From: Prevotella sp.
GTDB taxonomy: Bacteria; Bacteroidota; Bacteroidia; Bacteroidales; Bacteroidaceae
Direction: 5' to 3'
DNA: 46,182 nt
Assembly: GCA_017459445.1 (NCBI GenBank)
Contig: JAFUDJ010000001.1
Coordinates: forward strand, 1 to 46,182
Shown here: positions 1-46,182 of the stretch, one piece after another
Layout of the letters: the number at the start of each line of letters is the position of its first letter
Numbering within the stretch: position 1 is the stretch's first letter
Translations under genes and position numbers: made by a program
Notes under the pieces: generated by a model
Databases searched by the model: none
Told to the model about the DNA's origin: nothing
What the model saw: only the letters and a program-made list of their open reading frames with translations

Positions 1-153
1 AAGGCCACGCTCCAGGGCAGCCTCGTTGATGTCGTTGAAGATAATGTTCTTGATACCGGCAGCCACGAAAGCCTTGGCAATGTTAAAACCGATACCATAG
101 GAAGCGCCGGTAATCCAGGCGTTCTTTCCTTCTAATGAAAACATGTTTGCCAT
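1..153 (-). CDS. kduD: KduD, 2-deoxy-D-gluconate 3-dehydrogenase family SDR (N-terminal part)
   Basis: The first 51 codons of a short-chain dehydrogenase run off the left edge of the window. The translation starts MANMFSLEGK and soon shows TGASYGIG, the Rossmann-fold TGxxxGxG cofactor motif of SDR enzymes, then a beta-strand and an Asp typical of NAD(H) selection. SDR membership is seen directly; the KduD call is inferred from kduI directly upstream on the same strand. KduI and KduD act in sequence on the 4-deoxy-5-keto-uronate released from pectin and other uronans. I chose the ATG at 151-153; a second in-frame ATG nine bases downstream is also possible. The 151-base spacer from kduI is almost entirely an octamer repeat. 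Confidence 0.75.
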   Translation of the reverse strand, partial: MANMFSLEGKNAWITGASYGIGFNIAKAFVAAGIKNIIFNDINEAALERGL

Positions 154-160
154 AATTCTT

Positions 161-304
161 TTTCGTTATTTCGTTGTTTCAATATTTCGATTCTTCGTTA
201 TTTCGATTTTTCGACGGCTCGAAATTTCGTTATTTCGATTCTTCGGTGGCTCGAATTTTCGATTTTTCGATGCTCCGATGTCTCGAAATTTCGATATTCC
301 GACC
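161..304 (-). repeat. Octamer tandem array, 18 units, between kduI and kduD
   Basis: Eighteen consecutive 8-bp units, TTTCGATT-like on the plus strand and AATCGAAA-like on the coding strand, fill the spacer exactly from the base after the kduI stop codon to eight bases before the kduD start. Units vary, but the TCG core keeps its phase throughout. The same unit in the same coding-strand orientation recurs at 31237-31292. Confidence 0.9.
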
Positions 305-1147
305 TTACTTCAAGTCGGTAATCTTCGAGAAATCCTGGTCGCCATAGTCCAGGTTCTCGCCGCCCATGCCCCAGATAAAGGTATAGTTATGGGTGGCGGC
401 GGCGCTATGGATGCTCCATTCGGGCGACAGCACGGCCTGGTCGCCCTTCATCCAGAGGTGACGCGTCTCGTCCACCTCGCCCATGAAGTGGCAGACGGCC
501 TGCTCTTCAGGCACCTCGAAATAGAAATAGGCCTCCATGCGACGGCTGTGGACATGGGCCGGCATCGTGTTCCACACCGAACCGGTGGCCAGTTCCGTCA
601 TACCCATCTGCAGCTGACAGGTGGGCAGCACCTGGTTGACCAGCATCTTATTGATGTCGCGCTCGTTGGACATCTCCAGCGAACCCATGTGAGCCACGAC
701 GGCATCAGCCTTGGTCACCTTCTTGCAAGGATACTCGCAATGGGCCGTGCAGGAGTTGAAGTAGAACTTGGCAGGCTTCTCGCCGTCCTTCGAGCAGAAC
801 AGCACGTCGCGGTCGCCACGGCCGATGTACAGGGCTTCCTTGTAGTCGAGCTCAAAAGTCTCGTCGCCCACCTTCACACAACCGGCACCGCCGACGTTGA
901 AGATACCGATTTCGCGGCGCGTGGTGAAATAAGGAGCCTTCAGCGGGTCGATGGCTTCCAGCTTCAGGCACTCCTTGACGGGCATGGCACCGCCAACAAC
1001 CATGCGGTCGTACATGCTGTACACCATGTTCACCTCGTCGGCGGCAAACACTTTCTCAATCAGGAAGTCGCGGCGAATGCGCTTGGTGTCATAACTCTTT
1101 GCGTCCTCTGGATGGGCCGCATAGCGAATCTCGTAATTTGTCTTCAT
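305..1147 (-). CDS. kduI: 5-dehydro-4-deoxy-D-glucuronate isomerase
   Basis: A 280-residue protein of normal KduI length. It isomerizes 5-keto-4-deoxyuronate to 3-deoxy-D-glycero-2,5-hexodiulosonate in the cytoplasm during breakdown of uronic-acid polysaccharides. The sequence begins MKTNYEIRYAAHPEDAKSYD and carries the cupin metal-binding stretch HVHSRRMEAYFYFEV at about residues 195-210, followed by a WSIHSAAATHNYTFIWGMGG segment near the C-terminus that matches the family end. A -7 element TATCTTTG sits 45 bases upstream. The gene is followed by kduD, so the two form a small uronate operon on the minus strand. There is no sign of truncation. Confidence 0.95.
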   Translation of the reverse strand: MKTNYEIRYAAHPEDAKSYDTKRIRRDFLIEKVFAADEVNMVYSMYDRMVVGGAMPVKECLKLEAIDPLKAPYFTTRREIGIFNVGGAGCVKVGDETFELDYKEALYIGRGDRDVLFCSKDGEKPAKFYFNSCTAHCEYPCKKVTKADAVVAHMGSLEMSNERDINKMLVNQVLPTCQLQMGMTELATGSVWNTMPAHVHSRRMEAYFYFEVPEEQAVCHFMGEVDETRHLWMKGDQAVLSPEWSIHSAAATHNYTFIWGMGGENLDYGDQDFSKITDLK

Positions 1148-1191
1148 AAAAAAATTTGCTCTCTATTTTGTTTTAGTATGTTATCAAACTG

Positions 1192-1199
1192 CAAAGATA
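1192..1199 (-). promoter_or_regulatory. Bacteroidetes -7 element for kduI
   Basis: TATCTTTG on the minus strand matches TAnnTTTG and gives a leader of about 40 bases before kduI. A clear -33 TTTG was not seen. Confidence 0.6.
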
Positions 1200-1285
1200 G
1201 CACTTTTTTCCAACTAACGCGCCTTTTATGGCAGGAATTAAATTAGTTTAAGATTCAAGGCAACGGGGGATTCATAAAAAATGCG

Positions 1286-1293
1286 TATCTTTG
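1286..1293 (+). promoter_or_regulatory. -7 element for the ompH-murI unit
   Basis: TATCTTTG followed by CC, 27 bases before the chosen ompH start. It marks the start at 1321 as correct, because the earlier in-frame TTG lies inside the promoter. Confidence 0.65.
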
Positions 1294-1320
1294 CCACCGA
1301 ATTTCAAAATAACGACATCC

Positions 1321-1845
1321 ATGAAGAAAGTAGTACTATTACTCATGATGACCCTGATAGGGATGACGGGTTACGCACAGGACAATGCACAGGCCGGCAC
1401 GCTGAAGTTCGGATACCTGAGCTACGAGGCGGTATTCCAGGCCATGCCGGAATATGCCGCCATGCAGGCCAATATGGAACAGCTGCGCAGCCAGTACGAG
1501 GCTGAGATGAAGCGCGTGGAGGACGACTTCAACAAGAAGTACGAAGAATTCCTCGACGGGCAGAGCAGCTATCCGCAGACCATCCTGCAGAAGCGCCAGG
1601 CCGAGCTGCAGGAGCTGCTCGACCGTAACATCGCCTTCAAGAAGGAGAGCCAGCGCCTGCTGGACAAGGCCCAGGCCGAGGCCGAGGCGCCGCTGAAGGC
1701 CCGCTTGTACGAGGTACTGGCCAAGGTGGCCTCCGAGCGCGGCTTCGCCTTTGTGCTGAATACCGACGTCAATGCCGTCCCCTGGCTGAATGTCGCCATG
1801 GGTGAGAACATCACCGATAGCGTCAAGGACGCCCTCCAGCAATAA
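1321..1845 (+). CDS. OmpH/Skp family periplasmic chaperone
   Basis: A 174-residue exported protein. It starts MKKVVLLLMMTLIGMTGYAQ, a signal peptide ending at a probable AQ cleavage site. The central part (about residues 50-130) is strongly charged, rich in Gln, Glu and Lys, and predicted to be a long coiled coil, as in Skp, whose helical arms hold unfolded outer-membrane proteins in the periplasm. The segment FGYLSYEAVFQAMPEYAAMQ near the N-terminus is typical of Bacteroidetes OmpH proteins. The ATG at 1321 was chosen over an upstream TTG because the signal peptide starts there and the promoter lies between them. murI follows closely, a common arrangement in this phylum. Confidence 0.88.
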   Translation: MKKVVLLLMMTLIGMTGYAQDNAQAGTLKFGYLSYEAVFQAMPEYAAMQANMEQLRSQYEAEMKRVEDDFNKKYEEFLDGQSSYPQTILQKRQAELQELLDRNIAFKKESQRLLDKAQAEAEAPLKARLYEVLAKVASERGFAFVLNTDVNAVPWLNVAMGENITDSVKDALQQ

Positions 1846-1852
1846 TCAGCCC

Positions 1853-2686
1853 GTGTTCAGCAAGGCGCCCGGCCCCATCGGCATCTTCGACAGCGGCTAC
1901 GGCGGACTGACCATCCTGCATGGCATCCGCCAGCTGCTTCCCCAGTACGACTACCTCTATCTGGGCGACAATGCCCGTACACCCTACGGCACGCGCTCCT
2001 TCGACGTGGTCTACGAGTTCACCCGCCAGGCCGTCGTCAAGCTGTTCGACATGGGGTGCCACCTGGTCATCTTAGGCTGTAACACGGCGTCGGCCAAGGC
2101 CCTGCGCACCATTCAGCAGCACGACCTGCCGCAACTCGACCCCGACCGCCGCGTGTTAGGCATCATACGGCCCACCGCAGAAGTCATCGGCTCGCTGACG
2201 CAGAGCCGCCACGTAGGCATCTTCGCCACGGAGGGAACCATCAGGAGCGAGTCGTACAACCTGGAAATACGCAAACTGTTCCCCGACATCACCGTCAGCG
2301 GCGTGGCCTGTCCCTTCTGGGTGCCGCTGGTGGAATACAACGAAGCCGACTCGCCCGGCGCCGACTATTTCGTCAAGAAGCGCGTCGACCAGCTCATGCG
2401 CCTCGACCCCGCCATCGACACCGTCATTCTCGGCTGCACACACTACCCGCTCCTGCTGCCCAAGATTCACAAGTACATACCCCGTGGCATCCGCATCGTC
2501 GCCCAGGGCGAATACGTGGCCTCCTCGCTACAGCACTACTTCGAGCGCCATCCCGCCATCGAACAGCGATGCACCCGTGGCGGACAGACGCACTATCTGA
2601 CCACGGAGAATCCCGAGAAATTCAAGGAACAGGCCCAGCTCTTCCTACGCGAACCGGTGGAAGTGGAGAATGTCACCCTCGGCTAA
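1853..2686 (+). CDS. murI: Glutamate racemase
   Basis: A cytoplasmic enzyme that makes D-glutamate for peptidoglycan. The N-terminal motif GIFDSGYGGLT is diagnostic. The two catalytic cysteines are seen in GCNTASAKAL (about Cys76) and GCTHYPLL (about Cys195). The likely start is the GTG at 1853, seven bases after the ompH stop, giving 277 residues; an ATG at 1790 would add 21 residues inside ompH that do not look like part of the family. The final TAA overlaps the TAG of the convergent peptidase gene by two bases. It is probably cotranscribed with ompH. Confidence 0.92.
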   Translation: MFSKAPGPIGIFDSGYGGLTILHGIRQLLPQYDYLYLGDNARTPYGTRSFDVVYEFTRQAVVKLFDMGCHLVILGCNTASAKALRTIQQHDLPQLDPDRRVLGIIRPTAEVIGSLTQSRHVGIFATEGTIRSESYNLEIRKLFPDITVSGVACPFWVPLVEYNEADSPGADYFVKKRVDQLMRLDPAIDTVILGCTHYPLLLPKIHKYIPRGIRIVAQGEYVASSLQHYFERHPAIEQRCTRGGQTHYLTTENPEKFKEQAQLFLREPVEVENVTLG

Positions 2687-3480
2687 CGCCCCTCGTAGGC
2701 CTTACGCGTCAGGTAGAGGGCTATCATGTCGCGCCACATCTTCTTATACGACACGTACACCAGCCCCCGATACGGACGGTCGGAACCCCATGAGTTTTTC
2801 ATGATATAGTAAGGACGCCCCTGCTCGCTATGCGCCATGCCGACGATGGCCATGGCGTGGCCGCGACTCTCCCAGCAGACGGGGTGGCGGTGCAGAAGGG
2901 CACTGTCGATGCGGCTCTGCAGCGTGTCCATCGGCACATTCAGCAGGCGGTTGTGCTCCCAGTTGTCGGGCACAGGCACGTCAATCATTTTATAATAAGG
3001 AGAATCAGGGAAGCACGTCAGGCCGACATACTCGCCGGGGGCACACACGGAGCGCCCGAACTCACCCGGCGTATAGCGCGCCCCCAGCATGAAGACGCTC
3101 TTCGGCGTCTTCAGCGCGTCGGCGGCATCGTCGGGCAGCACGTCGTAAGGCACCACGCCGTAGCGCCCTATCATATTCAGCAGCGTCTGTCCCATAGCCC
3201 GTTGCGACAGCTTCTCCTTCGTCACCGTCTGCTGATACGTCTTCAGCATACGGCCGATGAATACCGGCGACAGGTTCACCGAGTCGCCGCGCAGCAGATG
3301 TTCCGTCTCGATAGTGGCCAGCATGGCGTACGCCCAGCACAGCTCGCTGCGCCCCTGGTCCTTGACGGGCGTCATGGGCAGCAGCATGTCGTCGGTAAAA
3401 ATATGGCGCGGACGCCGCTCAGCACAGGCCGCCAGCATCAGCACCGCCATGGCAACCATCATTCCATTCCTTATTTTCAT
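2683..3480 (-). CDS. Papain-like (C1) cysteine peptidase lipoprotein
   Basis: A 265-residue protein beginning MKIRNGMMVAMAVLMLAAC, a lipoprotein signal with the lipidated Cys at residue 19. The papain-type active site is complete: oxyanion Gln42 in VKDQG, nucleophile Cys48 in SELCWAYA, His208 in RGHAMAIVG and Asn229 in KNSWG. Bacteroidales carry related C1 peptidases, some acting in protein degradation outside the cell; the target here is unknown. The start at 3480 is chosen for the lipobox. A TACCTTTG promoter element ends only five bases before this ATG, so the mRNA may be nearly leaderless. Further promoter-like copies lie upstream in the 79-bp repeat. Confidence 0.85.
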   Translation of the reverse strand: MKIRNGMMVAMAVLMLAACAERRPRHIFTDDMLLPMTPVKDQGRSELCWAYAMLATIETEHLLRGDSVNLSPVFIGRMLKTYQQTVTKEKLSQRAMGQTLLNMIGRYGVVPYDVLPDDAADALKTPKSVFMLGARYTPGEFGRSVCAPGEYVGLTCFPDSPYYKMIDVPVPDNWEHNRLLNVPMDTLQSRIDSALLHRHPVCWESRGHAMAIVGMAHSEQGRPYYIMKNSWGSDRPYRGLVYVSYKKMWRDMIALYLTRKAYEGR

Positions 3481-3486
3481 AGATGC

Positions 3487-3838
3487 AAAGGTACGATTAA
3501 GCGAGAACAAAACAAAAGAATTTATTCTTTTTTTTGTCGAGCGTGAGTACTTTCGAGCGAAGCTCAAAGGTACGAATAAGCGAGAACAAAACAAAAGAAT
3601 TTATTCTTTTTTTTGTCGAGCGCGAGTACTTTCGAGCGAAGCTCAAAGGTACGAATAAGCGAGAACAAAACAAAAGAATTTATTCTTTTTTTTGTCGAGC
3701 GCGAGTACTTTCGAGCGAAGCTCAAAGGTACGAATAAGCGAGGGAAACGCCAAATTTATTTGAGCATTTCCGAGCGAGAGTACTTTCGACCGCAGGTCAA
3801 AGGTACGAATAAGCGAGGGAAATGCCAAATTTAAAAGG
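3487..3838 (-). repeat. 79-bp tandem repeat carrying promoter copies
   Basis: Three nearly identical 79-bp units start at 3487, 3566 and 3645. A diverged 75-bp unit starts at 3724 and a partial one at 3799. Read on the minus strand, the three full units contain TTTTG, 19 bases, then TACCTTTG, the Bacteroidetes -33/-7 spacing, pointing toward the cysteine peptidase. Each full unit also has an AAAAGAAT/ATTCTTTT hairpin and a GAGC-GAA-GCTC palindrome. The short reading frames across the array only reflect the repeat. Confidence 0.9.
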
Positions 3839-4209
3839 CGTATTTATCCTTCCAACCCTCCATCCTGCACCAGAAACGGATTTCCTGGAATTTCAACTAA
3901 TGTACCAAAAATCGTAACTATCCAGCGAATCGCCACGAGCCTCTTTTTTTGAAACAAATTCCCACTAATTGGCACTAATTTTATCCACAAATGATAATCA
4001 ATATTCGTGGACAGGCCACATTAGTGGCCGTAATTTGTGCAAATTAGTGCCTATTTGTTTCTGAAAAGAAGGAAAGAAATTTTCGTAATTGCCATAATCA
4101 TTACTTTGAGGCAGCTATTCGGCGCAGCCAAAATTATGTGAATGACGGTAATTTCTTTCATTTTCCATTTTTTTGTTTCAATAATTTTGGCCGTTAGCCA
4201 AATTATTCC
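3839..4209. other. Gene-free stretch with nested inverted repeats
   Basis: No gene is seen. An imperfect inverted repeat pairs 3952-3970 with 4042-4060 (16 of 19 positions). Inside it, GGCCAC-ATTA-GTGGCC forms a hairpin at 4014-4029. CCAAAATTAT at 4128-4137 pairs perfectly with 4181-4190 and overlaps the -33 region of the next promoter. The ATTAGTG words suggest old repeat sequence. Confidence 0.6.
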
Positions 4210-4217
4210 TACCTTTG
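4186..4217 (+). promoter_or_regulatory. Promoter of the structured RNA / surface protein gene
   Basis: TTTG at 4186-4189, a 20-base spacer and TACCTTTG at 4210-4217 match the Bacteroidetes consensus. The spacer holds an inverted repeat (AATTTTGGC, CGTTA, GCCAAATT) that could be an operator. Transcription would start about 4221-4224. Confidence 0.7.
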
Positions 4218-4220
4218 CAC

Positions 4221-4400
4221 CCGACATCCGCAGGAAGGACTTGCGGAATACGCTCAATTCCCAGACGAACTACCACACCGAATAGGAATTTTTAGAGCAT
4301 TTATCAATCATTGGAGCTTGCGCCACGTGCGCAGACTTCTAATATGATTGATAAGGTTGTGGTAGACCTGTCTGGGAGTATGAGGGTCTGCGCACACCTT
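4221..4400 (+). ncRNA. Candidate structured RNA with a pseudoknot
   Basis: Several long exact pairings lie just after a promoter. P1 is TCCGCA 4227-4232 with 4242-4247. P2 is CCCAGAC 4260-4266 with 4370-4376, continued by CTACCACA 4270-4277 with 4358-4365. P3, nested in P2, is TTATCAATCAT 4301-4311 with 4344-4354. P4 is GTGCGCAGAC 4327-4336, inside the P3 loop, with 4386-4395, outside P2, so P4 forms a pseudoknot or an alternative fold. It could be a cis-acting leader of the gene at 4474 or a separate small RNA. I do not recognise the family. Confidence 0.65.
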
Positions 4401-4473
4401 ATTATATATATAGGTTAGTACAGCCCGCTGCATGAGGAAGAATTTTCAAAGTACTAACTAAATTTTATACAGT

Positions 4474-7185
4474 ATGAAAAAACTATTCTTAGTTAAATCA
4501 TTGCTCCTGCTATGCGCCCTCATAGCAGGAAGTACGGGTGCATGGGCGGATACGACTTGGTCATACACTTTCGTTTCTGGTGGTTGCTTTACCACCACTG
4601 GCGACAAGACGTTAAATGGCGTTTCATGGACTTTAGCTCAACCTAGTGGAACTACCTATGCCAGCTATGAAAACAATAATGCTGGTCAGCAACTCGGCAA
4701 AAAAAACAGTGGAACTACATCAGTCCTTTCAACTGAGGGAATCACAGGAACCATTACATCTGTAAAAATCAATGCTAAGGCTGGCACCAGTGGCACGGCC
4801 AGCATTAAGGTTGGTGGAACTTCTTATTTGTGTAACAGCAACACATCTGTTAGTCTTACTTCGAGTTATGCTGACTATGAGTTTGCGGGTTCCTCATCTG
4901 GTAAGATAGAAATAACGATGATTCAAACTGGAGAAAAAGCATTATACGTTAAAAGTATAACAGTTACATATACAAACACTCCTAACGTTGCTGCTATCGG
5001 CGATTTGAACATTGGCTCTCTTGAATTTGATGCAACAGGAACGCTTACGGCTCCGACCGTTACACCCGCAACCGGTCTTTCCTCTACCGACTATACTGCT
5101 GCTTGGACTCCAATAGACAACGACTTGATACTTCTCGACAGCGATGGCGAATACATTATTGGTTCTGAAAAAGGCTCTGTTGAGGTTGAGTATAAAGTTA
5201 CTCCTACCGAAGCCAATGCGGCTTCCTACCTTGAAGTGTCTAAAACCTTCACCATCAAGATTGTTGACCCGAACGCTGGTGACGGTACAGAGGCAAAGCC
5301 GTATAGCGTATCTGAGCTGACGGAGGCGATTGACGAGGGGACGATTACCAACGGAACAGAGTGCTACGTTACGGGCGTTGTATCGAGCATAGGTGAATTC
5401 GACACCACAACCAAGGGCATTACCTACTGGATTTCTGACGACGGAACAACTACGAGCCAGTTCCAAGTCTTTAAAGGCAAAGGCCTGAACGGTGCAGACT
5501 TCTCGGCAGCCACAGATATTGAGACAGGTGCTTTGGTAACGGTTAAAGGAAACGTCAGCATAAGCGGTTTGACTGTTAATACACTTGACGGCAGTGAGAT
5601 TGTTCAGCTGACGCAGCGTACAAAGGTGAACATCACATCGTTCAGTGCTGACGAGACTACGCTTGTGGTAAACGACGAGACCTCAACGACCGTTGCCAAC
5701 GACGTTCCCGCTTGGACTGCTAATTATAGCTATAGCTCTGACAACGAGGATGTAGCTATGGTGGACGAGGATGGTGTCATCTATGCTGTTGCCAAGGGTA
5801 CGGCAACCATCACCGTCACTCCCAATATTGCAGCTAACGATGCTAACTACCGCGTCGGCGAAACGAAGTCTGTGGAGATTACCGTCAATAATCCCAGCTA
5901 TACCGCCAGCTTCTCTGTGAATGGCGTCATTGACGAGGCCAACAACTCTGTAACTGAGCAAGGCGAGGCCATCACCTTCCCTGCTAATCCCGCAGCCATC
6001 GGCAGCAAGTCGTTTGTTGGATGGATGAAGGGCGAGGGCATTTCTGGCGCAACCGACACGGCTCCCACGCTGTACACTACCGACAACATGGGCAGTGCCA
6101 ATGTCACGTACTATGCAGTGTTTGCTTCACAAACAGTAACAGAAAAAATAGATGTTCTAAACCGTGCTCTTACTGGTGTTACAAGCACCAACTCTTATTC
6201 TGATTGGTCAGGAAAGACGGCAACTTCAGAAAATCACTCCGATGCCGTATACGCTGGTAATAGTTGTGGTGACAATAGTTCAATACAACTCCGCACAAAT
6301 AATAGTAACAGTGGAATTGTTGCAACTACATCTGGTGGTAAAGTCAAGAAAGTAACAGTAGTTTGGAATAGCAATACTACAGATACTAGAGTATTAGACG
6401 TCTATGGAGCGAATACAGCTTATACAGCTGCCACCAACCTGTATAGCACTTCAACTCAAGGCACAAAGTTAGGTAGCATTGCAAAGGCAAGTGCAACCGA
6501 ACTTACCATTGAAGGTGATTATACCTATATTGGCTTACGCTCTAAAGATGGTGCCATGTACCTCACATCTGTTTCCATCACTTGGGATGCCTCCACCTAT
6601 TCCGGCTACTGCACCTCCGTCAAGGAAGAAGTTTCCGTTGCCGCTACAGGTTTCTCAACCTATGTCAATGCTGACTGCGCTTTAGACTTCGAGAATACTG
6701 GCATTACTGCCTATGTCGTAAAGGCTAATAATGCAGAAAGCGTGACGCTGGAGGCTAAGACGAGTGTGGCTGCCGGTGAACCCGTGCTGCTGTATGCCAA
6801 TGGCGGTGCTACCGTGAACGTTCCCGTAATTGCTACGGCTACTGCCACCGATGGCAACCTGCTCGTGGCTGGTACAGGCGAAAGAATTACCTATACTGAT
6901 ACTACGCCCTACTATGTGCTGTCTACCGAGGGTGGCGTAACGGGCTTCTATCGTGCCAACAACACGTTGGTGCCTGAGGGCAAGGCTTATCTGAATGCCG
7001 GTACAGCAGGTGCCCGCTTCTTCGCTCTTGACCTTAATGGCGAGACAACAGGCATAGATGCTTTGCTAATTGATAATGGACAATTGACAATTGACAATGC
7101 TGTCTACAACCTCAACGGCCAGCGCGTGATGAATCCTGCCAAGGGCTTGTATATCGTGAATGGTCGTAAGGTGGTCGTGAAATAA
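4474..7185 (+). CDS. Large secreted multidomain surface protein with T9SS-like tail
   Basis: A 903-residue exported protein: signal peptide MKKLFLVKSLLLLCALIAG, then beta-rich repeats. Around residues 270-370 is a segment starting GDGTEAKPYSVSELTEAI that resembles the DUF6359-type OB-fold module of Bacteroidales surface proteins. A bacterial Ig-like (Big2-type) unit follows, ending YAVAKGTATITVTPN, then an InlB-repeat-like piece near residues 475-550. The last 25 residues contain YNLNGQRV and KGLYIVNGRKVVVK, a short version of the type A sorting tail, so secretion by the type IX system is inferred. The 3' third is nearly identical to the gene at 7908. No catalytic motif was seen; adhesion or glycan binding is possible. 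A structured leader precedes it. Confidence 0.75.
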   Translation: MKKLFLVKSLLLLCALIAGSTGAWADTTWSYTFVSGGCFTTTGDKTLNGVSWTLAQPSGTTYASYENNNAGQQLGKKNSGTTSVLSTEGITGTITSVKINAKAGTSGTASIKVGGTSYLCNSNTSVSLTSSYADYEFAGSSSGKIEITMIQTGEKALYVKSITVTYTNTPNVAAIGDLNIGSLEFDATGTLTAPTVTPATGLSSTDYTAAWTPIDNDLILLDSDGEYIIGSEKGSVEVEYKVTPTEANAASYLEVSKTFTIKIVDPNAGDGTEAKPYSVSELTEAIDEGTITNGTECYVTGVVSSIGEFDTTTKGITYWISDDGTTTSQFQVFKGKGLNGADFSAATDIETGALVTVKGNVSISGLTVNTLDGSEIVQLTQRTKVNITSFSADETTLVVNDETSTTVANDVPAWTANYSYSSDNEDVAMVDEDGVIYAVAKGTATITVTPNIAANDANYRVGETKSVEITVNNPSYTASFSVNGVIDEANNSVTEQGEAITFPANPAAIGSKSFVGWMKGEGISGATDTAPTLYTTDNMGSANVTYYAVFASQTVTEKIDVLNRALTGVTSTNSYSDWSGKTATSENHSDAVYAGNSCGDNSSIQLRTNNSNSGIVATTSGGKVKKVTVVWNSNTTDTRVLDVYGANTAYTAATNLYSTSTQGTKLGSIAKASATELTIEGDYTYIGLRSKDGAMYLTSVSITWDASTYSGYCTSVKEEVSVAATGFSTYVNADCALDFENTGITAYVVKANNAESVTLEAKTSVAAGEPVLLYANGGATVNVPVIATATATDGNLLVAGTGERITYTDTTPYYVLSTEGGVTGFYRANNTLVPEGKAYLNAGTAGARFFALDLNGETTGIDALLIDNGQLTIDNAVYNLNGQRVMNPAKGLYIVNGRKVVVK

Positions 7186-7432
7186 GGATTGAATAATGTC
7201 TAAGGAGTTTAGGAGACAAGGAAATTCCCAAACCACCCCTACCCCTCCTTTGGGAAAGGAGGGGAGTTGGAGGGGGATGGAAAAACTCCTTTAAATCCTT
7301 TAAATCCTTAGACAAAGAAGAAAAAGTAGAACTAATAAAACAGAAAAGCAAGATGAAAAAGACATATATAGTACCGTCATTAGTGACGATAAACATTCAG
7401 GTGAACCAGTTTCTTGCTGCGTCGCCCATCGA
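6718..7432 (+). repeat. Segmental duplication, copy A
   Basis: About 700 bp covering the 3' end of the surface protein gene, the spacer and the start of the small acidic ORF is repeated at 10311-11024. The offset is a constant 3593 bases through the coding part and spacer, dropping to 3592 after a single missing A. Confidence 0.9.
7200..7311 (+). repeat. Inverted-repeat spacer element, copy A
   Basis: CTAAGGA at one end and TCCTTAG at the other enclose a perfect 10-bp hairpin, CCCCTCCTTT 7242-7251 with AAAGGAGGGG 7255-7264. It lies between the surface protein gene and its small acidic ORF and may terminate transcription or protect the mRNA end. Confidence 0.65.
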
Positions 7433-7529
7433 CACTGAGAATAACAAGGCCAGCCTGAACAGCACTTTCGCTACGGAGAACGGCACCGCAGGCGCCCGTG
7501 GCTGGTTCGATGACGACGACGAAGACTAA
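7353..7529 (+). CDS. 58-residue acidic-tailed small protein, copy A
   Basis: A short ORF, not previously named as far as I know. It starts MKKTYIVPSLVTINIQVNQF, continues LAASP, has a Thr/Asn-rich middle and ends GWFDDDDED. The paralog at 10945 has the same length. Its C-terminal half differs in DNA mostly at silent or conservative positions while the GWFDD end is kept, which argues that the ORF is translated. It sits 167 bases after a surface protein gene and is probably cotranscribed with it. Small Bacteroidales proteins opening MKKTY and ending in an acidic run are common; their function is unknown to me. The N-terminus is not a convincing signal peptide. Confidence 0.75.
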   Translation: MKKTYIVPSLVTINIQVNQFLAASPIDTENNKASLNSTFATENGTAGARGWFDDDDED

Positions 7530-7540
7530 GCACTCACGGA

Positions 7541-7742
7541 GTTTGGAGCCTCCATTCGAGGCGTTTGGAGGCTCCAAACACTCCGTTTGCACGGTGCAAA
7601 CTTCCGCAAACCAAACTCTTTGTTTTCGTAAACATGGCACTTACGACTCATAACTATGGCACTTTCAAGTGAAAAGTATGGCACTTTTGAGTGATAAACA
7701 TGGCACTTAGCACACGTAAACATGGCACTTTTGAGCGCTAAA
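7541..7742. repeat. 22-bp-period palindromic array 1
   Basis: Words recur every 22 bp. GTTTGGAG starts at 7541 and 7563 and GTTTGCAC at 7585; the last two are the palindromes GTTTGGAGGCTCCAAAC and GTTTGCACGGTGCAAAC. After a short phase shift, ATGGCACTT starts at 7634, 7656, 7678, 7700 and 7722, each copy except the second and third preceded by TAAAC. The rest of the gap to 7907 shows no gene and no clear promoter. Confidence 0.9.
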
Positions 7743-7907
7743 CACCATCGTTTTTTTCAGAAGGAAAACTGGGAATTGGTGCAGGTTGGAAGGATGGAAG
7801 GAAGAAAAAGCTTCACCGTGAACGATTGAACGACAAGACACTACCAAACCGAAACATTTCACATTAACAAATATCTAACAACTTTTCAAACAAAAACAAA
7901 CAACAAA

Positions 7908-10778
7908 ATGAAACAAAAACTATTTACTTTATTGGCGCTACTCGTCGTGTGCGTGACGGGAGCGTGGGCAGATGATGTCATTTTCTCTGCAACGCCTTTA
8001 CAAACACTTACAAGTGATGTAAAGTATGGTTCAAACACGAAACTCACATCAGATGTTGCAACAATTTCTGGTGGTGACATGACATTCCTTACTTCATCTA
8101 ACGTTGAATGTATAAAAAAGCAAAATAACTTTTATGCTTTTGAATGTGCAAATAGTGCCCAAGGGTTCAAAATTGAACTTTCACAAGCACTTGCTGAAGG
8201 CGACGTGATTTCTGTCTATATCATGACTAATGGTACTGGAACTAATAATGCTCGCGGAATTTTTATTACTACAGCAACCAGCAGACCTAGTTCTGCTACG
8301 GTCGAGCTTGTTGGTCAGTCTGATACAGGAAAAGAATATGCAAATGACACATATACTGTTACCAAAAATGATGGCATTTGCGGACAGTCAACAGTCTATA
8401 TTTGGAGAAAAACAGGTAATGCTACTTATTTTAAAGACTTGACTATCACCCGTCCTGTCACAAAGACTGTTACCTCTAAGACGCTTACTGGTATCAATAT
8501 TAATGGCTCTGCATGGGATATTACCGGGTTGAGTGATAACGCTGCAACTATTGCCACAGAGTTTGCTGGTCCTCCCACGGCTGACTTTGTATATGTGGAG
8601 AATTACGACGACAATACGTCAAGCTCTGCTAAAACTGAGAGCATCGTCGCTACTAAAGATAATGGTAGCTATAAAGCTGTCTCAACTGTTCTCACGAACA
8701 ATGTGTCCCTCACCTTCAGCAACGTGAGCAATGTTCTGTTCTCCATGACTGACCCAACAGCTCCGACGGAAGCTTTGCCTGCAAAGTCAGACCCAGCTTC
8801 CGTAACAGCTACCTTCAGCCCTGGTGGTTCTGCAACAGTGTTTAATGGCCATGGTAGCAGTGCGGCCCAGATGGTATACGCAGATGAAATCAATCTCAAC
8901 GGTTCAGGTGGCAGCTATTTCCAAGCAAACTTTACTGCTGCTCTTGCAGAGGGTGATGTTATTACCTCGTCGAATACAAATTCTAACATATTCAAGGTAG
9001 GCAACAGTAGTTCGAGTAGTTCTGCTACAACAATTACATTCCCTTACACTATTCCTTCTGGTTCTAACCTTATTGGACAGAAAACGGTATATGTGTTCAA
9101 GAATGCCACCCCAGCAACATTTGCAACATTTACCATCACCCGTCCAAAGACCATCGACTCTCAGGAGCTGGGTGGCGTGAAGAAGGGAGAAACCACGCTG
9201 ACTGCTTCCACCGATTATACCGTTAACGAGACAACTATCACATTAGCAGACGCCTACAAGTCAGTTATTGCTCCTACAGACGTAAAGCTGATTAACCACA
9301 TCACTTACGACGATGCAACGACGGAGGATGAGGATGTTGACGTCACACTGACCAAGAACGGGGACTTCTTTGAGGGTACTGCCGCTATCGGCACAACGAC
9401 ATACACCGTCAAGGTGCCGGTGGATACTACAACTCCGCTGCTGACTCTCTCCGCTGCTTCTGGCTCTATCAGCCTCAACTCCTACACACCGACCGGAACG
9501 GCTAAGGTAACGGTGACGGGTGTCAACCTTACAAACGGAGCGTTCAGTGCTCCTACGGCTGACGGTGTGACCGTTACTCCGGCTACTGTGGAGATTACTG
9601 ACGGCACACTGAGTCAGGAATTTACCATTACTTCCACGGCTACGACAGCCGCCAGCACCGTGCTCAGCTTCGCTTATACTGGTGCTGAGACCCAGACCTA
9701 CACGCTCAGCTATTCAAAGACTGCCAAGCGCGTACTGACACAGACCGAAGTCACTGGAGCAACTACTTGGGACTGGACGAAATCGGGCGGTGCTTCTATT
9801 GAACTGAAAGAAGACACTGACCCTGCAAATGGTGCAGAATTCCTCCTTGCCGCCCTGCCAGAAATTACCAACGACGACACATTCAACTCTCAGGCATTAC
9901 TGGTTGCCTGTCAATGGCCAAACAGAGGAAATAGTTATTATTTCCAAGGCAACACCGTGAAGTTCACCACCACTGTTCCGGGTACTGTTCAGGTATGGTT
10001 CAGTAATACGTCTACTCGCGATGACAATGCAAAGAACCGTCGTTTCCTCTATGTCAACTATACGAACTCAGGTGTATATACCCTTAATCAGGACTTCACA
10101 AATACCGAGCCTATGGCTGTTCCCGCAGGTGAAGTGGTCATCAACGCTTTCACAGGAGAAGATACACCTGCTGCAACAATGGTTCGCATCAACAAGATAG
10201 TCTTCACACCCGCCACAGCTAATGTCACCGTTGCCTCCACAGGCTTCACTACCTATGTCAACAGCACTTATGCTCTGAACTTCGAGGGCACAGGCATCAC
10301 GCCGTATGTCATCAAGGCTAACAATGCTGAGAGCGTAACGCTGGAGGCTAAGACGAGTGTGGCTGCCGGTGAACCCGTGCTGCTGTATGCTGAGGGCGGT
10401 GCTACAAAGGAAGTTCCCGCGATAGCTTCGGCTACAGCTGAGAATGGCAACCTGCTCGTTCCCGGCGAGGGCGAGAGAATTACCTATACTGATGCTACGC
10501 CCTATTATGTCCTGTCTACCGAGGGTGGCGTAACGGGCTTCTATCGTGCCAACAACACTTTGGTGCCCACAGACAAGGCTTATCTGAATGCCGGTACAGC
10601 AGGTGCCCGCTTCTTCGCTTTGAACCTTGACGGTGAGACAACAGGCATAGATGCTTTGCTAATTGATAATGGACAATTGACAATTGACAATGCTGTCTAC
10701 AACCTGAACGGCCAGCGCGTGATGAATCCTGCCAAGGGCTTGTATATCGTGAATGGTCGTAAGGTGGTCGTGAAATAA
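7908..10778 (+). CDS. Large secreted surface protein, paralog of the gene at 4474
   Basis: A 956-residue exported protein with signal peptide MKQKLFTLLALLVVCVTGAW. Two related beta-rich modules occupy about residues 20-190 and 300-425; both contain ALAEGDVI and end TITRP. A plain Ig-like region follows (about 430-620), then a shared domain (about 770-900) and the tail YNLNGQRV plus KGLYIVNGRKVVVK. The N-terminal two thirds differ from the first paralog while the last 150 or so residues are almost the same, suggesting module shuffling or gene conversion. Type IX secretion and cell-surface anchoring are inferred from the tail. I see no enzyme motif. The following small acidic ORF is conserved in both cassettes. 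Confidence 0.75.
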   Translation: MKQKLFTLLALLVVCVTGAWADDVIFSATPLQTLTSDVKYGSNTKLTSDVATISGGDMTFLTSSNVECIKKQNNFYAFECANSAQGFKIELSQALAEGDVISVYIMTNGTGTNNARGIFITTATSRPSSATVELVGQSDTGKEYANDTYTVTKNDGICGQSTVYIWRKTGNATYFKDLTITRPVTKTVTSKTLTGININGSAWDITGLSDNAATIATEFAGPPTADFVYVENYDDNTSSSAKTESIVATKDNGSYKAVSTVLTNNVSLTFSNVSNVLFSMTDPTAPTEALPAKSDPASVTATFSPGGSATVFNGHGSSAAQMVYADEINLNGSGGSYFQANFTAALAEGDVITSSNTNSNIFKVGNSSSSSSATTITFPYTIPSGSNLIGQKTVYVFKNATPATFATFTITRPKTIDSQELGGVKKGETTLTASTDYTVNETTITLADAYKSVIAPTDVKLINHITYDDATTEDEDVDVTLTKNGDFFEGTAAIGTTTYTVKVPVDTTTPLLTLSAASGSISLNSYTPTGTAKVTVTGVNLTNGAFSAPTADGVTVTPATVEITDGTLSQEFTITSTATTAASTVLSFAYTGAETQTYTLSYSKTAKRVLTQTEVTGATTWDWTKSGGASIELKEDTDPANGAEFLLAALPEITNDDTFNSQALLVACQWPNRGNSYYFQGNTVKFTTTVPGTVQVWFSNTSTRDDNAKNRRFLYVNYTNSGVYTLNQDFTNTEPMAVPAGEVVINAFTGEDTPAATMVRINKIVFTPATANVTVASTGFTTYVNSTYALNFEGTGITPYVIKANNAESVTLEAKTSVAAGEPVLLYAEGGATKEVPAIASATAENGNLLVPGEGERITYTDATPYYVLSTEGGVTGFYRANNTLVPTDKAYLNAGTAGARFFALNLDGETTGIDALLIDNGQLTIDNAVYNLNGQRVMNPAKGLYIVNGRKVVVK

Positions 10779-11024
10779 GGATTGAATAATGTCTAAGGAG
10801 TTTAGGAAACAAGGAAATTCCCAAACCACCCCTACCCCTCCTTTGGGAAAGGAGGGGAGTTGGAGGGGGATGGAAAAACTCCTTTAAATCCTTTAAATCC
10901 TTAGACAAAGAAGAAAAGTAGAACTAATAAAACAGAAAAGCAAGATGAAAAAGACATATATAGTACCGTCATTAGTGACGATGAACATTCAGGTGAACCA
11001 GTTTCTTGCTGCATCGCCTGTAGA
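10311..11024 (+). repeat. Segmental duplication, copy B
   Basis: Second copy of the block at 6718-7432. It includes the same heptamer run inside the coding tail (10665-10692) and the same hairpin spacer (10793-10904). Confidence 0.9.
10793..10904 (+). repeat. Inverted-repeat spacer element, copy B
   Basis: Same CTAAGGA ends and 10-bp CCCCTCCTTT hairpin (10835-10857) as copy A, with only a base or two changed. Confidence 0.65.
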
Positions 11025-11121
11025 TGTTGACAACAACAGAGCCACTTTGAACAGCGACTTCGCTACTGCAGGTGGCACAGCCGGCAGCCGTCATGGCTGG
11101 TTCGACGACGAGGACGAATAA
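10945..11121 (+). CDS. 58-residue acidic-tailed small protein, copy B
   Basis: Paralog of the ORF at 7353 with identical length. It opens MKKTYIVPSLVTMNIQVNQF, continues LAASP and ends GWFDDEDE. The first 25 codons are almost identical in DNA to copy A, as expected from gene conversion. The later codons have diverged, but the acidic end and the small-residue stretch before it remain. This conservation under divergence is the main evidence for translation. It is followed by a 13-bp hairpin that would close the transcript. Function unknown; the repeated pairing with a surface protein suggests a partner, a processing factor or a secreted peptide, all inference. Confidence 0.75.
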   Translation: MKKTYIVPSLVTMNIQVNQFLAASPVDVDNNRATLNSDFATAGGTAGSRHGWFDDEDE

Positions 11122-11133
11122 GAAAATGTGAAT

Positions 11134-11167
11134 CCATAGCTTATAGCCAGCGCTCTATAGGCTATGG
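11134..11167 (+). terminator. Hairpin after the second cassette
   Basis: CCATAGCTTATAG pairs with CTATAGGCTATGG over 13 bp with one wobble and an 8-base loop, 12 bases after the small ORF. It lacks a U-run. A small GCACC-GCGA-GGTGC hairpin follows at 11202-11215. Confidence 0.55.
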
Positions 11168-11294
11168 TCAAAAGAAATAATATCAGGGCGTTAAAACCAC
11201 GGCACCGCGAGGTGCGCAGGGCCCGAATGTTTGAAATTTAGTTAAAGTATATTATTATCTCCCCCTGCTTGTGAAAGTAGAGGGAGATTTTTCG

Positions 11295-11302
11295 TAACTT
11301 TG
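11295..11302 (+). promoter_or_regulatory. -7 element for the M6 peptidase gene
   Basis: TAACTTTG, 24 bases before the start at 11327. It rules out an upstream in-frame start that lies inside the element. Confidence 0.6.
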
Positions 11303-11326
11303 CCACCAGAAACTAACAAGACAGAT

Positions 11327-13090
11327 ATGAAACGATTGATTCTTAGCGTATTCGTAACGGCCATGGCAGTGGTTGCCATGCAGGCCGCAAGGGCTCTGTC
11401 GGAGCCTGTCACCGTAACCCAGCCCGACGGCAGCCTGCTGACGGTCATCATGCAGGGCGACGAGCACATCCACTGGTATGTCACGACCGACGGCGTGCTG
11501 CTGACGCAGCAGGACGGCGGCTACTACGTGGCCCGTGTCGACGGCCTTGGCGAGCTGTCGGCAACAGCCCTGCTGGCTCACCAGCCGCAGCAGCGCAGCG
11601 ACGACGAGCTGGCGGCCATCAGCCAACAGGACAGCCGCCGCTTCTTCGACCGTGCCGGCGAGACCATGCGGCAGGGACAGCGTCACATTCCCGTAGCCAG
11701 CGGCAAGCACTATTTCCCGCACAACGGCAAGCCTACGGCCATCGTTATCCTGGTGCAGTTCAGCGACCGTAATTTCACGCTGCCCGACCCCGTGAAGTCG
11801 TTCGACTACTACCTGAACGGTAACGGCGACGCCGCCCAGCTGAGCAATGGCGAGGACAAACTGTCGATGAGTGTGTCGCAATACTTCAAGGCTTGCAGCT
11901 TCGGCGCCTACGAGCCGCAGTTTGAAATCCATGAGCCCGTCACCATTGCCGACCCCATCAAGACCTTCGTTGGCTCCAACACCACTATCTTCCAGAAAGC
12001 CATCATGGCTGCTGCCGGGAAGATAGACTTCAGCAACCCCAAGTACGACAGCGACAACGACGGCTACATTGATGCTGTCTGCATCATGTATGCCGGGTAT
12101 GCCGGCAGCATCCAAGGCAACGAAAACGACTTCCCGTGGCCGCATTGCAGCACCGGCGCCTATACGGTGACCGTCAACGGCAAGACTTACAACATTGCCC
12201 GCTACTGTGCCATCAACGAGCTGAACGGCACGCCCAGCAACACGAACATCAACGGCATCGGCCTCTTCTGCCATGAGTTCTCCCACGCCATGGGACTGCC
12301 CGACCTCTACCCCACCGACGAACAATATGCCGACAACAAGGCCATGGAGATGTGGAGCCTGATGGATGCCGGCGAATACATCAACAACGGCAACTCCCCG
12401 GCAGCCTATACCGCCTGGGAGCGTGAGGCTATGGGATGGATGACGGTGGAGACGCTGAGCAGCCAGCAGGCCGACATCACGACGGCCAGCATCGACGAGG
12501 GCGGCAAGGCATACCGCATCATGAACAAGAAGCAGACGAACAACCGCGAATACCTGATGCTGGAAAACATTCAGCAGACCGGCATCAACGCCAACCAGAA
12601 GGGCCACGGCCTGCTGGTATACCACGTCAACTACGCCAGCAATGTAGTCAATTCAAGCGACACGCCCAACAACGGAGTTGAGAAAATCAACGGAGAGTCA
12701 GTGCCACGGCCCCGCATGACGGTCGTTCCCGCCGACGGCATCCTGAAAGTGCTGGGCAGTGTCAGCAATGCCAAATACTATGAGAACATGGCCGGCGACA
12801 CCTTCCCCGGAACCACGGAGAAGACTTCGCTCACCGACGACGACACCCTGCCCAACTATGCGCCGTGGACGGGCGACAAATGGGACACGGAGCTGACCGA
12901 CATCACGGAGACTGACGGTCTCGTGTCCTTCCACTTCACGGACAAGTCGGCAACGGGCGTCGAGACCATTTGCCAATGGCCGTTGACCACTGACCAGCCC
13001 CATGCCGTCTACAACTTGCAGGGACAGCGCGTGGCACAGCCGCAGAAGGGCCTGTACATCGTCAACGGCAAGAAGGCACTCCTTAAATAG
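11327..13090 (+). CDS. Secreted M6-family metalloprotease
   Basis: A 587-residue exported zinc protease of the M6 (immune inhibitor A-like) family. MKRLILSVFVTAMAVVAMQA is the signal peptide. The propeptide-like N-terminal part contains HIHWYVTTDGVLLTQQDGGY, typical of M6 proteins. The zinc site is HEFSHAMGLPDLY with His316, Glu317 and His320. Further landmarks are KYDSDNDGYIDAVCIMYAGY before the site and LMDAGEYINNG after it. The C-terminus ends in YNLQGQRV and KGLYIVNGKK, the same sorting tail as the neighbours, so it is probably exported by T9SS. The start is the ATG after the promoter. Substrates are unknown; extracellular protein degradation is likely. Confidence 0.88.
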   Translation: MKRLILSVFVTAMAVVAMQAARALSEPVTVTQPDGSLLTVIMQGDEHIHWYVTTDGVLLTQQDGGYYVARVDGLGELSATALLAHQPQQRSDDELAAISQQDSRRFFDRAGETMRQGQRHIPVASGKHYFPHNGKPTAIVILVQFSDRNFTLPDPVKSFDYYLNGNGDAAQLSNGEDKLSMSVSQYFKACSFGAYEPQFEIHEPVTIADPIKTFVGSNTTIFQKAIMAAAGKIDFSNPKYDSDNDGYIDAVCIMYAGYAGSIQGNENDFPWPHCSTGAYTVTVNGKTYNIARYCAINELNGTPSNTNINGIGLFCHEFSHAMGLPDLYPTDEQYADNKAMEMWSLMDAGEYINNGNSPAAYTAWEREAMGWMTVETLSSQQADITTASIDEGGKAYRIMNKKQTNNREYLMLENIQQTGINANQKGHGLLVYHVNYASNVVNSSDTPNNGVEKINGESVPRPRMTVVPADGILKVLGSVSNAKYYENMAGDTFPGTTEKTSLTDDDTLPNYAPWTGDKWDTELTDITETDGLVSFHFTDKSATGVETICQWPLTTDQPHAVYNLQGQRVAQPQKGLYIVNGKKALLK

Positions 13091-13138
13091 CTTTCCAATA
13101 GAGAAGTTGGATGTGTCTCAAAACACAGCCATATCTAT

Positions 13139-13232
13139 AACTACAACGGATTTTACGGATTCAACGGATTAAAGTCATACTGATAATCAGATACTTGGTA
13201 AATCCGTTAAATCCGTAAAATCCGTTGTAGTT
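13139..13232. terminator. 32-bp-arm inverted repeat
   Basis: Arms 13139-13170 and 13201-13232 pair with one mismatch around a 30-base loop. Each arm is built of ACGGATT-type words. It follows the M6 gene and may act as a terminator or a mobile-repeat remnant. The rest of the 13091-13402 gap shows only the amylase promoter. Confidence 0.6.
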
Positions 13233-13351
13233 AATGATGACACGCCCTCATTCTTTTCGTTGCACTGCACAGCGACTGGTTGCGTAAACGATTACGCAAC
13301 TTATTTGTCTCTTTCTTTACAAACGCGCAAACACATCCTATAAAAAATACG

Positions 13352-13359
13352 TAACTTTG
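13352..13359 (+). promoter_or_regulatory. -7 element for the amylase gene
   Basis: TAACTTTG, 43 bases before the start of the GH13 gene. No clear -33 TTTG is visible. Confidence 0.6.
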
Positions 13360-13402
13360 CCCCGTGGACTGTGAATAAAACACTAACTCAATACTACAGC
13401 TT

Positions 13403-16400
13403 ATGAAGAAATTTTCAACATTACTATTGTTGCTCAGTCTCGTGCTGAGTGCCAATGCCTGGGTGGTATCAGGTTCGGGCGCCATACTGAATGGTGAGAC
13501 GTGGAACCACTACAGCGAGAAAAACACCATGACGCAGCAGGCCGACGGTACATGGCAGCTCGTCGTGAGCGATGCCGTGCTGGAAGTGGGAACCGCCTAC
13601 GAGTGGCTGGTTACTGACGGCAACAACTGGATTAAGGACGGCAACGACAACTACAAGCTGACCGTCAGCGAGACGGCCAAGTACCAGATTACCTACACCC
13701 TGGCCGCCGACACCAAGAGTGCAAGCGCCGAGGTGACAAAGACCGGCGCAGCCGGTGAGATTACCCATAGCTACAGTCTGGCCGGTGAGCCGCAAAGCAT
13801 CTTCGGAGGCAGCAAGGCGTGGGACGAGGCCAGCACTGCCACCGACATGCAGTTAGGCACCGACGGCCTCTACTGGTGGAAAGCCGAGGGCGTGACTCTG
13901 GGCGAAGGTACGAAAATTGCCTTCAAGGTCGTGGTCGACCATGCGTGGGGCGAAGCCTATCCGGCCAGCGACTACACGGAGACGATTGCCGAGGACGGCG
14001 TCTACGACCTGACCTTCACGTTCAATGTTTCCAACAAGGCCGTCAACCTGATTGTTGAGAAAAAGGGCGGCGCCGACATCGAGACCGTCTTCGTCGTGGC
14101 TGGTAACAGCGAGACGCTCTTCGGAGTGGCCTGGGACGGCAGCGCCGAGGCCAACAAAATGGCGAAGAACGCCAACGGCCTGTGGGAGAAAACCTATGCA
14201 AACGTTAACCTTACCGCCGGAACCATTGAGTGGAAGGTGGTCAGAAACGGCACCTCGTGGATTCCCGACGGTGGTAGCAACCTGATGGTCATCGTTCCCG
14301 AAGAGGGCGTCTATACAGTTACCTTCACCTACGACGAGGCGAGCACCCCGAAGTCCAAGCTCTACGACAAGGACGGCAAGGAAATTGTTATCACGCCGAA
14401 GGGCGAGGGATGGCCTGCCAACTACGGCGGCGTCATGCTGCAGGGCTTCTACTGGAACTCCTTCGAGGACACCAAGCTCACCGAGCTGCAGAAGCAGGTG
14501 GACGACATCTCGACCTACTTCGACCTCGTCTGGCTGCCCAACACGGGTGCCACCGGCGGCACGGGCATGGGCTATCTGCCCGTCTACTGGCTGAACCACA
14601 ACAGCAACTTCGGCCGTCAGGCCACGCTGAAGAAGCTCATCAAGGCCTTCAACGAAAAGGGTACCAAGGTCATTGAGGACGTGGTGCTGAACCACAAAGC
14701 CCCGAAGGGTGCCAACGACTCATGGGTAGACTTCGTCAACGAGAAGTGGACGCACGACGGTATCACCGAGGAAATCAACTGGACACCGGCAGACATCTGC
14801 CGCAACGATGACGGCGGCTACACCAACGAAATGGGTAAAGACCCGGAGATGGTGGCCCTGAACGGCGGTTGGGAGTGCACCGGTGCTGACGACACGGGCG
14901 ACGACTTCAGCGGCGGCCGCGACCTCGACCACACCTCGGCCAACGTGCAGCAGAACTGCATCACCTATCTGAACTACCTGCAGAAGGAACTGGGCTACAG
15001 CGGCTACCGCCTCGACATGGTGAAGGGCTACTCAGCCTACTACACCGGCATATACAACGAGGCCACCCAACCTGAGTTCTGCGTCGGTGAATACTGGGAC
15101 GGCCAGGATGCCATCACCCGCTGGATAGAAGGTACCGGCATGACCTCCGCAGCCTTCGACTTCCCCTTCAAGTATCAGGTGAAGGATGCTTTCGGCAATG
15201 GCAACTGGAGCGCACTCGACTATAAGGGAATCTGTGGCGACGACTACTGGAAGCGCTACGCCGTGACCTTCATCGACAACCACGACACCTACGAGAACGA
15301 GGGCCGTCTGGTCAGCAACGTGCTGCCCGCCAACGCCTTCATGCTCGCCATGCCCGGCACGCCGTGCGTCTTCCTGAAGCACTGGCAGCGCTACCCCATT
15401 GCCATCGGCAACATGATTCTGGCCCGTAAGGCCTGCGGCATCACCAACCAGAGCGCAATCGTTGACGCATACCAGGCCGACGGAGGCTACGTGGTGAAGG
15501 TGCAAGGCACCAACGGCACCGTGCTCTGCATAGCCGGCTTCGTACAGATGGACACCAACGGCTTCAAGCTCATCAGCAGCGGCACCAACTACGCCTACTT
15601 CGTGTCCGACAACATTGACGTCGAGTCACTCGGTCTGCGTGAGGGCAGCGACGACGAGGAAGCCAAGGAGCTGACCGTCTACGTCGAGTGCAGCGAGGCT
15701 CCCTACCTCTATTCTTGGAACAGCGCCGGACAGGCCACCAACGGCGCATGGCCCGGCACACAGCTCACCACCACCGCCACCACTGAGGATGGCAAGACCT
15801 TCTGGACACGCACCTTCTCGACTGCTCCCGTCAACATCGTCATCAACAACGGCGGCGACAAGGAGACCAACGACGAGGGTGAGACCGTGGCTACCGGCAA
15901 GAATATGGTACAGACTGCCGACATCACTGGCCTGACACACGACAGCTACTTCACCTTCGACCCGACGAACACCGACAAGGAAACCAACTGGACCGACATC
16001 ACCAGCAACTACTACACGCCGGAGCCCGTCCAGCTGCCTGCATGTGCTGAGCCTATCAAAAACCACCTGTATTGCTACTTCCAGGGCAACAAGGACTATG
16101 ACTCTCCGCGTGCCTGGGCATGGCTCGGCGAGAAGAACTTCTGCGGAGAATGGCCCGGAACCAAGCTGACACGCGTCGGTGACGACGGTCAGGGACACCT
16201 CGTATGGCTGTGGGACGGCGGCGACTTCGTCGACCTCTTCGACACCTATGAGCCCGACCCGTCACTGTTCCCCGAGGGCATCCTCTTCAGCAACAACGGC
16301 GACCCGCAGACTGCTAACTTCACCTTCGTCAACGGCGGCTACTACGATGCCACCGGTCTCCTGGGCAATGTCACCACAGATGTCAGCACCATCAAGGCCG

Positions 16401-16510
16401 ACCGCATCATGAACGGCAACGCTCCCCGCTACAACATGCAGGGCCAGCGCGTCAGCGACAGCTATCGCGGCCTCGTCATCCAGGGCGGACGCAAGTATAT
16501 CGTGAAATAA
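13403..16510 (+). CDS. Secreted multidomain GH13 alpha-amylase with starch-binding modules
   Basis: A 1035-residue exported enzyme that hydrolyses alpha-1,4-glucans. After the signal peptide, three beta-sandwich units (about residues 20-110, 118-220, 225-325) resemble X25/SusE-type starch-binding domains. The GH13 barrel spans about 335-745 with all four conserved regions: EDVVLNH (425-431), GYRLDM with nucleophile Asp538, CVGEYWD with acid/base Glu563, and DNHD with Asp628. Two CBM26-like modules follow, with APYLYSWNSAG and GAWPGTQL, then a second with CGEWPGTKL. The tail NMQGQRV...GGRKYIVK is the T9SS-like end. The neighbouring gene encodes a lone CBM26 protein. No SusC or SusD lies beside it. 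Confidence 0.93.
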   Translation: MKKFSTLLLLLSLVLSANAWVVSGSGAILNGETWNHYSEKNTMTQQADGTWQLVVSDAVLEVGTAYEWLVTDGNNWIKDGNDNYKLTVSETAKYQITYTLAADTKSASAEVTKTGAAGEITHSYSLAGEPQSIFGGSKAWDEASTATDMQLGTDGLYWWKAEGVTLGEGTKIAFKVVVDHAWGEAYPASDYTETIAEDGVYDLTFTFNVSNKAVNLIVEKKGGADIETVFVVAGNSETLFGVAWDGSAEANKMAKNANGLWEKTYANVNLTAGTIEWKVVRNGTSWIPDGGSNLMVIVPEEGVYTVTFTYDEASTPKSKLYDKDGKEIVITPKGEGWPANYGGVMLQGFYWNSFEDTKLTELQKQVDDISTYFDLVWLPNTGATGGTGMGYLPVYWLNHNSNFGRQATLKKLIKAFNEKGTKVIEDVVLNHKAPKGANDSWVDFVNEKWTHDGITEEINWTPADICRNDDGGYTNEMGKDPEMVALNGGWECTGADDTGDDFSGGRDLDHTSANVQQNCITYLNYLQKELGYSGYRLDMVKGYSAYYTGIYNEATQPEFCVGEYWDGQDAITRWIEGTGMTSAAFDFPFKYQVKDAFGNGNWSALDYKGICGDDYWKRYAVTFIDNHDTYENEGRLVSNVLPANAFMLAMPGTPCVFLKHWQRYPIAIGNMILARKACGITNQSAIVDAYQADGGYVVKVQGTNGTVLCIAGFVQMDTNGFKLISSGTNYAYFVSDNIDVESLGLREGSDDEEAKELTVYVECSEAPYLYSWNSAGQATNGAWPGTQLTTTATTEDGKTFWTRTFSTAPVNIVINNGGDKETNDEGETVATGKNMVQTADITGLTHDSYFTFDPTNTDKETNWTDITSNYYTPEPVQLPACAEPIKNHLYCYFQGNKDYDSPRAWAWLGEKNFCGEWPGTKLTRVGDDGQGHLVWLWDGGDFVDLFDTYEPDPSLFPEGILFSNNGDPQTANFTFVNGGYYDATGLLGNVTTDVSTIKADRIMNGNAPRYNMQGQRVSDSYRGLVIQGGRKYIVK

Positions 16511-16517
16511 TCCCTGC

Positions 16518-16549
16518 AAGCTCATGGGGGCATCAACCCCCATGAGCTT
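16518..16549 (+). terminator. 13-bp perfect hairpin between amylase and CBM26 genes
   Basis: AAGCTCATGGGGG and CCCCCATGAGCTT around the six-base loop CATCAA, eight bases after the amylase stop. No U-run follows, so it may stabilize the 3' end or only partly terminate. Confidence 0.6.
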
Positions 16550-16615
16550 ACCCTATCGGGTCCGTAAGACCCATCAAAAGAAATAAAGAATAACCCTAAA
16601 AAATAACACAAGCGT

Positions 16616-17515
16616 ATGAAAAAACTTTTACTTACACTGACACTGTTCGTAGCCGTGGTAGCCGCCAAGGCCGTCACCGCTACCGTTTATGTACAGGCTG
16701 ACGCAGCCCCCTACCTCTATGGCTGGTACACCATTAACGGCGTTGAGACAAAAATCAATGGTGCATGGCCCGGCAAGCAGCTGACTGAGAGTACTACGAA
16801 GACCAATAAAGCTGGCGAAACCATCACCTTCTGGTACCAGACGTTCACCTTCGACAACACCTCTTCGTTCAACATCATCTTCAACGACGGTGCAAAGAAC
16901 AACACCAAGCAGACGGGCAATATCACCGACGTGTCTTCCGACCGTTACTTCACCTACGACGGTACTACCAAGTACACCGACATCACCGAGGACTTCGGCG
17001 TGGAGATTCCCGATGTGGAGATTCAGAGCGTAGCACTTATCTCTGAGTTGAATGGCTGGGACGGTCTGGCTCAGCTCTTCACCGAGGTGGAAAAGAATGC
17101 CAAGTACACCTTCAACCTCTCGCTGTCAGACGAAGACTTGACTACGATAGAAAGCTATTACCGCTTTAAGCTGATGGCCAACAGCTCGGCTTATCTCGAC
17201 TGGAACAACCTGACCTTCAACGACCCCAACGAGTGGTTGGAAGAGGATATCGCCCTTAGTGGCGGCAACATCGGTATCGCCTTTGAGGACGAGGGCATGC
17301 CCCACGACATTCTTTTCACCGCAACTTTCGGCGGCGGCAAGGACATCTACCAAGGCTGGACGCTGAAAGTAGAGCAGGGCACGTCGGGTGTCAACGCCAT
17401 CCGCACCACCCCGGGCGACAAGAACGCTCCGCGCTACAACATGGCCGGCCAGCGCGTTGCCAACGACTATCGCGGCCTCGTCATCCAGAACGGTCGTAAG
17501 ATGATGGTCAAGTAA
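16616..17515 (+). CDS. Secreted CBM26 starch-binding protein without a catalytic domain
   Basis: A 299-residue exported protein. After the signal peptide MKKLLLTLTLFVAVVAAKA comes a CBM26 module with APYLYGWYTING and GAWPGKQL, close to the modules at the C-terminus of the amylase just upstream. The second half (about residues 130-260) holds a SusE-like beta-sandwich beginning VALISELNGWDG. The tail NMAGQRV...NGRKMMVK matches the other secreted proteins here. No glycosidase motifs are present, so it probably binds starch at the cell surface and assists the amylase. Only a 105-base gap with a hairpin separates them, and no separate promoter was seen, so cotranscription is likely. Confidence 0.85.
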   Translation: MKKLLLTLTLFVAVVAAKAVTATVYVQADAAPYLYGWYTINGVETKINGAWPGKQLTESTTKTNKAGETITFWYQTFTFDNTSSFNIIFNDGAKNNTKQTGNITDVSSDRYFTYDGTTKYTDITEDFGVEIPDVEIQSVALISELNGWDGLAQLFTEVEKNAKYTFNLSLSDEDLTTIESYYRFKLMANSSAYLDWNNLTFNDPNEWLEEDIALSGGNIGIAFEDEGMPHDILFTATFGGGKDIYQGWTLKVEQGTSGVNAIRTTPGDKNAPRYNMAGQRVANDYRGLVIQNGRKMMVK

Positions 17516-17562
17516 CTCCTGCGCGGAAGCCTGACATTATTTGTTACAAGTACGATTTAAAC

Positions 17563-17604
17563 GAATTACACGAATGTCTTGCGATAGCAGCATTCGTGTA
17601 ATTC
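17563..17604. terminator. Bidirectional terminator between convergent genes
   Basis: GAATTACACGAATG pairs perfectly over 14 bp with CATTCGTGTAATTC around a 14-base loop, followed by TTTTATT on the plus strand. It lies between the CBM26 gene (plus) and the TPR gene (minus). Confidence 0.8.
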
Positions 17605-17609
17605 TTTTA

Positions 17610-18134
17610 TTATCTCTGTTGTTTCGCCTCTTTCTTCAGGCGCTTCGCCTCCGCCTTGCGCTGCTTCATGCGCTGCCTGAAAGCCGGATAGGCATCGGGC
17701 ACGCCCATATAGCCCGACTGGGCCGCCAGCCGGTAAGCCTCTTCGGCATTGTCGTAGTCGGCATATTGCTCGAACGACACGCCCATGAAATAATAGAGGT
17801 CAGGCGTGTGATAGTTCTTGGCCAGGGCACTGTCGCCATAAAGAATGGTCCGGTAGTAGTCCTTGGCCAGGTAGGCATCGTAGGCCAGTTCACAGAGCCG
17901 TATAAACTCCTTGCGGCAGCGCACGGAGTCCTCCGGCGTCATTTCCTTGACGACGGCCACGTCGTCGACGTTCCGCGTCCTCGACCAGAACATGCCGCTG
18001 CCGTCGAAGTGCGGCTCCTGCGTCAGTCCGTATCGGGTGTCCTGCGAGCGCAGTGCCCGGTGGTAGTGTGTCTCTTGTGCCACGGCCGTCGCAGCGACAA
18101 CCGTCAGCAGCGTGGTAATCAGCAGTTTCTTCAT
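17610..18134 (-). CDS. Exported TPR-like protein
   Basis: A 174-residue protein starting MKKLLITTLLTVVAATAVAQ, a signal peptide. The start is chosen 15 codons into the longer open frame because the signal peptide begins there. Residues 80-150 contain helical pairs such as AYDAYLAKDYYRTILYGDSA and YADYDNAEEAYRLAAQSGYM, typical of tetratricopeptide repeats, and the end is a Lys/Arg-rich helix. Such proteins scaffold protein contacts; the partner is unknown. It follows the hydrolase gene on the same strand after 67 bases and is likely in the same transcript. Confidence 0.7.
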   Translation of the reverse strand: MKKLLITTLLTVVAATAVAQETHYHRALRSQDTRYGLTQEPHFDGSGMFWSRTRNVDDVAVVKEMTPEDSVRCRKEFIRLCELAYDAYLAKDYYRTILYGDSALAKNYHTPDLYYFMGVSFEQYADYDNAEEAYRLAAQSGYMGVPDAYPAFRQRMKQRKAEAKRLKKEAKQQR

Positions 18135-18201
18135 CTTTCCAGTTTCGTTTAGTTGTTTTTTGTATGATACGCCCGACACGCGCCGATGTTAAGTATTTTT
18201 C

Positions 18202-19545
18202 TTATTTATAGAGCGACTTCAGGGCGTCGTCGGGTTCTATCTCCACCTTGCTTTCGTCGAGCATGCTACGGTCGAGGCCGAAGACGTCGATGAAGAAGTC
18301 GTAGACGGCCTGCCGCTTATTGGGGCCGAAGTCGTGGCGCTCGTTGGGCAGATGGACGTTGCGCACCTGTTCGCGGGCACCGTAGAAGTCGTAGATGCGC
18401 TGCAAGTATGGAAACTCCAGCGTAGGAACCGAGGCCGTCCAATCGCCGCCGTCGGAGACGATGAGCATAGGCTTCGGCGCCATGACGGCAGCCAGCTCCG
18501 GCTCGCACGTGCCGCCAGCCGCCAACTGCACCGGTTTGCCGCTCTCGCAGGGACACCCGCCGTCGAAATGCGACGCCAGGTGCACGACGGGAGCCGATGC
18601 CGTGACGCGCTCGTCGAGCAGCGACAGCAGCACGGTGTGCGTGCCGCCTCCTGAACCGCCCATCACGCCGACGCGCTGCGGGTCGATGTCCTTGCGGTTC
18701 TTGAGCATATAGTCCAGCAACACGTAGCCGCAGGCCGCCTGATAGACGTGGGCGCGGCTGGTGTGGTGAGCCTCCTTGCCCACCTCCTGCTCGCTCTCGC
18801 CCCAGCCATAGAGGTCGAAGTCAACGCAGACGGCGCCCATCCGCGCCAGCGTCCCCAGCCGCTGCTGCTCGTCCTTGCGGTAGCGGTATGGCCAGTGGCC
18901 GTCAGGACATACGATGAGGGCATGGCTGCCCGGCTTCCGGATGTTCCGGTCAGCGGGCGCATAGACGGTGCCGAAGAGGTGCTGTCCGGGCGTCAGCTCT
19001 ATGCAGATGTTCTGCGTGGTATAGCCGTCGTGCCTGCGCACCTTCGACAGTGTGACGGGGCGCTCATAGCGCACGGCCGGCGCTTTCCCCGTCGGCACCA
19101 ACACGCACGAGTCAAGGAAGGCGTCCAGTTCCAGCAACCGGCGCACCTCGCGGCGCAGCGTGTCGCGCCGGGCCTCCCACTGTGCCTTATTATTATATAA
19201 GGTGGAGAGGTAGTCAAGCATCTGCCGCCCTTCGTCCTCGTGGCGGCGCGGATACTCGTAGGGTTTTATCTTGTAGAGCTTGTCCGACTGCTTCCACCAG
19301 TTCCAGTCGAAGTATTTGCAGATGTTGTCAAGCGTCGTCTCCAAGGAATAGGGGCGGACGCGGAAGTCGGCATACGGCAGGCGGCGGCCCACGGTATCGA
19401 CATTATACTTGAACTTCACGCCAAAGCGGCGGCTGACATCGCCCATCAGGTCGCTGACGCTGCGCTCATAGGCCGTCTCGAACGACTGTGCGGCGGCTGC
19501 CGTCGACACGGCGGCAAGCAGCGCAAACCATATTTTTCTCATCAT
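18202..19545 (-). CDS. Secreted alpha/beta hydrolase with an N-terminal STN-like domain
   Basis: A 447-residue exported hydrolase. After the signal peptide (MMRKIWFALLAAVSTAAAAQ), residues 30-95 resemble an STN/secretin N-terminal domain, with FGVKFKYNVD and YSLETTLDNICKYFDW. From about residue 180 there is an alpha/beta-hydrolase fold of the acetyl-xylan-esterase-like kind: HALIVCPDGHWPY, the nucleophile elbow GVMGGSGGGTH, an acidic residue in VSDGGDW and the histidine in LPNERHDFGP. It is probably an esterase or related hydrolase acting outside the cytoplasm; the substrate cannot be told. The STN-hydrolase fusion is less usual. A second Met after the first makes the exact start uncertain by one codon. 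Confidence 0.75.
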   Translation of the reverse strand: MMRKIWFALLAAVSTAAAAQSFETAYERSVSDLMGDVSRRFGVKFKYNVDTVGRRLPYADFRVRPYSLETTLDNICKYFDWNWWKQSDKLYKIKPYEYPRRHEDEGRQMLDYLSTLYNNKAQWEARRDTLRREVRRLLELDAFLDSCVLVPTGKAPAVRYERPVTLSKVRRHDGYTTQNICIELTPGQHLFGTVYAPADRNIRKPGSHALIVCPDGHWPYRYRKDEQQRLGTLARMGAVCVDFDLYGWGESEQEVGKEAHHTSRAHVYQAACGYVLLDYMLKNRKDIDPQRVGVMGGSGGGTHTVLLSLLDERVTASAPVVHLASHFDGGCPCESGKPVQLAAGGTCEPELAAVMAPKPMLIVSDGGDWTASVPTLEFPYLQRIYDFYGAREQVRNVHLPNERHDFGPNKRQAVYDFFIDVFGLDRSMLDESKVEIEPDDALKSLYK

Positions 19546-19660
19546 TCAATGCTGTTTATTTAAAAGACTCCCCAGCCGCCATTTTGTCGTCAGCCCTCCG
19601 GAAAATCCTAATTTCTTCTAATTTTGCGCGAAAAGATAGGAGAAAATGAGGAAAAGATTG

Positions 19661-19668
19661 TAATTTTG
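19661..19668 (+). promoter_or_regulatory. -7 element for the MATE gene
   Basis: TAATTTTG, 15 bases before the chosen start at 19684; it shows that the upstream in-frame ATG at 19624 is not the start. Confidence 0.55.
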
Positions 19669-19683
19669 CAGTCCGCAAAACCC

Positions 19684-21087
19684 ATGGACACCAAGAAGAA
19701 CGAGAAGACCGACCTGCTGGCGTATATCCGCGAAGGGCGCACGATGACGCAGGGCGAGAAGCTGAGACTGATAGTCAGCCTCAGCATTCCGTCCATTCTG
19801 GCGCAGCTCTCGGCCACCGTCATGTTCTTCATCGACGCCTCCATGGTGGGTCACCTCGGCGCCAAGGCGTCGGCTTCCATCGGTCTTGTGGAGACCACCA
19901 CGTGGCTGATGGGCGGTCTGGGGTCGGCAGTCAACATGGGATTCTCCGTCCAGGTGGCCCACGCCATCGGCGCCAACGACTTCAAGCGTGCGCGGCGCAT
20001 CCTGCGGCAGTCGCTGGTGTGCAGCATGGCGTTCAGCCTCATGCTCTCCGTCTCCGGGCTCCTCGTCTGCCGTCCCCTGCCCTACTGGCTGGGCGGCACG
20101 GCGGAGATAGCCTCCGATGCCTCGCTGTATTTCGCCATCGTCGGCGTGTGCGGCATCTTCTTCCAGCTGGAGGGTCTGGCCGGCTCGATGCTCAAGTGCT
20201 CGGGCAACATGAAGATTCCGTCGATGCTGAACATCCTGATGTGCGTCCTGGACGTGCTGTTCAACTACCTCTTTATCTACGTCATCGGCCTCGGTGTCAT
20301 GGGAGCCGCCTTGGGAACTGGCATTGCCGAGTTCGTCACGGCGGCGCTGATGCTCTACTTCCTGCTCTTCCGCAGCAGCATGCTGGGCCTCTTCAGCGAC
20401 GATGAGAAGAAGAAGGAGAACAGCTGGGACAAGTTCAGACCCAGGGCCGACGTGGTGCGCAACGCCTTCAATATCGGCGCACCCATGGCCTTGCAGCACC
20501 TGCTGATGGGCAGCGCCCAAATAGTCAGCACGCTCATCGTCGCCCCGTTAGGCACCCTGGCCATCGCCGCCCACTCCCTTGGCATCACCGTCGAGAGCCT
20601 CTGCTACATGCCCGGCTACGGCATTGCCGAGGCTGCCACGACCCTCGTAGGGCAGAGTTTCGGCGCCCGCAAGCGGGCACTGACGCGCTCGTTCGCCTAC
20701 ATGTCGGCCGGCCTGGGCATGACGGTGATGACGCTGATGGGCGTGCTGATGTGGATTTTCGCGCCGGAGCTGATGTCGCTCATGACACCCGTCGACGACA
20801 TCATCGCCCTCGGCGCCGACTGCCTGCGCATCGAAGCCTACGCCGAGCCGATGTTCGCCGCCGCCATCGTGTGCAACGGCATCTTCATCGGCACCGGCGA
20901 CACGCTGCGACCCGCCATCATGAGCCTGCTGTCCATGTGGGGCGTGCGCCTGACGCTGGCCGCCCTGCTGGCTACTACCTACGGACTGCCCGGCGTATGG
21001 ACGGCCATGGCCATCGAGCTGACCTTCCGGGGCATCATCTTCCTCAGCCGGCTGCTGCATGGCGGATGGCTGAAAAAACTGCCATGA
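19684..21087 (+). CDS. MATE-family multidrug/metabolite exporter
   Basis: A 467-residue inner-membrane transporter with about 12 hydrophobic segments, the MATE norm. MATE antiporters use sodium or proton gradients to expel cationic drugs or metabolites. The two homologous halves are visible: IPSILAQLSATVMFFIDASM near residue 40 and IGAPMALQHLLMGSAQIVST near residue 270. The start at ATG 19684 follows a -7 element and gives a short cytoplasmic N-terminus (MDTKKNEKTDLLAYIREGR). The substrate is unknown. The gene stands alone, divergent from the hydrolase, and faces a minus-strand RNA unit beyond its 3' end. Confidence 0.9.
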   Translation: MDTKKNEKTDLLAYIREGRTMTQGEKLRLIVSLSIPSILAQLSATVMFFIDASMVGHLGAKASASIGLVETTTWLMGGLGSAVNMGFSVQVAHAIGANDFKRARRILRQSLVCSMAFSLMLSVSGLLVCRPLPYWLGGTAEIASDASLYFAIVGVCGIFFQLEGLAGSMLKCSGNMKIPSMLNILMCVLDVLFNYLFIYVIGLGVMGAALGTGIAEFVTAALMLYFLLFRSSMLGLFSDDEKKKENSWDKFRPRADVVRNAFNIGAPMALQHLLMGSAQIVSTLIVAPLGTLAIAAHSLGITVESLCYMPGYGIAEAATTLVGQSFGARKRALTRSFAYMSAGLGMTVMTLMGVLMWIFAPELMSLMTPVDDIIALGADCLRIEAYAEPMFAAAIVCNGIFIGTGDTLRPAIMSLLSMWGVRLTLAALLATTYGLPGVWTAMAIELTFRGIIFLSRLLHGGWLKKLP

Positions 21088-21125
21088 AAAAGTTGTGCAG
21101 CCTACGAACCACTCGCAGGCTGCAC
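21086..21125 (-). terminator. Intrinsic terminator of the minus-strand RNA
   Basis: On the minus strand a 9-bp stem, GTGCAGCCT with AGGCTGCAC, is followed by AACTTTTT. It would end leftward transcription just at the MATE stop codon. On the plus strand the same hairpin is followed by a weaker T-rich run. Confidence 0.75.
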
Positions 21126-21368
21126 TCGTTTTCTTTTCCTATTAATAACTAAAACCTTTGCTTTCTCTAAATTACCTTAGTTTACTAACACCTTTCTCTT
21201 TAACTAACTACTAACCAAATTACTAACTTTACGCTTATGAACTGTCTTCTTCTTTTTATATCGTTATCCTTTCCCTCTCCTGCAATCTTATTACCTTTTT
21301 ACCTATTTAGCAGTGTATCCTGATTCTTCTTACCTTTTGTCCTTAAACCTTCTTACCTTTTGTTTGAC
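21088..21368 (-). ncRNA. Purine-rich transcript without an ORF
   Basis: Between a promoter at 21373-21380 and the terminator at 21086-21125 the minus strand is A/G-rich, with repeated AAAGGTAAGAAG words and many stops. I found no ATG in the region. A noncoding RNA of about 280 nucleotides is inferred. Its promoter is a near-copy of the one driving the micropeptide at 22905. Confidence 0.5.
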
Positions 21369-21372
21369 GATG

Positions 21373-21455
21373 CAAAGGTACAACGTTTTCCGTTACGTTG
21401 TACCAACAGCATGTTTTTTTCGTCGAAAAAGTGGGTTATTCTTGATGCAAATCAA
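21373..21455 (-). promoter_or_regulatory. Promoter with Fnr/Crp-like box for the purine-rich RNA
   Basis: TACCTTTG (21373-21380) is followed by CATCGTCAAA. Upstream are CGGAAAAC and, 68.5 bases from the element to the box centre, TTGATGCAAATCAA (21442-21455), which fits TTGAT-N4-ATCAA. The box overlaps the last codons of ksgA. Confidence 0.6.
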
Positions 21456-22285
21456 GTCGCTGTGTCCGCACACGGCGCAATTATGTCCGCAAACAGTGCC
21501 TTTTCCACCCTATTTGTCAGCTCCACGAAGTCGGCAATCGACAACTGTTCCGGCCGGAGCGTCATGAAGTCATGGGCAAAGAGGTCATCGGCACCACCGG
21601 CGTCCCTGGGCAACAACTGGCGCAGCGACACGCGCAGCATCTTGCGACGCTGGTTGAACACGGCCTTCACCACCCGCCGGAACAGCTGCTCGTCGCAGCC
21701 CAGCTGCTGCCGGGCGTTGCGCGTCAGCCGGATGACGGCACTCAGCACCTTGGGCGGCGGATTGAATACCGTCGGCTCTACCGTGAAAAGATACTCCACG
21801 TCGTACCACGCCTGCAGCAGCACCGACAGGATGCCGTACTGCTTCGTGCCGGGCTGCGAAGCCATGCGCACCGCCACCTCGTGCTGTATCATGCCCGTAC
21901 AGCAGGGGATGAGGTCGCGGTTGTCGAGCATCTTGAAAAAAATCTGCGACGAGATGTCGTAGGGGTAGTTGCCCGTCAGCACAAACTGTCCGCCGCCGAA
22001 CACCTGCCGCAAGTCCATGCGCAGGAAGTCCTCGCCCAGAATGTTCTCGCGCAGCCGGGGGAAGTGCTCGTGCAGATAGGCCACCGACTCGCGGTCTATC
22101 TCCACCACCTTCAGCTGCCGGGGCTTCTCCACGAGGTATTGCGTCATCACCCCCATGCCCGGACCTACCTCCAGCACGGGCAGTTCAGCATAGGGTTCAT
22201 CCACCGTGTCGGCTATCCGACGGGCTATCGTCAGGTCGGTCAGGAAGTGCTGGCCGAGGTTCTTCTTGGGTCTTACCTGCTTCAT
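21452..22285 (-). CDS. rsmA: 16S rRNA dimethyladenosine transferase
   Basis: A 277-residue cytoplasmic methyltransferase (KsgA) that dimethylates two adjacent adenines near the 3' end of 16S rRNA late in 30S assembly. The family signature is clear: MKQVRPKKNLGQHFL at the start, the SAM-binding VLEVGPGMGVMTQYL, and the catalytic-site motif GNYPYDIS (NLPY variant). The start is the ATG before KQVRPKK; a longer open frame upstream adds 57 residues unlike the family and crosses the promoter. It has its own TTTG-N20-TAATTTTG promoter. The C-terminal codons overlap a palindrome that may control the neighbouring RNA. Confidence 0.95.
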   Translation of the reverse strand: MKQVRPKKNLGQHFLTDLTIARRIADTVDEPYAELPVLEVGPGMGVMTQYLVEKPRQLKVVEIDRESVAYLHEHFPRLRENILGEDFLRMDLRQVFGGGQFVLTGNYPYDISSQIFFKMLDNRDLIPCCTGMIQHEVAVRMASQPGTKQYGILSVLLQAWYDVEYLFTVEPTVFNPPPKVLSAVIRLTRNARQQLGCDEQLFRRVVKAVFNQRRKMLRVSLRQLLPRDAGGADDLFAHDFMTLRPEQLSIADFVELTNRVEKALFADIIAPCADTAT

Positions 22286-22318
22286 TCGTATCGGCAAAAT
22301 TGGCTTCTTTCGTGTCGG

Positions 22319-22350
22319 CAAAATTACAATTTGTTTCCGACATAGCCAAA
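22319..22350 (-). promoter_or_regulatory. Promoter of rsmA
   Basis: Minus strand: TTTG, 20 bases, TAATTTTG (22326 to 22319). Just downstream, AATTTTGCCGACACGAAAG and a near-copy with GATACGAATG form a 24-bp tandem duplication of the initiation region. Confidence 0.7.
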
Positions 22351-22478
22351 CATTCCCGCCGATTTCTTGCGGGCAAGCCCTCAAGATAATGGGCGGCGGC
22401 AGCTGGAATGACGGCCGATGGCAGCCGGAATAATGGCCAATGGCAGCCGGTTTCATGCCATTTGCCCGTCACCTCTTT

Positions 22479-22781
22479 GGCAAACGGAAATCAGTTTTCT
22501 GGCAAACGGAAATCAGTTTTCTGGCAAACAAAATTCAGTTTCTCCGCTAAACCAATATTATTTCTCCGCTAAACCGACTCTGTTTCTCCGCTAAACCAAC
22601 ATAGTTTACCGGAGAAATGAAACACGTTTAGCGGAGAAACTGGGTACGTTTAGCGGAGAAACAGCATTGAGAGTGACATAAAACTCTGAGCCGCACGGCA
22701 AAAAACTCTAAGCTACACGGCATAAAGCCCTAAGCTACCCGGCATAAACCCCTGAGCTACCCGGCATAACCCCCACAGCAA
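22479..22781. repeat. 22-bp-period array 2, four modules
   Basis: Word starts are spaced exactly 22 bp within each module: GGCAAAC at 22479, 22501, 22523; TTTCTCCGCTAAACC at 22539, 22561, 22583; the inverted GTTTAGCGGAGAAAC at 22626 and 22648 with a variant at 22604; and CACGGCA/CCCGGCA at 22694, 22716, 22738, 22760. Most units fit GTTT, seven or eight bases, AAAC. No gene is seen here. Confidence 0.9.
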
Positions 22782-22837
22782 TATGCCTGCAAACAACCCG
22801 GAAAACAAGGCTTGCAGCGCCCCGCGACAAAACACAA

Positions 22838-22872
22838 CGAAAAAGCCGCAGGCACAAACGGTCTGCGGCTTT
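22838..22872 (-). terminator. Intrinsic terminator of the micropeptide gene
   Basis: Minus strand: AAAGCCGCAG and CTGCGGCTTT, a perfect 10-bp stem with an 11-base loop, running into TTTTT. It lies 33 bases beyond the micropeptide stop. Confidence 0.88.
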
Positions 22873-22904
22873 ACACTATCTAACTAACACTCACTGTATG
22901 TTTC

Positions 22905-22997
22905 TTACTTTAAAAGTACCTTTGCATGCTTGCAAATGTACAGGGCCTCGACGGCTGCTACGGCCTCAACGGCCAGTGAAATCATTGTTAACATCAT
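22905..22997 (-). CDS. 30-residue single-span membrane micropeptide
   Basis: An ORF starting MMLTMISLAVEAVAAVEALY and ending ICKHAKVLLK. Residues 3-22 form one hydrophobic, Ala/Val/Leu-rich helix with two glutamates; the end is basic, suggesting an N-out or hairpin-free single span. It lies inside a complete small transcription unit: Fnr/Crp-like box, promoter, about 55-base leader with AAAGGA near the start, the ORF, and an intrinsic terminator. That layout is the main reason to believe it. I do not recognise the family. It could be a stress-induced membrane peptide or a toxin-like protein; both are inference. Confidence 0.65.
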   Translation of the reverse strand: MMLTMISLAVEAVAAVEALYICKHAKVLLK

Positions 22998-23057
22998 ACT
23001 CTTTTCCTTTCTCTAATCGTTTGTTGTTATCCTTTTGTCTTTTTCTTTTTGACGATG

Positions 23058-23140
23058 CAAAGGTACGGTGTTTTCCGCAAACAACCCCCGCCTCCGCAAC
23101 GGTTTCTACGGAAAAGCGACAATTCTTTGACGCATGTCAA
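23058..23140 (-). promoter_or_regulatory. Promoter with Fnr/Crp-like box for the micropeptide
   Basis: TACCTTTG (23058-23065) then CATCGTCAAA, with CGGAAAAC upstream and TTGACGCATGTCAA at 23127-23140. The distance from the -7 element to the box centre is 68.5 bases, identical to the promoter at 21373. Confidence 0.65.
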
Positions 23141-23156
23141 CAAAATCCCGAATCGT

Positions 23157-23188
23157 TTGACTTATATCAAAATTATTTTGTACCTTTG
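23157..23188 (+). promoter_or_regulatory. Promoter and second Fnr/Crp-like box for the flippase-like gene
   Basis: TTGACTTATATCAA (23157-23170) overlaps the -33 region; TACCTTTG follows at 23181-23188, 41 bases before the gene. Binding here would be expected to affect transcription directly. Confidence 0.55.
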
Positions 23189-23229
23189 CAGCAAACTTTA
23201 CCGATTGCCACGAAAGCAAGCATGAATCC

Positions 23230-24234
23230 ATGAAACTGGGCAGCATCATACTGAAGATACTCATGCCGCTGGTCCTGGGCGCGGCCATCCTCTACTGGAT
23301 GTACCGTGGAGAGGACTGGCAGCAGATTCGCCACGTGATGACCGACGAGATGGACTGGACGTGGATGCTGCTGTCGTTCCCGTTCGGCATCCTGGCACAG
23401 ATGTGCCGGGGCTGGCGGTGGCGGCAGACACTGGAGCCCGTCGGCGAGCATCCCCGTGCGTCGGTTGCCATCCATAGCATCTTCCTTTCCTACGCAGCCT
23501 CCCTGCTCATCCCAAGGGTCGGCGAGTTCATGCGCTGCGGCGTCCTGAAGCGCTACGACGGCGTTTCGTTCTCGAAAGCGCTGGGAACGGTGGTCACCGA
23601 GCGAGCCATCGACTCGCTGTTGGTCATGGGCATCACGGCCATTGTCCTGTTACTGGAGATGAGTACCTTCGGCACCTTCTTCCGCACCACGGGTACCAAC
23701 CTGCACGACATCCTGCACGGCTTCTCATGGGCGGGCTACTTCGTGGCCGCCGTCTGCGCCGTGGCCATCCTCATCCTGCTGCACTTCCTGCTGCGCAAGC
23801 TCTCTATATATAATAAGGTGAAAGCCACGCTGGGCGGCATCTGGCAGGGCGTCATCTCGCTTCGGCGGGTTCGCAACATCCCGCTGTTCGCGTTCTTCAC
23901 GCTGGCCATCTGGGTCAGCTACTTCCTGCACTACTACCTGACGTTCTTTTGCTTCGACTTCACGGCAGACCTCGGGCTGGGCTGCGCCCTGGTGACGTTC
24001 ATCGTCGGCAGCATTGCCGTCATCGTACCCACACCCAACGGTGCCGGACCGTGGCACTTCGCCGTCAAGACCATGCTCATCCTCTACGGAGTGGCCGACG
24101 AAAAGGCCCTCTATTTTGTGCTTATCGTACATACCGTACAGACCATGCTGGTCATTGCCCTGGGCATCTATGCCTGGCTGGCACTCAGCTTCACGAAAAT
24201 AAGAACTAACCCTCAAAACAACCTTAATTTATGA
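23230..24234 (+). CDS. LPG-synthase-TM/UPF0104-like membrane protein
   Basis: A 334-residue integral membrane protein with about eight hydrophobic segments. The pattern matches the lysylphosphatidylglycerol synthase transmembrane (flippase-like, UPF0104) family: CRGWRWRQTL near residue 60, LLIPRVGEFMRC around 97, TVVTERAIDSL around 120 and VPTPNGAGPWHFAVKTML near 265. Some relatives translocate lipids or glycolipids; substrate unknown here. Its TGA overlaps the ATG of pepD by ATGA, indicating translational coupling. It has its own promoter with an Fnr/Crp-like palindrome. The ATG at 23230 is preferred; another ATG eight bases upstream is out of frame. Confidence 0.85.
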   Translation: MKLGSIILKILMPLVLGAAILYWMYRGEDWQQIRHVMTDEMDWTWMLLSFPFGILAQMCRGWRWRQTLEPVGEHPRASVAIHSIFLSYAASLLIPRVGEFMRCGVLKRYDGVSFSKALGTVVTERAIDSLLVMGITAIVLLLEMSTFGTFFRTTGTNLHDILHGFSWAGYFVAAVCAVAILILLHFLLRKLSIYNKVKATLGGIWQGVISLRRVRNIPLFAFFTLAIWVSYFLHYYLTFFCFDFTADLGLGCALVTFIVGSIAVIVPTPNGAGPWHFAVKTMLILYGVADEKALYFVLIVHTVQTMLVIALGIYAWLALSFTKIRTNPQNNLNL

Positions 24235-25691
24235 ATGAGATTCAAAACCTAAGCCCACAGTGCATCTGGAAGAACTTCTATGCACTGACACAAGTGCCCC
24301 GCCCCAGCGGACACCTCGAGAAAGTACAGCAGTTCCTGCTCGACTTCGGACGGCAGGCCGGCGTGGAAACCTTCAAGGACCCGGCCGGGAACATCGTGTT
24401 CCGCAAGCCCGCCTCGGCAGGCATGGAAAGCAAGAAGGGCGTCATCCTGCAGGCCCACATGGACATGGTGCCGCAGAAGACGCCGGAGTCGACGCACAAC
24501 TTCGAGACCGACCCCATCCAGCCGTGGATTGACGGCGAGTGGGTGAAGGCCAAGGGCACGACGCTCGGTGCCGACAACGGCCTGGGCGTGGCCGCCATCA
24601 TGGCCATCATGGAGGACAAGACGCTGCGCCACGGCCCCATCAACGCCCTCATCACTGCCGACGAAGAGACGGGCATGTACGGTGCCAACGACCTGCCCGA
24701 GGGCGAGTTGGAAGGCGACATCCTGCTCAACCTCGACTCCGAGCATTGGGGCAAGTTCGTCATCGGCTCGGCCGGCGGCATCGACGTCACCGCCACTTTG
24801 GACTACCAGGAGGCTGACACCGACCCCGAGGATGCCGCCGTCAAGGTGACGGTGAGCGGACTGCGCGGCGGCCATAGCGGACTGGAAATCAACGAAGGCC
24901 GTGGCAATGCCAACAAGCTGCTGGTGCAGGTGGTGCGCGAAGCCATCGAGGAAACCGAGGCCCGTCTGGCCTGCTGGCAGGGCGGCAACATGCGCAATGC
25001 CATCCCCTTCAAGGCCGAGGCCGTGCTGACGCTGCCCAAGGAGAACATCGCCGCCCTGAAGGAAATCGCTGCCGACTGGAAGGAGACCTTCAACGATGAA
25101 TTCAAACTCATCGAGCCGCAGGGCATCGAGCTGACCGTCGAGGAGGTGGACACGCCGCAGAAGGAAGTGCCCGTCGAGATACAGGACAACCTCATCAACG
25201 CCATCTACGGCTGCCACGACGGCGTCATCCGCTTCATTCCCGCCTACCCCAGCGTCGTGGAGACCTCTTCCAACCTGGCCATCATCAACATCGGCGGCGG
25301 ACATGCCGACATAAAAATACTGGCACGTTCGAGCCGCGAGGACATGAAGGACTACGTGGTGAAGATGCTGGAGAGCACGTTCAACATGGCCGGCATGAAG
25401 GTGGAGACGGCAGGAAGCTACGGCGGCTGGGACCCCAACCCCGACAGCGAGATTCTGCACCTGCTGCTGAAAGAGTACAAGGAACTCTTCGGCAACGACG
25501 GCATCATACAGGTCGACCACGCCGGTCTGGAGTGCTCGGTCATCCTCGGCAAGTACCCGCATCTGGACGTTGTCAGCCTCGGCCCGACGATGAAGTCGCC
25601 GCACACCACCACGGAGCGCGCCCTTATCGAGACCGTCGAACCCTTCTGGCAACTGCTGAAAAAGACTCTGGAAGACGTGCCCGAAAAGTAA
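24231..25691 (+). CDS. pepD: Cytosolic aminoacyl-histidine dipeptidase
   Basis: A 486-residue M20-family metallopeptidase of the PepD type, which cleaves Xaa-His and other dipeptides in the cytoplasm. The metal-binding and catalytic motifs are in order: LQAHMDMVP (about residue 80), TTLGADNGLGVA (about 110), TADEETGMYGAND (about 140), LNLDSEHWG, and the C-terminal HAGLECSVI and MKSPHTTTER. Length is normal. Translation is coupled to the upstream membrane protein by the ATGA overlap. A T-rich hairpin follows the stop. Confidence 0.95.
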   Translation: MNEIQNLSPQCIWKNFYALTQVPRPSGHLEKVQQFLLDFGRQAGVETFKDPAGNIVFRKPASAGMESKKGVILQAHMDMVPQKTPESTHNFETDPIQPWIDGEWVKAKGTTLGADNGLGVAAIMAIMEDKTLRHGPINALITADEETGMYGANDLPEGELEGDILLNLDSEHWGKFVIGSAGGIDVTATLDYQEADTDPEDAAVKVTVSGLRGGHSGLEINEGRGNANKLLVQVVREAIEETEARLACWQGGNMRNAIPFKAEAVLTLPKENIAALKEIAADWKETFNDEFKLIEPQGIELTVEEVDTPQKEVPVEIQDNLINAIYGCHDGVIRFIPAYPSVVETSSNLAIINIGGGHADIKILARSSREDMKDYVVKMLESTFNMAGMKVETAGSYGGWDPNPDSEILHLLLKEYKELFGNDGIIQVDHAGLECSVILGKYPHLDVVSLGPTMKSPHTTTERALIETVEPFWQLLKKTLEDVPEK

Positions 25692-25736
25692 AAAACAAAA
25701 GGGCAGAAAGGTAAAAAAGCAAAAATACAATAAGGT

Positions 25737-25782
25737 AAAAAGGTAAAAAATGAGGCATGATGCTTTACTTTTTTACCTTTTT
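25737..25782. terminator. A/T-rich 14-bp hairpin after pepD
   Basis: AAAAAGGTAAAAAA (25737-25750) pairs perfectly with TTTTTTACCTTTTT (25769-25782). Runs of A and T on both sides would work in either direction. Confidence 0.65.
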
Positions 25783-25807
25783 ACTTTTTTACCTTTAAAA
25801 TATTTCG

Positions 25808-25815
25808 TACCTTTG
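25808..25815 (+). promoter_or_regulatory. -7 element for the corA transcript
   Basis: TACCTTTG followed by CAGCC. The corA start lies about 195 bases downstream, an unusually long leader for this genome. Confidence 0.7.
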
Positions 25816-25844
25816 CAGCCGTATAACCAATTTTATAATTAATT

Positions 25845-25880
25845 ATGGACGATTACCCGGCGGATACTTTTAAACAGTAG
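25845..25880 (+). CDS. Candidate 11-residue leader peptide of corA
   Basis: The first ATG after the corA promoter opens the frame MDDYPADTFKQ and stops at TAG. The upstream AT-rich stretch is a normal Bacteroidetes initiation context. The peptide has clustered Asp residues with a Pro near its start, the kind of nascent chain reported to destabilize ribosomes at low magnesium in enteric leader peptides such as MgtL. Its place before a magnesium transporter makes a sensing role plausible but unproven. A GGCAAG/CTTGCC hairpin (25896-25919) follows, then a heptamer array. Confidence 0.4.
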   Translation: MDDYPADTFKQ

Positions 25881-25895
25881 GGCGGGAGGACGGCA

Positions 25896-25919
25896 GGCAA
25901 GACCGCTAATCCTCTTGCC
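25896..25919 (+). other. Leader hairpin upstream of corA
   Basis: GGCAAG pairs with CTTGCC around a 12-base loop, 16 bases beyond the leader ORF stop. It has no U-run, so it could act on translation rather than termination. Confidence 0.4.
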
Positions 25920-25929
25920 GCAAAATCAT

Positions 25930-25989
25930 GCATTATGCATTGAGCATTATGCATTAAGCATTAAGCATTATGCATTAAGCATTAAGCAT
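25930..25989 (+). repeat. Heptamer array (GCATTWW), nine units
   Basis: Nine copies of GCATT spaced exactly seven bases, with AT, GA or AA between, ending 20 bases before corA. The 25881-25929 stretch before it holds only the hairpin. Confidence 0.9.
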
Positions 25990-26009
25990 CATTAAAACGG
26001 ATTAGCACA

Positions 26010-26936
26010 ATGAAGACTTACTGGAACACCCAAGGGGGCTTGAGCCAGCTCGAGGAGTGGCAGCCCAATTGCTGGATACAAGTGACGTGTCCGACAGAAG
26101 AAGACCAGCAGATGCTGGAGGAGCAGTACCAGATACCCGACTACTTCCTCTCCGACATCAGCGATACCGACGAGCGCGCCCGCTACGAATACGACGACGG
26201 CTGGATGCTCATCATCCTGCGTATCCCCTACGTCAAGGAGGTTCGTTCACGCACGCCGTACACCACAGTGCCGTTAGGCATCATCCACAAGCGCGACGTA
26301 ACCATCACCGTCTGCTTCTACGAGACGAACATGATGATTGACTTCGTCTCGTTCCATCAGCGGCGAGGCGAGGGATTCACCGACTATGTGGACATGATTT
26401 TCCGCCTGTTCCTGTCGTCGGCCGTATGGTACCTGAAGCGCCTGAAGCAAATATCCATGCTCATCGACAAGGCCAAGCGCAACCTGGACCGCGAAGTGAA
26501 CAACGAAAGCCTCATCGGACTGTCGCGACTGCAGGACTCGCTGACCTATTTCAACACCTCCATCCGGGGCAACGAGACACTGCTGTCGAAGCTGAAATTC
26601 AAGCTACAGATTGACGAACTGGACGCCGACCTCATCGAGGACGTCAACATCGAGATGACACAGGCCCGCGAAACGACCAGCATCTACTCCAACATCCTGG
26701 AGTCGACGATGGACACCTACCAAAGCATTATCAACAACAACATGAACACCATCATGCGTACGCTGACGTCGGTGACCATCATCCTCATGCTGCCCACGCT
26801 GGTAGCCTCGTTCTTCGGCATGAATCTCATCAACGGCATGGAGAGCAATCCCATCGGTTTTGTGATTGCAATCATCCTGTCAATACTGATTTCTGTCCTC
26901 TCATGGTTCATTTTCAGGCATAAACGACTCATTTAA
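26010..26936 (+). CDS. corA: CorA-family magnesium/cobalt transporter
   Basis: A 308-residue inner-membrane channel of the CorA/MIT family. The signature FFGMN is present at about residues 268-272, followed by LINGMESNP, and the C-terminus has the two membrane helices separated by this loop. The N-terminal 230 residues form the acidic cytoplasmic funnel with a long helix (SMLIDKAKRNLDREVNNESL). CorA homopentamers import Mg2+ down the membrane potential and close when the cytoplasm is Mg-replete. The long leader, with a possible acidic peptide and a heptamer array, suggests post-transcriptional control. Confidence 0.93.
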   Translation: MKTYWNTQGGLSQLEEWQPNCWIQVTCPTEEDQQMLEEQYQIPDYFLSDISDTDERARYEYDDGWMLIILRIPYVKEVRSRTPYTTVPLGIIHKRDVTITVCFYETNMMIDFVSFHQRRGEGFTDYVDMIFRLFLSSAVWYLKRLKQISMLIDKAKRNLDREVNNESLIGLSRLQDSLTYFNTSIRGNETLLSKLKFKLQIDELDADLIEDVNIEMTQARETTSIYSNILESTMDTYQSIINNNMNTIMRTLTSVTIILMLPTLVASFFGMNLINGMESNPIGFVIAIILSILISVLSWFIFRHKRLI

Positions 26937-26980
26937 TGCACTTTTTCCGGAAAAAATTAGGCGGTTTCAAAATTTTTCTG

Positions 26981-26988
26981 TAATTTTG
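26981..26988 (+). promoter_or_regulatory. -7 element for the DUF349 gene
   Basis: TAATTTTG, 49 bases before the gene, after a TTTTTCCGGAAAAA palindrome at the end of corA. Confidence 0.6.
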
Positions 26989-27037
26989 AACCCTAATTTA
27001 AGTGTGAACTAACATATCACTCACTAAAACATTTTAG

Positions 27038-28849
27038 ATGATGGACTCTCAAGAAAAAGTTCCCATGGAGGAACAGACCGTAGAACAGACCGTAGTGGAA
27101 ACCGCAACTGAGCAACCCGCAGAGGAACCCGAGCGCAGGCAGTATCAAAGTAAAAAAGAAGTGCTGGAGCGCGTGCGGGAGATAGCCCACAGCGACGATG
27201 CACCGCAGAAAGAAGAGGTGGACTACCTGAAAACCGTCTTCTACAAGCTGCACATTGCCGAGCGCGAAGCCAAGCTGAAAAGCTATCTCGACGCCGGAGG
27301 CGACCCGGAGCAGTATCAAATAACACCCGACGAGGACGAGGAAGCCTTCAAGGCCGAAATGGGGGTTATCAAGGAGAAACGCCAGAAGCTGTTCAGAGAA
27401 CAGGAGCAGGAGAAGCAGGACAACCTGCAGAAGAAGCTCGACATCATCGAAAAAATCAAAGCCATGGTCACCTCGCCCGAGGAGGCCAACAACTCCTACA
27501 AGGAATTCAAGGCCCTGCAGGACGAATGGCGCGAAATCAAGAACGTTCCTGCCGACCGTGCCAACGAGCTGTGGCGTAACTACCAGCTCTATGTGGAACA
27601 GTTCTACGACCTGCTGAAGCTGAACTTTGAAGCCCGCGAATACGACTTCAAGAAGAACCTGGAGATGAAGACCAAGCTCTGCGAAGCCGCAGAGAAGCTG
27701 GCCGAGGAAACCGACGTCATCAGCGCCTTCCACCAGTTGCAGAAGCTGCATCAGGAATACCGCGAGACAGGCCCCGTCTCCAAGGAGCTGCGCGAAGAGA
27801 TATGGAACCGCTTCAAGGCGGCCTCTACCGTGGTCAACAAGCGCCATCAGCAGCACTTCGAGGACCTGCGCGCCCGCGAAGAGGAGAACCTGGCCAAGAA
27901 GACAGCCCTCTGCGAGAAGGTTGAGGCCATCAACGCCGAGGAGAACAAGGGCAGCGGAGACTGGGAGCGCCACACTAAGGACATCATCGACCTGCAGGCC
28001 GAATGGAAGACCATCGGTTTCGCACCGCAGAAGATGAACGTTAAGATTTTCGAGCGCTTCCGTGCCGCCTGCGATGACTTCTTTGCCCGCAAGGCCGAAT
28101 ACTTCCGCAACCTCAAAGACACCTTCAAGGAGAATGCAGAGAAGAAGCGCGCCCTCATCGAGAAAGCCAAGGCACTGCAAGATTCTACCGACTGGAAGTC
28201 CACTTCCGACAAGCTTATCAACCTGCAGAAGGAGTGGAAGACCATCGGCATGGTGCCCAAGAAGCTGGGCGACCAGCTGTGGGAGGAATTCCTTGGAGCC
28301 TGCAACAAGTTCTTCGAGGCCCGCAACGCCGCCGGAGCCGGCACCCGTAACGAGGAACGCGAGAACTTAGAGAAGAAACGCGACGTCATAGAACGTCTGA
28401 AGGCCGCTGCCGAAGAAGCCGGCGAAGGGCTGCAGGAGCGTGTACAGAAACTCGTCGAGGAGTACCAAAGCATCGGCCATGTGCCGTTCAAGGAGAAAGA
28501 CAAGCTCTACGAAGAATACCACGCCGTGCTCGACAAGCTCTACAAGGAGCTGAACATCTCGGTGGCCAAGCGCCGTCTCACGAAGTTCAAGGACAACCTG
28601 AAGCAGGTGGCAGAACGCGGCGAGAACGCCCTGGACAACGAGCGCGCCCGGCTGATGCGCCAGTATGAGCAGCTGAAGAGCGAGGTGCAGACCTATGAAA
28701 ACAACCTCGGATTCCTCAACGCCTCGTCGAAGAAAGGCAACTCGCTGATTGACGAGATGAACCGCAAGGTACAGAAACTGCGCGACGAAGTGCAGCTGGT
28801 GCGCGACAAGATTAAGGCCATCGACGCAGAGAACGCTGCCAAGGAATAG
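27038..28849 (+). CDS. DUF349-repeat coiled-coil protein
   Basis: A 603-residue, highly charged, mostly helical cytoplasmic protein. Five DUF349 repeats are visible, each with a LQxEWKxIGxVP-like core: LQDEWREIKNVP, LHQEYRETGPVS, LQAEWKTIGFAP, LQKEWKTIGMVP and LVEEYQSIGHVP, at about residues 155, 235, 320, 395 and 485. The first 50 residues are acidic and disordered. Function unknown in Bacteroidetes. Two adjacent Met codons make the start uncertain by one. The GH43 gene begins one base after the stop, so the two are likely cotranscribed although unrelated in role. Confidence 0.88.
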   Translation: MMDSQEKVPMEEQTVEQTVVETATEQPAEEPERRQYQSKKEVLERVREIAHSDDAPQKEEVDYLKTVFYKLHIAEREAKLKSYLDAGGDPEQYQITPDEDEEAFKAEMGVIKEKRQKLFREQEQEKQDNLQKKLDIIEKIKAMVTSPEEANNSYKEFKALQDEWREIKNVPADRANELWRNYQLYVEQFYDLLKLNFEAREYDFKKNLEMKTKLCEAAEKLAEETDVISAFHQLQKLHQEYRETGPVSKELREEIWNRFKAASTVVNKRHQQHFEDLRAREEENLAKKTALCEKVEAINAEENKGSGDWERHTKDIIDLQAEWKTIGFAPQKMNVKIFERFRAACDDFFARKAEYFRNLKDTFKENAEKKRALIEKAKALQDSTDWKSTSDKLINLQKEWKTIGMVPKKLGDQLWEEFLGACNKFFEARNAAGAGTRNEERENLEKKRDVIERLKAAAEEAGEGLQERVQKLVEEYQSIGHVPFKEKDKLYEEYHAVLDKLYKELNISVAKRRLTKFKDNLKQVAERGENALDNERARLMRQYEQLKSEVQTYENNLGFLNASSKKGNSLIDEMNRKVQKLRDEVQLVRDKIKAIDAENAAKE

Positions 28850-28850
28850 C

Positions 28851-30395
28851 ATGAAGGCGGCTCTCCGGATGACACACAGACCTCTATATTTCCTTTTGAT
28901 TTTAGCAACAGCCCTGACGGTAGCGGCACAGCCCGCCCGTCTGGACTGGGGCGACCAAGGGAACGGCACCTACAAGAACCCCGTATTGAATTGCGACTAC
29001 TCCGACCCGGACGTCATCCGCGTCGGAGATAAGTTCTATATGGTAGCCTCCGACTTCCACTGGTTAGGCATGCAGGTGTTAGAGTCTGCCGACCTCGTGA
29101 ACTGGAAGCTCATCAGCCAGGTATACCGCCGCATGGACTTCCCGGGCTGGGACGCCAACAACCACTACGCTGCCGGAGCATGGGCACCGGCCATCCGCTA
29201 CCACGACGGCAAGTTCTGGATTTACGTCTGCACGCCCGACGAAGGGCTGCTGATGACCACCGCCGCCGACCCGCATGGGCCGTGGGAACCGCTCTATCAG
29301 GTCAAGAAGATAGAGAAATGGGAAGACCCCTGCCCGTTCTGGGATGACGACGGACAGGCGTATCTCGGTCGCAGCCGCCACAGGGCGGGGCCGATTATCA
29401 TCCACAAAATGTCGGCAGACGGGCGCCAGCTGCTCGACGACGGTGTCACCGTCTACGAGGGGCCTGTCGCCGAAGGCACCAAGTTCCTGAAACGCAACGG
29501 CTACTACTACCTCATCATTCCGGAAGGCGGCGTCAGCCGAGGCTGGCAGACCGTGCTCCGCTCCCGTAGCATCTACGGACCCTACGAGCGCAAAATAGTA
29601 TTAGAGAAAGGCTCTACCGACATCAACGGGCCGCATCAGGGCGCCCTGGTCGACACGCCCGACGGACAATGGTGGTTCTTCCATTTCCAGTCTACCACCC
29701 CCAACGGACGCGTGCTGCATCTGCAACCTGCCCGCTGGAAGGATGACTGGCCACTCATCGGCGTGGACATCGACGGCAACGGCATTGGCGAACCTGTCCG
29801 CGTATGGACTAAGCCCTACCCTGACACACAGCCTTCACTGCCTGCCACATCGGACGATTTCGACACGCCGCAGCTCGGCCTGCAATGGCAGTGGTGCCAC
29901 AATCCCGTCGACACACACTGGAGCCTGACGGAGAAAAAGGGGTTCCTGACCTTGCACACCCTGCCTGCCGACTCCCTGAAAATGTGCCGCTCCATGCTGA
30001 CACAGAAGGTGATGGGCTACGAAAGCCAAGCCACCCTGCTGCTTCACGCCACGGCCAACGACGGCATGCGCGGCGGACTGGCCTTCACCGGCAAGCAGTT
30101 CCGGGCCATCGGTCTGTCAGCGGAAGGCATCTATACCGAGGTGAACGGACAGGTCACCATCGTCAAACCCTGCAAGGCGAAGAAAGTATGGCTGCGCGTC
30201 AACATCGACAACAGCCGCAACGAGCATCGTTTCTCCTATAGTCTTGACGGGAGGCACTACTTTGACGCAGGAGCAGCCTTCGACATGCGGGAAGGTTTCT
30301 GGAAAGGCATCCGCGTCGGACTCTATGCCTACCACACGAAAGGCGACAGCCAAACCCTGCATTTCGACAACTTCGTGTACGACATCCTGCGCTAA
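28851..30395 (+). CDS. Secreted GH43-family glycosidase
   Basis: A 514-residue exported enzyme, probably a beta-xylosidase or alpha-L-arabinofuranosidase. MTHRPLYFLLILATALTVAA is the signal core; the first Met is seven residues upstream. The five-bladed propeller starts with YKNPVLNCDYSDPDVIRVGD, whose Asp52 is the likely base, then WEDPCPFWDDDGQAYLG and EGPVAEGTKFLKRNGYYYL with the likely acid Glu. A C-terminal beta-sandwich (about residues 330-510, beginning DDFDTPQLGLQWQW) is the usual GH43 accessory domain. The exact linkage cleaved cannot be read from sequence. It starts one base after the DUF349 stop. Confidence 0.9.
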   Translation: MKAALRMTHRPLYFLLILATALTVAAQPARLDWGDQGNGTYKNPVLNCDYSDPDVIRVGDKFYMVASDFHWLGMQVLESADLVNWKLISQVYRRMDFPGWDANNHYAAGAWAPAIRYHDGKFWIYVCTPDEGLLMTTAADPHGPWEPLYQVKKIEKWEDPCPFWDDDGQAYLGRSRHRAGPIIIHKMSADGRQLLDDGVTVYEGPVAEGTKFLKRNGYYYLIIPEGGVSRGWQTVLRSRSIYGPYERKIVLEKGSTDINGPHQGALVDTPDGQWWFFHFQSTTPNGRVLHLQPARWKDDWPLIGVDIDGNGIGEPVRVWTKPYPDTQPSLPATSDDFDTPQLGLQWQWCHNPVDTHWSLTEKKGFLTLHTLPADSLKMCRSMLTQKVMGYESQATLLLHATANDGMRGGLAFTGKQFRAIGLSAEGIYTEVNGQVTIVKPCKAKKVWLRVNIDNSRNEHRFSYSLDGRHYFDAGAAFDMREGFWKGIRVGLYAYHTKGDSQTLHFDNFVYDILR

Positions 30396-30477
30396 GACTT
30401 TCCCCGCCTCAAGACTGCCTGCTCTACACTGCGTAGTTAATTTCTCTGAAAACGAATGGAAATTAAAGGAATTTTCG

Positions 30478-30485
30478 TACCTTTG
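30478..30485 (+). promoter_or_regulatory. -7 element for tsaB
   Basis: TACCTTTG with CAGG following, 29 bases before tsaB. Confidence 0.65.
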
Positions 30486-30514
30486 CAGGCTAATATAATA
30501 ATGTACGCGAAACC

Positions 30515-31213
30515 ATGGCTTGTATACTACATATAGAGACCAGCACGAATGCCTGTTCGGTAGCCGTTTCGGAAGACGGGCAGTGCATCTTCGAACAGAC
30601 AGAACGCGGCGACAAAGGGGCCGGTGCCGAGCACTTAGGCACCATGGTCGACGAGGCGCTGTCGTTCACTGACAACCATGCCATCCCGTTCGATGCCGTC
30701 AGCGTAAGCTGCGGCCCCGGCTCCTATACCGGGCTGCGCATCGGCGTGTCCATGGCCAAAGGCATCTGCTACGGCCGCGACCTGAAGCTGATAGCCGTAC
30801 AGACGCTGCAGCTGCTCTGTGTGCCGGTACTGCTGAGAGAGCTGGACACCGACACTAAGGAACCCCTGCTGTGCCCGATGCTCGACGCCCGGCGCATGGA
30901 GGTCTATGCAGCACTCTACGACCGTTCGCTCAAGGAGGTGCGCCCCGTCAGTGCCGACGTGGTAGATGCCGACACCTACCGTCCGTGGCTCGACGAACGC
31001 CCCATATACTTCTTCGGCAACGGTGCCGCAAAGTGCATGGCAACCATCAACCACCCCAATGCCCGATATATAGAGGGCGTGGAGCCGCTGGCAAAATGGA
31101 TGCAGCCACTGGCCGAGAAGCGCTTCCTGAACGGGCAGTTTGAGGATGTGGCCTACTTTGAGCCGTTCTACCTCAAGGACTTCATTGCCATCAAACCCAA
31201 GAAACTGCTGTAA
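30515..31213 (+). CDS. tsaB: tRNA threonylcarbamoyladenosine biosynthesis protein TsaB
   Basis: A 232-residue cytoplasmic protein of the TsaB family, the ASKHA-fold partner that supports TsaD in making t6A37 on ANN-decoding tRNAs. ILHIETSTNACSVAVSEDG at the start and VSCGPGSYTGLRIGVSMAKG at about residues 63-82 are the family signatures. Length is typical. It begins a run of core genes on the plus strand (DUF4290, murA, rimM, dxr, rseP). An octamer array separates it from the next gene. Confidence 0.94.
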   Translation: MACILHIETSTNACSVAVSEDGQCIFEQTERGDKGAGAEHLGTMVDEALSFTDNHAIPFDAVSVSCGPGSYTGLRIGVSMAKGICYGRDLKLIAVQTLQLLCVPVLLRELDTDTKEPLLCPMLDARRMEVYAALYDRSLKEVRPVSADVVDADTYRPWLDERPIYFFGNGAAKCMATINHPNARYIEGVEPLAKWMQPLAEKRFLNGQFEDVAYFEPFYLKDFIAIKPKKLL

Positions 31214-31236
31214 AGACCAAATCCGTAAACCAAAAA

Positions 31237-31292
31237 TCGAAACATCGAAATATCGAAACATCGAAACATCGAAACATCGAAGAATCGAAAAT
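31237..31292 (+). repeat. Octamer tandem array, seven units, between tsaB and DUF4290
   Basis: TCGAAACA-type units start every eight bases from 31237 to 31285. The array is flanked by direct repeats AAATCCGTAAAC (31219-31230) and AAATCCGTAAAT (31289-31300). Confidence 0.92.
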
Positions 31293-31313
31293 CCGTAAAT
31301 CACAAATAAACAG

Positions 31314-31928
31314 ATGGAACTAAAAGGATTAGACTATAACACCCAGCGCGAGCGGCTTGTCATGCCGGAGTATGGGCGTGAGATACAGAAAATGGTGGAA
31401 GTGGCCGTCGGCCTGCCTACCAAGGAGGAGCGCATGCGCTGCGCCAAGACCATCATCCGGCAGATGGAGAACAAAAACCCGCAGGTTCGGGAAAGTGCCG
31501 ACTACATGCAGACGCTGTGGGACCACCTTTACCTGATGAGCCACAAGCAGTTGGACATTGACTGGCCATACGACGTCAGCGAAGCGGAGAAGATAACGAA
31601 CCGCCCGCAGGCGATGAGCCATCCCAAGAAAGACGGTCAGGCGCATCTCCGCCACTATGGCCGGCTGCTGGAGAAGATGTTTGAACAGCTGAAGACCATG
31701 GACGCAGGTGCTGAGCGCGACGAGCTGGTACGCATCACCGCCAACCAGATGAAGCGCGACCTTATGGCATGGGGGCACGGCTCCATGGACGACGAGAAGG
31801 TGGCTGACGACCTGGCCCGCTTCACCGACGGAAAAATACAGCTGGACCTGAGCAATTTCCGTTTCGAGCGCGTCGATTTGGCAGGCCTGCCCAAGGACGC
31901 CGGTAAAAAAGGCAAGCGCAAGAAGTAA
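31314..31928 (+). CDS. DUF4290 protein
   Basis: A 204-residue cytoplasmic protein of the Bacteroidetes DUF4290 family, unknown in function. The N-terminal LDYNTQRERLVMPEYGREIQ and the central DIDWPYDVSEAEKI are its hallmarks. The C-terminus ends in a Lys-rich run GKKGKRKK, suggesting nucleic-acid or ribosome contact. It is next to murA, a neighbourhood I know to recur in this phylum. No own promoter was seen, so it is likely read from the tsaB promoter. Confidence 0.88.
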   Translation: MELKGLDYNTQRERLVMPEYGREIQKMVEVAVGLPTKEERMRCAKTIIRQMENKNPQVRESADYMQTLWDHLYLMSHKQLDIDWPYDVSEAEKITNRPQAMSHPKKDGQAHLRHYGRLLEKMFEQLKTMDAGAERDELVRITANQMKRDLMAWGHGSMDDEKVADDLARFTDGKIQLDLSNFRFERVDLAGLPKDAGKKGKRKK

Positions 31929-31972
31929 GCGACCCGACGACTGCTGACAACAAAACCGACAACACCTACACC

Positions 31973-33325
31973 ATGTCATCATTTAAGATAGAGGGTGGCC
32001 ACCTGCTCAGTGGCGACATCACCCCCCAGGGCGCCAAGAACGAAGCACTGCAGGTTATCTGTGCCACGCTGCTGACCAAAGAACCTGTCACCATAGAGTA
32101 CATTCCCAATATCCGGGATGTCAACAACCTCATACAGCTATTGCGCGACATCGGCGTCAAGGTGCAGCGCGACGACAGCCAGAACCTCATGCCCGGCGCC
32201 TACACTTTCCAGGCCGACCAGTTAGACATGGACTATCTGGAGAGCGACGACTTCCTGGCGAAATGCGCCGAGCTGCGCGGCAGCGTCATGATAATCGGCC
32301 CGCTGCTGGCCCGCATGGGCAAGGCCGTCGTCACCAAGCCCGGCGGCGACAAGATAGGGCGGCGCCGTCTGGACACCCACTTCTTAGGCTTTGAGAAACT
32401 GGGTGCAAAATTCCGCCATATCGAGCATCGCAACGTCTACGAGATAGCAGCACCGCCCGCCGCAACGCCACACGCCGACAGAGGGAACAGCCTCCGAGGC
32501 AGCTACATGCTGCTCGACGAGGCTTCCGTCACGGGTACGGCCAACATCGTCATGGCAGCCGTGCTGGCCAAGGGCACCACGACCATCTACAACGCCGCCT
32601 GCGAGCCTTACGTCCAGCAGCTTTGCAAGATGCTTAACCGCATGGGAGCCCGCATCAGCGGCATCGGCTCCAACCTGCTGACCATCGAGGGTGTCGGCGA
32701 GTTGCACGGCACCAGTCACCGCCTGCTACCCGACATGATTGAGGTGGGGTCGTTCATCGGCATGGCCGCCATGTGCGGCGACGGCATCCATATCAAGCAC
32801 GTGTCGCTCAAAGACCTCGGCATCATCCCCGATGCCTTCCGCCGGTTAGGCGTCAAGGTCGAGGCTGACGGCGACGACCTGTTCGTGCCGCGCCAGAAGC
32901 ACTACGTGGTCGACACCTTCATCGACGGCACCATCATGACTTTGGCCGACGCGCCGTGGCCGGGGCTGACCCCCGACCTGCTGTCGGTGCTCATCGTCGT
33001 GGCGACTCAGGCCCGTGGCTCCGTGCTGTTCCACCAGAAAATGTTTGAGAGCCGCCTGTTCTTCGTCGACAAGCTGATAGACATGGGCGCCCAGATTATC
33101 CTCTGCGACCCGCACCGTGCCGTCGTCGTCGGCCACGACCGCAAGCTGAAGCTGCGCGGAGGCCGCATGTCGAGCCCCGACATCCGTGCCGGCATCGCCC
33201 TGCTGATAGCAGCCATGAGCGCCAACGGCACCAGCGTCATCAGTAACATCGAGCAGATTGACCGAGGCTATGAAGACATCGAAGGGCGCCTGAATGCCCT
33301 CGGTGCAAAGATAGAAAGGATATGA
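31973..33325 (+). CDS. murA: UDP-N-acetylglucosamine 1-carboxyvinyltransferase
   Basis: A 450-residue cytoplasmic enzyme that transfers enolpyruvate from PEP to UDP-GlcNAc, the first committed step of peptidoglycan synthesis. GAKNEAL near residue 20 has the conserved Lys-Asn pair. The loop that normally contains the fosfomycin-reactive Cys is KPGGDKIG here, with Asp126 in its place, as in other intrinsically fosfomycin-insensitive MurA proteins. The C-terminus reads IRAGIALLIAAMSANGTSVI. It overlaps rimM by ATGA. Confidence 0.95.
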   Translation: MSSFKIEGGHLLSGDITPQGAKNEALQVICATLLTKEPVTIEYIPNIRDVNNLIQLLRDIGVKVQRDDSQNLMPGAYTFQADQLDMDYLESDDFLAKCAELRGSVMIIGPLLARMGKAVVTKPGGDKIGRRRLDTHFLGFEKLGAKFRHIEHRNVYEIAAPPAATPHADRGNSLRGSYMLLDEASVTGTANIVMAAVLAKGTTTIYNAACEPYVQQLCKMLNRMGARISGIGSNLLTIEGVGELHGTSHRLLPDMIEVGSFIGMAAMCGDGIHIKHVSLKDLGIIPDAFRRLGVKVEADGDDLFVPRQKHYVVDTFIDGTIMTLADAPWPGLTPDLLSVLIVVATQARGSVLFHQKMFESRLFFVDKLIDMGAQIILCDPHRAVVVGHDRKLKLRGGRMSSPDIRAGIALLIAAMSANGTSVISNIEQIDRGYEDIEGRLNALGAKIERI

Positions 33326-33837
33326 TAAAGCAGGAAGAGGTTTACAGGATTGGCCGCATCGGCAAGCCGCACGGCGTCAACGGCGAGGTGTTCTTCTACT
33401 TCGACGACGACATTTTCGACCGGGTGGACGCCGACTATCTGGTGCTTGACATGGACGGCATCCTCGTGCCGTTCTACATGGATGAGTACCGTTTCCGCAA
33501 AGGCTCCGTGGCCCTCGTCAGATTCTGCGACATCGACACCATGGAGCGTGCCGCCGAGCTGACCAACAGGGAGGTCTACTTCCCGCGCGAACTGGCCGGA
33601 CAGGAGGACGAGGCCCCCACCCTGCTATTCCTTGTCGGCTTCGACATTGTCGACTCATCGACAGGCCGGCACATCGGCACCATCACCGGCGTCGACGACA
33701 CAACGGCCAACGTGCTGTTTGAACTGAACGACGGCAGCCTGATACCGGCAAGCGACGACCTGATTCTGAACATTGACACGGAGAAGGAGGAAATCATAAT
33801 GGACTTGCCCGACGGTCTGCTGACACTACAATCATAA
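33322..33837 (+). CDS. rimM: 16S rRNA processing protein RimM
   Basis: A 171-residue ribosome-assembly factor that binds S19 and helps mature the 30S head. GRIGKPHGVNGEVFFYF at the start is the family signature; the PRC-barrel domain covers the second half (LFLVGFDIVD, GTITGVDDTTANVLFEL). Its ATG overlaps the murA stop by four bases, so translation is coupled. Length and composition are ordinary. Confidence 0.94.
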   Translation: MIKQEEVYRIGRIGKPHGVNGEVFFYFDDDIFDRVDADYLVLDMDGILVPFYMDEYRFRKGSVALVRFCDIDTMERAAELTNREVYFPRELAGQEDEAPTLLFLVGFDIVDSSTGRHIGTITGVDDTTANVLFELNDGSLIPASDDLILNIDTEKEEIIMDLPDGLLTLQS

Positions 33838-33860
33838 AAAGAAACGAAGTAAAGAGAAAC

Positions 33861-35033
33861 ATGGGAAAAGATACCAAGAAGAAGAAGAAACAGATAGCTA
33901 TCCTCGGCTCTACCGGCTCCATCGGTACGCAAGCCCTGCAGGTCATTGAGGAGCATAGCGACCGCTACGAGGTGTACTGCCTGACGGCAAACAACAAAGT
34001 GGAGCTGCTGGCTGAGCAGGCACACCGTTTCAAACCGGCGGCTGTCGTCATCGCCAACGAGCAGCACTACGAGGCGCTGCGCCGAATGATGGACGACATG
34101 CCCGATGTCAAGGTCTTTGCCGGCAAGCAGGCGCTGGACGAAATCGTGGAGGCCACGCCCATCGACATCGTGCTCACGGCCATGGTCGGCTTCGCCGGTC
34201 TGTCGCCCACCATCCATGCCATCAAGGCCCGCAAGACGATAGCGCTGGCCAACAAGGAGACACTGGTCGTGGCCGGAGAGCTCATCGGCAAGCTGGCTGC
34301 CGAATACCGCACGCCCATCCTGCCCGTCGACAGCGAGCATTCGGCCATCTTCCAAAGCTTAGTGGGCGAAGAGAACAACCCGATAGAAAAGATTCTGCTG
34401 ACGGCTTCCGGCGGCCCGTTCCGCCAGAAGAGCATCGACGAGCTGGGCACGGTGACCAAGGCTGACGCCCTGCGCCACCCCACATGGGACATGGGTGCTA
34501 AAATCACCATCGACTCGGCCACCATGATGAACAAGGGCTTCGAGGTCATCGAGGCCAAGTGGCTCTTTGGCGTCAAGGCATCGCAGATACAGGTGCTGGT
34601 GCATCCGCAGAGCATCGTCCATAGCGCCGTGCAATTCCAGGACGGTGCCGTCAAGGCCCAGCTCGGCGTCCCTGACATGCGGCTGCCCATACAGTATGCC
34701 TTCTCCTTCCCCTACAGGCTACCGCTCAGCGGCAGCAGGCTCGACCTGTTTGCCCAGAAGCTGGAGTTCTTCGAGCCCGACCTCAAGAAATTCCGCTGTC
34801 TGGCGCTGGCCTTCGAGGCTATCGAGCGTGGCGGCAACATGCCGTGCATCGTCAATGCCGCCAATGAGGTCGTCAACCGTGGCTTCCTCGAAGACCGCTG
34901 TTCCTTCCTCCAGATGAGCGACATCATCGGCGAGGTCATGCAGCGCTGTCCGTTCTCGCCAACTCCCGACTACGACACCTATGTCCAGACCGACGCAGAA
35001 GCCCGGCGCATAGCTGCCGCTATGTTAAAGTGA
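33861..35033 (+). CDS. dxr: 1-deoxy-D-xylulose-5-phosphate reductoisomerase
   Basis: A 390-residue cytoplasmic enzyme that converts DXP to MEP with NADPH in isoprenoid synthesis. AILGSTGSIGTQALQVI is the NADPH-binding start, ALANKETLVVAGE and PVDSEHSAIFQSL the catalytic region, and ILLTASGGPFR, HPTWDMGAKITIDSATMMNK and EVIEAKWLFG the substrate loop. The gene follows rimM after 23 bases. Nothing looks unusual. Confidence 0.97.
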   Translation: MGKDTKKKKKQIAILGSTGSIGTQALQVIEEHSDRYEVYCLTANNKVELLAEQAHRFKPAAVVIANEQHYEALRRMMDDMPDVKVFAGKQALDEIVEATPIDIVLTAMVGFAGLSPTIHAIKARKTIALANKETLVVAGELIGKLAAEYRTPILPVDSEHSAIFQSLVGEENNPIEKILLTASGGPFRQKSIDELGTVTKADALRHPTWDMGAKITIDSATMMNKGFEVIEAKWLFGVKASQIQVLVHPQSIVHSAVQFQDGAVKAQLGVPDMRLPIQYAFSFPYRLPLSGSRLDLFAQKLEFFEPDLKKFRCLALAFEAIERGGNMPCIVNAANEVVNRGFLEDRCSFLQMSDIIGEVMQRCPFSPTPDYDTYVQTDAEARRIAAAMLK

Positions 35034-35056
35034 AAAACGAAATTTTCCCTTAAATT

Positions 35057-36427
35057 ATGGAAGTATTTTTAATAAGAGTTTTACAGTTTATCCTCGCCAT
35101 CTCGCTGCTGGTATTCCTGCACGAGGGCGGCCACTTCTTCTTCGCCAAGCTCTTTGGCGTACGAGTGGAGAAGTTCTACATTTTCTTTGACTGGAAGTTC
35201 AGCCTCTTCAAGTTCAAGCCCAAGAACAGCGACACCGAGTACGGCGTCGGCTGGATACCCTTGGGCGGCTACTGTAAGATAGCAGGCATGATAGACGAGA
35301 GTTTCGACACTGAGCAGATGAAGCGACCGCCACAGCCGTGGGAGTTCCGCACAAAGCCAGTCTGGCAGCGCCTGCTTATCATGATAGGCGGCGTGCTGGT
35401 CAACTTCCTGCTGGCGCTGTTCATCTACTCGCAGATACTCTTCTGGTGGGGCGACACCTACATCCCCGTCAAGGACATGACGCTGGGCATGAAGTTCAAC
35501 GAGGAAGCCAAGTCGTACGGCTTCAAGGACGGCGACATCCTGACAGGCACCGACCAAAAGACCTTCAAGGACTTTTCCGCCGACCTCTACCGCGACCTGT
35601 CGGTGGCCCACCGTGTCGACATCATTCGCGACGGCAAGCCCATGAGCATCACGCTGCCCGGCGAACTGAACCTCTTAGGCATGCTGAAGGCCGAGCCGTC
35701 GTTCGTCCGTCCCCTCATCCCCGCCGAGGCTGACAGCATCCTGCCCGGCTCGCCTGCCGCCAAGATGGGCATGAAGGCTGGCGACCACATCCTGGCACTC
35801 AACGGCAAAAGCGTCGACTCCTTCAACGAATTTACCGACCTGCTGGGGCGCCGTGCCGACATGCTGGCCACGGCCACAAGCCATGCCGACAGCATGAAGG
35901 CCCGCTCGGTGACCGTCGTCTTCGGCACTGCGGCACACCGCGACACGGCAAGCGTCGTGCTGACGCCCGACCTCAAGCTGGGCTTCACCGTGAAGACGCT
36001 GGCTGGCATCTATCAGCCTGTCACTACCGAATACGGATTCCTGGAGAGTTTCCCCGCAGGCATCAAGTACGGCTGGCACGTGCTGGCCTCCTACGTGGAC
36101 GACATGAAGTACGTCTTCACGGCTGAGGGCGCCAAGTCGCTGGGCGGCTTCGGAGCTATCGGCAGTCTGTTCCCGCCCATGTGGGACTGGTACATGTTCT
36201 GGAAGATGACGGCCTTCCTCTCTATCATCCTCGCCTTCATGAACATTCTGCCCATTCCCGCCCTGGACGGCGGCCACGTGCTGTTCCTGCTGTACGAGAT
36301 GATAACGCGCCGCAAGCCCTCGGAAGAGTTCATGATACGCGCCGAATACGTGGGCTTCGGCCTGCTCATCCTGCTCATGGTCGTTGCCAACCTGAACGAC
36401 ATCCTGCGCTGGCTGGGGTACATGTAA
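35057..36427 (+). CDS. rseP: Site-2 intramembrane metalloprotease RseP
   Basis: A 456-residue inner-membrane M50 protease that completes regulated intramembrane proteolysis, for example of anti-sigma factors. HEGGHFFFAK (His22, Glu23, His26) is the zinc site in the first helix; the second metal motif is PIPALDGGHVLFLLYE near the C-terminus. Two PDZ-like regions lie between, with GFKDGDILTGTD and GMKAGDHILALNGK. Four hydrophobic spans are apparent. It follows dxr after 23 bases, a common Bacteroidetes pairing. Confidence 0.95.
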   Translation: MEVFLIRVLQFILAISLLVFLHEGGHFFFAKLFGVRVEKFYIFFDWKFSLFKFKPKNSDTEYGVGWIPLGGYCKIAGMIDESFDTEQMKRPPQPWEFRTKPVWQRLLIMIGGVLVNFLLALFIYSQILFWWGDTYIPVKDMTLGMKFNEEAKSYGFKDGDILTGTDQKTFKDFSADLYRDLSVAHRVDIIRDGKPMSITLPGELNLLGMLKAEPSFVRPLIPAEADSILPGSPAAKMGMKAGDHILALNGKSVDSFNEFTDLLGRRADMLATATSHADSMKARSVTVVFGTAAHRDTASVVLTPDLKLGFTVKTLAGIYQPVTTEYGFLESFPAGIKYGWHVLASYVDDMKYVFTAEGAKSLGGFGAIGSLFPPMWDWYMFWKMTAFLSIILAFMNILPIPALDGGHVLFLLYEMITRRKPSEEFMIRAEYVGFGLLILLMVVANLNDILRWLGYM

Positions 36428-36483
36428 CAGGAAAACTTTAAAAATTGAAGGATTAGAGAATAAAAAATAGAAGAATTGAAAAG

Positions 36484-37140
36484 ATGAAGAGCCTTATTGT
36501 CAAGGCCGTTGCAGCCATCCTGGCCATCAGCGGTCTCGCCGCCTGCGGCGGCAGTGACGGCGGCGGCGACAACAGCCAACATGTAACGGGGATAGTAACC
36601 ATAGCTGGCGACGACGTCGTATTCGTCAGCCTGAACACGGTGCTCGACATGGCGTCGTACGTCCGTGTGCTACCGATGAATGCCGACAACCGCCAGATTG
36701 TAGTGACCAGCAGCAATAGCAGCGTGGTCAGCGTCAGCGACGGAGGCACGGTCAAGGCCGTCGGCCAGGGCGTGGCCACGCTGACGGTGACGACGGTCGA
36801 CGGCGGCCACGACACACGGTTCACCGTGAAAGTCGTTGACGTAACGGCCATCACCTTCACGCCGGTCGTGGACGGCAAAACGGCGGAGGAAGCTTGGAAT
36901 GTCGATTTACAGGAAGGTGGTGAGGCCTATACAGCCCGCGTCCTTGTCGCCCCCTTCGACGAACTATCGTTCAGGGCAACGAGCAGTGACACAGAGGTTG
37001 TCACCGCCGTTGTCGTGCAGGACGATGTCGAGCGGCAGTCCGTCCGCTTCACGCCTGTCGGCGCCGGCAGCGCCGTGGTCACCATCCAGTCGGTGCTGGG
37101 CGGCCCAGTGGGCACCTTCCATGTAACGGTCAGCGAATAA
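36484..37140 (+). CDS. Lipoprotein with bacterial Ig-like domain
   Basis: A 218-residue exported lipoprotein. MKSLIVKAVAAILAISGLAAC ends in the lipidated Cys21, followed by a GGSDGGGDNS linker that often marks surface-exposed Bacteroidetes lipoproteins. Residues about 65-120 form a Big2-like Ig domain with VVSVSDGGTVKAVGQGVATL. A second beta-rich domain ends the protein. Function unknown. The 56-base spacer from rseP is A/G-rich, with degenerate eight-base spacing, and no clear promoter is seen, so read-through from rseP is possible. Confidence 0.78.
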   Translation: MKSLIVKAVAAILAISGLAACGGSDGGGDNSQHVTGIVTIAGDDVVFVSLNTVLDMASYVRVLPMNADNRQIVVTSSNSSVVSVSDGGTVKAVGQGVATLTVTTVDGGHDTRFTVKVVDVTAITFTPVVDGKTAEEAWNVDLQEGGEAYTARVLVAPFDELSFRATSSDTEVVTAVVVQDDVERQSVRFTPVGAGSAVVTIQSVLGGPVGTFHVTVSE

Positions 37141-37151
37141 GGGAATTTCAC

Positions 37152-37159
37152 TACCTTTG
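37152..37159 (+). promoter_or_regulatory. -7 element for the regulator gene
   Basis: TACCTTTG, 36 bases before the regulator start chosen at 37196, which gives a good signal peptide. Confidence 0.65.
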
Positions 37160-37195
37160 CAGGTGAAAATGTGTCATGAAGTAAGAGATGCAAAA

Positions 37196-38829
37196 ATGGC
37201 AAATGGAAGAGTGATTGTCCGAGCGTTGTCCCTGATATGCCTGATAGTACTATCGACTGTCCGTGCCGTAGCCTTGGAGGTGGGAGATTTTACGTTCTCT
37301 CATCTTGGCAAGGCAGAAGGACTGGACAACCAACGTATATTCTCCATCTGTCAGTCCCCGTCAGGCGCCATTTGGTGGTCGTCCATGACGGGCGTAGGCC
37401 GGTATAACGGTTCGAATGTCAGGACTTATATGCTGGACCAACGAGTGCCTTATTCTCAGTTGGGTGGGCGCGTTATACGACTTTCAATCGATTCGATGAG
37501 GATTTTCGCTTTCGACAACCGTGGCAGCATCTATCGGTTTACGCCGACGTACGACCGTTTTGAGATGGTAGCCAGCATTTCCAGAAAACTGGGGTATGAA
37601 GTTGCGCTGAATGATATTCATGTAGTTGGCGAACGATTGTATCTGGCCTTGCATGACGGCGTTTACGTGCTCGACCATGGCAAGCTGACTCAGATTATGA
37701 AAGGTGCCTACGTCAACAACATTGTGACCGTTCGAGACCGTTTGCTGTTCTGTGCGCGTGAGGGAGTTTTCGATGAGCACGGCCATCGTCTGTTGCCTTA
37801 CAATATTGAGAGCGGGTACTACGACTTGCTGTCTGGAAAACTGTGGCTTGGCGGCTATGAGAGCGGTCTTCACCTGGTGACTGTGGGCGAGGACGGGAAG
37901 GTAGTCGGCGACCAGTTTGTGCGCCTCACTGGCGACGTTCAACCACAAAACCCCATTCGCAGCATCTGTCCTTACGATGACGACACGATGCTGATAGGCG
38001 TTGATGGCGAGGGTGTGTTCCAAATGCAGCGTGACGGGCGTGGAGAGTGTTCGGTACTGTTTGATGCCAGTGAGACAGCCTGCGGTGTGCTACATGGAAA
38101 TGGTGTTTACAGCATTGTTGTCGATACTTGGGGAAACATCGTGATGGGTACATATTCCGGCGGCATTGACATTGCCCGTCCAACAGGCAGTACGACTGCT
38201 GTCTACCAGCATGTTCCCCACAGCATGCAGAGTCTGATTAACGACCATGTCAACATGGTGATGCCGCTGTCGGAGCATGTGCTAATGATGGGTACCGACA
38301 ATGGCATCAGCATTCTGGACACAAAGACAGGCATTTGGCAACACAGCTGTCATGGTACGGTAGTTTTGGGAGCCATTCGCAAGCCTGACGGCAATGTCTG
38401 CGTGTTCACATACGGCAAGGGAGTCTACGAAATAGACGCTCAAGTGATGACATAGTTGTAAGCAGGATTCCTGCTGACCAGCAGGAGCCTCCCACCGATG
38501 CATCAGACTCAACGGAGGCAGTCAACGCATTTGTTGAAAAAGCGACCAGCCTGATATTGGAACACCTGAGCGATTCTGATTTCACTATTGACAACCTGTG
38601 CCGCGAGATGGCCATGAGCCGCACGCTCTTCTATGTCAAACTGAAGTCGTATACTGGAAAATCACCTCAGGACTTCATCCGCATTATCCGGCTGGAGCGT
38701 GCTTCGTCGATGTTGCGCAGCGGGCGCAATGTGACTGAAGTCGCTGCCCTGACTGGATTCGATAATTCCAAGTATTTCAGCACTGTCTTCAAGAAATATT
38801 TTGGTGTCTCGCCCTCGAAATACCAGTGA
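37196..38829 (+). pseudogene. Hybrid two-component regulator with its centre missing
   Basis: The first 420 codons encode a signal peptide (from MANGRVIVRALSLICLIVLS) and periplasmic reg_prop propeller repeats (LSEHVLMMGTDNGISIL) of a glycan-sensing HTCS. The frame ends at 38455. In another frame, from about 38440 to 38829, the gene resumes with SRIPADQQEPPTD and a complete AraC-type DNA-binding domain (LCREMAMSRTLFYVKLKSYT, VSPSKYQ). The Y_Y_Y domain, membrane helix, kinase and receiver, normally some 800 residues, are absent. The protein pieces cannot work as an HTCS; the AraC part could be made alone from the ATG at 38557. Loss in assembly is as likely as true deletion. Confidence 0.8.
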
Positions 38830-38847
38830 TGCTGGTATAAAAGTTAT

Positions 38848-38895
38848 CAGAAAAGGTTTCATATCTATCTTTTTTCAGATATGGAACCTTTTCTG
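38848..38895 (+). terminator. Terminator after the regulator
   Basis: CAGAAAAGGTTTCATATCT and its near-complement CAGATATGGAACCTTTTCTG form a stem of about 19 bp with one wobble. A smaller TACCAG-TGATG-CTGGTA hairpin covers the stop codon. Confidence 0.7.
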
Positions 38896-38929
38896 TACGT
38901 ATTCAGACCAGACTTCCAGAAAGGTGCCG

Positions 38930-38937
38930 TAACTTTG
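38930..38937 (+). promoter_or_regulatory. -7 element of the glucan locus
   Basis: TAACTTTG, 23 bases before the intact GH5 gene. It probably drives the following enzymes as one operon. Confidence 0.65.
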
Positions 38938-38959
38938 CAGCAGCAAAATAATAAAAGCG

Positions 38960-40135
38960 ATGAAACTTAAGACTTTTTTATCTGTACTGGCCTTTGCGGC
39001 AGTAACAACCAGCCATGCACAACCCACCGCCAAAGAGTGGAATGCAGGTGTGGTAGGCTGGAACCTTGGAAATCAATTTGAGTGTTCGGCCCCCGGACAA
39101 GATGGCGAATCAATGTTCATCGGCATGCCAGACAATAGTGTCAAGGCTGAGACAGCATGGGGCAACCCCGTCGTGACCAAGAAGGTCATCAAGGCCGTCA
39201 AGGATGCCGGATTCAATGCCGTCCGCATTCCTGTTCGCTGGCAGTGTCATATCACCAATGCGGCAGCAATGAGCATTGACAAGGCATGGCTGGCGCGCAT
39301 TAAGGAGGTTGTAGACTGGTGTCTGGCCAACGACTTGAAAGTCATCATCAATGTCCATCACGACAAATGGCTCGAGGGGCGCCCAATTCGTCAGTATAAG
39401 GAGGAAAACAATCAGAAGCTAGCGTTACTGTGGATGAACATTGCCAGTGAGTTTTCCCGTTACGACTATCGTGTCGCTTTTGCCGGCACCAACGAGGTGC
39501 ATATCAAGGACAACTGGGGCAAGCCCGATGCCGAAAACCTAGAAGTGCAAAACTCGTATAACCAGACATTCATCGATGTCGTACGGGCTACTGACGGAAA
39601 CAACCAGAAGCGCCACCTCATTGTGCAGACTTACGTATGCAATCCTGACTTTGGATTGTACAACGGCGACTTCGTCATTCCCACTGACGTTGAAGAAAAC
39701 GGCAATGAGTACATGAGCGTGGAATTCCACTACTATACCCCTTGGGACTATGCAGGTGAGTGCAAATTCAACTACTGGGGTGAGCCCTATAAACAGAAAG
39801 GCAAGGCATCGCCCAGCGACGAGAAGACGATGACGGAATTTCTGGACCGCGTGGTAAGCACCTGGGGTGACAAGGGATTAGGCCTCGTCATGGGAGAATG
39901 GGGCGTTACCGAGCGCCAGAAAGCTGGTCAGACCGATGTCATCCATGAGAATATGACGTACTACTGCCATTTCCTAATCAGTGAAACAAAAAAACGTGGC
40001 ATCTCAACGTTCGTGTGGGACAATAATCATTTTGGCAGCGGACCAGAAAACTTTGGAATTTTCGACCGTAAGGCAGGCATGAAGGTCAAGAACAACTGGG
40101 TGCTAAAAGGTATCATGGAAGGGAAGCAAATGTAG
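38960..40135 (+). CDS. Secreted GH5-family endo-beta-glucanase
   Basis: A 391-residue exported enzyme cleaving cellulose or mixed beta-glucans. MKLKTFLSVLAFAAVTTSHAQ is the signal peptide. The TIM barrel shows GWNLGNQFE, FNAVRIPVRWQCH and KVIINVHHD. The acid/base Glu179 is in AGTNEVH and the nucleophile Glu313 in VMGEWG, so the catalytic pair is complete. The substrate is inferred from family and locus, not seen directly. It is the only enzyme of this locus that looks whole. Confidence 0.92.
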   Translation: MKLKTFLSVLAFAAVTTSHAQPTAKEWNAGVVGWNLGNQFECSAPGQDGESMFIGMPDNSVKAETAWGNPVVTKKVIKAVKDAGFNAVRIPVRWQCHITNAAAMSIDKAWLARIKEVVDWCLANDLKVIINVHHDKWLEGRPIRQYKEENNQKLALLWMNIASEFSRYDYRVAFAGTNEVHIKDNWGKPDAENLEVQNSYNQTFIDVVRATDGNNQKRHLIVQTYVCNPDFGLYNGDFVIPTDVEENGNEYMSVEFHYYTPWDYAGECKFNYWGEPYKQKGKASPSDEKTMTEFLDRVVSTWGDKGLGLVMGEWGVTERQKAGQTDVIHENMTYYCHFLISETKKRGISTFVWDNNHFGSGPENFGIFDRKAGMKVKNNWVLKGIMEGKQM

Positions 40136-40170
40136 AAATGTGAATGATTAACAATTAATACAAAAAAACG

Positions 40171-40975
40171 ATGAAGAAAATCCTTAAAAGTCTGGCTTTT
40201 GTTGCCGCTGCCGTGCTGACGGTCTCAGCATGTTCAGAAGAGAAAACGGATGAAGTTAACAATTTCCGCATCCATCGTGGAACCAATGTCAGCCATTGGC
40301 TGTCGCAGTCGGAAGAGCGTGGCGAGGTTCGTCGTCAGCATATTCAAGAGGACGACTTTGCACGACTTGACTCACTGGGCTTCGACTTCGTGCGTCTGCC
40401 GATTGACGAAGTACAATTCTGGGATGAGAAAGGCAATAAATTACCTGAGGCCTGGGAGTTGATGACCAATGCTATCAATTGGGCTGAAAAGCACCATCTG
40501 CGCACCATTGTCGACCTGCATATCATCCGTTCCCACTATTTCAATGCAGTCAATGAGGGTAATGATGATGCCAATACGCTGTTTACCTCAGAGAAAGCCC
40601 AACAAGACCTCATCAACATGTGGTACCAACAAGGAAGACTATGAGGCTGCCCCTGATTCTGTCAAACAACTGTTGGACGAGAATCACTATACGACACAGG
40701 AGTGGAATATCGACAAGATTCGCGCAGACTTCAAGGATGCCATCGAAGCAGCCAAGAAATATAAATTGCAGTTGTTCTGCGGTGAATGGGGTGTATATGA
40801 GCCTGTGGACCGAGAACTGGCCTACAAGTGGACCCGTGACATGCTGACGGTATTCAAGGAGAACAACATTGCATGGACCACATGGTGCTACGATGCAGAC
40901 TTCGGCTTCTGGAATCAGCAGAAGCACACGTTCAAGGACAAGGGGCTGGTGGACTTGCTGATGCAAAACGAATGA
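40171..40975 (+). pseudogene. GH5-like lipoprotein with internal deletion and frameshift
   Basis: The first 150 codons give a lipoprotein (MKKILKSLAFVAAAVLTVSAC, Cys21) and the start of a GH5 barrel (IHRGTNVSHWLS, FDFVRLPIDE, RTIVDLHIIRSH). At about 40630 the frame changes and a GH5 C-terminal part follows (KYKLQLFCGEWGVYEPVD, TTWCYDADFGFW) with the nucleophile Glu. Roughly 110 residues including the NEP acid/base motif are missing. As written it cannot be active. The other genes of the locus show the same kind of break. Confidence 0.8.
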
Positions 40976-41000
40976 TGATGAATGACTAAAAAGAAAAAAG

Positions 41001-42990
41001 ATGAAGACATTTGGCTATTTCGATGATAAGAACCGCGAGTACGTCGTTACCGACCCCGCAACTCCATTTCCCTGGATTAATTATTTAGGCAACGAAGATT
41101 TCTTTGGCCTGATTAGTAACACTGCGGGCGGCTATGACTTCTATAAGGATGCCAAATTTCGCCGCATGACGCGCTATCGCTATAACGGCGTGCCAATGGA
41201 TGCTGGTGGCCGCTACTTCTACATCCGTGAAGAATTGCCAGCAGCTAATGGCCAAGAGCCAAAAGCCATCGTTTGGAATCCTGGTTGGAAGCCATGTAAG
41301 ACACCCCTTGATACGTATGAGTGCCGCCACGGCATGAACTATACGCGCATCACAGGCAGTAAGAATGGTGTAGAGGCCAGCGTACTGTTCTTTGTGCCGT
41401 TGAAGACGTGGGCCGAGGTGCAGAAACTGACGCTGAAGAATACCACCACCGAGGTGAAACGGCTAAAACTCTTTTCCTTCACCGAGTGGTGTCTGTGGAA
41501 TGCCGCCACAGACATGGAGAACTTCCAGCGTAACTGGTCTACCGGCGAGGTGGAAATCGAAAAAAACGTGCATGATTACCTTTTGCTTCTCGCGTTCTGC
41601 TTCGTTCTTTGAAAGCGGCGTAGGTCGTGGCATGGGCTTCCGTGACTCCAATCAGGACCTGGTAGGCTTCGTCCATCAAGTGCCCAGCCGTGCCCGCCAG
41701 CGCATCATCGACATTGCATCGACGCAGTTCCCGGACGGTGGCTGCTATCACCAATATCAGCCCCTGACCAAGCGTGGCAACAACGACATTGGAGGCGGTT
41801 TCAACGATGACCCCTGCTGGCTCATTTTCGGTACAGTAGCCTATATCAAGGAGACGGGCGACTTCTCCATCCTTGACGAGATGGTGCCTTTTGACAACCA
41901 ACCGGGTACGGAGGTAACGCTCTTCGACCATTTGCGTATCTCCTTCAACCACGTCGTTGAGAACCTCGGACCACACATGCTGCCGCTTATTGGGCGTGCC
42001 GACTGGAACGACTGTCTGAATCTGAACTGCTTCTCTTGGGACCCCAACGAGAGTTTCCAGACAACCGAAAACAACAGCAAAGGTTCGAAGGCCGAATCGC
42101 TGATGATAGCCGGCCTCTTTGTATTTACCGGCAAGCAATATGTTGAGCTTTGCGACAAAATCGCAAAGCACGATGAAGCCCTGCGCGCTCAGCGCTGCAT
42201 TGACGCCATGGTCGAAGCCGTGAAGAAGCACGGTTGGGACGGCGACTGGTATCTACGTGCCTACGACTTCTATGGCCATAAGATTGGCTCTAACGAGAAT
42301 GAAGAGGGCAAGATATTCATTGAGTCACAAGGCTTCTGCACCATGGCTGGTATCGGACTGGAGGACGGCATGGTAGACCGCGCCCTTGACTCCTGCAAGC
42401 GGTTGCTTGACTCGCCTCATGGCATGGTGCTCAACCAGCCCGCCTTCACCCACTATCATGTCGAGATGGGAGAAATCAGCACCTATCCCGCCGGTTATAA
42501 GGAGAATGCAGGTATTTTCTGCCATAACAATCCGTGGGTCATTATCGGTGAGACGGTGGCCCGTCGCGGCAACGATGCCTGGGACCACCATACCAAGATT
42601 TGTCCCGCATGGATTCAGGACCAGCAGTTGCACAAGGTCGAGCCTTACGTCTACTGTCAGATGGTAGCCGGTAAGGATGCAGCCCGTCCGGGCGAGGGCA
42701 AGAACTCGTGGCTGACGGGCACGGCTGCTTGGAACTGGATTACCATCACGCAATATATTCTGGGCATCAAGCCCACTTACGACGGCATTGAGATTGCCCC
42801 CTGCATCCCGTCGACGCTGAAGGAATATACCGTACACCGCGAACTGCGCGGTGCCTCTTTCGACATTACCGTAAAGAATCCCGATGGCAAGCAGAGCGGC
42901 GTCAGCCGTTTGGTACTCGACGGGACTCCCGTCGAGTGTACCACCCTGCCCGTCACTCCAGGCCACCACGTCGTTGAAGTAACAATGTAG
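41001..42990 (+). pseudogene. GH94 cellobiose phosphorylase with internal deletion and frameshift
   Basis: GH94 enzymes split cellobiose with phosphate in the cytoplasm. The N-terminal domain ([40 protein letters not shown]) reads to about 41570, where the frame ends with a few unrelated residues. From about 41590 the catalytic barrel resumes in another frame: [40 protein letters not shown], and [15 protein letters not shown]. About 150 residues of the usual 800 are lost. No signal peptide is present, as expected. Confidence 0.82.
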
Positions 42991-42994
42991 CACT

Positions 42995-43246
42995 ATGGCA
43001 AAGCTAAGAGAAAAAATAGGCTATGCGCTGGGTGACGCTGCAGCAGGCGGTATCACCTGGAAAGTCATGTCGATAGCCTTTCCGCTGTTCTTTACCAACA
43101 TATTCGGGCTGACCGTGGCCGACACGGCGACGTTGATGCTCATTACCCGTATGTTTGATGTAGTGACCGACCCGTTGATGGGAACACTTGCCGACCGGAC
43201 ACAAAGCCGTTGGGGAACCTATCGCCCTTGGCTCATCATAGGAGCT
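42995..43246 (+). pseudogene. GPH/MFS-type sugar transporter, N-terminal fragment
   Basis: Starts five bases after the GH94 stop. MAKLREKIGYALGDAAAGGI and ADRTQSRWGTYRPWLIIGA are typical of the glycoside-pentoside-hexuronide cation symporters. Only about 84 of some 480 residues remain; then the sequence switches to a SusD-like gene. It would have imported cellobiose for the GH94 enzyme next to it. The truncated frame runs on to 43279 with out-of-frame residues. Confidence 0.8.
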
Positions 43247-43976
43247 AACCGCCTGCGACCCGGGGGGAGCCTGGTATGACGACTGGGTGAACGCTCCCGC
43301 AAACTCAGAAATACCCACACTCGAGCGACTGGTCAATGAGTATCCTGACGCCGGTTTCGACAAGAATAACTATAACGCCCGTATGTTACGTCCCATGCTG
43401 AATATAGACTTCGAAATGCCTGACCGCCCCGGTACACTCATCAATTATGCCGAAGTGGAATTTCTCTTAGCTGAGGCCAAGTCGAAGGGATGGAATGTCA
43501 ACGGCACTACTGAGGAGCACTTCCAAGCCGGTGTCAGGGCTGCCATGCAATGGCTGAACAATCACTATCTGGACGATGCCCTCAAGATTGCTGACGATGA
43601 GGTCGATGCCTATATCAATCATATCATGGCAACGAATCCGCTGGCAACAGAAGCCGGTGCCCGTGAGGCTATTAATACACAGGCCTGGATTCTGCACATG
43701 ATGAATCCTTCGGAAGCATGGGCAAATCTGCGCCGCTCGGACTTTCCCGTCATCTTAGACCGCACGAAGTTGCCTACTTGGAACTGGGCCGTTGATGACC
43801 GTAACCATCTTGAGACACCGACACGTCTGCGTTATCCTTCATTGGAGGGAAGATATAACAAAGCTAACTACGAAGAGGCTGTCAAGCGTCTTGGTACCGT
43901 CAATGATAAAGGCGAGAACGTTGATGACTGGCATCACCGCCTGTGGTGGGACACGGCCGACATTCACGTGAAATAA
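43247..43976 (+). pseudogene. SusD/RagB-like outer-membrane protein, C-terminal fragment
   Basis: About 240 C-terminal residues of a SusD-like glycan-binding lipoprotein, the partner of a SusC TonB-dependent channel. GGAWYDDWVNAPANSEIPTL is followed by FLLAEAKSKGW, EAINTQAWILHMMNPSEAWA and RLRYPSLEGRYNKANYEEAV, a common SusD ending. The N-terminus, signal peptide and any SusC gene are absent; the fragment starts directly at the transporter junction in a different frame. No start codon or ribosome site of its own is likely. Confidence 0.82.
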
Positions 43977-44017
43977 TAGATAAATGAGAATTGACAATTC
44001 AAAAACATAGACATATT

Positions 44018-44821
44018 ATGAAAATCAAGAATATTTTAACTGCTTGCCTCGTATGCTGTGGCTTTGCCGTAGCTTTCACAAGCTGCTCAAAAGACGACGA
44101 GCCGTACTTCTCTGCCAACGAGAATGATGCACCCCGTATCTTGAATACGGACATCCCCGAGGGCAAGGGGGGAGAACCCGGAGAGATTGCCAACATAGAG
44201 CGCACCACTAACTTCAAATTCGAGGTGATAGCCACGCCCGTCAACTATACTACCGTCACATGGTATCTTGACGACCAGCTGATTTACGAAGGCAATGAGA
44301 TTGACATGCCGTTACTGGCAGGCAACCACACGCTGAAGATTGTTGCTACCACCACCAAGGGACTTTCTACCTATCGCATCTGCAAACTAGTGGTGCGTCC
44401 CGCTGAGGGTGAATATCCCCTGACTATCGAGGACGCCGCTGGCACACGCTGGGGATGCGGTATGTGTACCGTGAGCAACGACGCCTATGTCGACCCTGGC
44501 ATCAAGGAGACCGTACTTTGGGAAGGCGGTGTCGACATCAACTGGGGTGATGCCAATGTGTTCCTCTCTGCTGAGGAAATGGCCAATGTTCCCGTAGGTG
44601 CAACTGTTCGTCTGGTCTATGAAATGATAGACGCCGAGTACCATGCCCTGCGTGTCACCAATCAGGACTGGTCAAGCGACATCGTTCCTCAGGTTGACGG
44701 CCTCGATGCCATTCCCAGCCCCTACGAGTTCACGTACACGGCAGACCATAAGGCTATTGCCGATGAAAAGGGCATGCTCGTTACAGGATTTGGCTATAAG
44801 CTGACCAAGGTCACTTTTTAG
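44018..44821 (+). CDS. Surface glycan-binding lipoprotein of the glucan locus
   Basis: A 267-residue lipoprotein. MKIKNILTACLVCCGFAVAF is followed by TSC at the lipidation site and an acidic SKDDE linker that favours surface export. Residues about 45-130 form an Ig/PKD-like fold (ATPVNYTTVTWYLDDQLIYE), and the rest is a beta-sandwich that may bind sugar (WSSDIVPQVDG). Its position after SusD is that of SusE/SusF-type or SGBP proteins, which hold glycan at the outer membrane. I do not recognise a specific family. The start at 44018 was chosen over an upstream in-frame ATG for the signal peptide. Confidence 0.75.
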   Translation: MKIKNILTACLVCCGFAVAFTSCSKDDEPYFSANENDAPRILNTDIPEGKGGEPGEIANIERTTNFKFEVIATPVNYTTVTWYLDDQLIYEGNEIDMPLLAGNHTLKIVATTTKGLSTYRICKLVVRPAEGEYPLTIEDAAGTRWGCGMCTVSNDAYVDPGIKETVLWEGGVDINWGDANVFLSAEEMANVPVGATVRLVYEMIDAEYHALRVTNQDWSSDIVPQVDGLDAIPSPYEFTYTADHKAIADEKGMLVTGFGYKLTKVTF

Positions 44822-44952
44822 AATACTGCGTGGGCGTCATACCCATCGCCCTTGAAACACTTGATGGTCGGCTGGTACAGAGCGCAGCATCACCGAGCCT
44901 ATGCCTACCGTCTCTGCTTGCTTCGGCTAAGCATTCCTGGAGTCGAAAGCAT
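44822..44952. other. Gene-free spacer after the glucan locus
   Basis: About 130 bases without a coding frame I can support and without a tRNA or clear promoter; it ends in the terminator hairpin. Confidence 0.5.
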
Positions 44953-45001
44953 AAAAAAGATTAACTCATGCAGGCTTTTCTTGCGTGAGTTAATCTTTTT
45001 T
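44953..45001 (+). terminator. 20-bp terminator hairpin
   Basis: Arms 44953-44972 and 44982-45001 pair over 20 bp with one wobble around a nine-base loop, and the last arm ends in TTTTTT. The TTG at its loop edge also has -33 spacing to the next promoter. Confidence 0.88.
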
Positions 45002-45003
45002 GT

Positions 45004-45011
45004 TACATTTG
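45004..45011 (+). promoter_or_regulatory. -7 element giving a near-leaderless mRNA
   Basis: TACATTTG ends four bases before the ATG at 45016. TTG lies 20 bases upstream inside the terminator hairpin. Confidence 0.6.
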
Positions 45012-45015
45012 CAGC

Positions 45016-45231
45016 ATGATTGAACAGGAGATGAAACGGGAAATGGGTAAGTGGTTAATGGACGTGGCGAAATACATGTTCACCGCTTTGCTTATTTCCA
45101 CGATTTTTGCCGACATGGAACAGCCGGTAGTGATATACTGCGCTTTGCTCTCAGCGTTTATCCTCCTTTTCTGGGGCTGGATATTATATGGAAGTAGTTT
45201 TGCAAATAAAAAGAAAAAAGACAAGAAATGA
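45016..45231 (+). CDS. Small two-span membrane protein (DUF6722-like)
   Basis: A 71-residue protein: a charged amphipathic start (MIEQEMKREMGKWLMDVAKY), two hydrophobic helices (about residues 20-33 and 38-58) and a Lys-rich end. It resembles the DUF6722 small membrane proteins of Bacteroidetes, recalled from memory and not checked. Function unknown. Its TGA overlaps the ATG of the next small ORF by ATGA. Together they form a compact, coupled pair. Confidence 0.7.
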   Translation: MIEQEMKREMGKWLMDVAKYMFTALLISTIFADMEQPVVIYCALLSAFILLFWGWILYGSSFANKKKKDKK

Positions 45232-45335
45232 ATACTATTATTATTGCAGGCTCTTTAGCATTGTTTGCAACAATTGTCGGAGTCTATTTCATCTATCAAG
45301 ATACTCATCAGAAGCATCAAATGATGACGGAGTAA
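45228..45335 (+). CDS. 35-residue single-span membrane protein
   Basis: An ORF starting MNTIIIAGSLALFATIVGVY and then FIYQDTHQKHQMMTE. One hydrophobic helix (residues 3-22) is followed by a short polar tail with three His. The ATGA overlap with the upstream membrane gene argues for coupled translation and against chance. Family not recognised; a two-protein membrane complex is an inference. Confidence 0.65.
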   Translation: MNTIIIAGSLALFATIVGVYFIYQDTHQKHQMMTE

Positions 45336-45445
45336 TAAATAAACAGAAGTTTTACATTAAAGTATCCTGTCTATGACGTAAACAAAGAAGGCAACAAAAC
45401 AAAAAAATTACTGAAACAACGTTGTACGATTAGAGATTACACTGA

Positions 45446-45574
45446 TGCAACCAGAACCGCAACGAGTGGGAAGAGAAGGCTAAGGACCTCGCTGCCCGCT
45501 TCATCAAGAACTTCAAGAAGTACGAGGGTAACGAGGCCGGTAAGGCACTGGTCGAGGCTGGTCCCAAACTGTAA
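45446..45574 (+). pseudogene. pckA: pckA 3' remnant
   Basis: About 40 codons reading [19 protein letters not shown], then [19 protein letters not shown] and stop, the C-terminus of ATP-dependent phosphoenolpyruvate carboxykinase (usually about 535 residues). Everything upstream is missing and an in-frame TGA lies at 45443. The region before it (45336-45445) shows an open but start-less, A-rich frame. Its own terminator survives at 45707. This is another truncated gene in the same part of the window. Confidence 0.8.
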
Positions 45575-45615
45575 GACGTGAGGGCGAAAGCAATCTCGCC
45601 CCACGGGAAACGAGT

Positions 45616-45689
45616 ATTTCCTGCATTTCCTGCACCCGACACTGATTTCCAGCGACTTACGACGTTTTTCCTGCACCTGAACCTGCACC
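45616..45689. repeat. Inverted-repeat element, left arm
   Basis: Contains CTGCATTTCCTGCACCC, GATTTCCAGCGACTTACG and CCTGCACCTGAACCTGCACC. Its reverse complement is at 45947-46032. Confidence 0.85.
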
Positions 45690-45706
45690 GATGTAGCAAA
45701 AAAATC

Positions 45707-45759
45707 CTGCACTGCGACTTCCCCTCCACTATAAGGGGGAAGAGCAGTGCAGTTTTTTT
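45707..45759 (+). terminator. Terminator downstream of the pckA remnant
   Basis: CTGCACTG with CAGTGCAG (8 bp) and an inner CTTCCCC with GGGGGAAG stem, followed by seven T's. Confidence 0.88.
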
Positions 45760-45817
45760 AAGTTCTGTTAACTAAAATCCCAAGATTCGTCCGCTTTTTT
45801 GGTACGAGGAGTCCGGG

Positions 45818-45871
45818 CTACTCGGACTATAGATACCAGCTACTCGGACTGTTGATACCAGCTACTTGGAC
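45818..45871. repeat. 22-bp-period array 3
   Basis: CTACTCGGAC, CTACTCGGAC and CTACTTGGAC begin at 45818, 45840 and 45862; the first two units end in GATACCAG. The period is the same 22 bp as in the two other arrays. Confidence 0.85.
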
Positions 45872-45946
45872 AAATAAGACACGCACTCCAAGCTCCTCTG
45901 TTTTTGTAGTCATGAAGACACCGTGTTTTACGGGTGAGCCAAGAAG

Positions 45947-46032
45947 GGTGCAGGTTCAGGTGCAGGTTCAGGTGCAGGAAAAACTGCGTAAGTCGCTGGA
46001 AATCAGTTCCGGGTGCAGGAAATGCAGGAAAT
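45947..46032. repeat. Inverted-repeat element, right arm
   Basis: Starts with 12-bp GTGCAGGTTCAG repeats, then CGTAAGTCGCTGGAAATCAG and GTGCAGGAAATGCAGGAAAT; inverse of 45616-45689 with small differences. The rest of the 45575-46165 gap holds the terminator and array 3. Confidence 0.85.
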
Positions 46033-46127
46033 GGCAATGCAGGGAAACTCGGTGCAGATTTAAATATATTTTCATTTTAAACCAAACAAAAGAGGCTCTT
46101 TTTTTGTTGCATACCAATTCTTTTTCG

Positions 46128-46135
46128 TACCTTTG
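46128..46135 (+). promoter_or_regulatory. -7 element for the gene at the right edge
   Basis: TACCTTTG followed by CAGCAG, 30 bases before an ATG preceded by AAGGA. Confidence 0.65.
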
Positions 46136-46165
46136 CAGCAGACAACCGATTAATAAGGAAGCAAT

Positions 46166-46182
46166 ATGGTAGTAGCGAATCC
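46166..46182 (+). CDS. Start of a gene running off the window
   Basis: Only MVVAN plus a partial codon are visible. Promoter, AAGGA ribosome site and ATG are well placed. The opening recalls Bacteroidetes PD-(D/E)XK-type conserved proteins that begin with similar residues, but five residues cannot decide. Confidence 0.45.

Follow-up and report, generated by a model that had tools for sequence, protein, structure and literature searches.

Rigidly spaced Crp/Fnr-type boxes define a class of small-RNA and micropeptide promoters in Prevotella and related gut bacteria

In Escherichia coli, an Fnr-type box activates the small RNA FnrS, and in the sigma-E and Cpx regulons small envelope proteins accompany sRNAs that turn off importers of the outer membrane. 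In Bacteroides thetaiotaomicron (B. theta), the Crp-family activator Cur drives the sRNA MasB (PMC10994844), while the Crp/Fnr regulator HcpR is tied to the regulatory RNA SnoA (PMC13370916). B. theta also encodes the FopS sRNAs, which are induced by bile salts, shut off glycan importers, and are bound by RbpB via the 41-nt motif that led to the family (PMC11697453). That source speaks of "an unknown transcriptional regulator" as a possible activator of FopS (PMC11697453).

The Prevotella promoter class described here compares with each of these systems in part. It resembles Cur-MasB in that a Crp-family activator serves a small RNA in a related genus, but differs from what that source describes by its box, by its candidate protein, and by addressing a class instead of one sRNA target (PMC10994844). 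HcpR-SnoA likewise links a Crp/Fnr regulator to a regulatory RNA; there, however, the RNA lies opposite the hcp promoter, the context is nitrosative stress, and the protein is another one (PMC13370916). With FNR-FnrS the likeness is the Fnr-type box, whereas our candidate regulator has no Fe-S cysteines and the products are many different small ones. The E. coli envelope-stress regulons offer a functional analogy only, drawn from the B. theta FopS targets and one weak CpxP match (E 0.0065); no homologous regulator was found. The nearest likeness in product is FopS itself, an RNA of ~65-70 nt with a conserved 5' core, a variable terminator and several copies. In the genus studied here FopS is part of the promoter class, whereas the FopS promoters read in Bacteroides-named genomes have no Fnr-like box and often carry a Cur-like site.

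The window, i.e. the whole 46,182-nucleotide stretch of Prevotella sp. DNA that was analysed (contig JAFUDJ010000001.1), contains two units of this class. Their elements and immediate neighbors are as follows.

23157..23170, plus strand: second Crp/Fnr-type dyad, TTGACTTATATCAA, within the promoter of the divergently transcribed LPG_synthase_TM gene (23230-24234)
23127..23140, minus strand: Crp/Fnr-type box of unit 2, TTGACATGCGTCAA
23070..23083, minus strand: second operator of unit 2, on the core promoter, TGTTTGCGGAAAAC with 3 mismatches
23058..23065, minus strand: -7 element of unit 2, TACCTTTG, 61 bases from the box
22905..22997, minus strand: 30-codon membrane micropeptide of unit 2, MMLTMISLAVEAVAAVEALYICKHAKVLLK, with an A-rich ribosome site
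22838..22872, minus strand: intrinsic terminator of unit 2, read by eye and flagged by script
21452..22285, minus strand: rsmA (ksgA), between both units; TIGR00755 match at 21509-22276, start read from sequence
21461..21474, minus strand: second operator of unit 1, CGTGTGCGGACACA, 2 mismatches, its centre 19 bases upstream of the box centre
21442..21455, minus strand: Crp/Fnr-type box of unit 1, TTGATTTGCATCAA
21373..21380, minus strand: -7 element of unit 1, TACCTTTG, 61 bases from the box
21087..21368 (predicted), minus strand: purine-rich RNA of unit 1 with no ATG; counterparts follow rsmA in relatives
21086..21125, minus strand: intrinsic terminator of unit 1, a hairpin and T run, read by eye and flagged by script

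Exactly 61 bases separate each box from TACCTTTGCATCGTC (from 21380 and from 23065, minus strand), and in both units the distance between the box centre and the first T of the -7 element is 68.5 bases. A sequence-only reading of this DNA had described this shared order and spacing, and the minus-strand coordinates bear it out. Its account of the transcripts also holds: unit 2 has a 30-residue membrane ORF (22997-22905), and both units end in intrinsic terminators with hairpins and T runs (22872-22838 and 21125-21086). Unit 1 yields a purine-rich RNA (71% purine across the first 248 bases, from a start predicted by the FopS 5' end in Rfam) whose sole ATG, within the 288 bases read, lies just past the terminator. 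The additional plus-strand dyad lies 10 bases from TACCTTTGC (23181-23189) of the LPG_synthase_TM promoter. An Rfam scan of the window gave no match at gathering scores, no tRNA genes were found in it, and the micropeptide has no match in Pfam and no family in NCBIfam.

The same reading called the two promoters near-identical and the pair a duplicated module, and here the data point elsewhere. Only 46 of 83 positions agree between them, which is ordinary for the class: among 703 pairs of other spacing-61 promoters the mean is 40.8 agreeing positions (s.d. 5.5), and 18% of pairs match or exceed the window pair. The surroundings of rsmA were also surveyed in the best-scoring 30 loci, picked regardless of boxes. 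In 8 of these best 30 loci a micropeptide unit whose box stands at 60 or 61 lies just upstream of rsmA, and in 5 a box at 60 or 61 lies just downstream. The window micropeptide is 73% and 63% identical to its rsmA-adjacent homologues in L429 and L442, respectively. Four downstream units (L429, L434, L438, L444) can be aligned with unit 1 over the promoter, a 3' motif and the terminator, whose stem changes; those of L429 and L434 run into a convergent MATE gene that, judged by eye, is the same one. In four relatives a palindrome resembling the unit-1 second operator stands directly upstream of the box. Since counterparts of each unit occupy the same place in other genomes, both units look like old members of the class. 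That they arose by local duplication in their own genome, as their common element order might suggest, is thus extremely improbable given these in-place counterparts, unless they arose independently, and a similarity that is average for the class.

Both window promoters belong to a large class found in Prevotella and related gut bacteria. As the sequence-only reading had proposed as a check, Prevotella genomes were searched for the palindrome and its spacing; the spacing is conserved in relatives, and the products could be classified. The class pattern (TTGAY-N4-RTCAA, 60-61 bases, TAnCTTTGCA) occurs in 59 of 60 genus-sample genomes, the window's own included, and the reversed control in 0 of 60. 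Among the 150 places listed, 80 have a spacing of 60 and 48 a spacing of 61 (128/150), and no other of the 31 allowed values (38-68) exceeds three, which supports Crp/Fnr-type boxes held at a rigid distance in a shared promoter class. In the window's own genome, spacing 61 occurs at three places, namely the two window units and a third on contig 23; another member has spacing 51, one helical turn nearer, a plus-strand pattern at spacing 40 overlaps the unit-2 box, and contig 37 carries a FopS with spacing 61. In the wider family sample, a box at 59-61 from TANNTTTG was detected in 78 of 121 genomes, with 281 sites summed over the 121 versus 4 in the reversed control. In literature on Prevotella regulons, micropeptides and Prevotella sRNA maps, we found no description of this promoter class.

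To catalogue what these promoters precede, 100 of 133 candidate places (spacing 58-63, outside the own genome) were taken and 33 left out. The analysis comprised 104 distinct units, including three spacing-61 units of the own genome and discounting two duplicates among 106, and the product counts are drawn from the genomes listed first. A scripted rule assigned a FopS core to 14 of the 104 units, a membrane micropeptide to 27, a longer ORF (at least 90 codons) to 22 and none of these to 41. By eye, these classes blur at the edges: six of the 41 ORF-less units hold small ORFs of other kinds (L052, L063, L070, L087, L110, L126), the rule missed membrane peptides in L056 and L081, two micropeptide calls (L118, L140) sit late in an RNA, the units called long-ORF in L062 and L091 are RNAs behind which the next gene begins, and one L111 unit apparently precedes a tRNA. 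In the own-genome unit L010, an apparent ferredoxin oxidoreductase subunit lies beyond the terminator. Clustering of the downstream sequences by blastn was not used, as it placed 93 of 104 in one group, probably via shared low-complexity motifs.

Both micropeptides and ORF-less RNAs are supported as products. Across 27 micropeptide pairs (equal length, 52-97% identity, not independent), differences at codon positions 1, 2 and 3 sum to 215, 133 and 400, the pattern expected for translated genes. NCBIfam has no family for one further micropeptide of the window kind, one of a 31-residue kind, one 38-residue peptide, one CPTGM peptide or one L076 peptide, and gave one weak match for the L087 peptide. 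Twelve of the 22 long-ORF units encode small secreted proteins that resemble one another, and four encode lysine/alanine-rich proteins; one of the latter, when scanned, proved to be a DUF2582 winged helix, and one scanned long-ORF product is an outer-membrane barrel. For the small secreted proteins, L119 has no Pfam match at 0.01 and a 10-row profile found no solved relative at E 1. For a CpxP identity there is one weak match, that of L134 (E 0.0065; 16 bits, cut-off 148). Among the RNAs, a recurrent "family A" of 200-300 bases accounts for 21 units, 19 of the 41 ORF-less and two that the rule called long-ORF; five members scanned have no Rfam match. The FopS core GGTATTAGATTTAAGGTTAA, at up to 4 edits, has 27 matches in 17 of the 41 ORF-less units, where dinucleotide shuffles predict 0.9. 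The unit-1 RNA of the window has no such match at up to 4 edits; unlike the FopS units of the class, it is not a FopS.

Where FopS units were scanned, they match Rfam RF04319 at 71-79 bits (cut-off 56); of 12 loci submitted, three yielded 4 matches (one each in L109 and L125, two in L115), the remaining 10 of 14 FopS units being called by the core pattern alone; neither the window nor L011 has a gathering-score match to this family. All 31 of 31 FopS sites fall at spacing 59-61, though 45-68 was allowed. A FopS-core scan of named genomes gave at least 80 loci and at least 85 FopS rows, of which 79 remained after setting aside 6 whose -7 element could not be read or whose upstream sequence was too short; B. 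theta itself is outside the loci read. Among the matches listed, the box is present in 17 of 21 FopS promoters from Prevotella- or Prevotellaceae-named genomes, 0 of 14 from Bacteroides-named genomes and 1 of 44 others. A strict Cur core, TGTTnTAnAACA, shows the reverse distribution among these listed matches (0/21, 6/14 and 20/44, respectively), as does a looser Cur-like site (1/21, 10/14 and 26/44). Segatella baroniae and Paraprevotella, close kin of Prevotella that fall within these 44 others, have FopS rows without the box. Since RbpB binds FopS in B. theta, we predict the same kind of ligand for the FopS-core RNAs, which would bind the same RNA-binding proteins as FopS. By analogy with the repression reported for B. 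theta, FopS may likewise repress SusC-like importers in Prevotella.

A second palindromic operator accompanies many of the boxes. At up to 3 substitutions, TGTGTGCGCACACA matches 65 of 104 box promoters versus 4 of 65 other TAnCTTTGCA promoters of the same loci. The position analysis also allowed TGTTTGCGCAAACA, keyed matches by locus, so that the few two-unit loci share them, and assigned each unit its most upstream class. The operator is absent from 35 of 104 units; elsewhere its centre mostly falls 17-21 bases before the box centre, 23-24 bases after it, or on the core promoter. The upstream position is taken in 26 of 41 ORF-less units versus 6 of 63 others, the midway position in 10 of 22 long-ORF units versus 2 of 82 others, and the core position in 12 of 27 micropeptide units versus 13 of 77 others, counts that overstate independence because many units are paralogs. 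The window fits this pattern, with the operator of unit 1 upstream of the box, the commonest position among ORF-less units, and that of unit 2 on the core promoter, the commonest among micropeptide promoters. The CpG centre is reminiscent of LacI-family operators, and a LacI-type repressor is our guess for the TGTKTGCGCAMACA operator.

Among the Crp/Fnr-type proteins that were read in the genus sample, a few types can be told apart, one of which comprises ~200 residues and carries the recognition helix TPETLSR (usually PETLSR), termed here the ETLSR regulator. This helix has the glutamate and arginine of Fnr, and E--SR fits the Fnr recognition code. For Crp/Fnr recognition helices, a correlation at position 181 has been described (PMC1274295). 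The candidate possesses a PF00027 sensory domain (E 6.7e-14, 52 bits, cut-off 27.5) and scores 13.2 bits against HTH_Crp_2, below the cut-off of 27. ETLSR is present in the close orthologs read whose alignment reaches the helix, the alignment of L400 stopping short. CrpPg of P. gingivalis (PMC12040651) was considered as an ortholog and set aside, its structure 2GAU not being among the candidate's matches to solved structures at E 0.01. In the literature, we found no description of such a global ETLSR-type regulator of Bacteroidaceae.

The distribution of the box follows that of this protein. With orthologs defined by E<1e-40 in a search of the 121 family genomes, 67 genomes have both box and ortholog, 6 the ortholog only, 11 the box only and 37 neither; the box is thus found in 67 of 73 genomes with an ortholog versus 11 of 48 without, a co-occurrence whose Fisher values are overstated because genomes of one genus are not independent. 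At genus level, where half or more of the genomes had to carry an ortholog and the mean had to reach one box, 15 genera have both, one the ortholog only (g13), two the box only (g20, g25) and 12 neither. Of the box-only genera, g20 is a single genome in which the reversed control matched too. Genus g25 supplies six of the 11 box-only genomes; the four homologues read from it retain ETLSR throughout at 29-34% identity, and two g25 genomes (G131 and G149) have no homolog at E 0.001. Genome G005 has a 37%-identical PETLSR protein but no strict promoter match. In the box-free genus g11, the nearest paralogs read carry TISTLSR and SIYTLSR (L420, L419), and SIYTLSR also occurs in L422 from G109, a one-box genome. 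Within g34, box and ortholog occur in the same two genomes. The sole box of one g24 genome, and of each of two g34 genomes, stands beside the regulator gene, convergent to it, and precedes a 40-44-residue peptide with CPTGM. A box lies near the regulator gene in only 3 of 60 loci, so autoregulation is not general. The window's own genome has no close ETLSR ortholog (best E 2.3e-6), which speaks against this regulator, yet is unsurprising because that assembly is about half a genome (55% complete).

The same distribution bears on whether the dyad is a protein site at all. The box consensus shows A and T tracts after the box, as might be seen in a structural DNA element of strong promoters, but such an element would hardly track one protein across genera or show dyad symmetry with Fnr-like half-sites, and we regard this explanation as very unlikely.

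A different Crp/Fnr protein might instead bind the box, for example a Prevotella counterpart of Cur (BT4338) after a change of specificity. Cur does activate MasB in B. theta (PMC10994844), and Bacteroides-named FopS promoters bear Cur-like sites among the matches listed, but the Cur consensus, TATGTTnTAnAACATA, is unlike the box (PMC6989115). The Cur-like helices read are SRLNVSR-like and lack the glutamate, and a Cur-like protein occurs in 111 of 121 genomes, box-free genera included, but in neither g27 genome, each of which has 10 boxes ("Cur-like" being our label, as the BT4338 sequence itself stood outside the comparison). A Cur counterpart is thus unlikely to be the box-binding protein.

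The sequence-only reading had suggested a response to redox or nitrosative stress, and the box does agree with the Fnr consensus and is similar to TTGACnnnnGTCAA, the HcpR sites of delta-proteobacteria (PMC1274295). The HcpR2 motif given for Bacteroides in the same source is GTAACnnnnGTTAC, however, which is unlike the TTGAYnnnnRTCAA box (PMC1274295). By eye, no hcp or nrfA was recognised among the 104 units, and the putative HcpR-like proteins carry helices such as ARPSVSR. The candidate itself (P0002) has three scattered cysteines and no N-terminal cluster of the Fnr type. These observations do not support a redox or nitrosative response, and a redox or NO sensor such as Fnr or HcpR is decidedly unlikely to drive both units.

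Our preferred reading, to which we assign a probability of roughly 70%, is that the ETLSR Crp/Fnr protein activates both window units, and with them a Bacteroidaceae-wide regulon of mostly very small transcripts. The protein would bind TTGAY-N4-RTCAA with its centre ~80 bases upstream of the transcript start, a distance calculated to the start predicted from the Rfam FopS 5' end. Class I Crp sites activate through the alpha subunit of the polymerase. The ~80-base distance, the fixed spacing and the member at 51 bases fit activation of this kind, in which the regulator, bound on one fixed face of the DNA, would act on a primary-sigma promoter (TAnnTTTG). Its targets would comprise FopS sRNAs and longer RNAs in which the FopS core recurs, together with membrane micropeptides and small secreted proteins, and the second operator, in its upstream, midway or core position, would add a second input by product class. 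On signal, FopS, the FopS-like RNAs and the small envelope products would rise together, and the rise of FopS-type RNAs would cut import via SusC-type channels. The products themselves (FopS, membrane peptides, small secreted proteins) suggest that the signal concerns nutrient or envelope state.

More tentatively, and with somewhat less than even odds when taken as a whole, we propose that a global ETLSR regulator of Bacteroidaceae, mainly of noncoding RNAs and micropeptides, is the missing FopS activator in Prevotella, and that Bacteroides rewired FopS to a Cur-type site. In the same proposal the CpG-centred operator would set a position code, standing upstream in RNA units, midway where the product is a small secreted protein and on the core promoter in micropeptide units, and the longer RNAs with a FopS core may serve as multi-site decoys for the RNA-binding protein that antagonises FopS.

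For Prevotella, these data predict a concrete regulator, site and rigid spacing, in clear contrast to Bacteroides, and reduce the question of the FopS activator to a one-mutant experiment. The two genera would provide a comparative case in which one sRNA family changes its transcriptional master between relatives. Overall, membership of the promoter class independently supports dozens of micropeptides and RNAs as real genes under common regulation.

The palindrome TGTKTGCGCAMACA was found together with the Crp/Fnr-type box in 65 of the 104 promoters at related loci, and in the window it lies at 21461-21474 and 23070-23083. It occupies a few favoured positions relative to the box, and its position varies with the class of product.

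At C22:7364 in the own genome (loci L008 and L009), the box has a spacing of 51, one helical turn less, and is followed by a short RNA, about 90 bases long, which apparently ends at a terminator. Locus L111 (G008 contig 28) carries a tandem pair of box promoters, the second of which seems to drive a tRNA-Glu-like sequence, recognised by eye. In two other genera (L412, L413 and L414), the box adjoins the candidate regulator gene and precedes peptides of 40-44 residues that share a CPTGM motif; an NCBIfam scan of one such peptide gave no match.

In the FopS (sRNA family RF04319) promoters of non-Prevotella genera (L226-L305), Cur-like palindromes group near -48 in one part of the promoters and near -16 in another part, a difference in placement which suggests that FopS control differs in mode.

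At about 22540-22655 (minus strand) of the window, between rsmA and the micropeptide unit, TTTCTCCGCTAAAC recurs several times, in both direct and inverted orientation. The divergent promoter facing this unit contains a second dyad:

23157-23170, plus strand, second dyad, TTGAC-N4-TCAA, in the promoter of the LPG_synthase_TM gene
23230-24234, LPG_synthase_TM gene, divergent from the micropeptide unit

A protein bound to this dyad would obstruct the LPG_synthase_TM promoter; because of this placement, the candidate regulator of the box might have two effects, repressing the LPG_synthase_TM gene and activating the micropeptide unit.
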